DNA of 64,000 nucleotides, from NCBI RefSeq assembly GCF_052324685.1, contig NC_135212.1:47254825-47318824 (forward strand), given 5' to 3'. The notes under the pieces were generated by a model, which was not told where the DNA came from, ran no database searches, and saw only the letters and a list, made by a program, of their open reading frames with translations. Below, one piece after another: positions 1 through 64,000 of this stretch (within the stretch, counting starts at the first letter, position 1; every line of letters begins with the position of its first letter). Both the position numbers and the translations under genes were made by a program. This DNA comes from Brachyhypopomus gauderio. Taxonomy: Eukaryota; Chordata; Actinopteri; Gymnotiformes; Hypopomidae.

Positions 1-715
1 GTATTATTATCTGTGAGGATAAGTATTGTTAAATGAAACCTTTTATCAACGTAATTATAGCTTACTGGAAAGTAGGTATGGAGTTTTCATATTGAAAAAT
101 AATGAATGAAATGAAAATATGAATAATAAATCATCAAAACATCTTAGGAATGTCTAGAACATCAGAATACATCAGTCTCCAGTATGATAATTAAGCTAAG
201 GCTACTGTTACTTAGCTGCCTATTTAGCATACACCAGCCTATATTATGAAAATTAAGATATTATTAGATAATATTCAAGGTTCTGACTTCAGTGATCTCA
301 TAGCTGGTATGGGCATGTAACGATTTTGTCTTTATTACACTTCTAACTTTATATTAGATACAAGTGTTAATATCAGTTAACTGGGTTGCCTTTAATAGCA
401 AACATAAAAATGACAGTATCCTAGCCAATGTCATATGCCTTGTCAAGTGTAGATGCAATTCGCTCAGCTGGTGCCTGGAGGAACTTCCCCCAGTCATCAA
501 ATATTCTACAAAATTTATTTGTTAAAAAAAATGTAAATTTGAAAACTGAATAACGAACCCTGTTTTTGATGCTACCACATGCACTCACTGGGAATCCATC
601 CCCCAAATTTAATGGTAGCTTTACTCTACAAGGTGAGCTGTAGAAACAAGTTCACAGTTTCAAAACTAAATGCAATTGAAAATGAGACATGATTGAACAG
701 CAAAGGTGCTTAAAG
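1..715. other. AT-rich stretch without a recognised gene
   Basis: This stretch lies beyond the likely 3' end of ddx42. It is AT-rich with frequent stops in all frames. On the minus strand a short open stretch (421-606) follows an acceptor-like sequence, but I recognise no protein family in it. I see no repeat, RNA gene or regulatory element that I can support. Confidence 0.5.
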
Positions 716-721
716 TTTATT
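716..721 (-). promoter_or_regulatory. candidate ddx42 polyadenylation signal
   Basis: TTTATT on the plus strand reads AATAAA on the minus strand, about 970 nt after the ddx42 stop codon. A second AATAAA on the same strand lies at 883-888. Either could end the ddx42 transcript. The sequence between 722 and 1694 would then be 3' UTR and holds A-rich tracts (about 1081-1105) but no other visible feature. Confidence 0.5.
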
Positions 722-1694
722 AAAGCAGGGGCAATACCTTACGATTTGCACCGGTACCACAATCACACAATGGATGAGTGTAATGGAAGAGTTTAGCTCT
801 TTTCGCAAAAGCCTACAGTGTCCTACGAATGGAGAAAGAATGAAATAATTATTAAAGCATCATCACAATAATTATCTCAGCTTTTATTCAAGATGGCCAC
901 CAAAGCCTGGCATTTTCAGTTACATATCCGCATGTACTGTATGTAAATGCTTATACTTTATAGGTTTGACCTAAGACCTAAGTGCCCATTGGAAGAAGTG
1001 ATTAAACTCTTCTCCAGGTGTTCAATGTAGAGATGAGCGTAATGTTAGCCTTGCACCCAAGCTGATTAACTTTTTGTTTAAAAAACAAACAAAAAAAAAA
1101 AAAAACTAAAGAATAGTAGAGAACAGGGTCTAGTCCACATTCCATGCTTTTAACAGTGTGTACTAAAATACAGAATAAAGTCCTAAACCTAAAAAACTAC
1201 ATTTACATCATTCACAAACACTCTGGGCAGTGGAGGAGTAAAGAAATTTTTTTGTCTGCTGCACCCAGAAAATATGATGCCTCTGTTGGATTCAGAAAAA
1301 AAAAAAACCCAAAGCCAAATCACTCTTCTAAAAATGTCTAAAGGAAATGCCATTTAGGGCTTCCCCACAGAAAGATGAATTTACACACATATACCGTTAA
1401 ACAAGAAGAACTGTATGACTCTTTACAGGTGGGATCTACGTCTATACAATTCACATTTTTCCACACTAATCGATTCTTGACCCCAAACAGCGTGAAGAAC
1501 CTGCCGGACAACACAGGCGGCCGATTGCTGTGAACGTTGTCATGGAGACTCAACACACTCAAAGTCTTCAGTGCCCTTTGGCTTTCAGATGTCGACGTTG
1601 GTGAAAGTGGACGGTGGACTTTGCTGGGAAGGCTGGCTTTCTGATCAAGCATGCTGACGTTTGACTGGCTGACTGTCATCTCCTGTGTTTGCCT

Positions 1695-8225
<6,531 letters not shown>

Positions 8226-9505
8226 GGCTAAAACGGCTAATAGGTAGACAGCGCGCCAACACCTGTTTAAAGGAAATATGACCAGTTAGCATCTCAATAG
8301 CTGAATAATAGCCACTTAAACATATTAGCTAGCTAACATTTGTTACTGCATAGCCAAGAGTGTCTAGCTATCGTTGATATCCCGTTTTATAGCAGCTAAT
8401 GCTAGCTAATACCGAGCTAGCCCGCTAGGGTGGCTGGTTCAGTGGGCACACGGGCCTAACAGACGCGGATTAGCCCAGCACAGTTGTTCTGTCACAACGT
8501 GCAACACTGGAACGAGATTAACACCTGTAAATCCCTTTTTAGTGTGCAAATCACTTATCGGAATGTGTAATACGCCGTAACGAACGTACAGTTAGCCGAC
8601 TAGCTAACCTGAACTACAAATGCAGCCAAGCAGTCCTGTTTACTGTCGCCGCACCATAACCCGTCCGCCTTGTGTTTGACGTCATTAGCACTCAGCTTCG
8701 GCCGTGCAAAACGTCACGTTTGTGCGACTCATCGGGTGAAATTGCGCTTCCCTCAGGCGCGAGCCCAAGAGACCTGCGCGAGCCAATAGACGCGCGGGCT
8801 CGAGCGCGTTCGTCGCCGCTGTGGTGAATTCGCCTATTAACGTTTTTAACGCCGACGTGTGAAGTCTCGACGCTCCTTTACCGATTACGGGACACTTTAG
8901 CTTTTATTGTGTCTGGTTAAGCGGCTCTACGTCCCGTTGCCAGAACACTACCGTAAGCTTTTTTGGGTCTAAAACATATAACGATCCAAATTAATGTACG
9001 CTAGCGACATAATAGAGTCATAAGAAACAAGCGAATTAAACGCCTGACACGGTGGGTCAGTTGTCGGTAACTGTGAAATGAGCTTATTGAGCTGCGTTAG
9101 CTCGCCAAGTCAGCTTGTTTAACAACCTATTTGTTATTTGTTTCTAACCATCACTCCTCTAGCTAGATATCTAACTAGCTTGTTGATATTAGATGGTGTA
9201 TTCGCTGTGGTGAGTTTCCATAAAAGCAGTGTTTCTTGCTGTGTACGTTACCGCAGGACATTTTTTTGTATAAAATGTTCTGTACGTGGAAAAGGGGATT
9301 ATAACAGCATCCTCACGAATGTGAACTAACGTTAGTGAACTATATAACACCAGTTCTGGAGAGAAAAGAGCTCAGGCAATAGCACAGTGAAATACTCTTA
9401 GGAAATGTGTGTTAATTGAGCTTACACTGTTTCTGTTGTTACTTATATTTTGCAGGCAATTACTGTTTTTTTTTATGGTGTAACTTTTCACCTTCCAAAG
9501 GATCC
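8226..9505. promoter_or_regulatory. ddx42/strada head-to-head intergenic region
   Basis: About 1.3 kb separates the ddx42 start codon (minus) from the strada start codon (plus). The part around 8640-8960 is rich in CpG, in contrast with its flanks, as expected of a shared bidirectional promoter. A possible splice acceptor for ddx42 5' UTR (minus-strand TTTAAACAG at about 8264-8272) suggests a non-coding first exon further up. The strada initiator is in a very short coding exon after a likely non-coding leader. The transcription starts themselves cannot be placed. Confidence 0.6.
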
Positions 9506-12500
9506 ATGTCTTTTTTGGTAAGTTCACCTGACTGTTGTTCGTGTGTTTAAAATGCAGGATTATAATTCAGTTCATGATGGTAGTCATTGGTACTTGTACT
9601 GACACAGTCTCTGTTTCTCTCTATTTTCACCTGCTGCTCTCACCTGTCCTCTGTCTGACTGTCTTTATCTCTCTCAGCGTTGGGTATCAGAGAAGCTGAG
9701 TGTGGAGAGCCTGAGGGATTTGGAGTTATTTGGTGGTGAGTACTTTAGCCCTCCACGCTCCGCCATTGCTCTGCTTCCCTTATGCTCATAATGCCACGCC
9801 TCCTCCCACTTCACACCTCTTCTTCTGTGCTGAGTGTGAAGGGGAGTCCTTCTAACACCGAAAGAATCCATAAACATGACACTGCTTTTGTAAAACACAC
9901 ACACAAAACCAAAAACATGCGGCATGTTACTTGAGCTCACACTTTATGTACGTTAAATGAAATGGATGGTGTTTTCTGACATTATAGTTCAGGGTTGCAT
10001 AGCACTGATCTGACGTTCAGTACGATTTGGTGAACTTCATTTTTCCATGATTCGACTCAATAGTCAATTGCAGCCTTAATACATTTTACAGAAGGCATGT
10101 CACTAAACTTTGCTGGTGTCCGGTCCTCCAGGACTGGCAATTTGTGTCCCTGTCATAGCTTCCCATAAGGTCTATGATTGTACTTTCTTCAAGCAGGAAT
10201 AGACCTTACTGGACTCAAATGCCCATCGTAGTAAACTAAGCATTCCCCTGTAGCAAACGTCAATCTGAATAAATAACCCCTTAGTGAGGGTTTCAGTCCT
10301 GCCGTTTTTAACAATGCTTCTGAATGCAAATTGCCAATACAATTGCAATATCAAAAATCCCTCATAAACAAGTGAGAGTCTTTCATTGGGCATAGTGGAT
10401 GGGGTGGACATGTGTCTGTATACTCAGATTGATTTATAAGAAAGTTCTGTGTCTGTGGAGGCATGTAGTGGTAGTGCCGAACTGTATGTAGCACATTTTA
10501 ATGTAAACATTTTAACATGCTTTCTGCTTTGGTTAATGTCTGTCAGAGAGGTTATATTAGTAGTTTTCTCCCATGATGACTTTGGCACCTGTTTCTTCTG
10601 TGCTTATGAAGTTTTGTCAGCAAAGGATTAGTTCTTAGTTGTGCATATGTATAGTGATTCTAAACTGTATAGCTGACTTAGATGATTGAATGGATAGATG
10701 GATACCAAACTACTAGTAAATGGTTCATGGAGAGTTTTGCAGCAGCCTTTAGGTATTTCTGATTTGGATTGGCAATAGAAACCAGCATTAACCCATTAAA
10801 ATCAGCATGCAAGGTGGGGTCGACGATTTTGCTCATTTTGATTTCGAAGGCTGATTTTGGTCTGCCTTTCATTGCTGATTGGTTGTTGCATGTTGCTGTG
10901 CATTTGCTCGGCTCTGAAAGCAAGACTGACGTCCAGGGTTCTGTTCGCTCCTGGCTGCTGCCCCCCCCCCCCCCCCCCCCCCCCTCAGTGATGTGTGAGT
11001 TAGACAGCCTAAATGTACGTTTACTTCTAAAATCATTATAAAAGGACATGATGTCCTATTCAGTTCATGTGCAGTCAATTTGTAGTTCAGGTAAGATGAG
11101 GTAAAAAGGTAGGTAGGTCTGTGTTGCTATAACGACCATGTCATACAATCTATATTATGCCTCTTTGGTCAAATTTCATGCTCAGCTATCTGTTAGAGAA
11201 ACATATGCACAGTATAGATGTTGCCTATATCAAGTCATTTGCTTAAAGTTGAAGTCCAAAGATATTAAACAAATGAATATGATATAAAGCCAGTTTGTTT
11301 TTTTTTTCTAACTTAAACATTGTTTTCTTGGTGTGCTGGAAGATTCTCTTTTGAGGCATAATGTAATGCCATATTGTCCAAAACCTCATTAAACACAGGT
11401 TGTTTGTCTATCTGTGTGTTTTTTGCATCATTTACATGATTTGTCTACCCAGAACAAGCTCAGGCAAGCCCACACAGGAAAGTAAGTGTGGTATCTCTGT
11501 TACTGCTTTTTGTGTAGCCTGGTGGTGTGTGTGTGTTTGTGTATTTAAATTTAATAGTAGGGGTGTATGAGCATGTAAGATGCGTGTCTTTAATGGCCGT
11601 GTTAACATTCGAGCGGGTGCGTGTGAGCACATGGTCTCGTGGTGATCTTTCTGTGCATGCACTAATTTTCCTGGTTTTTTGGCTCCGTGTGATGACACTT
11701 GTTCATCAATTAGCTGCGTCTCACATGGCCAAGACTTGCTGGGCTGCTGTATCAGAAACAGTTTATACACTAGAATCAAGAGGCCTACTGTCTGCTACTT
11801 TTACTGTCATAACGGGTCATCGGTACATCAGTAATAGTAGATTTTAGGCTTAGTAGATTTTAGAAGCCAGGAAATGTATAAAGCTTTTAGTGTATAATGG
11901 AATTGCTTTGTATACAGTCCTAGATATTGGCAGAAGCAAGATTTGAAGGCCCAAGATGTCAGGATCAGGAGAGAGGGATGGGGACAGGGAGAAGTCTTCA
12001 GAGCATGCTCACCATGGTGCCTTGGGTCTGGAGTTTGTCTCTCACCCCAGTGGTCGCGTGTGGTGCTGTGGTGTTGCTTTGGTGACTTATTGTGTGTGTG
12101 TTTGGGGGCCAGTGGGTGTGAGGGTTTTTGATCTTAATCTACTGACTCTGGAAGGTTGGTATGCTGAGGGCTGGATACATGGTCATCAGTGGCTGTACGT
12201 GTTTACACCCAGGACAGTGTTCTGTGTGTTCATAGCATTCATTGCATGACAAAATCGTTCTTTAGGCTTGCTTTACTGTGTTATTGGTGTCTGTAACAAT
12301 GCAGACTGTGAATTAATTGTGTACTATAGCTGATGCAGCTTAACACACTAATTCAAACATTTCTCCTCTTAAGCCGTTGGTCTTGCAAACAAGTACAATC
12401 CGTTGGAAAGGTATGATAGGGGAGTTGTAGAACAGTATGGTAGCTCACATCAGGTCCCTATTGCTGGTAATTTGCAATTGTAGGTTGTCAATCCTGTTTG

Positions 12501-13238
12501 GTTTAAGACAGATTTGATTCTCAGAATAGCAAATATTTTTTCATAGTCTTATATGGTTTAGTTAGGGAAAATTAATTTTCTAATGTATGAAAACTGGGGT
12601 ATTCTTAGGGTTTGATTTTGGTCTAAACAATGATTGTTGGGCTATATTTTCCATGTTTCTATGCACTGTATGCGTGTGTTTGCTTTTAATGTAATCATCA
12701 ATGACAATATGGCTCTCATCGAATGTGTGTGTAAAAACAGGATCCAAATGACTTTTGTTGCTCTTGGGACGAGTCTATCTTGTATTCTAAAATGTCTCTT
12801 GCCCATCAATTGCGTCTGTGGTAATGTTGCAGACCAGGTGGCCGTTGACTCCTGCTTTTTGGAAAAGGAGTCCCCAACATGTTGCCTGTTCCATGTTCTC
12901 AACCCCTCTCTAGCACGAGCAGAGCATGTGCTACCTTAGGTCTCGTGAGCTGGGTTTTTCTTTCTCTCAGTCAGGCCAGGTTTAGGTCAAAAGAACGGTC
13001 TGCCTGTTTCAGACTTGTGAAGGGTTATGTAATCCGATGAGGAGCTGCAGAATGTGCTGCTCGGTGACTCACAGCCCTGGGTCCCCCATTTCAGGCCAGT
13101 GAGGACAGCCGTGAAATTCTGAATCCCCTTCCGCCTCGGGACAACATGGGAACCTTCCTGCCTGACAGCAGTGCCTATGAGCTCCTTACCATCATAGGTC
13201 AGTCTATATATGCAGAAACATACATGTTCTTGCATGTA

Positions 13239-13280
<42 letters not shown>

Positions 13281-14343
13281 CCCACTGTCTGTCATCTAAA
13301 TGCTGGCTTATTTGTTATTGGTTAGTGTAAGTCCAGGAAGCAACATTTCCTTCCCAACCATGTGGATTACATAGCTATCTTAAACCACCATGTAGAATTG
13401 ATTTCTAAACACATTAGCAAATTGATTGTCCAATAAATTCAGCTGGATGGTTATTTTTAAACCTGGAATGTTTTCTGCATATTATTCCACTGTGTGTGTG
13501 TGTATATATGTGTGTGGCTGTGTATGTACGCATGCACGCACAGGTCGAGGTCTGGAGGACCTGATGACCGTCAATTTTGCCAGATACAAGCCTACAGGAG
13601 AGCACGTCGCTATCCGCCGCATAGATCTGGAGTCCTGCACCAATGACATGGTCAACTACTTGCAGGTCTCACGAGACGCTCATTTGTCTCTTTCTCTTTG
13701 CCATCCCAACAGATCACCAGAGATTTTATTTTTGTTCTGATGAGTTTTTAGACTGTAACATTGCTGTCCATGTAAACATGAAAGCTCCCGTTTGGAAGTA
13801 AATCTGTTTAGCTATGTGTGTCCGCCCCATTAGCCTCATCGCTAGTTAATGATCAAGTCCTTCATGAATCAGAACCTAGAGCAGGTCCAGGTCGGAGCTG
13901 TGTAGGTACGGGCAGCTCCAGAAGTGCACTGCTGGGATACACAGCGATGTTGCTCTTGTCTTGTCCGACTGTTGTACTTGTGTGTGTGTCTCAGGGAGAA
14001 CTCCATGTGTCTAAACTCTTCCACCATCCCAGCATCCTTCCATACAAGAGCATCTTCATCGTGGAGAACGAGTTATGGGTGATAACTCCATTTATGGCCT
14101 ACGGTAATAAAGAACATACTTTTAAAAGTTGTTGTAGGTTTTGGTTTTGATCTGGTACCGAGGGCTATTATTGTGTGTGTGGGTGTGTGTGTGGGTGGGT
14201 GTGTGTCTGTCTAGGCTCTGCACGGGATTTGATCAGCACTCATTTCACGGATGGGATGAGTGAGCTGACCATTGCGTATATCTTGCTTGGAGTTCTCCGG
14301 GCCCTTGAGTACATTCACCATATGGGTTATGTGCACCGGTGAG

Positions 14344-14385
<42 letters not shown>

Positions 14386-14854
14386 CACGTACGCTGAAAG
14401 CATACTCACTGTTCAAATCTTGGGGTGTGATGGATGGCTCATGTTTTAGACTGGTCAGGCTATTTTCCATAAAGAGAAGTATGCATCGTTTTAGGTCAGA
14501 AAATCGGTGTGCTCCACTTGCTATTAAACACACAGTGTACACAGAAATACTCCTAGTTGTTTGCCCGTACGTTGATTCATTCACGCGTAGGACAAGCAGA
14601 AAGACGCGCTTACGTGTTCATAGACGCATTGCGGGTCAGAATCCTCGCTCATGTGCACGTGCGGTGATTGTGCTGCTACAGGAGCGTGAAGACCAGCCAC
14701 ATCCTGGTGTCTGCAGACGGCCAGGTGCACCTGTCTGGTCTACGCAGCATCTTCAGTATGATCGGCCATGGCCAGAGGGCGCGCGTGGTCCACGACTTCC
14801 CACAGTACAGTGTGAAGGTGCTGCCCTGGCTCAGTCCTGAAGTGCTGCAGCAGG

Positions 14855-14947
<93 letters not shown>

Positions 14948-15382
14948 AAACATGTCTGCATGCCCTACTTGAGCACCTTTTCTTATTTATAGCAATTGAC
15001 TCGTACGTGTTGTGTGTTTACCAGAACCTTCAGGGGTACGACTTCCGCTCAGACATCTACAGTCTGGGAATCACGGCTTGTGAGCTGGCCAATGGCCACG
15101 TGCCGTTTAAGGACATGCCTGCTACCCAGGTAAGTCTGACACATGCCTCTCACAATTCTGCTGCCCCTGTCCTCATTGACACATGTGCACGATTAGGAAT
15201 AGGACATGAGCAACGAGTATGATATATAATATAAAAACATATATAAAACAGTGGGGAGCAGTATCACATATCACAGTAGGACTATACGCAGTGAGGGAGC
15301 TAAACTCTACAGGTAATGTATGTCATTTCTGCAAACTGCTTTCTGTCTCAATTTCTCACACACGCACACACACTCGTACTGC

Positions 15383-15449
<67 letters not shown>

Positions 15450-15708
15450 CAGATGCTGTTGGAGAAGTTGAACGGCACAGTGCCATGTCTGTTGGACACC
15501 ACCACCGTCCCCCCAGAGGAGCTCAGCATGAAGCCCTCTCGCTCGGGCGCAGACTCGGGCATCTGCGAGGGGCCCGGGGCCGGGGGGGCCCGCCACACCA
15601 ATGGAGAACCCTCGTCCTCCTCGGGGGCCAACCCTTACAGCCGCACCTTCAGCCCCCACTTCCATGCCTTTGTGGAGCTGTGTCTGCAGAGGGACCTGGA
15701 GAAGAGGT

Positions 15709-15742
<34 letters not shown>

Positions 15743-16113
15743 ACCACTGCAGCCTGGCTCTGTTTGTTTGAGTGCAAACTCACGTGGCTGACTGAATTTT
15801 TCCAGGCCTTCCGCCAGCACTCTGATCGGCCACTCCTTCTTCAAGCAGGTGAGCGTCCCTAGACCTGCAGTCCCTTTTCTCATGCGACTGAACATCTTCA
15901 CGCTCATATTAACGTTCCGGCGATGGAGGTGGCTCACTATCTTCCGTCCCGTTTCAGATCAAGCGGCGTCCGTGCGAGGCTTTACCTGAGCTGCTACGGC
16001 CTGTCTCGCCCCTCAGCAGCGTGGAGTGCCTCCCGCCCCAGGACTCGCCCTCGGGACTGGCCAGCCTGGAGTCCGGACTCAGGCAGCTGGATGTGGACGA
16101 CTGGGACTTCTGA
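9506..16113 (+). CDS. strada: STE20-related adaptor pseudokinase STRAD alpha
   Basis: Twelve coding exons: 9506-9517, 9678-9735, 11453-11481, 13095-13197, 13544-13665, 13995-14103, 14215-14338, 14682-14853, 15025-15129, 15453-15706, 15806-15848 and 15958-16113. They total 1287 nt, or 428 aa (human 431). STRADA binds MO25 and allosterically activates and exports LKB1/STK11. The pseudokinase hallmarks are visible: the catalytic-loop HRD is HRS (YVHRSVK), the DFG site reads GLR (HLSGLRS), and the beta3 lysine segment is VAIRRIDLE with no VAIK lysine. The C-terminus LDVDDWDF corresponds to the WEF/WDF-type MO25-binding tail. The first coding exon gives only MSFL; the human SKPERI insertion is absent. 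Several splice sites abut CA/GT microsatellites (introns 7-10). Confidence 0.95.
10961..10984 (+). repeat. poly-C tract in strada intron 3
   Basis: An uninterrupted run of about 24 C is followed at once by TCAG. In the sense direction this is a polypyrimidine tract plus AG, so it has the form of a splice acceptor. No coding exon that fits strada follows it. Confidence 0.8.
14345..14382 (+). repeat. (AC)n microsatellite in strada intron 7
   Basis: An AC dinucleotide tract of about 38 bp starts six nucleotides after the exon 7 donor (exon ends 14338). It is complementary in the transcript to the GT tracts of introns 8 and 9. Confidence 0.9.
14857..14944 (+). repeat. (GT)n microsatellite in strada intron 8
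   Basis: A nearly pure GT tract of about 88 bp merges with the exon 8 donor, which reads CAG followed by GTAGTGTG. Length changes here would alter sequence only three to four nucleotides from the splice site. Confidence 0.92.
15385..15447 (+). repeat. (TG)n tract forming the strada exon 10 acceptor
   Basis: A TG tract of about 63 bp is followed directly by TTTCAG and exon 10. The TG-repeat plus short T-run layout is the same as the known polymorphic acceptor of human CFTR exon 9. Confidence 0.9.
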
Positions 16114-16152
16114 AGCAGGGAACCACAGGATGGATCGTGGTGGAGAAATTCT

Positions 16153-16158
16153 AATAAA
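16153..16158 (+). promoter_or_regulatory. proximal strada polyadenylation signal
   Basis: AATAAA lies only about 40 nt after the strada stop codon. A 22-G run (16190-16211) follows about 30 nt downstream, in the place of a downstream element. Use of this signal would give an extremely short 3' UTR. Confidence 0.55.
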
Positions 16159-16189
16159 AGGATGTCTTGATGATGGTCTGAAGTGCGAA

Positions 16190-16211
16190 GGGGGGGGGGG
16201 GGGGGGGGGGG
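16190..16211 (+). repeat. poly-G tract in the strada 3' UTR
   Basis: Twenty-two consecutive G residues on the sense strand. Such a run can form G-quadruplex RNA and lies between the two candidate strada polyadenylation signals. Confidence 0.85.
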
Positions 16212-16891
16212 TTCGGTGCATGATGTGTACGTGTTTGCTAGGTGACTAGGTGGGGATTGGTAAATGAGGAAGGGTTAAAGTGGGAATCCAAGACTCCTGG
16301 TGGTCTCTGTGTATATGTAGGTATGTATATAATTGAAAGTGCTTGATGGAGGACTGTTTTTGTTTCTTTATCTCTCATGGAGAGGTGCAAAGCCAGCAAC
16401 CGCCACAGCCTTGCCTGAATGATCTCACACTCAGAAGGATGCATGAGTCTGAGAGCATGCGTGTGCACACACACACACACACATACACACATCAGTTATC
16501 ATTACTGCTTAATCAGAGGCAAGACCACCATGTTGGTTTGCTCAGTTCTGTGCGCTCTGTTACTGACCAGTGGTGTAATAATCTGAACCTGAAAAACTAC
16601 TGCCGACTAGCTTCTCCATTGCTTCTCTCAGCAGAGAATTCTGTTTACATTGATAAAATGGACTATGGTGTGAAGAATTTGAAAGTGTCTTAGCTGTATG
16701 GTTAAAGAGAAATGGGGCGGTGTTTACACGAGGCTGCTGAGGATTTCTGAACTCGCCACAGTGTGTTGTGTAATGAACATTGTTGACGCAGTGTTTGCAT
16801 TTCCTTTACGGTAAGATGAAGCTGTGACCATAGAATGTGCTGAAGTGGACACGCTGTAATGTGGAGTTTCTGACTTGTTGCATATTGGAAA

Positions 16892-16897
16892 AATAAA
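16892..16897 (+). promoter_or_regulatory. distal strada polyadenylation signal
   Basis: AATAAA about 780 nt after the strada stop codon, the last strong signal before sequence with no further transcript features. This is probably the main 3' end of strada. Confidence 0.7.
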
Positions 16898-16913
16898 GAG
16901 GAAAACATGGGTT

Positions 16914-17654
16914 TAATATATTGCCTGAGATTCTGTCTTCGAGCAGCAGTAGAGACAGAATGACCAGTTCCTGAGTCTACACCAAATCATCTGCTTTGAT
17001 ATGCAACGCAGCTCATTTACTCACACAGCAGGCTCTCAGCAGGATAACAGGCCCCTTCCTTATGTTTAGGAATAGCTCAGAAAATGGTTTGAGGAACATG
17101 CTGGTGTTGACGTGGCCTCCAGATTTCAGTCTAATTAAGTGTATGTGACGTGTGCTGGGAAATGGTGTCAAATCCACACCTCACAGGACTCAAAAGGAGC
17201 CAGTACTACCACAGGAGGCCTTCAGAGGTCTGGGGGAGTGTATGCCTCGACAGGTCAGAGCTTTAGTGGTGTTAGAGAGGTAACTACACAAAATATTAGT
17301 AAGATCAATGTATATGCATACTGAATACATAATCAGTGATGAAAGGGTTTGGGTCTGGTTTAACCTTGGATTCAGCACTCACCACATTCTGTTGATCGTT
17401 TCATAGATCAAAATATTTCTGAATGCAAATTATTTGATTAAAGTCTAATTAGTATTACTCTGGAATGTAAAAGAGACCCAATATCACAGGGGCCACTGCT
17501 GCTCTTAGTATGTGAGCTTTATCAGGGGTGATGCAGTCACTACAAGGCTAATTGTTGGGTATTTCGGTGGTAGTTTTGTGCACATGATACCATGTTTGAC
17601 CATGTTTTGTGGTGGTAATAAATATGCTCAATACAGATTGCTTTAAAAAAAAAA
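16914..17654. other. strada/rnf113a tail-to-tail intergenic region
   Basis: About 740 bp between the 3' ends of two convergent genes. I see no coding potential, repeat or regulatory motif that I can support here. Confidence 0.5.
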
Positions 17655-17660
17655 TTTATT
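17655..17660 (-). promoter_or_regulatory. rnf113a polyadenylation signal
   Basis: TTTATT on the plus strand is AATAAA on the minus strand, about 76 nt past the rnf113a stop codon. Confidence 0.7.
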
Positions 17661-17735
17661 TTAGATGCCTTGGAATACAATTTACAGCCGTGGAAAATGA
17701 TCAGACAAAAGATGAGAAAAGGGAGGATGTCTACA

Positions 17736-20881
<3,146 letters not shown>

Positions 20882-23800
20882 GTTTAACGCGGTCGAAAAC
20901 AACCTTAAATGTCTTGCACAGGGACCGAACACCGTAAGACGTGTGATTTGGCGCCCCCTAACGTATCGGGGTGGTAGCGAACTCGTCTGTTTACGCGCAC
21001 ACTTCAGTGGTTTAAGATAAATTAATCTGCGCGCTACGTAGATGTGATTAAACTAACAAGCATATCAGATAAAATAACTGATAGTTGATAGCCACACGTT
21101 GTTAATGTTGTAAAGTCGGACACTTTGGTTCCAAATAACGTTAGTTTGTTAACTTGGCTGTGTGAAAGAACTAACGGTCTTAAATGACGTGCAGTAATAT
21201 TTTTCTAGCTATTTCTATTTCTTTAGACGATAGGTATAATTGGCAATATTTTAAGTTCATAAAACTATTACGGTTAATTAATATTAAAGACTAATCAGGA
21301 CTGTTTGGATTTTTACTTTGCATCCAATTAATTTTATACTGCAAATGTACACAATACAAAACACAAAAATAAGTACACAGATTTTACCATAATTGGTAAG
21401 CTAAAAAACATACAAATGATTCTAGGAACCCAGCAAGCTTAGCTGATATAGCCAGCTTTGCTAAGCTACCTAAACTAGCTAGCTTCAATTAGCCTTTATA
21501 TCCTGTGAATGTCCAATGTTTATTATCCACCAGTAGAAAGTTATGTTTCTGTTATGTGTTTATTATTTATAAGTAATAAAGGAATGCGTTTAGTTTAATG
21601 TGTTTAATATTTCGCTAGTTTGGTTTAAAATAAAAGGGGCATTTAGCATAGCTAACTTAGTGCTTATGCAATGTTAGCTTTAGCAATACCTAGAACAGAA
21701 GCACCCAACATGTCTTGCATTAGTTTTGCTTGTTTTTTTTGGTTCCAAATAACTTAAATTGCATTACTTATTGAACCTTTGGTTCTGACTAACTTGCTGT
21801 GATAAATTCTAGCTGGCTAAATGACCAAGACAAGGTGCTACTTAGCTAGCTTGCTAAGCTAACTGATAGTCCCGCCCTTCAGTCCTCCCCTTCCTTCTCT
21901 GATGTGTGGGTTACGTCTGGGAAGGAGACGATTCGTTCAGAATTTGTCGAAGGTAAATAATCTAAAATGTAGCGTTATTAAAATAGCAAACCCCCCGTAC
22001 TTTAATTTGGTAGAGCGGTTTGGATCTTGATTTTCACTTGGATCACAGAAAAGTCAAATCTAAATGTTAAACTTTCCAATCATTCTTCTTTAACATTCCG
22101 CTATGGCGGACACCATGAGCATACAGGACTGGGTTGATATTTGGGGAAAGCGCGCGTAGTTTTCTTATTGACTGTCTAGCTGTTTACATATCTAAGGTTT
22201 CTAGTTAGCACAGGTGATTTGATGTGCTAGATGAAGTACCCAAAAAAGTAAGGTTCAGTCAACATCCACGTTGTGTTGTTACACTGAGAAAGGCAAGTGT
22301 TTTGTTGCACGTATATAAATGCTAGCTAGGTAGTTTATTTTCTTAGAAATGCTGTAAATGCAACATTGCATACATTTGGTAATGCGAAAAGAGATCAGGA
22401 AAAGGAAGTGAGGGGAAAACATCAGCAAGGCAATCGGTATCTCGATGAGTTATGTCTCGATAATTGTCTGTAATCAGTTTACTGTAGTAAAATAGAGATT
22501 TTCTAGAAATTCCTGGAGAAACATGATGTTTCAGACAGGTTCTTTATCAGCTGTGCAAAGTCCTTTTAAATGTCTGATATTTCGCAAAATATTTTGCTTA
22601 AACAGAAGATGAAGGACTTCTTTCCAAAACATCCTGTATATCTGGACAACTAGTGTACTTAACTACAATTTTAAATCTCTCTACAACTGAAGAGGATTCC
22701 TGATAAGTAACTGCAGTGTACATAGGTAAGATACTTGGAGATATTTTTTTTCCGATTTTTTTTTTTCACTTAATTCTTTTTTTATTTTAAACCTAATACT
22801 TGCCCTTGTAGATCACCAGATGACCCACATTTCTGCTCTATTGCACCTACAGGTACACAGAATCAAGCAGTCAAAAATATTGAATACCCAGCACAGGAAT
22901 AGTCAGTCTATAAGGACTAGGCACTACAGGAACCAAAGTGAGCTCTATCACCACATGATTACTACCCGAAGGGAAGCTTATGCAGGCTGCACCTGTAGCT
23001 CACCTGTTCACAAGGTAAGGCATGGATTCACGCTCTTAGGAGAGCATACTTTTTGGTAGTTTCTCTGGATAAGAGTATCTGTTAAACAATATCAACACAA
23101 GTGCATGAATGGTGCAAGTCCGGCATTCGTGAAAACAAACTCCTGTTTTACTAGCTCCCCCCAGAAAATGTTCTGGATGAAAATGTTGAAGGGCAAAGAA
23201 TGTGAAATCATCATGGGTCAGATTTCATCAAGTGTTTCGTGTCTCATACGTGTTAGGATTAAATGGTCAAATCTCTTTCAAAGCAAATAGAATTTACTTG
23301 GTGTGTCAGGATTATTATGTAGCTTCTTTTTGAAACATTACAGCACCGTCTTCCGAATAATTTTTAGTCACAGCTTTATTACATTGTTATTTGTATTGCA
23401 ATTAAAGTAAGTAAAAAATAAATAACTACAACGTAATTGCAACGTTCTCAGTCAAATTATACAATATCCATATTCTTTAGAAAGTGACTGACCATCTAAT
23501 AAAATAACGAAGATTCAAATTAAAATACGGCCAAAAATAAATAGAACTTAACTGAGAAATTTTCTCGTTTTCCATAAAAAGCCATTTTCAGTGGTACGTG
23601 TTTGAAGAAGCTGACTGGAGATGAGACAGAGCACCAGCATGTACTGTGTGGGTGAACTCACCCTCTCAGTTGACAAACACTGCTTTAACCAATAAAGGGA
23701 AAACTAAACAACAAACAAACAAAGTTTGTATACTTACTGTGTCCAGGGGGTGAAAAAAGCTCCAGTTGGGGGAGTCAAGGCATGCTGTATCTCTAACTGT

Positions 23801-24271
23801 AATGGCATGGACCCACGTTTCATTCCACAGTGCTCTCTGGCACCTGCCTCTGGTCATGGAGTGGTCACATAATTAACTACACTGTGGTGCCTTTTTCCTG
23901 AACTACCCTTTTGCTTCTATGTTTTGACCGTTTGCTTTTTTTTAATACACCCTGTTTATAGTCTACCCCTCATAGATTGTATGTCCCAGATTTTCCTTAC
24001 TCTCTACATATCCATGCATGCCCTGTCTATGGTCCTGTTGGTGTTTCTGTGTTTGGTATTAATTTGACATGCAATCAGAATAAAAAATATTTGATTTCAT
24101 ATATTCTTACCTTTGCAGTAGTCAGCCTTAACCAACAAAATTCAAATAGAGTACAACAGAGGAAAAATTGCAAAAGTATTATCATTATGAATGATGGTTA
24201 TGTATTTATTTTGATTAAGACCAAATTAATCTTGCATATAATTTAATCTAACATTTTTTTTCTTTTTATAG
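20882..24271. other. rnf113a promoter and leader of the piggyBac-derived gene
   Basis: The first 80 bp or so before the rnf113a start codon are CpG-containing and probably include its promoter. The rest is mostly AT-rich. Candidate non-coding leader exons for the downstream plus-strand gene exist. One ends at 21952 with donor GTAAAT after a GC-richer segment. Another, 22812-22852, is flanked by AG and GTACAC. The last acceptor (TTTTTATAG) ends at 24271. No coding exon is supported in this 3.4 kb. Confidence 0.4.
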
Positions 24272-24312
24272 GAATTTGGACGTACTATTGAAATGAGTTG
24301 ACGATAAACACT

Positions 24313-25956
24313 ATGTCGAACTCTCCAACAGACCTAAAACTGAACAATGGTTTCTTTGAACTTGAATTTGAGCTAACTGATTCAGAAACTAATGTTACGA
24401 GCGAGAGTGAATCCCTAGGCTCTGACACTGAAAGCATCGAAGGAGGAACAGAGAACGAGGAGCCGCCACAAAAGAAACGTCGTGTGTTCGTTGGCACCTG
24501 GACACCTGGACCCTTCACTCCGAGCCGCTTTGCATTCGACCGCTACGTGATCGGCCCGGCTAAAGGGTTTATAACGTCCACGGACCTGACCGAGTCCGAT
24601 TGTTTCAGACTTTTCCTTGACTCTGAACTGATAAGTCACATTGTGGAGAGGACTAACATATTTGCAACAGACAGCGGTGAGACGGAACATGGCAATGACA
24701 CTGAGAGTTCGTGTTGGACGAACGTCACTGTGCCCGAGATGTACAGCCTATTGGCCTGCTTGCTCCTAATGGGACTCGTAAGGAAGGACAAAGTGGAGGA
24801 GTACTGGACAACAGACCCCCTATCTGAGACTCCCATTTTTGCCAAGGTTTTTACTCAAACGCGGTTTCTGTTGCTTCTCAGGGCAATGCACCTCTCCAGT
24901 ATGAGTGGAGGCCAAGGGTCAGTTCTGAATACTCACAACCACACGGTAATCGCTCATCTCAAGAGCCGCTTTGGTGAGCTTTACCATCCGTCGGAAGAGC
25001 TGCGTATTCAAACGTCTTTCTCGTTGCACGATGCTGCTCTTTCTTGCCAGCCATCAGAGCAGTCCAGTGCTGGCATCCAGCTGATGGCTCTCTCTGATGT
25101 TAAAACTGACTATGTGCTCAACTTTGAGATTTGTACTGGTTATGGCTCTTCAGACTCTGGCATGGCTGAAGGCAACATGTTTTCTGTGTCCATTACCCTG
25201 GAGTTGGTAAGGCCTTACCTTGGGAAGGGCCACGTGCTCTACACAGATGATCGACACAACAGTCCTGGCCTGTTTCGCTACCTCCACAAATTGGGCACTA
25301 ATGCCTGTGGCCCCGTGCGTCTGGCATGGATGCCAAGCTTCACCGAGAACCTGGAGACAGAGTTTCTCCACACAGACTTGCTGTTGGCAGTGAAAAGGCG
25401 TAATGTGGAAGACTTGCCACTTCTATCCTCTGTTCACAGCACGAACATGGCCATAAACTGTGAGGGAGAAGAGGAACCAGAGTGTGAGACTGACTACAAT
25501 CGGGCCATGGGGTCATCCAAGCATCGAGTTGTGCACACCGACTATGCTGACTTTGGTGAAACTCCACTTAGATGGTATCACAAAATTCTTCTTCACTTAA
25601 TGGCCACCACAGTGCAGAATGCCTTTATTATCTATCAGAGCCTTTCAAAGAGTACAACCTCTTTCCATGATTTCCAACTGAACTTGATCAATCAGCTTCT
25701 CAAAATGAATCATCTTGAGACGGGAGAAGCCAGGACCTTTGGTTCAGCAGTCGACACCCCTATGCGGCTGACCGGTCGGCATTTTCCATGGCCTGTGGCG
25801 CAGGATAGCATCATCAACTCCTGGTGCTTTGTGTGTCAGAACACAAGTACTAGAGCATCCCAATTGGTGGAAACAAGCTATATGTGTGCGGAATGTCAGA
25901 AACCACTGTGTGCAGTGCCTTGCTTTGAGATCTACCACACATCAATAGACTATTGA
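24313..25956 (+). CDS. piggyBac transposase-derived protein, probably domesticated
   Basis: One uninterrupted reading frame of 547 aa from ATG 24313 to TGA 25956; an in-frame TTG at 24298 is not used as start because a normal ATG follows. The N-terminus is acidic with an SV40-like basic cluster (PPQKKRRV). The middle is a DDE_Tnp_1_7 (piggyBac) fold. Of the DDD triad, D262 (SDVKTDYVLNFEICTG) and D312 (in TDDRHNSPGLF, family pattern DNFYTSP) remain. The third position, family pattern MGGVD, reads MGSSK with K403. The C-terminus is the piggyBac cysteine-rich domain (CFVC, CAEC, PLCAVPCFE, YHT). An intact frame, a lost catalytic Asp, a spliced leader and no terminal inverted repeats or TTAA duplication that I can see argue for a host gene rather than a live element. 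It does not look like PGBD5. Orthologue name unknown. Confidence 0.85.
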   Translation: MSNSPTDLKLNNGFFELEFELTDSETNVTSESESLGSDTESIEGGTENEEPPQKKRRVFVGTWTPGPFTPSRFAFDRYVIGPAKGFITSTDLTESDCFRLFLDSELISHIVERTNIFATDSGETEHGNDTESSCWTNVTVPEMYSLLACLLLMGLVRKDKVEEYWTTDPLSETPIFAKVFTQTRFLLLLRAMHLSSMSGGQGSVLNTHNHTVIAHLKSRFGELYHPSEELRIQTSFSLHDAALSCQPSEQSSAGIQLMALSDVKTDYVLNFEICTGYGSSDSGMAEGNMFSVSITLELVRPYLGKGHVLYTDDRHNSPGLFRYLHKLGTNACGPVRLAWMPSFTENLETEFLHTDLLLAVKRRNVEDLPLLSSVHSTNMAINCEGEEEPECETDYNRAMGSSKHRVVHTDYADFGETPLRWYHKILLHLMATTVQNAFIIYQSLSKSTTSFHDFQLNLINQLLKMNHLETGEARTFGSAVDTPMRLTGRHFPWPVAQDSIINSWCFVCQNTSTRASQLVETSYMCAECQKPLCAVPCFEIYHTSIDY

Positions 25957-26393
25957 CGTATATCTCCTGCATCTCTTGTCCTACCTTTTTCCATAGAGGA
26001 CTTAATAATATTTGCTTGGTAGCTTGTAATAATGGCAGGTAGATTTTATATGCCTTTTGTAAAGGTTTAAGCCATTCATCTTCTAAACCTATACTGTACA
26101 TGCTTTACAAATCAGCATGTTCTGTGTATTTACTGAATTCATGTTGTTCAAATTTCAGTTTCATAGTTTTAGATACATTTTACATACCATAATAAGACAT
26201 TAAAACTGGATGTTTGCAAATCTAAAGATTTAACCAAAGTGTAAAAACGACCAAGAAGTAAAATTACCTGGAAACCCTCTCCAAAAACAGCTTTTGTGTT
26301 TCACAGATATATGTACATGTCTAAGTGTTAGCTATAATATTGCCCTATGTAATATAGAAAAGATTCTTTTTCTTTGTTCTTCATGCTTTACTA

Positions 26394-26399
26394 AATAAA
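26394..26399 (+). promoter_or_regulatory. polyadenylation signal of the piggyBac-derived gene
   Basis: AATAAA about 440 nt after the stop codon; another AATAAA is at 26622-26627. The AT-rich sequence from 25957 to about 26640 is likely 3' UTR. Confidence 0.5.
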
Positions 26400-26639
26400 T
26401 CAGTGCGTTTTCATTGTGTGAACTATGGATTTAAATTTATATCATGTAGGTTTTATTCATACTGTATAAAAATCTGTATGTTACATAGCATGATAGATCA
26501 TAGACTACCTGTTTTTTATTTTATAGTCTTAAATCATACATAGCATAGCTTTCTTTGTGTTAAGGACATTGATGAATATGATTAAATCATTTCAGTTTAT
26601 TAGTTGGTACTAAAACATAACAATAAACTGAATATTTAA

Positions 26640-27671
26640 AAGATTGTTTGGACTTAATCCAAGACTTATATTTATTTTACAAATTAACGTAATAGTTATG
26701 GGGGAATATACATTCGTATAACCAATTCGCGTCTTTTTTTAAGTACAAATGACCAAGATAGCTACAATTTTACAACGCTGAATAGACGATCGATATTCTG
26801 ACGTCGTCAAGGTAGTCACACCCCTAACGTAAACTGTAGCTGACTACTGAAAACCGTCGTAAACCGCCCTAACAACGTTCCAAATTACGGCCCCGCGCCA
26901 TTTTAAGAACCACTGCACGACGAACAAGAGAATCACCGCCGGATGGTCTTTAACGAAATTCGCACATATTAGCGTCGCCGCCGATATAATACAACGTTGC
27001 AGGAATATCTTGGTGCCGGACCTTTGTTTTTAAGTTACGACCGGACGTTTTATGCGGGACTGAATGCGGAACTGAGGTAACGTCTTCACACGAGGCAGCG
27101 TATGGAAATGTCGCCAGCTAGCGAACCTAGCCGTTAGCTCCCCAGCTAGCTGTTCGCTACCGACCAGCGAACCTGCCTAACACGAACCCTGATATTCGGG
27201 GATGGGTTTCACTTTTACACTCGTTGTGTACTCGTTATATAAAATCATACGAAACCAACGTGTAATAACTAGGAGGTTGATCTTATTTCGACGACTGCTA
27301 AGTGGTCGATGGCTGTCTTAAGCAGCTAGCCTGGCTGAAGCGCGGTGGCGGTGCGCGGCCACACGGTCCACGCCGCTAGCGGGCGCTGTAACGTCTTCAT
27401 TTCCACATCCCCCTGTTCCCCAGTTGTCTATATATACTGAAAACGGCCTGGATGTGCCGTTTATGTGCCCCGTGTTTCGCATTCTTTATTGCTGGTCCTA
27501 TTTTGGGCCCATGTTTAGTAACATTTCGTGATTAATTCCTCGTTTCTGTCGATATAACTGCAGATCGTTTGTTTCTAATTCCAAGCATGATGATCTGGAT
27601 GTGAAGTGGTCGTTGGTCTTGTGAAATCGTGACATCAGGCCACTAAAACGCCGTGCGATTTTAGGTGAACA
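26640..27671 (+). promoter_or_regulatory. snrnp70 promoter and leader region
   Basis: The segment is CpG-containing from about 26760, with a CRE-like TGACGTCGTCA near 26799. A likely non-coding first exon ends near 27076 (ACTGAG followed by GTAACG). The acceptor TTTTAG ends at 27664, seven nucleotides before the start codon. The promoter assignment is inferred from position and composition. Confidence 0.5.
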
Positions 27672-30600
27672 ATGACGCAGTTTTTGCCTCCGAACCTGCT
27701 GGCGTTGTTCGCTCCGCGGGACCCGATACCGTTCCTGCCGCAGCTCGAGAAACTTCCCCACGAGAAGCACCACAATCAGCCGTACTCGGGCATCGCTCCC
27801 TTCATCAAGCACTTCGAGGTAGTCTAACGAACTGCGAAGCCTTGTGTATGTGCAACTGTTGAATGATTATGTTGGCGAGCTCTTCAATGGCGAACATGAT
27901 CTTGTTAGGACTTCTCTTTACACATTTTGGAGAAACTCATGATACACGCACAAATAATATTCATATATATAAATATTATTAGGACCCTAGAGATGCCCCG
28001 CCACCTACCAGAGCCGAAACACGAGAGGAGAGGTTGGAGCGAAAGGTGAGACATTTTTGAAAGAGTTTTGTGGATTTTATTTGTATTTATGTTAATGATA
28101 TGAAGACTGTTATGGAAAGGTAAATGCTCTCTTTGATGGAGTTGTGCATTGTTCTATAAATCACAGAGGCGTGAAAAGATGGAGAGGAGGCAGATCGTGG
28201 TAGAGGAGGAGCTGAAGTTGTGTAAGTTAACATGGGATTTAGGTGTTTGAAATGAAATGTGCCATATTTTGTCAATTGTGATTTTTTTTTTACACCCCAA
28301 TCGAAATTTGTCCTCCGCTTCTAACCCATCTGTGCAGTCAGAACACACACACACACACACACACACACTAGTGATTACTAGGGGGCTGTGGATCACACAT
28401 GCCCAGTGCGGTGAGCAGCCCTAGCCCGGGGAGCAGTTGGGGTTAGGTGCCTTGCTCAAGCGCACCTCAGTCAAGGCCTGTCTGGGAATCGAACCCACGA
28501 CCCTCCGGTCACAAGACCAATTCCCTAACCGCCAGCCCATGACTGCCCTTGTAAACACTTAACAAGTACACATTCCAGCGTTATGATCTTGCTCACTTCG
28601 TTTTTTTTTTTGTTTTTTTAACAGGGGATCCTCACAATGATCCCAATGCTCAAGGAGATGCATTCAAAACCTTGTTTGTGGCTCGAATCGTAAGTATTGA
28701 ATTGTGTGGCAGTAGTTACTCAGATATCCAAATATTTCTTTTGGCTTCTCTTACAACATGTTGGTTTTGAACAGAATTATGATACAACGGAGTCCAAGCT
28801 GCGTCGTGAGTTTGAAGTTTATGGTCCTATCAAAAGGGTAAGCTTGGCTTCTGCGTGCTTGTTGCGTTGTCTGACTTTTCTTCTCTGCCCATGCTCATGT
28901 CATTAATTTTACCCCCTCTAGATCTATATAGTATACAACAAGAGGACGGGAAAACCACGTGGCTACGCCTTCATTGAGTATGAACACGAGCGAGACATGC
29001 ACTGTGAGTATGACCGTGCTCGTTTCTCCAGTGTGATTAAGTGCTGTAGCATCAGTGTGTACACACTATTCTTCAGAAGTATTTAAAAGGCCACTTGTGA
29101 GAACCTCTGAAACGAGTCCTTTGGGGTTGTTTGCCTACACATAGTCTGTTTTATTGCTGCTTTTGTCTAGTGCCATTTCCTCTAACCCATCAGCACAGGT
29201 GTGCTTGCTCTATTACACATTTAGCTACTCTAGGGATGTATCACTTAATAGTTTAAGAAATGTTATCCATCTCTTCACAGAAATGTGCACAGCAAACGTA
29301 AAAAAAAAAAAAACAAACAAAAAAAGGCTGTGCCTTTGGAGAAGTCAACGACCCTTCATCGTGTTTGTGTGTCTGTGCGTGACTGTCGGTGTCTTGATCT
29401 CCCATCTGTGCCCCTATGCGGAGTATTCTCTTCCCTGCCTGTGTGTTTGTGTCGCATCAGGTGTGAATGTTCGAGGTGCATTACACATTGATATGGGAAG
29501 GGGCTGGGGCAGGACTATGGCTGTTAGTCCACTACACACACGTTCTGATGAATGTTGCCACTGTATGGCATCTCTAATGTTCAGGCAGTGAGACACATAG
29601 GAGTGTGTGTTTCCGGCAGAGGCGGCGACGGTAAGCTGAAGGCCAGGCCTTCTGTAGTGTCAAGGTGACTCCAAACCCCGTACACCTGTCTGTCTGTTCA
29701 AAGGAGTTGCGGTTAACGTCAAGACTTTTTATTTTCTTTAATACCGTAGCTCAGGTGAGATCATGATGAGTGACGTGTTGCAGCGCAAGTCCATGCAGTG
29801 TATTAATTGTGTGTTGTTCTCGTTGCTACTGCAGCCGCCTATCTCTGATGGCTATTGGCCAGAGCTGGCTTGCAGATCATGCTGATGGTTTTGATACATC
29901 TACACCCTACTACCACAGCTCAGTATATGGTTGGTATGATGGGTTTGTATGATGGGTAAGATTCTTTTCCACCCTCATCTACTTCCAGGCAGAAACAAGG
30001 TGCGCGTTCACTCGACCAAATTGTGTTTGCCTCTTCTGTGGGCAGGAAGGCGACGCCGATGTTTTTGGTCACTGAACGTTCCTTGGGTTAGGCGCAGGGA
30101 GCAGGTGCCTACGGTCAGCCTGTTCCCTCAAAGCCACTGCACATTGATTTGAAAGCCCAGGACTGTACTCTGCAAAATTTAGACGAAGTGTTAAAAACTG
30201 CAGTGAAAAGTACAGTGAGCTGTTAAGTGGCGGCCAGGGTCGGATATCTTATCGAGGACTGAAAGACTTGAGAATGAGGCTTGAGCTTGCGTTAGATCAT
30301 AGTGGTCTTAACCAGCGTGAGGAGAGGAAAAAGTTCCTTCTTTCAACTCCGTTGGATGCTTGGCTAGTTAAAAAGAAAAGGAAAAAAGACCCTATGTGGT
30401 ACTCCACTGTGCTTTTTTTTTTTTTTTTTTTTTAGTTAATTTTACATAAATCCTTGAATGTGATGTATTGTGAAATAAAGGTTGCGTTCAGAGCCTTCTT
30501 GGCTCAGACCCCTTTACACAGCTGCAGAAAGATGTTAAGTTTGTATCTAAATCTTACAGAGTATAGCTGTTTTAATTCTGATTATAGATGGCTTTAATGG

Positions 30601-33600
30601 AATAGGTTAACCAAAGGCAATCCGGTGTCAAGCAGAAGCACTAAGCAATGAAGCTCACTCAGACTAAGGTGGATAGTTGTTGAGCTCTTTAAACATAGCA
30701 TGCAGAAATCAGTATAGTGAAGGTCCCATTTCAGTTCTAGTAATGAATTTTCACCTTTCACCCACATATTCGTAATTTAATATCTGATCCAGCACTGACA
30801 CCAAGACTACGCTGTTCATGCCCCTTCAGAAAAAAACATTTTTCAACTGTTGAATTGAAACTTGAATACCATAGTGCTTTTTAAAAAACAAACACCCCTT
30901 AGCTGTCAGTAACTAGACTGTCTCTGTATCCCTTATAAGTTTGTCACCCTCCCCACCCTCCCCCAGAATGTGCCTTAACTTATACAGAAGTTTAAACCAA
31001 ATGAAATTGTTAGATGCTTGTTAGATCTTCCAACACGCCTTGGTGAGACCACCTGGATATGAACCTTAAATGTGCATGGGGGTTCTTGGTAAGGCCCCTG
31101 GTTTGACGAGAAAAGGACAGGGCTAAGACCAGCTTAATAAACAGGAGTAGAGAGGGTTGGTGGTAAGGCCCTCTGCTTACTGACAGGACGTCTGATGGAC
31201 TGAGGGTTTGTGGTAAGGCCCTCTGGTTGTGATGTGTAGAGAGGGTTCTTGGTAAGGCCCTCTTGTTTTTTTTGCTGGAGTTGAGGGTTGTTGGTAAGGC
31301 CCTCTAACTGAAACAGATTGGACAATCTAGGGAGACACTTGAGGGTTATTGGTAAGGCCCTCTAACTGAAACAGATTGGACAATCTAGGGAGACACTTGA
31401 GGGTTGTTGGTAAGGCCCTCTAGCGGAGAGATTGGAGTGGCTAGGAAAATTGAGGGTTGTCGGTAAGGCCCTCTGAACAGGTTAGAAAGGCCTCTTTTTT
31501 TTCTTTTCTTCCTGCTTCATCCGAGATGGCTGTGCTCGACAGTGCAGACCAGAGTAGCTTCGTGGACCTCATCCAGTCCAGCTGAGTAAAGGATCCCATG
31601 TTTTCGTTTATTTTTAAATCGTTCCACATTTGTCCCAGTCATTGCTGATTGTGCCCAAATATCGAACATATCGAAGTCCAGACTCCAATTTGACTCAGCA
31701 ACAGGAACCAGCAGGCTACGTTTCAAGGGGCTATGTCAACGATGGGTCCCAACCTTGGCCAGGTATTATGGTAAGGTAGAATTTACAGGTAATGTGGTAC
31801 GATGGAGACAATGACTTCTTCACTGGCTTAGATCTGACTCTTGGATTTCTGGAAAGAGAAATGATTACACTGGAAGTTGAGGAGGGATATGCAATATGGC
31901 ACCTCGGATGCATGTAGTGTTGACGAGTACAAAATGTCAGTTCGAATTGTTGAACATGGATTGTGTTGAAGAAAAACAGTATCTTAATGGGGCCATTCTT
32001 TACTTAATGTATTTATTTTTTGGTCTTTTGTGCCTTTGTCTTGATGTGAGGGTGTGGATGGTTGTCGGTAGCTTACCCAATAATGCCCTTTTTAACCGTG
32101 TGTGTGTGCGAGAGAGAGAGAATGTATTAATGCCCCCCATCTGAAGGCTTTACCTGGCTAAAAACTGTTTAATTACATGTGTATATATAGAAAGTGAACA
32201 TATTGATTATTCATCTATCATACAGTAGTTTTTTCCTGCTTTGTTTGATTCAAAGGTATTTTCTTATAGGTTTTTAAACTTGTGTTCATGGACGTGAATA
32301 AATTGTAGATTCATTGTTTATGAAATCGGTGTGCACTTGAACATGTGCTTTTTATTGGCTCCTTTTATTTTTTTTAAACTCCTAAAGTTTTTGTGCCAAG
32401 ATATATGACTGTTTTGTAATATGTTCTCAGTACTTCAGTCTTGGTCAGTGTTGTCAAGAATTGATGCACTTTACATTGTAATGTTCTCCAAGCCATTTTA
32501 AAAATAAGATTTTACCACAACTGAAAGTGTGTATAATATATATTATAAATACAATTATAGGTTAGCAGTTCATTAAAAAAAAATGTTAGTTTGGCTCTAA
32601 ATGCTATGCAGACACAACCTCTGATTAAATTATTATATTGTTTAATTGTTAGGACTGTGTAGGCTAATGAGTGAGTTCTTAGAAGAAGTGTCTAGTCCCA
32701 GATGCAGGAAGGTCAAAACCCCACAACTTCTCATCCACCTAGGATGCTCATTTTGAAGATTCTGATGTAGGCTGAGAATTGAGGATAAGAAAATCATAAA
32801 TATATTCCAGCTTTGTAGTTAACCTTTGGCTTTACCATTAAAAATACTTAATACAAACAAACAAACAAAATCCTCCCAATGCTGGCTAGTGGCTGAGGCT
32901 TCCTGTCTCGCTCCTGTCAGTTAACTGAGGTAAGCCTGTGCCTTTTAATGGCTGTTTGAATTAACATGGGCATCAGACTGTATCTACAGGTAAGACATCA
33001 CCTAAGCAATACTGCATCGTGTTCCCTCTCCTCCCCTTCTCACTGTCTCCTGGTTTTGTCGCTTTTCCCCCCACTCCATTCTGTCTTTTTCTCCCTCTCT
33101 TCTTCCATCCCTTCTACGTTTCATTTTACCACTTTAGCTGCCTACAAGCACGCAGATGGCAAAAAGATTGATGGGCGGCGAGTGCTGGTGGATGTGGAGA
33201 GAGGTCGCACTGTGAAAGGATGGCACCCCCGCAGGCTGGGTAAGGAACTGCATCTGGCAAATATTGGTTACTGTCCTGGTTTTAACCAGCCTTTTCTGGG
33301 ATTAACTGGTTTTTATATATAGCTGGGATTTTTATATAGCTTTAAGTTGAGTAAATATTTAAGCAATTACAAAAATGTCTGATTGTGACTTTGATTGTTC
33401 AAGTAGTTCCTCTAATTTCTTTCCAAGGCGGGGGTCTGGGTGGTACCCGGAGAGGTGGCGCAGACGTTAACATCAAGCACTCTGGCAGAGACGACACCTC
33501 CCGTTATGATGACAGACCCATTGGGAGGTGAGTGTGTGTGCGCCACTCCGGCCTGATTTCACCCCCTCTTCCTGGTAAAGCTCGTCTTGACCGTCTGTCC

Positions 33601-34431
33601 TTCCTGTTGTGTTGCAGTGACCGCGACCGTGACCGTGGAGAACGGCGTGAGCGGAGCCGTGAGCGCGAGCGGGACAAGGAGCGCGGTGAACGCCGGCGCT
33701 CCCGATCCAGGGAGAGGCGCAGGCGAACACGCTCCCGGGAGCGCGAGAGGCCAGTGCCACCGGTCCCCGAGGAGCCGGGCAGCGGCCGTCGCAGGGAGAG
33801 GGAGCGGGACAGGGGGGGCGAGGCCGAGGGCAAGAGCCGGGAGAGGAGTCGTGACCGCGAGCGAGATCGCGAGCGCAAGAGGAGGAGCCGGAGCAGGGAC
33901 AGGAGGAGGGACAGGGAGAGGGGGAAGGGTGGCGAGGAGGGCGTGGGCGGCCTGCCCGACGGCATGATGGGAGAGGGAGGGGAGAGAGGCCAGGAAGAGC
34001 CGAGCGGGGGTGAGCCTGGGCGGGGCGAAGAGGGAGGCCCGGAGGGAGAGGAGCGAGGGAGGGACCGGGACAGGGAGAGGGACCGAGACCGTGACAGGAA
34101 GCGTAGCCACAGGGATAAAGACAGAGACCGAGACAGGGAGAGGAGACGGGACCGAGACAGAGATCGCGAACACAAACGGGACAGGGGGGATCGTGAGCGG
34201 GGCGGGGAGCGGCGGGAGGACAGGCACGCTCCGCTGCTGCCCCCTATGGGTGATCATGAAGGATTGGGTAATGGAGGAGAGGAAGGGGAGGAGTCTGTCC
34301 CGCCACAATCTGAGGAAGGCTCCCAGGACGGGATGGGGATGATGATGGACCAAGACTCCATGCAGTCTGGGGAAGGCTACGGCTCCAACGAAAATGGATA
34401 CAGGATGGACATGCAGGGTGATGAATATTAG
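27672..34431 (+). CDS. snrnp70: U1 small nuclear ribonucleoprotein 70 kDa (U1-70K)
   Basis: Nine coding exons: 27672-27818, 27983-28045, 28167-28221, 28625-28689, 28775-28837, 28922-29003, 33138-33239, 33428-33527 and 33618-34431. They total 1491 nt, or 496 aa (human 437). U1-70K binds stem-loop 1 of U1 snRNA and is needed for 5' splice site recognition. The N-terminal tail [20 protein letters not shown] is conserved (it contacts the U1 Sm core and U1C). The RRM spans about residues 100-180 with RNP2 LFVARI and RNP1 RGYAFIEY. A Gly-rich stretch ([11 protein letters not shown]) follows. The last exon codes a long disordered R-E/R-D/R-S tail ending RMDMQGDEY; this tail is longer than in human. 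The intron after exon 29003 is 4.1 kb, far larger than the rest of the gene's introns. It carries the hairpin array, candidate poison exon and AATAAA signals annotated separately. Confidence 0.96.
28342..28548 (-). mobile_element. tRNA-derived SINE in snrnp70 intron 4
   Basis: Read on the minus strand, a tRNA-like head begins near 28548 (GGGCAGTCATGGGCTGGCGG, A-box region). A good B-box, GGGTTCGATTCCC, is at 28496-28484. The body has GAGCAAGGCACCTAACCCC and the 3' end is a (GT)n tail at 28368-28342. The head resembles tRNA-Ser/Leu and the body resembles a SINE family widespread in teleosts. It is antisense to the host gene. Exact family name not assigned. Confidence 0.75.
30474..30479 (+). 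promoter_or_regulatory. intronic polyadenylation signal, snrnp70 intron 7
   Basis: AATAAA in sense orientation within intron 7, about 600 nt upstream of the hairpin array. It is a candidate for premature cleavage and polyadenylation. A 22-nt T run lies about 40 nt upstream (30413-30434). Confidence 0.4.
31078..31473 (+). repeat. array of eight GGTAAG-presenting hairpins in snrnp70 intron 7
   Basis: Eight 22-nt units start at 31078, 31152, 31202, 31241, 31283, 31341, 31399 and 31452. The architecture is arm GAGGGTT, loop NNNGGTAA, arm GGCCCTC. The arms pair over 7 bp (five Watson-Crick and two U-G). The first three loop bases vary (CTT, GGT, TGT, CTT, GTT, ATT, GTT, GTC) while GGTAA and the arms stay fixed. 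Unit 1 has G for A in the left arm and C for T in the right arm, a compensatory change that keeps the pair. Spacers mostly differ in sequence and length (17-52 nt); units 5-7 lie in a 58-bp tandem duplication. GGTAAG is complementary to the 5' end of U1 snRNA and equals the real exon 8 donor (G followed by GTAAGG at 33239-33245). Confidence 0.85.
31136..31141 (+). promoter_or_regulatory. polyadenylation signal inside the hairpin array
   Basis: AATAAA between hairpin units 1 and 2, followed by GT-rich sequence within units 2 and 3. U1 snRNP bound next to such a signal is known to block polyadenylation, in part through U1-70K contacting poly(A) polymerase. Its use here is inferred. Confidence 0.4.
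31526..31585 (+). other. candidate poison exon of snrnp70
   Basis: A strong pyrimidine tract (about 31490-31520) ends at CCGAG, and a donor-like GTAAAG begins at 31586, enclosing 60 nt. Spliced to exon 29003 (phase +1) it reads nine sense codons after the junction codon TAT and then TAG at 31555-31557, so inclusion would truncate the RRM. Human SNRNP70 has an alternative stop-containing exon in the same intron, as I recall. The acceptor AG is preceded by G rather than C/T, which is weak, so the exact boundary is uncertain. Confidence 0.45.
32297..32302 (+). promoter_or_regulatory. intronic polyadenylation signal downstream of the candidate poison exon
   Basis: Sense-strand AATAAA about 710 nt past the candidate poison exon and 840 nt before exon 33138, in AT- and T-rich sequence. 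It could end a short snrnp70 transcript. Confidence 0.4.
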
Positions 34432-35241
34432 TCACATTAACCAGATGGGCTTCGAGTATATACCAAGGTCATCACATGCAGTATATGTGGGGAATTTGGG
34501 TTTGTTTTTTTTTTTTTTGTATGTTTTTTGTTTTGCTAGTCCCCTCTTGGTCCACAAGGCCTTGGAGCTTCTGTCCCTGTGGTGACACTGTCCACGTGGA
34601 AAGTGAGAGCATCTTTAATGTACAACTAGGTCTGAGAGCACGGCCTCTACAACGAGCAAATGTCTTGAGGTTTGAAGTAGGAGCAGCTGAACTGCAGTCA
34701 GCCTTTATTTGTTTTGGGTTTTTGTTTTATTTTTTCTTTGGGGAGGAGGGGGTTCCAGAATCAAATTAACATGGCATAGATTGTATGAAAACGGGTCATG
34801 GACTCATGAATTTCCTTTTTCAACCCTTCAGCTGTAGTGCTGTATTGATAAAAACATTCACTGCTGTGCTTGTTTGCTCACGCGCAGTATAAATGTTTTA
34901 TACACTTATACAACACTTACACCTGATTTAAATGGGCTAAATGTAATGATTGACTTCATTGCCCCCCGGTCCACTGCAAGAATCATTTCAAGGTAAGGTG
35001 CTTTGATGGGTAAGATGTAGACTGTTGTATATTTTATTTCTCTATTTTTGACTCGTCGGTTGCTGAAATGCTCGGTTGTATGTTCTGTTCGCATTCCCTT
35101 ACGTTGTGGATCATTTAGCAACGTCCCCTCTGTCAACGAGACAATTTGCTGTTCAATAACTTGCCATAGATTGACAACTTTCCCTTTTGTTTTTTTTTTT
35201 TTTTTTTTTTTTCGGCATTCTGTTTTGCATCTTTCTCTTTT

Positions 35242-35247
35242 AATAAA
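35242..35247 (+). promoter_or_regulatory. snrnp70 polyadenylation signal
   Basis: AATAAA about 810 nt after the stop codon. The 3' UTR (34432-35260) has two T-runs and, at 34992-34998, another GGTAAGG match to the 5' splice site core. Confidence 0.7.
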
Positions 35248-35339
35248 TAATCCCTTTTTTAAATTGACCTCCATGACTTGTCTTGTATGCACTTTATTCG
35301 AGTTAGAATAACGAACCGGATTTTTTTTTGTCTCTTACG

Positions 35340-35577
35340 TAGAATGTTGCGTAACTCAATAAGGCGAGACTCGGCGCACGCGGACACGCCACTTGGCACG
35401 CGCGCTCGTTTGCTCTTCCCACCCGGCTGCGCGAGCGTTACTAAACCACGGCCAGTTTGGTACTACAGCTGAATTCGTGCTACTGTACTGGCACAGGCAT
35501 CGCTCCGGTCTTCACCGCAGTGTTAAACGAGTATCTTAATGATGTCATCGTATTATCATACGGGAAAGGAGGCGGAC
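35340..35577 (+). promoter_or_regulatory. lin7b promoter region
   Basis: A CpG-rich block (about 35360-35450) precedes a CRE/AP-1-like TGATGTCATCG near 35539 and the lin7b start codon at 35578. Only about 320 bp separate it from the end of snrnp70. Confidence 0.5.
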
Positions 35578-38149
35578 ATGGCGGCTATGACGGAACCACT
35601 GTGTTTAGAAAGAGGTAGGCTAATCCTGCAATGAAATATTTAATTAGCTCCTTGGACGTTATAACTGAGTATAATACTAAGAATATGAACCGGGAATCCC
35701 GTCTTTGGTATTTATTTACTTGTTGTATTTAGCGGGTACTAGTTTGGAATGGTGGTCACTTGTGACCTGGGCATGAAGTAGCCATAGGATGAATGGACAC
35801 CGCCTGCACATCATTCGCAGTGTTCACCCTACCTACGTGTGACCGCTTTGTTCTCCCGGTGAACATGCCGTGTTATACATGTTCCTAATGACATTAGCTA
35901 TATTAAATGTTAACAGTTCGCATGGATTCTGTACCTGGTATAATTAACACGGTTTACGTGGCTCTTATCTGGCTAATCGCCTCCACATTTAGATTGCCTA
36001 CTAGATTAGTTCTTCCTTTCCAGTAATTTTCTTGCCCCTATAAACACGTGCATTTGACTGTGGACCTATAAAATGCATTCAATCTTTGCATTAAAAAACA
36101 ATCTTCATTTCCATCTTCCAATATTTCCATTCCATGTGTATGATGGCAGTGTTGGCCTCACACTTCCTGCTCTGTGGTCTTTGGCCCAGATGTGTGTAGA
36201 GTGATTGAGCTGTTGGACCGTCTGCAAAGGAGTGGCGAACTGCCGCCCCCCAAGCTGCAGGCCCTGCAGAGAGTCCTCCAGAGCAAGTTCTGTGCTGCCA
36301 TCAGAGAGGTGGGCTTCCCGCACCGCCCATGCCCACACACCTGCTGCTGCGATGCTCTGGCCTTCCACAGAGAATTCTGCTTCACAGTTCTTTATTTATC
36401 CTCAAACAAGCACTATTTGTCTTTAAAGACGATGTCCAATCCAACAGGTCCTTGGTTATTTGGGACTTTGTCCTCTAAACCTGCTTTTTGGCTGCCCTTA
36501 ATTATGCTATTGTTATCCTCTTTAAGATGTTGGATGCTCCCCATTAGACTCCCATGTGGGTGGGAGAGGTTTTAAATGCAGGGAACGAGTCACTGATATG
36601 GCTGCAGTGTTCTATCTTTATTCCACACCTCCACAGGCACCTGCCACCGCCTCTTCTGACAGCGTGTCTCCCATCTCTCAAATTGCCCTTTCACTATGAC
36701 TTGCAACTTGTAGCACTAGGGCAATTTTGAGTTCATCATTGTTTACAGCTGAAAGGGTTGTGCACAAGCACAAGACAGATATTACACTTTACTAACCAGT
36801 GCAGAAGGTCCACACACACACACTAGCTAATTCCCTGCCCCTGCCTGGATGACTGACCACACTCAAACCTACACCATCCAGCTGTCTTTTATGGGTCCAA
36901 ATTGCCTTTCTGTCTCTCCCCCCTAATAGGTATATGAACAGCTCTACGACACCTTGGACATTGTGGGTGGACCTGAGGTTCGTGCTCAGGCAACAGCTAA
37001 GGCAAATCTTTCACTGCAGTATTTTTGTATAAAAAAGTATAGAAGCTTTACTACAGAAGTAAATATAGGCTTCATAGCCAAAGGTGAAATGTCATTGTGA
37101 ATGTGAAATCAATGCCAATAAATGATGCATCCATAGAACGTTTAGAATGCACGTATAAGCCAGTCTATACTTATGACCATGAAAACCTGAGTTGGTCCTC
37201 TTATATAGATTGTACATATAGGGCCTATTGGTTCTTATTTTCCTTATGTCTAATGAGGCTTTTATGGTCTGTGTCCAGTGTCTGCTTTGTCTTTCACATG
37301 GTGCTCTTGTTCCTGGCTCGCGTTCCACCCACTCTAGGCCACCGTAGCTGCCTTTGCAGCCAGCGAAGGCCACGCCCACCCCCGCGTTGTGGAGCTTCCC
37401 AAGACGGACGAGGGCCTGGGCTTCAACATCATGGGAGGGAAAGAGCAGAACTCTCCCATTTACATCTCCAGGGTGATTCCCGGGGGTGTGGCTGACCGAC
37501 AGGGTGGCCTGAAGAGGGGTGACCAGCTGTTGTCTGTCAATGGCGTGGTACGTAGTGTGGCCGGGGTGATTTCAGTTCAGTTTTTCAGTGTCCACTGTTC
37601 TTCCTCTACATGTACGTGATGTAGTCAGTTACCAAGACAATAATATTTCGCCACAACTGTTCTCCGTTCTGTCTGCCCTATAATTCCTTGCTCACAGAGT
37701 GTGGAGGGTGAGCATCACGAGAAGGCCGTAGAGCTCCTGAAAGCCGCACAGGGCTCGGTGAAGCTCGTCGTGCGCTACACCCCAAAAGTGCTCGAGGAGA
37801 TGGAGGCCAGATTTGAAAAGCTTCGCAGTGCCAGCAGGAGGCGCCAGCAGCACACCAGCTACTCGTGAGTGCGTTCCTGCCTTCTCGGTCGCGGTAGCGT
37901 GCTGACGACGCCACAGAACGGTCAGCAAATGTTTACGTGCAGTCTGGAGAAGAGAATCTGTTCTGCTGTGACGGATGCTAATGTTCATCTACTCTCTTGT
38001 GTTGTGAATTATACCGTGTAAATGCCGTGTAAATTCTAAATTAAGTGTCCTCTAGTGTCCATATGGTAACATAATGCTTCAGAGTGAGACTTAATTTATT
38101 GTTTCTCCTTTCCTTTTAACATTACAGGTCTTTGGAGTCTCGGGGTTAA
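35578..38149 (+). CDS. lin7b: Lin-7 homolog B, L27/PDZ scaffold protein
   Basis: Six coding exons: 35578-35614, 36190-36308, 36930-37001, 37338-37547, 37698-37864 and 38128-38149. They total 627 nt, or 208 aa (human LIN7B 207). The L27 domain is about residues 10-65 ([20 protein letters not shown]) and the PDZ domain about residues 93-175, with carboxylate-binding loop LGFN. The C-terminus SSLESRG matches the LIN7 family. LIN7 proteins form the LIN-2/7/10 complex with CASK and place receptors and channels at synapses and basolateral membranes. The intron after 37001 appears to start with GC rather than GT (AAG then GCAAAT); the conserved peptide ATAKATVAAF requires this junction. SNRNP70-LIN7B adjacency is also found in human. 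Confidence 0.95.
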
Positions 38150-38955
38150 CCAGCCCTTTAGCTTCTGACTAGCCTGCTGCTCACCCCATCTTGTGATCCT
38201 CCAATGGGAAGACAGAAGACTAGCATTGACCAGGAGATGGGCGTAGACCTGATTTAGATACGTTATTTGTATGTTAGTGGAAAGTTCCCCAAAACAGTAG
38301 ACCTCAAATGCACTCTTTCCCCTTCCCATCTGTAGGGAGAGACTGCATAGTGTATCCAGTTGGAGTATTAATTTATTTTACATTTGTGTGAAAACAGCCA
38401 ACTATATATCGTTCAGTATTTGGTAGCAGAGAACATAGACACAACTACAGCAACGATCTGATGTGAATACAGTGTGTTCAGCTATCAGATGCATGCAGAT
38501 CCACACCTCCAAGGGCTCTCTGTGTGTGATTCAAGCTGCTTTGTCTGTGAGATTTTAGTAAGGAACTGGATGCCTTGAGCAAGAGCCGCTCACAATTCAT
38601 TTATTTGTAGAGTTGCAGTTTTAGACAAAGTACATATAGCAATCTCTGGAGTTGTGTCCTAATAATAAGGGTGAAATTGTTACTATACAAAACAGTATAA
38701 CAGGCATAGACAGCTTCTACATATTAAAAGAACTCCTGACCTCACACTGGTTGAACACAAAGCTTTACTGTATGAATCCTCTGATAAAGGAACACAGTCT
38801 GCCTGTCTGTATCAGCAGGTGAATTGGGTGAGTGTATGAGAGAAAGGTGTTATGTAAATGTTGTAAATATGTTTACTGATAGTTGTCATTCTGTCTACAG
38901 ACTGTCCTTGTGATGTGGCATTCACGAACCCGTTGGTTTATTCATTTATTCCTAC

Positions 38956-38961
38956 AATAAA
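38956..38961 (+). promoter_or_regulatory. lin7b polyadenylation signal
   Basis: AATAAA about 800 nt after the lin7b stop codon; nothing else is recognised between 38150 and 38955. Confidence 0.7.
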
Positions 38962-39155
38962 GTCAACAATCAAACCCAACAGTCAACCCGTGTTATCTGT
39001 TTATTTATTTGTCTGGTGGAGGACTGAAATTGTTTGTGTGAATGTAATGAGCATTAGATAACTCGACCATGTTCTAGGTTCGAGTTTAGCCAGGGCGCTA
39101 CCGGATATGAGTTCCAGCAGCTCCCGAGTGTTCCGGTTGGAATGCTACTAACTAG

Positions 39156-39169
39156 GTTTCCATAGCGAC
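39156..39169 (+). promoter_or_regulatory. X-box-like RFX site
   Basis: GTTTCCATAGCGAC is two imperfect inverted half-sites separated by AT, close to the RFX consensus GTTNCCATNGNAAC. It lies about 190 bp upstream of a candidate first coding exon. RFX X-boxes in this position are typical of cilium genes. Confidence 0.45.
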
Positions 39170-39357
39170 ATCAAACCGTAAACCTGAACGCTGTAAAACG
39201 AGGTTAGACGTTCTCCATTTACATAAATAACAAGATGTTTTCACATTCTAAACATTTTACTCGTGGAGTCGGTTGGTCCTTTCTGTTTCGGTTTGAAGAG
39301 CATTTGTACTTTGCTCATGTCTTATAGAGTGAGAAGTCTCGGTTTCCGAGTGAGCTG

Positions 39358-42300
39358 ATGTATCGTTTATGTAAAGAGAAGCGGAGCCTCCGCGAGACCA
39401 GCACGGGCGTTGGACATGCGCATGCGCGAGCGCTTCCTTTTCACACCCACAGCACTAAGGTGTGTCATTAAATTACACCTGTATACTTACGAAGCTTTCA
39501 AAAAACACTGTCCTATGGTATAATTATATACAGATATAATTTAATATTATTTTGAATATAACATAAATACAGTATAAAATAACGGTCGTGACCTTTCTTA
39601 CTCGATACACTGAACTAGGCATACTTTGCAATTTTCAGCTTTTTTATCGCCACAAATTCGCTATGTCTGGCTAAAATATTCCTCCCTGAAGTGCCATAGT
39701 CTGCCTTTTTTGGACAGTATGCTGATGCCAGGTTTCGGATCTAATCAGTAAATGTAGGAGGCAGTTGGGCTTCTCTTCATACACTAGATTGGACGTTTCT
39801 GGATGACGGAAGAGAGTAACTGCTGTTCTTCTGTCCTCTGCTGTGTGCTCCAGAACACAGTTCTTCCTCCTCTTCTCCAGCAGAAGGCCTGGGGCTCTGG
39901 GGCCCTGCATTACAGCCCCACCTCCACCACTGAACATGATCATAAAACCAATGGCCTCCACAGCAGGGTTGTGTATTCTAAAGCCCCTCCTCACTGGCGC
40001 ACACACTATCTGAATGAACTGGCACAGAAGGTGTGTGTGCGTGTGCGTGCATGCAGGGAGCGTTTACATGAGACAAACTATAAATATTTGTTTATTTTGA
40101 AAGTTTTATTGTTGTGTGTGTGCATAATGTGTTTGTGTATGTCTTGCTACAGCTACAGGCTTGTGAATCACTCAGGGTTGTCTCTGCACCAATCAGTGAG
40201 ACGCACGATTGCTACAAGGGCCAATCAGCATCCCATGAAGCCCCCATGGGCTACTACAAAACCCTGCAGGTAAGAGCAGCCGCACATCACAACTCTGCCT
40301 GTAATATGACCATGGTTGTGAATCTAGATAGCATGAGCTCTTTATTTTCAGGGTCTTCTCTGCAGTGTTAAAGATGCCTGGGCTATTACCAAAGTCCATG
40401 TACTTGTGAAAGACAGAAAATGTAAACATAAAACATTGTATGTACAACAGTCATCAAAAGTTTGGGACTGCTTACCTTTTCAAATAGATGAATTACGTGC
40501 CTGTAATAAGTGTTTGATTTGCATAAGCTTTAATATGACCATTTTGATCTTATAGTTCTTCTAAAATAAAAATAAATAAAATAAAATTCATCTAAGGTAC
40601 TGCCATGGTAATTAACAATACACCACACACATTTTATACCCTTGTTGTCATGGCAGCATTCACACCTTTCAGGTGTTTATACCACATTTTCAGATTGTAT
40701 TTGTATAAAAGCAGAGAATAAAAGAAATCCACTGAATTATTAACAAATAGGTGTTTATGGTAACAGTAAATACTGTATGCAGGTATTTTTTTACTAAAAA
40801 AATCAAAACAACCCTTAAATATAAAATAACATTTATAAATTTGGGCAATGGTAAAAATGAATGTGACTGTGTAAACATAAGCTTCAAGCTGTATCTGAGT
40901 GTGTAGATTTGGCTTTTTAAGGGGGTTGAGGAGTGAGTTCAGGTGGGTAGGTTCAAAGCAATGACTGGTGCAGTAAATGGCCAGACGAGTGAGAGAAGAT
41001 TATGAGGTGAGAATGAGGCAGACAGCAGAGCACATTAGCATGGCAGTCAGAATGGAAGTGAATGTATTAATGATAATAATGATAATTCATGCAAGGCATT
41101 TTGGAGAGCTCTACCAAGCCTAAGATTGTGTTGCTCCAGTGCTGAGAGTGAAAGCCATGCTGCCTATTACATTTTTTCATTCTTTATTATTATTGTTTTA
41201 ATTATTATTTTTATTTTTTTAAACCAGGCACTATATGGACAGCTGAATACTGCTCATTCAGCCCTGGCCCTTCTGCCCAAAGAGCCACTGTTCAGCACAA
41301 CTCAATCAGACTACAGACACTTCTGCAGGTAATGACACTCCACCACCAGATGGCAGTGTAGCAGCATGTATGAATTGGACCTCTAGTGGGTGCTTTTTAG
41401 TCAAATGTGGTCTCAGCGGTGCATTTGTTAATGCTGATCAAATCCCTTTGCATATTTGATCATAAATACAAAAAGAGGCATGTTTTGTGTTTACAAACTA
41501 GAAATTTTATTGGATTTGTTATTGCAAATCATAACCATTAAAAGCAAAGAAAGATGTAAAAAGAGCTAGAAAACAAATTGGATTGAAACAGGTTGTTTAT
41601 GTGCAGTGTATGTTATTTCATCTTTTATATGCTGGCTTTTTTCATGCTGCGTCTGAAGGAATCGGTCATTGCTGAACAATTTTGTTCTCCAGATGATTTT
41701 TCCCAGTTTTGGCAAATGAGCTGCCTGTGTATGTTCTGTAGAATTAGATCAGACGTTTAAACAAGCTACTGCTGTTGACCTTTGCATTTCTGCCCCTGGC
41801 CAACAGCAGTCACTGCCATCCACATATTTCGAGCACCACATCACCTCATATTTCAGGTGTCTTCCCTGATCTTGGCACTGGAGATAAAGAGCAGATTATA
41901 TCATGTTACATAAGGGAGTGCAGTGTTGAACGCAGCGCTGAATGCAGTGTTGAGTGCCGTTCTGAATGCAGTGTTGAGTGCCGTTCTGAATACAGTGATG
42001 AGGCCCCTGAAGAGCATCTCTGAGAATCACTTGGGTAAATCCTGACTGTGTAACTGCTTTTTCAGATTCCTCTTCCCTGAATACTTGCAGTGCTATAGGG
42101 TCACTGAACCTTCTGGTAGCACTTTATATAAAGGAAATTTAAATCACTCTTTCTGGGTTTTAGAAGCTTAGAGATGGGTTACCTTTGGCAGGTAGCAGTA
42201 AAGGGTGTTTGGAGAGGTTTTCCCATCATGCTGGAAGATGAAATACTGTTCACAGTGGGCCCACAAACCCCAAAATATGTCCGTATTGACAAGGCCGTTT

Positions 42301-42809
42301 GTGTTAAATGAATGATACGATGATGAAGCAGGAAACTAATGGACATGAAATACAGCGAGTCAGCAGCTCAGATATGTATCTGTAAATTAGTGACCTATAG
42401 CCTTCATGCTCATCATTCAGACCCTTTCATGTTTCCCTTTCATAATCACATTCATGTCTGTTCCAGGTCTGAATTGTCTCCTTCTTCTGCACTTGATGCT
42501 CCACCCATTCAGGGAACCATGACCAAGAGTGGCGCTCTCATTCGTCTTCCCACTCGCAAGGCCCCGCCCAGTGTGGCCGCGCAGCCTCAGTTGCCCCGCC
42601 CCTCCGTGCCATTACCCCATGGGAGTAAATCTAGTCAATATATGGATAGTTTTGCTGTTCCTAATCCTCCACCCATATTCTCCACCCCTGCCCCTGACTG
42701 GGGAAAAGACGCGGGTGGGAAAAGTTTACTGCAGCATATCCTGGAGGTTCCAAAGATGTACGTCACAGAGAACCAGAACTATGGACACAGGAACACGGTG
42801 CTGTTGTGA
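39358..42809 (+). CDS. unrecognised spliced gene, possible axonemal protein
   Basis: Exons with good splice sites and matching phases are 39854-40030, 40153-40269, 41228-41328 and 42467-42809 (TGA). The acceptor before 39854 has a long pyrimidine tract. A candidate first exon 39358-39459 (ATG, phase 0, ends AAG before GTGTGT) would give 279 aa. Alternatively translation could start at ATG 39803 without that splice, giving 262 aa. The protein is rich in S, T, P and H with no membrane segment or known fold. Short aromatic phrases such as HWRTHYLNEL, PMGYYKTL, TTQSDYRHF and MYVTENQNYGHRN resemble the spaced motifs of sperm and axonemal microtubule-inner proteins. An X-box-like promoter motif agrees with a ciliary role. 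Both are inference. Polyadenylation signal AATAAA is at 42838-42843. Confidence 0.5.
41922..42000 (+). repeat. short 24-bp tandem repeat in an intron
   Basis: About three diverged copies of a unit built from GCAGTGTTGAGTGCC and GTTCTGAAT lie in the last intron of the preceding gene. No function is apparent. Confidence 0.6.
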
Positions 42810-42987
42810 AGACAACAGGGGATTGGCTGAATTGGTTAATAAATTGTATTTTATTGAATTACATTTAAATTTGATATCACATACTTTTGCTTTTTTCTGT
42901 GGGCATAATAAACGTTTTATTGGTAAATGCTTGTATGCAAGTTAGAGAGAGCAAGGTGACTGTAAACAGAATACTGGTGATGGTCCA

Positions 42988-42989
42988 GT

Positions 42990-43031
<42 letters not shown>
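42988..43031 (+). repeat. (GT)n microsatellite
   Basis: GT dinucleotide tract of about 44 bp with one GA interruption near its start. Confidence 0.85.
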
Positions 43032-43034
<3 letters not shown>

Positions 43035-45443
43035 GCTGTACATGTGAGTAACCTTGCTGAACATGCAGTTAACTTCACACAGATAGCTGAACAGGACAGG
43101 AGTGTATACACAGAGCACTGCCTCTGATCTACACAGCATGCAATCGAAGACAGTCAGAGAGTGAGACAGGGGTGGCAATAGTGGAAGAAAAAGAGTGTAT
43201 TTGGCAGCGTCTTACAAATTAGCCTTTGAATCAATGTGAGTTTCTCCCGCCCCTATTCTCCGGGGCCCTGGCCCGCGCTCTCCTCCCTCTGTGCCTCTTA
43301 TGGCAATGTGCCAGAAGAGAAATTCTTAATGGCAAACAATACTGGCGTCATCATATGTGCTATAAACATTACGATTAGCTATGGACTCGGCTAAATCTGG
43401 TGTTTTGTATAAAGTGCAGTTTCATCAGAGATCATCAGCTGGATGATGTCCAGTAAATGTGAATGAAACGCGTTTGTGCGCGCACGTGTCTTTGGGTTTC
43501 TGAGGCAGGGTCACGTCTTCGCTTTGTGAATTACGAGCACTGCGACCACCCACTGACCGAAGGGAGCAGCCGCACAAGGACGTGAGGCTTTCGTCCTGCT
43601 GGGTGGGGCCCTTCTCCGTCAAGGTAGTAATTCACGCAGGTCCGATAAGCGACGACGGCTCTGAATTCCGCACCGACTATTTGGTGGGTCAACTGACCGG
43701 TCGCGCGCGCCATACGGACAATAAGGCCATAAATCCAAAGTGGGTGAAATAACGCCATAACCGATTTGTGTTCAAAACGAAGTTCTCGTGTATACCGACC
43801 ATGTCTGCTCTTCCAAGGCCGCACTCGGGCGGATCCAATTCCACATAACCTTGATTAAAACGAAAACCGGTCTGAGAATAGGCAACCGGTCCTCTTCAGA
43901 AGGCTCAGACTAATAATAGCGCTTTTCATATATTTGGTTTCAGTTCTCTTTTTTAAACTGACGGCTAAGTTTATCAGTACACGTGGCACGGGTTCAAAAC
44001 AAAATAAGTGTCTCCCAATTCATGCTGCTGTGTTTTCTAATGTATTTTCATAATGAGGATAAATCCTGTCCGTCCGTTATATTATACGTTACTAGTATTT
44101 GGGATAGGTTGCAATTGCGTTACACAGTAATGCAACACTCCGCTCCTGGCACACAGATGGTTAAATGACTCAGGGTGGGGTCCGGGGAGGGGGGCACCGG
44201 CTGTTACCTTTCCATGAACAGAACAGGCGAGGTGGGGTGAGAAAGAGAGAGAGAGAGAGAGGGAGGAAATCAGAGTGACCACTAGAATATCCTAAGGACT
44301 ACTTTGCACGAAAATCCCAATTTACTTAAACACACATCGACAGAAAAAAAAGGAGAGACGAACGGACGAGTGTATGTAGATGTCAGGGATTGCATCAATT
44401 CAACACAGTCTGTCGTATTCGCACGGGTGTTGAATCCGTGTAGGGTGGTTTCGTTTGAACCCCGACCGTCATTTGGGACTACGGAAACGGGTGAAGACTG
44501 AGAAGGAAGGAATATTAAGAAGAAAGAGATACTACTATTAGACGTGAGCGCGTGCGGTAGAGGGAGGGAGAGGTGATTCCCGGCGGTTCCTCTGGTCATT
44601 TTGGGCTGTGCCGTTCAGGGAGGATAACGTTATTTCAATTTTTGCAGTACATCTTTATAATTGCAAAAGAAAACACACAACTAAACGTACTGTAGTGCTG
44701 TTAATGTTTTTAACAAAGCTAATTCATTTATGAGAGATCCTGGAGTACAGGTGTATTTAGCACACACAAAATGTGTCAAATCTCAGGAGCGCGGCGGTAG
44801 GAACCGGCACGAGGGGGTAGAGAGCTCCAGCGCACAAAAGTCACGCCGTCAGCTGCAACATTTAGTTCAAACCCCTAACCACATCCAGCAAGCAGGACTT
44901 CTGGTGGATGAGACGGACGTCTCTCCGGGAAGAGTACCTTCAGTTAACAGATCAAAAAGCCCACCATCTAGTTCCGTTCGTGTGTTAATGTGTGCGCGGT
45001 CATTGACACGCACACAGCGTACGCACGAACCGAGACAGACCCAAAGCGAGTAAGTACTTATAGGTGTTTGTGATGTGTATATGCGTGTATCAGCGGGTTT
45101 GTGTCGTGATTTTGTGCACAAGATGTTGGGGGAAATGTATACATTCAATTAAAAGACTCAACAAGTATGTTCCTTCTGCGCAGCCGTGCCCAGTTTCACT
45201 CTGCATATAATTTAGAAATGGAAAGAAAGAAAAAATAATGAGTTGTGTGACATAAGATGGCAGAATTTCAAACACAGCAGGCAATGTACCACTCAGCTCT
45301 GAATGTGCTCACGCAGCAGATGTATGATACAAAAGCAGAGTTAGACCGGTACTGCTAAAACAAATAATTTAAAATTCCCTTTCCAAGCCCTTATACCTGT
45401 TCTTCTAATTGATTATCTTGTGCTGCAGCCTACAAACTTCACG

Positions 45444-45447
<4 letters not shown>

Positions 45448-45477
<30 letters not shown>
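45448..45477 (+). repeat. poly-C tract
   Basis: A run of about 30 C residues with no interruption in intergenic sequence. Confidence 0.85.
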
Positions 45478-45479
<2 letters not shown>

Positions 45480-46527
45480 ACCTGCTCCATACTTTTATAC
45501 ACTTATCTTCTGTATTCCCCACCCACCACAAATAATGGTTGTGGGTCTCCAGTGCGTTTGCTACCTAGAGGTTCTTCATTTAATGGAGCATCCATGGTGG
45601 GGTTTGTGGCAGGGTCACTGTTTTCTGAACGTTCAGAGTCGTGGTGACTCCTCGAGAATTGCCACTTCAGATTTCAAATTCTGCATAAGCACCCAGATGA
45701 CAGTGACGAGTCAGAATGCTCTCTAATTTCTCAGTTTGTTTCTCGCTCTTTGTCTCTTTGTCTCTTTGTCTCTCACATTGACATTAACATCTCGTTAGTC
45801 AACACTCTTTCTTTTGTTTATGTCCGCATTTTACCCTGATCTGTCTGCCTCTGTCAATCTAAACGAGTGAATTAAAGATCGTGGGCTTTGTGCATTGTCT
45901 CTTTTTGTTTCACGATGTTCTCTCTCTCTCTGTGATTCTCTTATATTTCACTGTAGTAATATGGCTGTTATCAGCTCAGTCGTCCTTTCTTACTAATTAT
46001 CACCCATCATTCTCACTCCCCTTTTTCTCTTATTTCATTCTCTCTCACTGTTCATTACAGTGACACATTTACTTGAGACCACATCTTGAGGTCATATGAT
46101 GTGACCCCGTCTTATAGTGGCTTGACCTTTCACCTCCCACCTCTTGTCCCTTCCCTCTTTTCCTCCTCCTCTTATATGCCCCTCCCCACACCACCAACAC
46201 CAATACCTCCCCATACTCAGCTAAGAATAGTTGCCATCACATTCAGATGTGATTTGGCTTAACACAGTTATATCCCATCTCTCTACTTCTCTCTCCGGTT
46301 CCAATCCCTAAGTGCTTAATGGGAAACTATAAAGAGATTGTAATTAACCGGAGAGGGCACTTTTATTAATTAGGTTTTAACGAGAGATGGGGTTGGAGGA
46401 GGGGGGGGGGAGGTAGTTAAACTATCTTAAGAATGATGTTAGTTCTAGATACAGGGATGTAGTCAAAAAGGTCTCGTGCTTTTGTTGTAATACAAGTCCT
46501 CCTTTCCTACTACTTCCCCTGCCTATT

Positions 46528-46532
<5 letters not shown>

Positions 46533-46574
<42 letters not shown>
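46533..46574 (+). repeat. (CT)n microsatellite
   Basis: CT dinucleotide tract of about 42 bp followed by imperfect CT sequence. Confidence 0.85.
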
Positions 46575-46579
<5 letters not shown>

Positions 46580-47818
46580 GCTCTCTCATACATACACACA
46601 CAATCTCTCACATTTTGTTTATGCTGTATAAACGGTGACTTTCTGATTGGAGCGATCCTGTTAACATTCAGAGCCTTGATTTGCTTCAGATCAGAGGTGA
46701 CATCCTGCTGATGACCTTCTAGATGTCTCTTTCTTTATTGGTAATAGTGTTACCCCTAGTGTTTTCCCCCTTCTGTTATTGTAGGTAAGTGTTGAACTCA
46801 AGCAACTTGGCTGTGAGGTACACAGAACAGAGAGAGGGATAAAGGGAGTTTTCATCAGACATATCAACCATCATCCTATTCAGAGTTCATTATTTAATCT
46901 TAAGAAGTTCAGAAATATGCGTCTTACACACATGCCCAAAGCCCCATGAGAGAATGCGTAAAGCTTAAAATCAACAGAAGGGCCAGTAGCTATCGTAATC
47001 CATCCATACTGAAGCGGAAAGAGCAGAAGGGGGGGACTGCAGTATTTTGGGGTGTGTAGTTACCTGCTTGGGCCTCTAGGTGGCCCTTCAGCGCCACTGC
47101 AAACTGCAGTGGGGTACGCGGGAGAAAAGCAGCAAAACAAGCACTGCACCAACGGGGCTTCATACGACCGCGCTCCCGCACAGCGGCGTGTCAAAGAGCG
47201 GGACAGCAGAAAGGCACCGTGGGAAAACGCTGGCCGCGACTTGCCCTTTCTGTTGAGAGCGTCTTTCTTTCGTTCTTCCATCCTCCTTCATCCCTCGCTT
47301 TTCTGCCCAGCAGTCCTTGTGTTCATCCACCTCGGGTCTGTTGTGTTCTTTCCCAGCTGGAGTGTTCCTGTCCTCTACAGGCACGGCCATCCTTTCCAAC
47401 ACCTCCCGCCTTTAAGCTCAAACACACTTGGAGTACTCCCACACGCGCGCGCACACACACTTTACAGTGGCTTCCTTTTTTAGTGGCTTGTTTTCGCTCA
47501 GTCAGCACACCTAATAATCTATCAGTGTCTCTTCGCAACCGGCTCTCTTCTTCCCCTCCTCTTTTGTATGATGTTTGTTCCCTCGGTCCTTTTGCTTACC
47601 GCGTTTTCTACCACAGGTGTGTCGTATTAATACAGCATCTCAGTCCTGTGCTACGTGCTTATTTCAGTCCTCGTCTCTGCTGTTGTCAACTGTGTTCTTA
47701 TTACTCTTACCTTTTCACCTCAGGACTCTTCTAATGTTCGTTTCTACTAATGTTCGTCCTCATCACCAGCAATATGGAGTCAGTGTGGGCTTAAAAAGGG
47801 GTAGCAAAGATCCCTTAG

Positions 47819-47820
<2 letters not shown>

Positions 47821-47882
<62 letters not shown>

Positions 47883-47911
47883 CTGTCTCCATCTATGTCT
47901 CTCTCTCTCTG

Positions 47912-47944
<33 letters not shown>

Positions 47945-48059
47945 TTCGCTCTCTCTTTCTGACTCGGTCTCCATCTATGTCTCTTTCTCTCTGTCTCCAT
48001 CTATGTCTCTCTCTCTCTCTTTCTGACTCCATCTATGTCTCTGTCTCTGTCTCCATCTA

Positions 48060-48098
<39 letters not shown>

Positions 48099-48110
48099 TT
48101 CTCTCATTTC
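47821..48110 (+). repeat. compound polypyrimidine CT repeat
   Basis: Nearly 290 bp of (CT)n blocks interspersed with repeated GTCTCCATCTATGTCT-type segments. Almost all bases on this strand are pyrimidine, which allows triplex (H-DNA) formation. Reading frames across it are artefacts of the repeat. Confidence 0.85.
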
Positions 48111-50514
48111 AGGATGTTTAGTCTACTATCACAAATTGTGCTGCTGCTGCTTCGTGGATCTTAATATAAAACAAACAAATAAAATGAATGATAAAATGGT
48201 TGCTCGCCCAATAAAATGAATGATGGATTAATTGAAGAATGATTACAACTGAACAGCCAGGCACGAAACGATTATTGCAAGAAAATATGTATCATCTGTA
48301 GCTTAGTGCTAATATAACATTGCTAATAACACTGAGATACACTACAAGCCACACAGCCTGATCATACCCCTCATTCCTGCTGCACTAATCATCCGCATAA
48401 GCAGGTTGCGGTTTTCTGCTTATACTGCTAGCAATATTTGGATAAAATGTAACATGGGATATGTTAGCCTAAACACCTACAATGCTTCATTCCCTCCAGA
48501 AAATGCAGTATTATGAGAAGCATTGTAGGTGGAATGTACCTCCATACCTGGATTCCATTCCTCAACATCACATGCTATATACAGTATTTGGTTATCTCCA
48601 TTTTCCCATTAAATTTCAGTAATGTGCGAAAGTGAGAGATACTTTTCCATTTACAGAACTACGGAACACAACTGGTGGCTTGTTTTTTTAATTTTACCAA
48701 ATTTTCCCACTGATCATTTTTTTGTTCTTTTCCTACATACAAAAAAATTCTTTAGTCACCTTTGTTTGTGCGTCTTCTTCTTCCTAAGGTTTTCCTCCCA
48801 AGTTACTGCAACAGTTTGTGGGTGCTTTGTGAAGCTCTATGTGCTAGTGATAAAGAGAGAGAGAGAGAGATTATTGAAGAGTGATTGAGATTTTGAAACG
48901 AGGAGAAACCAAGCTAATAACAGCCGTATCGCTAAGAGTAAAATGTAAAAGAATAGATATGTGGGAGACGTTGAGTTCATGGAGAAGGTGACTCAAAGAC
49001 TGCAATGATTTACTCACTTTTTGACAGTCAGACAGCTCAGTGTAAAAGACACACATAAACAAGAAGAAGAAAAGAAACAGATAGAGTGGTGACACATGGA
49101 GGAGAAAGAGGCAGCGTGAGCTGCAAAAAAGAGAGAGAGGGAGAGATTAGAGAGGATTCTGACTCTCCTCTATAATCTCAGTGTTTTGACAGAATCTGAA
49201 AGTGGGAGTCAGGGCTGGGAGGGATTATCTGAGAGGGCCGAGGTGGAAGCTTCCTGAGGCTCCCGCCATTCCTACAGAACTATGGAGGAGGAGGAGAGAG
49301 TCATTCTTTGTTTTACTGCAGTAAAAAAAAAAAAAAATCAGTGACTTTTCCACCGCCGATGCTCATATCTGCTGGCCACAAGGTGCAGGGCGTGCGGTTT
49401 GCCCGTGTGTTGTGTGTGTCTGAGGCATTCTGTTATAGCAGTTAGGACTTTCTAAGGATGTCATTTTTGCTTTTTTTTAATGACAGTATAAAGACATTCA
49501 TACACACATCATTTGATGCAGCTTGGTCTGCACCAGCACTGATGGGGTTAACGTTGTACTGTCCTGAATGGACTGCGTGCCGTTCCAGTGCTACACAGAG
49601 AGAAGAGCAGAGAGAGGGAGAATTAAAGCTCCGCAGTCTTCTCTCACCATTTTGTGGAGCTCAGCAAATAATCGTTCTGCCTTTAGCTTTCTCCTCCTCT
49701 CTTCCCCCACAATCCCTCTCCCTTTCTCTCTCCCTCCCTCTCTCCCATTCTCTTGTGCTATCCCCCCCCTCCCTCTCCTCGCGCTCCTCATTGGAAGTGC
49801 TGGGCCCATGATAATAGAGGGCTGGGAGACGGAGGCTAAGGCAGTGGACCACAGCAGAGCCTCCATAAGCCATCCTATTTATTGTGTAATGTTTTATGTG
49901 TCTCTGACAAGCCTCTGCTACTACACACAAGCGTATGCTCCACTCCTGTCAATCTGTGACTGTCGATCTGTGTAGTATAAATGCATTACACCTCTCTTTA
50001 CAATTCTGCATTTCAAGATAACAGGTATTTTCACCTACCGGTCATCATCTTGGCCTGTGAAGGTACTGATATGGAACGCACCTGTTAGGAAGACAAGCAA
50101 ACTTACAAACTGTTGGTTCAGCGCAAGCATCCTCAATCGCTCTGCTCTTCCTGCGATGTGTTTGCTACTCAAATCAGCTCTAACACATCAGCCGCATGTG
50201 CAGCACCTGTAGTTTCTTGTTGGTGCAAAGTTCCTTGAAAATTCCCCCTCCGTACAATCAGAATATCCGGCGGATATGAGGAGGTTAGTGAGACGGCGTC
50301 CATGCTGCAGACTGACTACCCGCCTCACGACTAGATGGGATGTAGACAAGTAGATTTAACTTGCTATGTTGAAGAATAGTTCTAATCATCCCTTGTAACA
50401 AATCTCTCCTCTCACCCTCCCCCCCTTTTTTCTCCCGCTCTCTTTGCAGGCTCCTCCTCCTCCTCCCTCCCTTCTCCGTTCTCGGTCTCTACCTCTCCCT
50501 CCCCCCGATCCTCT

Positions 50515-51138
50515 ATGCTCAGTTCGGTGTGTGTCTCCTCTTTCAAAGGGCGCAAGGGTGGAAACAAGTCGTCCAACAAAGCATGTTACAGCGCCGACAT
50601 GACTTGTCCATCAGAAAGCGAGAAAATAGTGATCAACTGCGGGGGAATTCGGCACGAGACGTACCGCAGCACCCTGAAGACCCTGCCGGGGACGCGGCTG
50701 TCCTGGCTCACCGAACCGGACGCCTTCAGTAACTTCGACTACGACCCCAAATCCGACGAGTTCTTCTTCGATCGCCACCCCCACACGTTCGCTTTCATTC
50801 TGAACTATTACCGCACAGGGAAGTTGCACTGTCCCGGCGACGTGTGCGGTCCGCTCTTTGAGGAGGAGCTCGCTTTCTGGGGCATCGACGAGACAGACGT
50901 GGAGGCATGCTGCTGGATGAACTACCGACAACACCGAGACGCCGAGGAGGCGCTGGACAGCTTCGAGACGCCGGAACCGGACCTGCCGGAGGATGACCCG
51001 GCGCTGACGGGCGGCGCGGACGGGGACCTGAAGCGACTGTGCCTGCAGGAGGACGGGCACAAGCCCAGCTGTTGGAGCGTTTGGCAGCCGCGCATCTGGG
51101 CGCTCTTCGAGGATCCCTACTCCTCTAAGTATGCCAGG
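50515..51138 (+). CDS. kcnc3: Kv3.3 voltage-gated potassium channel, first coding exon
   Basis: This is a partial gene of 208 codons. The start [16 protein letters not shown] is characteristic of KCNC3. Next is the T1 (BTB) tetramerisation domain, about residues 37-145: [50 protein letters not shown]. The zinc-binding motif H-x5-C-x20-CC is complete (HCPGDVC ... ACCW). An acidic linker and [19 protein letters not shown] lead to the donor GTGAGT at 51139, where the human gene also has its first intron; exon ends in phase 0. The voltage sensor and pore (S1-S6) are not in this window. Kv3 channels give fast-deactivating currents in fast-spiking neurons. Compared with human KCNC3 the proline-rich N-terminal insertion is absent. 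Several T1 residues are closer to KCNC1, but the N-terminus favours kcnc3. Confidence 0.92.
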
Positions 51139-51468
51139 GTGAGTCCGTCGAGGCGTCTCAGGGACTCACAACACGCTCCAACACTCACCACTCGCTCAGC
51201 GACAACAATACGCAAAAAAAAACCCCAAAAAAATTACACGTTTACTCATCCCAGATGTCACAGCCCAAATGTGAGAAGTCATAGATTTGATCAATTTGAT
51301 CAAGTTCAGGTTTTCGTTAACATGACTTAATTTCATAGACTTTCAGCAGCCTGATACCTTTGAGCTTCTGTCTCTGTCCCACACTGTCCTCTCATCACTC
51401 CAGGTGACACCCCCCGTTCTACGCGTTATTTACCCATTAAGTCTGCGTCTCATGCCTGCGGCAGTCAC

Positions 51469-51470
<2 letters not shown>

Positions 51471-51500
<30 letters not shown>
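51471..51500 (+). repeat. poly-C tract in kcnc3 intron 1
   Basis: About 30 consecutive C residues, 330 bp downstream of the exon donor. Confidence 0.85.
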
Positions 51501-51501
<1 letters not shown>

Positions 51502-51982
51502 CGCCACTTTCTCTCGCTTCATTAAATAGTCCCTTTGTCCTGCGGAGAGGATGGGACCAATCCCTCTCACTCGCTCAACCCACCCGTCTCTGCCCCTCGC
51601 ATCAGTCAGTCTCTATTAGGACAAGATCTGCCCGTTGGCCCTTTCTCTCGCTATCTCGTTCCCGTATACTTTACTCAGTCTCACCATCCTCTCTCTCTTC
51701 CTCTCCCTCTCTCTATCTCTCTCTTCACCCTCCCAACCAACTCTCTACAGCTTTCTCATTTTTGATTTCCCCCTGAGAGGTTTGGGTTTTGTAAACCTTT
51801 ATTCCTGTAAACCTTTATCTGAAATAAGTCTCAAGAAGATGTATAATTTCACCTGACTCAGGTCTATAGAACTTCTTCTGTGTTCATTCATTCCATTTCT
51901 TTACCCATTTCTGTGACTAAAATCAACCAAATGCCTGTTGTGAATAAAGTTTGAACACTCGCCTTTATGCATTAGTATATGG

Positions 51983-52260
51983 CAGGGGTACTCAACTGGC
52001 GGACCGCGGTCCGGATCCGGACCCGAACGCAGTCCTGTCCGGACCCAATCTCATTCCTGATTAACTGGATACGGACCAAAACAAAACCGTAGCATTTATT
52101 TCAGGGCTATTGAAAAAACCCTCCGTCACGAGTGTTAGGTTCGCCATTCCCCCCACCCCCCGCTCAACAACTTACGTTCGCCACCCCCGCCCGCACCGGA
52201 CCTCAGGTCACAGGTATCTGCCAAAATTGGACCGGGGACAAATTTAGTTGAGTACGCCTG
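51983..52260. mobile_element. 278-bp non-autonomous hAT-like element
   Basis: The ends are near-perfect inverted repeats: CAGGGGTACTCAACT on the left and, read inverted, CAGGCGTACTCAACT on the right (one mismatch in 15). An exact 8-bp target duplication, GTATATGG, flanks it at 51975-51982 and 52261-52268. Size, CAG-type termini and 8-bp duplication are the hallmarks of hAT-superfamily MITEs. The interior has no open frame. Confidence 0.88.
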
Positions 52261-52870
52261 GTATATGGTATATTAGAATATGGTATATGGTATGGCTATT
52301 AGTATGAACTGTTGTCTGAATTTCTGGTAGTTAGTATAACATAACCCGATATTCTACTTAATAATAACTGAGACCTTGAAAACACATCATAGAAATACAC
52401 TTATGCTTGTGTTACACTGAAGGAACAAACCTGCACTCATAATCAAAGGAGGCCATTGAGGTCAATGAGGCAGAAGGTATCACGACTGCAGCCGGTGGTC
52501 TTACAAACCCCGAACGCAGTGAGGGCGCTCAGCAGTCCTGGGACAGCACATTCATGTCTGCGTATTCAACCGGCACTTTTTAGACATAAAGCACTTCATA
52601 GAGCTGGCTTGTAAACTTACTCACTCACATTTGGAAGTTATTAAATTTATTTATTTATTTAAAACACGGGGATACTTTTAGAATGTAAATTGCTTTGGCG
52701 CTTCACATCAGAGGCACTGTGTGTCCTTGTTACCCCCACTGACCACTGTATTCAATTACCCACGTGTGAAAATGCAGACTGGCACTGGAGTGCTTTGGCA
52801 AAGTTTCAGCTGTGTCATCTAATAAGCAGAGTAGAAGCTACAGGAGTCATCTGACAGGCTTCTGTCTCAA

Positions 52871-54155
52871 GATGTAGGCTGTGTAGATGGAGGCTGTGTA
52901 GATGGAGGCTGTGTAGATGTGGGCTGTGTAGATGGAGGCTGTGTAGATATGGGCTGTGTAGATGGAGGCTGTGTAGATGTGGGCTGGGTAGATGGAGGCT
53001 GTGTAGATGTGGGCTGTGTAGATGTGGGCTGTGTAGATGTAGGCTGTGTAGATGGAGGCTGTGTAGATGTGGGCTGTGTAGATGGAGGCTGTGTAGATGT
53101 GGGCTGGGTAGATGGAGGCTGTGTAGATGTGGGCTGTGTAGATGTGGGCTGTGTAGATGGAGGCTGTGTAGATGTGGGCTGTGTAGATGGAGGCTGTGTA
53201 GATGTGGGCTGTGTAGATGGAGGCTGTGTAGATGGAGGCTGTGTAGATGTGGGCTGTGTAGATGGAGGCTGTGTAGATGTGGGCTGTGTAGATGGAGGCT
53301 GTGTAGATGTGGGCTGTGTAGATGGAGGCTGTGTAGATATGGGCTGTGTAGATGGAGGCTGTGTAGATGTGGGCTGTGTAGATGGAGGCTGTGTAGATGT
53401 GGGCTGGGTAGATGGAGGCTGTGTAGATGGAGGCTGTGTAGATGTGGGCTGTGTAGATGGAGGCTGTGTAGATGTGGGCTGGGTAGATGTGGGCTGTGTA
53501 GATGGAGACTGTGTAGATGGAGGCTGTGTAGATGTAGGCTGTGTAGATGGAGGCTGTGTAGATGGAGGCTGTGTAGATGGCGGCTGTGTAGATGTGGGCT
53601 GTGTAGATGGAGGCTGTGTAGATGTGGGCTGTGTAGATGTGGGCTGTGTAGATGGAGGCTGTGTAGATGTGGGCTGTGTAGATGGAGGCTGTGTAGATGT
53701 GGGCTGTGTAGATGTGGGCTGGGTAGATGTGGGCTGTGTAGATGGAGGCTGTGTAGATGTGGGCTGTGTAGATGGAGGCTGTGTAGATGTGGGCTGTGTA
53801 GATGTGGGCTGTGTAGATGGAGGCTGTGTAGATGTGGGCTGTGTAGATGGAGGCTGTGTAGATGGAGGCTGTGTAGATGTGGGCTGTGTAGATGGAGGCT
53901 GTGTAGATGGAGGCTGTGTAGATGGAGGCTGTGTAGATGTGGGCTGGGTAGATGTGGGCTGGGTAGATGGAGGCTGTGTAGATGTAGGCTGTGTAGATGG
54001 AGGCTGTGTAGATGTAGGCTGTGTAGATGTGGGCTGTGTAGATGTGGGCTGTGTAGATGGAGGCTGTGTAGATGTGGGCTGTGTAGATGTAGGCTGTGTA
54101 GATGGAGGCTGTGTAGATGTGGGCTGTGTAGATGTGGGCTGGGTAGATGGAGGCT
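52871..54155. repeat. 15-bp unit minisatellite, about 85 copies
   Basis: About 1.28 kb of 15-bp units in perfect register. Two main variants, GATGGAGGCTGTGTA and GATGTGGGCTGTGTA, are interleaved. Minor variants have GATGTAGG or GGGTA. Because 15 is a multiple of 3, both strands carry long open frames (Cys-Val-Asp-Gly on plus, Leu-His-Ser on minus). These lack any other protein character and should not be annotated as genes. Confidence 0.95.
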
Positions 54156-57100
54156 AAGGCAGCTGTGCTGAGTGCAGCTTGGACTGCGGTTGAGAGTGAG
54201 TGAGCCCTGCAGAGGAGGAGAAGAACATCTGGACAGGCCTCTCCTGCTTCTTCGAGTATGGCTGTAAGTACGCTGCTGTGATGAGCTCCACAGCAGGGTG
54301 GTGCACCTCACCACCAGGCTGGAGCAGTGCGGAGCAGAGTGCGCTTAAAAAAGGATGTCAGAGGCCCTTTGGAGCTCCCGTCTCTGCATCTTTTCTTCTC
54401 TCTTGTTCTCGTTCTCACTCTTAGACAGGCAAACACACACGCGCACTAAAAGTCAGTATGTCTAGATGTTCCGTAAGACCTTCGTCTGTACGAGGCTCCA
54501 AGCAGACATGTCGTCCCAGTACAGTGTGGACCGCAAGGTCTCTCCCGGGCTCAGAGTCCTCTGGGCTCCCGCCGGGCCGGCTGTGGAGGGGGCCGTGCGG
54601 GACTCCTCAGATGCTTGCTCAGCACCAGACAGCATCGCTAGAGCCATTTTAGCTCACTGGGAGGACACTTGCTGGCAAGGTGAAAGGCTCCTGTTTGGTT
54701 ACTTGCACACTCAAGTGCACACTCAAGTACACGTTTGTTTTAGCTGCTCCTCACACAAGATCACAAAATCAACAAGATCTCTAAGTTGCGCAATCTATTG
54801 TAGATCAGTGGAGAAAGGCAGCTGTGCTTTTAAATCCTAAATCTCTAAAAAAAAAATTTTTATATCAACTTTGCGGTTTCCCTTTTTCTTCCTGTAGCAT
54901 CTTCCTTGTGGTTCTAGTAACTGTCTCACATTCTTCTCTCTTCCTGCTCGTTCTATTTCTCTGTGTTCTCTAGTCCTTCTCTATTTTCTTTAGCATATTC
55001 TCTTTCACTGAGCAACTCATGAAGTAACAGAAAACCAAAATGTGGCACTTTAGCTTGTCTGACTCTTTTTTTTTGTTGATGATTAGACCTTGGACTTCAA
55101 GGTTTGAAGCGAATGTCCAGCCGCTAGCGGGACATCATGGACACAGCAGTGCAATATTTTAATCACCACCTTTCTCCTCATGTTTTGCTGTGTGAGCAGC
55201 TTTGCTTATTGTTCACGGTGCATGTGGGGAAAATCGTATTCAGAATTCGGAATCTGTAGCAGTTTGAAAGCTATTCCCAGTCTCCTCTGGGCGGCACTGC
55301 CAGTGAGGTCTGTGAGGGTCTTTCATCACTTATGACATGTATGCTAGTTTATTAGCGGGCTACTGCATGAGGACAGAGCATCATGTTGCGATACTAATCA
55401 TCGCTTGCACCCCCCCCCCCCCCATCTCACTCTTTCTCTTTCTCTCCCCACCTCCCTGTGCTATAGCGTAACACTGCGGCGTCTCGTACTAGCTGACTGG
55501 CGCTGATTTCTGCTGCAGCGCGCACGAGCCGCGTAACAGTTCAATAGGGCTGGAGGTGGGGGCCTGTAAGAGGTTTATGTGCGCGAGCGTGCGTGTGAAT
55601 TTGAAAGAGAAGAAGGAACTGAAAGTTTGTTCATCTATAAATCCTTTATGTGTTGTTTCCCCTAGTATACATGTTGCATTTTTGTAACACCCAGTCTGGT
55701 GCAGCTCATCTGCTTCACCGCAGTGGCGTAGCAACCTGCTCACGTGTTCGCTTTCACACAGCGACTTTTCGTGTTATTATAATTTCCCACCTAATTCTCC
55801 CGCCATGCCTGAGATGCCCCTCCGAATCTCCACGCGATGAGTCTACCAGCGGTCGAAAGCCTCTGTGCTTCCTTGACCTCACGGCCACTCGGAGACGCAG
55901 TGCATTTCATTAAGAGCTGCCTGCTCGTAGCTAACCATAAATCAAATGGATGCTACTCTCCAGGGCCCCTATCACCGACAGAGGGACGAAGGCTGGGGAT
56001 TCATTACTAATACCAGCAGGAAAGCACTTTTCTGCGTGAACGCTGAGACATCTTGTCGATTGATATGCTCGTGCTGTGGTCTCACAGTGAAATGCAAAGA
56101 TTGATATTAAATTTTTCATATTGTCCAGGTGGTCCAAGTATAGGTGGTCCATGTCGTACATCGCTCAAACCAGGTTCCTAAGGACTGGTCACTCTCTCAA
56201 ATCTATCCTTGGTATCCTTGATTGATATATATTACCACCCCCCCCCCACCCCCCACCCCCAGTGGAAAGTGTACCAATTTTCTAAAACTAAATTCCCCTC
56301 TTCACGAACAAACTGTCTGGAGTTTCCTTACAGCGTACCACCATATGTTGTTAGGGTGAGTGGACTATCAACAACCCTCGGCGGTATGACCATTCACGTG
56401 CAAAAATCCATTCGCCAAGGATGAACAAGCATTAAATGAATTTCAGCAACATGCAGAGTTCCGCGACGTGAACATGAAGTTAAAATAAACTACTACACAT
56501 TACTATTAAATTCTTCTTAGACTTTCAAAGACCATACATTCATGTCAGACCAATTCAAAATCTTCACCAATTCATATTTTCACCAGTGTTCACCAATTTG
56601 CAAATGTACGAGACTGTGTGATTCGAGATATATTTTGTATCAGGATTCACTGTCTCTTGACAGAATCCAAGAAAGACGTGCTTGCAACAGTTCTGGGAGG
56701 GAATTCCCTTAGAGGAACGACGCTGCAAGGAATTTTGCGCAGAAAACAACCTCACTCGACGAGGCTGTTGAAACCCTTTGGAGTCGCATCGCTACTGGCT
56801 CGCGCAAGACGCAACTGGCGGTAGCTGTCCAGTGCTGAAAACAACGTTTGCTGGAATTAGTGAAGTTCGAGCGAGTTTGTTAGAAGACGGGTATCAGATA
56901 TTCGCTTGTAAATACTTACAGCAAAGTACACAGCTAACAGCGACGCTTTAGCGCGATGCCCCGCCCCCTAATTTCACCCAAATGTAATGTTCTCGACAAT
57001 GATCTTTTTTCCCAGATGTTTATTACGTTGTTCACTGAGACGGAAAACGTTGAGTGCTCTTGTATACCTGATTCTGGCCTTTTGCCGAGTTTCTGTACCT

Positions 57101-57580
57101 TGCGCTAAAAACGGCTCATTCCCTTTGCTCGAGGCTGTCTTCCCTGCAGGTGTTTGTAAACATTTAGTACCACCGAATGGTGAACGTTGGCGCTGAAAAT
57201 AACCCTCCGCGTCAGAGCTCTGGGGTCTTTTGTGCATGAGAAACGTGTCGCGCCTGTATTGGGCGCGTAAGGGTCTCACTTCTCACTTCTCATGCGCGGT
57301 TTGGTTTATTCATTAGCAACCTGCGAGAGAGGCGCTTCCTAGGGGACGCGTCGGGCAAGGCAGCCTTCAGTTTGCAACGCGTAATATCATTTTTCTTCAA
57401 TTCTGTACGAAAATAAACATAACATTTATGCAATTTTCATTTCTGACATGCATATAATAGCGTGAGAGTATTATTTCATTTCATTTATGTTTTCACGCAT
57501 ATAGCTGTAGATACACGTTTAATTATGCCGCGTTTTCATTTTCGATCTATCTGGATTTCTTTTCGGTGAGCATTTACACG
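54156..57580. other. kcnc3 intron sequence without recognised features
   Basis: About 3.4 kb. I see a poly-C run near 55410-55424 and a C-rich stretch near 56228-56262 but no exon, mobile element or RNA gene that I can support. Open stretches near 54466-54840 have no recognisable protein content. Confidence 0.45.
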
Positions 57581-57589
57581 AAGGCGCAT

Positions 57590-58420
57590 TTTCAAATGAG
57601 ACCTATTTATGGGACAGTGCACCTCCGCCCCTCCCCCACCGCCCCCTCCTCTAACACCATCAACCAAGCTCTAAATATAGTGGGAAGATGAGCAGGGGGT
57701 ACGGGGCGCTCCTTTCTTACCGGTCTAGTCACTACTTGTTTAGGGAACACGGTTTATTCTGCTCGCGGACGCATCATTATTTCCGTTCCCGGTATCACCG
57801 TTTGGCTTCTTGAACAGTTGGGTGCAGTAGTATTGAGGTGTGTGGCACTTCTTGCACCGTCCGCCTCTCTCCGTGGCGTACTGCGGCAGCAGTGACTGTG
57901 CTCACCGGACCGGAGACGAGTCCAATACCGGCGAGGGAAGAACAGCATCGGCTGCGCGTGAATCGACAGTCGCAGTGTGCGTGCGCTTCAGCCGCTGGCG
58001 TCTCTCCAGCGCGCCGGTGAACGAGTCCGTTAGACCTGCAGCCCTCTCTCGCGCACGCCCTCTCTCTCGCGCGCCCTCTCTCGCGCACGGCCTTAATTGC
58101 TCGTGCATTTGCTAGGGTCTTACGTTAAAAAAAAACCGCGACAATTCTTCGGCATGCCATGTGCCTAGTCAGCGATAATAAAGCCCTCTTACGCTGCGGC
58201 TTTGAAACTTCATTTGTGTATTACAGGATGTTACTGTGAAATTGGTTGCGCTGCGTTTATTAGGCAAACCGTCGTCAAAACGCAGCTAGCAAACGCACAC
58301 GGTTCCTAACCGAACCGACAGACACCGTGCGATCCCTCCCCGACACGCGGCCGTTTCCTCGGGGTTACACACCCACGTATTAAAACTTGTCCCTCGAGTA
58401 CACGGTGCTCGGAGCGGGAC
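57590..58420. promoter_or_regulatory. CpG-rich segment with MEF2-like sites
   Basis: CTAAATATAG at 57670-57679 is a perfect MEF2 consensus (YTAWWWWTAR). CTATTTATGG, about 70 bp upstream, differs from it by one base. GC-box-like C-rich sequence (CCGCCCCTCC) lies between them. The following 700 bp are rich in CpG, including short repeats of CTCTCTCGCGC near 58043-58085. This has the look of a CpG-island promoter or enhancer rather than ordinary intron. Which transcript it serves cannot be decided here. Confidence 0.4.
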
Positions 58421-59870
58421 CGCCGGTTAAAGTATCAGTGCTGCCGCCACGAGCCGTTCACATTCCACATTTTCCACAGAAATATCCATATGCATTTTCG
58501 AATGAATGCGAATGCAAATATTACACAGCAGTGAATTATGTAAATTGTCGTGAAGAGAACGTTACCCGCAACCGTGTTCCCCTAAGATCTGTACTACCCT
58601 TAATATTCTCTCATTCACTCGCGGCTACAGCCACAAGGGAGATGCTGGAATTGGCAGACAAAAATTACAGGTGTATTAACCACGTTAGAGGAGTGCGAAT
58701 AAAAATATGATCAATTACAATGGCTATTGAGTCGTTTTATAATGCAGTCCATGCCGTCAGTTAATCGACTGTGGTTTGAGATGCGAATGTAAAACCGGAG
58801 AGGAGGGAAGAACTCCGACCCTGGGCTGCGTCTCTGGGCAGCTCGTGCTCTAGATGGCCGGACATGCCCTGCTGAAGACCGAGAGCTAGTGTAGGAGTCG
58901 GAGAACTGCTGCTGGAAGGGATTATACACCGCGAGCTTGGACACGCGCACACGCTCTTTGGGTCTTCCTCTTTCGTTTTTTTTCTCTTCTCAGGTGCTCT
59001 CCCAGTAGACTCCTCCAACAGAGCACTATTAACTGATCAGAAGGAGACTCAAACAGAGAGATGGGAGACAAACTTGGGGAAATAACAACGTAGACCTTAG
59101 TCTAGCGCTCAGATTGTTCTTTCTAAAGCAGATCAGTAGCATTCCACACACCCCCAACACACCCACACACTGTAATTTAAGCCATTAATCTCAGCTACAT
59201 GGATAGATTAAATACACTCTGATAGTTTCAGTGCACCCTGCACAATGTTTAACCCCCTGTGGATGTGGCCATATTACTGTGCTGTGGGAGAGGAGGGGGC
59301 TACTCAAGAAATGACATACTGCAGCATACTGGACAGAGGAGAGAAAGAGAGAGAACATGAGATAGAAAACCCACGGGACACGCAACAGAGGAGTGGAGAA
59401 GAATGACGATGAGGAGCGGAGGGATGGAGGGATGGAGCATGCTCAGTGAGGAGGGAAACGGGCAGGAGGAAAAGTGTCTCACCTGAGAGGGGTGGAGAAG
59501 TGAAGATGGGCAACACCATTCAGTTTAACAGCCTGAAAGAGCTGCCAGAGGCCTGCGTGGGAACCCCTGCAGGGGGCGCTTGTGAGTAGGCCAAGATTGA
59601 AGAAAACAGCAGACAGGAAAGAGCTGCAGTTAGCCCTGGCATGTCCACCGTGATTCCAGTATTTCCCTGAAAAACACAACACCTGTTTTCATGGGTTGTG
59701 TGTTGGTTTGTGGCTACAAGTCTAAACATACTGTAATTGAATCAAAAATTGGAGTTGTGTGTGTTTTTGGGTGTTGATTGTAGCCAGATGATCTGCTACT
59801 TGTGTGTTTCGTGTTCTGTGTATGGCAGGCATCTTGCACATTGCAGGTCTCTGTGTTATGTTGTCTAGAG

Positions 59871-59921
59871 CAGTGATTCTCAACTGGTGGGTCACGGGCT
59901 GAGACCAGTTGAGAACCCCTG
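59871..59921. mobile_element. 51-bp hAT-like miniature element
   Basis: The terminal 18 bp, CAGTGATTCTCAACTGGT, and the inverted right end, CAGGGGTTCTCAACTGGT, differ at two positions. The target duplication GTCTAGAG is exact (59863-59870 and 59922-59929). Copy B of the surrounding block has a single GTCTAGAG at the corresponding place (62410-62417), which is the empty site. The element is almost entirely inverted repeat. Confidence 0.88.
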
Positions 59922-60167
59922 GTCTAGAGGATCTGGTCTTGCTGCTGACACTTATAGAAGAGGTCTTCAATCCCACTGTGCCCTTCACGTGTGCTGAGGG
60001 CGTAAACTAAAGCAGAGCCCACACAGAGGTGAGAGAGAGACGGTGAGATGTAGTGGCAGTGGGCGTCTTCAGAGCTCCTTCGTCTGGGATTCCTCAGCAG
60101 TGCTGTGGTGTTATCAGTGGGAGGCAAAACTCCATTCATAACCATTAAACTCAGTGGACACACATAT

Positions 60168-60336
<169 letters not shown>

Positions 60337-60420
60337 TCATTCTCTGTGGGACATGAAGTGCTCACACACCCACACCCTTTTTACCTATTCATGTCCAAAC
60401 ATAATGTGCCTTTCAGGTAC

Positions 60421-62391
60421 TTAACAATGTGATGTTTGTGTGTGTTTGTGCCCACGTGTGCTTGTGTGTGAGTGTATCTCTAAGAGCTGCTGTGTCTGCT
60501 CATTTCACCATACACTGATTTGAAAGGGGTCCATCCACTCTGACCGTAATTAATCTCTTAAAGTGCTGAGCTGGGAGAGAGAGCTCTGACACTGCTACAT
60601 CTGACCACTCCTTGTGTGTGTGTGTATGTGTGTGTGTGTGTGTGTGCGTGCGCGCATGTGCATGGGCTTTCATGCATGAGGAAATGCAGGCATACCTTGG
60701 ACACCTACTAAATCTCGTAATTAACTGCTGAGTTGAATCAGACTCGTTTGAGCAGGGAAATCACCAGACAATAATGCAGTCCCAGCCTGCAGGACTAGAG
60801 CTGCCTGTCAGGCGCTCTGCTTCTCAAAGCTTCCCCAGAGGGTCTCATCCTCATCAGCAGTGTGTGCGCACGCGGGTGAAACGTTGGTGTGTGTTTCACG
60901 ACTTGCTCTTGTGTGTGCGCCGTTGCACCACAGGTGGTATTTCTGAACAGGGCTTTCACTTGGATTGGAAAGACCTAAATTAAGGTTCTTTATCATTGCA
61001 GCCTATTGCCCAAAGAGAAAGAGAACACTGGCAAAGCACTGCGAAGGAGAGAGAGAGAGAGGGAGAGAGCGTGAGTGAGCGGTAGATGCATGGAGGGGTC
61101 GGAGAGTTCGGTGAACTGATAGTGAGCGTCAGATCGGAGGGGCTCGGTGAGAGAGAGCAGTGCAGATATTTACAAGGACAAAGGTATGAACTACACCGCA
61201 GTCATCAGTTTCAAGCACCAAGCAGAAAAAATGCGAAGCAATGTGTTTGCTTGTGTGTGTGTGTTTCTATGTACGGAAGAAGGAGACTGAGAGTATGAAT
61301 CAGATCGGCTCTCTCAGTCCATGAATGAGCGAGAGAGCGTGCACATGAGCGTGAGTGTGAGAAGGAACGGTACTCTAAGAAATATTACTCTTCAGTACTA
61401 TAAGTACTGTTCTATATTGTGCTGTGCAAGACTGGCTGATGTAAAACAGAATTCTAATAAAGTATTTTACATTGGTAACTCATGACCAATATAGATACAG
61501 GGAAGCATCACCATTGCACATTATATCGTAATTTTATTCTAATATTTTGTAAATGAATGCAGTGCCGTGGAGATCTGGCTCCTGTGTGTCTCGCTGCTTC
61601 TGTGTTCACTGGTGGATGAAACCTTGCAGCTGTATTAAACTGCTGTCTCTTATTTCTGATTCACTGCAGTGGTCAAGTGCAAGCATTCTTACCTGGGAAA
61701 TACTAGTGTTATGAGTCCATGATGATGTAGGCAACACTAGGTATGCTTACAATGCATGATCTCGAAGTTAATGATGTAGGAGTGCAGCATGTGCTAGCTA
61801 GCTAGAGCTAGCGGTGTGTACGAGCAGACGTGTCCTGCATTTTGGTGCGGTACTTCCTGAATTGGGGAGCTGGTATGGGTGAGACGCACTGATTTAGCTG
61901 CCTTTAAGATGCAGTAAATGGAAGCTCTCATTATCAGACTAGGTTGTTACATGCCTAAATCAGAAAACCTGCATAACAGAGCAACCACACAATCTGGCGA
62001 TAAGGTCAGAGGTCAGAAGTCAAAGTCAGAGTGGACTGGGTTATTTTGGTTCTTGCCCACTTCACTTGAATCATTTTATTTATTTGCCCTGCTGTATTGA
62101 AAGAATATATGACTTTATCATTAATTTGAGTTGAATGATTATTACATGACCATAAATCATCACCATAAATGAATGTCTTTACCAGCGCTTGTCACTGTAG
62201 GTCATCAACTTGTTTTTAAATCACAGTGTTTTTTTTCCTCAGTGCTGCCACACTACCAAATTCATCAGTGTGTGAAGGAGTGTATCTGCCATTACACGCA
62301 CAGAAAAGAGTGATCTCACTCACTTACACCGTTTATTTTCTTTCTTTTTCTGTTTTCGATTGGTTCTGCCTTGCATGGTATCTCTGCTCGC
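60421..62391. other. intron sequence between duplicated blocks
   Basis: About 2 kb with GT-rich stretches (60611-60660) and a short GA tract (61046-61075). No exon or recognised mobile element. Confidence 0.45.
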
Positions 62392-62765
62392 ACGTCCCTG
62401 TGTTTTGTTGTCTAGAGGATCTGGCCTTGCTGCTGACACTTGTAGAAGAGGTCTTCAATCCCCCTGTGCCCTTCACGTGTACTGAGGGCGTAAACTAAAG
62501 CAGAGCCCACACAGAGGTGAGAGAGAGACGGTGAGATGTAGTGGCAGTGGGCGTCTTCAGAGCTCCTTCGTCTGGGATTCCTCAGCAGTGCTGTGGTGTT
62601 ATCAGTTGGAGGCAAAACTCCATTCATAACCATTAAACTCAGTGGACAAACGTATGTCTCTCTTTCTCACATATTCTATCTGTCTATTGTGAAATTTTGT
62701 GGAACACAGAAAGCACACAACCATTTTACCTGCTCATGTCCATACTTAATGTGGCTTTGAGGTAC
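62392..62765 (+). repeat. duplicated block, copy B
   Basis: Second copy of the block at 59850-60420. It lacks both the 51-bp insertion and the long CTAT tract and so preserves the earlier state. Confidence 0.8.
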
Positions 62766-62982
62766 TTTTTTATTACTTTTTTACTTTTAATTTTTTATGA
62801 TTCCTTGAGAGTGATTTTGCAAACAGGGCTCATTTTGTAAAACATTACATACAATTCACCCAAACAGAAGAACACCTCAGGTCTTTGGCAAAACACTTCA
62901 TTCAAAACATAACATAAAAACCCAATTTTGTCTCCATATGGAACACACAGGGCTCATATCATATGATTCTGTTTGAACCAGG

Positions 62983-64000
62983 TAAGTAAGTAAGTAAGTA
63001 AGTAAAATACATTTATATAGCACTTTTCACAGGCACAAGCCACAAAGTGCTTTACAACGGAAAATAAAATAAAATAAATCAAAGACACAAAAACACACAC
63101 TATAGAACAGAAATAAAATACAGTGTACAAGGTCAACGGCTGCAACCTCCACCACTAACTAAACGCCTGCGTAAAAAGGAAAGTCTTTAGCTGTTTTTTA
63201 AAAGTATCTACAGTGTCAGCTGATCTTAAATGTGGAGAAAGTGTGTTCCACAGTTTTGGAGCAACCACCTTAAATGCTCGGTCTCCACGAGTCTTTAGAC
63301 ATGAGCGTGGCACAGACAGTAAACTCAGGTTGTTTGACCTGAGTAATCGTGATGAAGTGTAGGGGTGGAGCAGGTCAGCGACATACACAGGAGCTGTGTT
63401 GTGTAGTGCTCTGTATGTTAAAGTTAAAATCTTGAACTGGATCCTGAATTCTACAGGAAGCCAGTGTAAGGATTTTAAAATGGGTGTTATGTGAGACCGT
63501 CTGCTTGACTTGGTCAGTAACCTCGCTGCAGCGTTTTGAATTATCTGTAAACGACCACGAGCTGATACACTGAGAGATGAAAACAAGGCATTACAGTAGT
63601 CTATGCGAGATGAAATAAACGCATGGATCAGCATCTCTAGATCTGCTGTTGAGACCATAGATCTCAGTTTACTGATATTTCTCAAGTGGAAGAAACAGGA
63701 TCTTGACAGCTGTTTAACATGAGAATCAAATGCTAAAGACTGATCAAAGATAACTCCCAGATTTCGGAGGCTAGTGTGGACAGCAGAGGAAAGAAGTCCA
63801 AGATTTTGCTTAATCGTTTGACTAAGCCTATCAGGAGCAATGATCAATACCTCAGTCTTGTTATCATTTAGCTGTAGGAAGTTATTTGAGGTCCATTCTC
63901 TGATTGATTGAAGACAATCTAATAGCTATGAATAACTATGAACCTCACTTGGTTTAAAAGAGAAATAAAGCTGAATATCATCAGCAAATAAATGATAGGA
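62983..64000 (-). mobile_element. L2-like LINE, 3' part, running off the window
   Basis: On the minus strand a frame of 230 aa (63847-63155) encodes the C-terminal part of a non-LTR reverse transcriptase: LGVIFDQSLAFDSHVKQ, HAFISSRIDYCNALFS, IQNAAARLLT, LHWLPVEFRI, APKLWNTLSPHLR. These are the conserved phrases of fish L2-type elements. A stop or frame break lies upstream, and the catalytic YxDD region is not in this window. The 3' UTR (63154-63005) is followed by a (TTAC)n tail (about 63004-62983), fitting the microsatellite tail of L2 elements. Confidence 0.85.

Follow-up and report, generated by a model that had tools for sequence, protein, structure and literature searches.

The means by which a cell balances its amount of U1 snRNP are an open question, for which one switch has been studied well, that in the gene of the U1 protein U1-70K, and the present locus raises the question of what an array of eight hairpins carrying U1-complementary sequence may be doing in that same gene. 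The window, that is, the whole stretch of 64,000 nucleotides from Brachyhypopomus gauderio analysed here (bases 47254825-47318824 of its contig, in a genome of 796.5 Mb), contains an intact snrnp70 (U1-70K) gene on the plus strand, whose nine coding exons give a product of 496 amino acids without internal stop, with a U1-70K N-terminal domain (E 5.5e-25) and an RRM (E 3.1e-20). Exon numbers follow human usage, which puts the start codon in exon 2, and the intron that hosts the array is numbered 7 from exon phase and reading frame, in agreement with the location given by an earlier, sequence-only reading of the locus. The relevant parts of the gene are as follows.

27672-27818, 27983-28045, 28167-28221, 28625-28689 and 28775-28837, plus strand: snrnp70 coding exons
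28922-29003, 33138-33239, 33428-33527 and 33618-34431, plus strand: snrnp70 coding exons, continued
28922-29003, plus strand: snrnp70 exon 7, donor ACT/GTGAGT
29004-33137, plus strand: snrnp70 intron 7, host of the array, 4,134 nt by the exon map
33138-33239, plus strand: snrnp70 exon 8, donor CTGG/GTAAGG

No second copy of snrnp70 was seen in the genome when it was searched with the first 225 amino acids of U1-70K, because 7 of the 33 matches are exons of the same gene and none of the remaining 26 exceeds 43% identity. The best of these non-self matches is a 304-amino-acid frame on contig C10, perhaps the gene of U11-35K (a tentative name).

Within intron 7, eight units of 22 nt span 31078-31473 on the sense strand, at unit-to-unit spacings of 74, 50, 39, 42, 58, 58 and 53 nt.

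31078-31099, plus strand: hairpin unit 1, with the variant stem GGGGG/CCCCT
31152-31173, plus strand: hairpin unit 2
31202-31223, plus strand: hairpin unit 3
31241-31262, plus strand: hairpin unit 4
31283-31304, plus strand: hairpin unit 5, within the first of the 58-nt tandem copies
31341-31362, plus strand: hairpin unit 6, within a 58-nt tandem copy that shares 98% identity with the one before
31399-31420, plus strand: hairpin unit 7
31452-31473, plus strand: hairpin unit 8

Sixteen of the 22 unit columns (1, 3-7 and 11-20) are invariant, and a 7-pair stem around an 8-nt loop, NKYGGUAA, can form in all eight units, with 49 of 49 cells paired over the seven distinct rows, which bears out the anatomy that the sequence-only reading had described (7-bp stem, 8-nt loop, invariant GGTAA). 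The stem is composed of five outer pairs, Watson-Crick everywhere except at the foot of unit 1, which has a G.U, and of two loop-closing U.G wobbles that all units share; the best fold of unit 3 has one additional pair. The compensatory change that had been claimed for unit 1 is also present, pair 2 passing from A-U to G-C with both sides altered, beside a pair 1 that passes from G-C to G.U; this covariation is limited to a single pair of a single unit and is equalled by 65 of 500 shuffles. Folding energies of the units range from -8.8 to -10.8 kcal/mol on the gene strand versus -5.5 to -5.9 kcal/mol on the opposite strand, where the U.G wobbles become C.A mismatches. Chance does not give such an array, because the 18-mer core of the unit, at up to 3 mismatches, matches 8 times in the window where 0.89 would be expected, a count that 100 shuffles never reached. 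When a hairpin loop was defined by a stem of at least 6 pairs including at least 3 G-C, 8 of the 29 GGTAAG sites on the plus strand of the window lay in one, all 8 being the array units, versus 1 of 13 on the minus strand. Searches of the window gave no Rfam match at gathering scores and no tRNA.

The units are also set off sharply from what surrounds them. Mean pairwise identity is 0.90 within the units versus 0.30 and 0.32 in the 14-nt flanks on either side, and with units 6 and 7 left aside it is 0.88 versus 0.29 and 0.30. The sequence-only reading had taken most spacers to be unrelated, which is right for most of them and wrong at the 3' end of the array: spacers 5-6 and 6-7 are identical (36/36), and in spacer 7-8 a further copy can be recognised that has diverged from them. 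Of the four that remain, spacer 2-3 alone resembles 5-6 and 6-7, with a weak score (p ~0.02, 21 pairs having been tested). Spacers 6-7 and 7-8 match at 22 of 31 ungapped aligned bases, and the units next downstream at all but 1 of 22 positions, the exception being in the free part of the loop; at the divergence rate of the spacers, the probability of such likeness between the units is ~0.005. The units thus appear to have been held conserved while their flanks diverged, an argument drawn within the array and from one genome.

In the whole genome, the exact 22-mer was found 7 times, all in the array (the variant unit 1 is three mismatches away from it), by a word search that may skip very common words. 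The occurrence of the same 22-mer at many unrelated loci, which had been considered as speaking against a function, was not observed, and the nearest sites outside the array are three single places at 2 mismatches. At up to 3 mismatches, 79 forward and 62 reverse matches were counted, the array included, against 35 and 34 for the backward control; among the places listed, about 40 represent one unrelated sequence. Since the 22-mer was found at only one locus in 796.5 Mb, with no exact copy outside the array, it is not a mobile or satellite sequence, and an interspersed repeat or satellite was rejected. A minisatellite, made of whole-period copies placed head to tail, does not describe the array either, in which clear relatedness of spacers is confined to those between units 5 and 8. 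The exact 22-mer was also absent from the collections viral_contigs and genome_contigs, neither of which is expected to contain fish. Clustering of the donor-like word is a different matter: in the genome, three GGTAAGG at the spacing of the array give 1,500 forward and 1,507 reverse matches, where the backward control gives 588 and 593, and among the places listed, which come from the first part of contig C1, most look like ordinary tandem repeats. This genome-wide search, with its ~3,000 matches, did not single out the snrnp70 locus, and GGTAAGG clustering alone is no evidence of function because such clusters are common; the features that stand out are the hairpin and the conservation pattern rather than the clustering of a donor word. 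Hairpins of this kind were also sought at a candidate SNRPC (U1C) locus, L010, picked by zf-U1 family matches and named by inference, where GGTAAG occurs 1 + 5 times on the two strands and never in a hairpin loop. The array holds 13 DRACH motifs, a number reached by 5.8% of plus-strand intervals of the same size, which is not significant support for m6A. The array is confirmed as real, a locus-specific and apparently constrained set of hairpins inside the known autoregulatory intron of U1-70K.

That intron is known since 2013 to sense U1, through an element from which the hairpin array is separate. In human U1-70K, intron 7 carries an alternative acceptor, an exon 7a that contains a premature stop, and three cryptic donors, A-C, to which U1 binds (PMC3798272); as reported there, U1 that contains U1C activates the 7a acceptor, a dependence likewise described in zebrafish and mouse cells, and the conclusion drawn there is that the remainder of the intron is then largely unspliced and that the product is led to nonsense-mediated decay. 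The counterpart in the present gene lies upstream of the array.

29835-29922, plus strand: exon 7a homologue up to site A, acceptor ctactgcag/CCGCC, in-frame TGA at 29846-29848
29923-29962, plus strand: cryptic 5' splice sites A (GT 29923), B (GT 29934) and C (GT 29956), homologous to a human 40-mer

The human 40-mer was obtained by reversing and joining the morpholino sequences printed in PMC3798272; its local alignment with 29923-29962 scores 62, with 36 of 39 aligned bases matching and one gap. Outside 29001-33200 the plus strand reached at most 28, as did the minus strand over its full length, and the maximum from 30 shuffled introns was 30. By this homology, the published U1-sensing autoregulatory element is also present in the window, at 29835-29962, where the sequence-only reading had missed it. 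The array itself is not this cluster of cryptic donors directly downstream of an alternative acceptor, because it starts 1,122 nt (1.1 kb) past site C. The idea of U1-sensing autoregulation through intron 7, which that reading had put forward for the hairpins, was thus correct in kind, but it had been published in 2013 and for a different element (PMC3798272).

As to what the hairpins offer, U1 snRNA genes gave 42 matches in the genome, and the four that were fetched all begin with ATACTTACCTG. Against these four, the claimed complementarity stands: GGTAAG, composed of the loop core and the first stem base, forms 6 pairs with the U1 5' end in all eight units, and it recurs, as had also been noted, in the donor of exon 8. 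The U1 duplex energies of the units (-8.5 to -8.7 kcal/mol) fall inside the range of the eight constitutive snrnp70 donors tested (-5.4 to -12.7). The units are suboptimal as U1 sites, position -2 being always a pyrimidine and +6 always G, and the match ends at 6 pairs. The 3' partners of the two loop-closing wobbles are exactly donor positions +5 and +6, and 6-pair binding of U1 would require the opening of at least the closing wobble pair. Wobbles kept fixed in place of stronger pairs would be expected if the stem must exist and the hexamer must nevertheless open.

Computed accessibility bears on this point. The median cost of opening GGUAA in the units is 0.2, 0.5 and 0.7 kcal/mol with flanks of 20, 40 and 80 nt, versus 1.9, 3.4 and 3.5 kcal/mol at the 21 other plus-strand GGTAAG sites. 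For the whole GGUAAG the costs are 2.2-2.3 in the units versus 3.0-4.5 at the same 21 sites, and the difference (p 0.34, 0.059 and 0.0056 at 20, 40 and 80 nt) makes the units lower only with the longer flanks; scrambling of the 5' arm changes this cost little. With 20 nt of flank, the stem probability is 0.69-1.00 in all units, and with 60 nt it is low in units 1, 4 and 7 (0.00, 0.22 and 0.01); several hairpins are not dominant in longer contexts because the arms of different units pair mutually. The 441-nt region of the array folds slightly better than its shuffles (z -1.65, with 5 of 100 shuffles as good). The effects of the hairpins on accessibility predicted by these computations are modest and mixed.

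The reading that we favour, tentatively and as something a little short of probable, is that the array is a multivalent docking platform read by U1 snRNP, which keeps intron-7-containing transcripts unproductive and nuclear. It starts from what is observed, namely the anatomy of the array, its uniqueness, the constraint within it, its complementarity to U1 and its position in the intron of the known switch; U1 occupancy, the direction of the effect, the link to nuclear retention and every other step beyond base-pairing are what we infer. The array would act as an RNA-level cis-element of the snrnp70 pre-mRNA, in which the weak U.G lids would let the loop open and offer GGUAAG to the U1 5' end while the lower five pairs stay folded. 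Eight sites within 400 nt could dock several U1 snRNPs, U1-70K included, on transcripts that retain intron 7, either in full or with exon 7 joined to exon 7a and the rest of the intron kept. Transcripts loaded with U1 in this manner would be held unspliced in the nucleus and degraded, and plentiful intact U1 snRNP would lead to less productive snrnp70 mRNA, the array forming a second, multivalent layer above the exon 7a switch. Consistent with the components of such a scheme, a second non-productive RNA of Snrnp70, annotated as an internal poly(A) event but probably a retained intron, has been reported to be highly nuclear in rodent smooth muscle (PMC5062968), and intact 5' splice site motifs have been described to retain RNAs in the nucleus via ZFC3H1 and U1-70K (PMC11629677). 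Two further features near the units deserve attention.

31136-31141, plus strand: AATAAA in the spacer of units 1 and 2, a possible poly(A) signal within the intron
31526-31585, plus strand: candidate second poison exon directly after the array, unproven

Six AATAAA or ATTAAA occur in intron 7, and control of intronic 3'-end formation is a further possible outlet because one of them, the AATAAA between units 1 and 2, lies inside the array and five more lie elsewhere; docked U1 may damp premature 3'-end formation within the intron. The candidate exon has a long pyrimidine tract, an in-frame TAG at 31555-31557 and a weak donor, TGA/GTAAAG; its identification with exon 7a was rejected, the human morpholino sequences placing exon 7a at 29835. 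Doubtful as yet is the more specific proposal of an RNA device that counts U1 snRNPs, in which the wobble-lid hairpins would titrate intact U1 on intron 7 and thereby set the share of snrnp70 RNA that is nuclear and unproductive. Such counting would give U1 homeostasis a further layer, in addition to the known exon 7a switch.

The same loop may be read by proteins. The main rival, which we hold to be unlikely and nonetheless serious, is that FET proteins (TAF15, FUS, EWSR1) dock on the hairpins and hold intron 7 unspliced and nuclear, possibly together with U1 snRNP. For TAF15, a CLIP motif of GGUAAGU and an in vitro motif of (A/G)GGUA have been reported (PMC4935974), and a table in a review gives GGUAAGU/GGUG in single strands and hairpin loops (PMC7404189); in FUS, the RRM is described as recognising a stem-loop and the zinc finger as recognising GGU (PMC10687056). 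All eight units present GGTAA in a hairpin loop, and a FET reader would account for both the kept stem and the kept GGUAA, as well as for the -2 and +6 positions that are not U1-like. Snrnp70 is also named among the transcripts with retained introns in a FUS mutant comparison (PMC7337901), an argument for a FET reader insofar as the intron is the same one. The in vitro preference of TAF15 for a purine before GGUA is, however, not reflected in the units, which have a pyrimidine there (seven T, one C). Judged from the loop alone, a reader of the TAF15/FUS type would fit about as well as U1, and the two readings are not exclusive. The third molecule that might be addressed is DNA: GAGGG-N12-CCCTC, a sharply bounded 22-bp motif with 5-bp inverted arms in 8 copies, resembles a homotypic cluster for a dimeric or multi-finger DNA-binding protein, and no observation demands RNA. 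We consider this improbable in view of the two-pair extension of the stem, which needs U.G wobble and hence sense RNA, of unit 1, which preserves pair 1 through G.U, and of the asymmetric centre of the motif, which equals the core of a 5' splice site.

Two further accounts were weighed. A functionless local repeat, in which slippage and gene conversion multiplied a hairpin-prone segment inside a single intron, would agree with the plainly recent tandem duplication of part of the array (the 58-nt copies, one pair of which is 98% identical) and with the abundance of tandem GGTAAGG repeats in the genome. Conservation that stops sharply at the 22-nt unit, beside spacers of 17-52 nt that are mostly unrelated, counts against it, because duplication of a whole period does not give such a pattern; the retention of stem, wobble lid and GGTAA together, and the location in this particular gene and intron, U1-70K intron 7, point the same way, and we regard a neutral origin as rather unlikely. 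The units might alternatively be true decoy donors that pair with an acceptor-like stretch upstream or precede the candidate exon at 31526, so that cryptic exons stall splicing. All eight have GT donors of middling U1 pairing, and pyrimidine-rich, acceptor-like stretches lie on both sides, such as the tract ending at 30966, but these acceptors are putative, and hairpins around donors are generally thought to hinder donor use; this account seems very improbable to us.

No prior description of such a hairpin array was found in the open-licence PubMed Central literature; PMC12363940, for its part, touches on U1-70K solely in a reference and in a row on an antibody. Should the array be a docking platform for U1, as we favour, feedback on snrnp70 could use repeated donor sites displayed in hairpins, which would permit a graded, multi-site reading, and the locus would provide a compact natural test bed for the effects of several U1 on one unspliced RNA, that is, on retention, decay and poly(A) control. 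If TAF15 or FUS is the reader, FET proteins would be tied directly to the dosage of U1-70K.

The array is worth comparing with other snRNP-linked feedback systems. Set against the U12-type consensus, the array loop, GGTAAGG, is U2-type-like, and tandem U12-type donors are not found in the array. The USSE of U11-48K and U11/U12-65K likewise places repeated donor-like sites in a gene for an snRNP protein, where they are read by the corresponding snRNP and yield unproductive RNA (PMC5473595); the USSE consists of tandem U12-type sites read by U11, whereas the array consists of eight U2-type-like sites in hairpin loops. The polyadenylation inhibition element of U1A is likewise a structured element in the pre-mRNA of a U1 protein itself (PMC6884704), but it sits in the 3'UTR and is bound by free U1A protein, whereas the array is intronic. 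Retention by ZFC3H1 and U1-70K likewise starts from intact donor motifs in unprocessed RNA and leads to nuclear retention and decay; it is a general pathway (PMC11629677) and is not known to involve a multi-hairpin array. The intron 3 poly(A) site of CstF-77 likewise exerts intron-based feedback under the influence of U1, and is reported to depend on a single poly(A) site in the intron together with a weak donor (PMC3708835). Finally, the exon 7a switch is alike in gene, in intron and in its U1-complementary sequences, which resemble 5' splice sites and are rarely spliced; its published element consists of three linear, non-repeated sites, A and B weak and C stronger, just past the 7a acceptor, and the word hairpin is absent from the main text of that paper (PMC3798272). 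In clear contrast, the array consists of eight near-identical hairpins situated farther downstream, and may represent an extra layer of the self-control of snrnp70.

The following features were recorded in and around snrnp70, in window coordinates:
24292-25953, + strand: transposase-like frame of 554 aa, uninterrupted, recognized by domain matches
29835-29962: homologue of human exon 7a with cryptic donors A-C, recognized by alignment to human
31526-31585: candidate second poison exon, directly downstream of the hairpin array
37338-37616: PDZ-domain exon (E 5.6e-15, domain search)

The transposase-like frame, which lies upstream of snrnp70 at a distance of about 1.7 kb from the start codon of that gene, matches DDE_Tnp_1_7 (E 3.6e-46) and zf-Tnp_2 (E 2.4e-7) in the domain search; it is of the piggyBac type and could be either intact or domesticated. 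The PDZ exon probably belongs to lin7b, a gene that neighbours SNRNP70 in the human genome.

Within intron 7, GATGGTTGTCGGTA at 32057-32070 matches the left part of unit 8, the last hairpin of the array, at 13 of 14 positions, with the right arm absent, and is perhaps a decayed ninth unit or a chance resemblance. When the 22-mer unit was searched against the whole genome of this fish with up to three mismatches, a repeat containing GAGGGTTTCCCGTACGGCCCAC, which is unrelated to the array, was met at about 40 places among the matches listed, on many contigs. The U1 snRNA genes form tandem arrays (contig C26, 1044-43276; also C33 and C445) with periods of about 790 bases and about 14 kb, and near stem-loop I both C26 copies read differ from those read on C14 and C33 (four copies read in all).

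The candidate exon at 31526-31585, with its long pyrimidine tract and early in-frame TAG, is a possible second poison exon. In the exon 7a homologue, 36 of the 39 aligned bases of the donor cluster A-C are the same as in human (local alignment), and the published U1C-dependent switch (PMC3798272) appears to be present in Brachyhypopomus gauderio.
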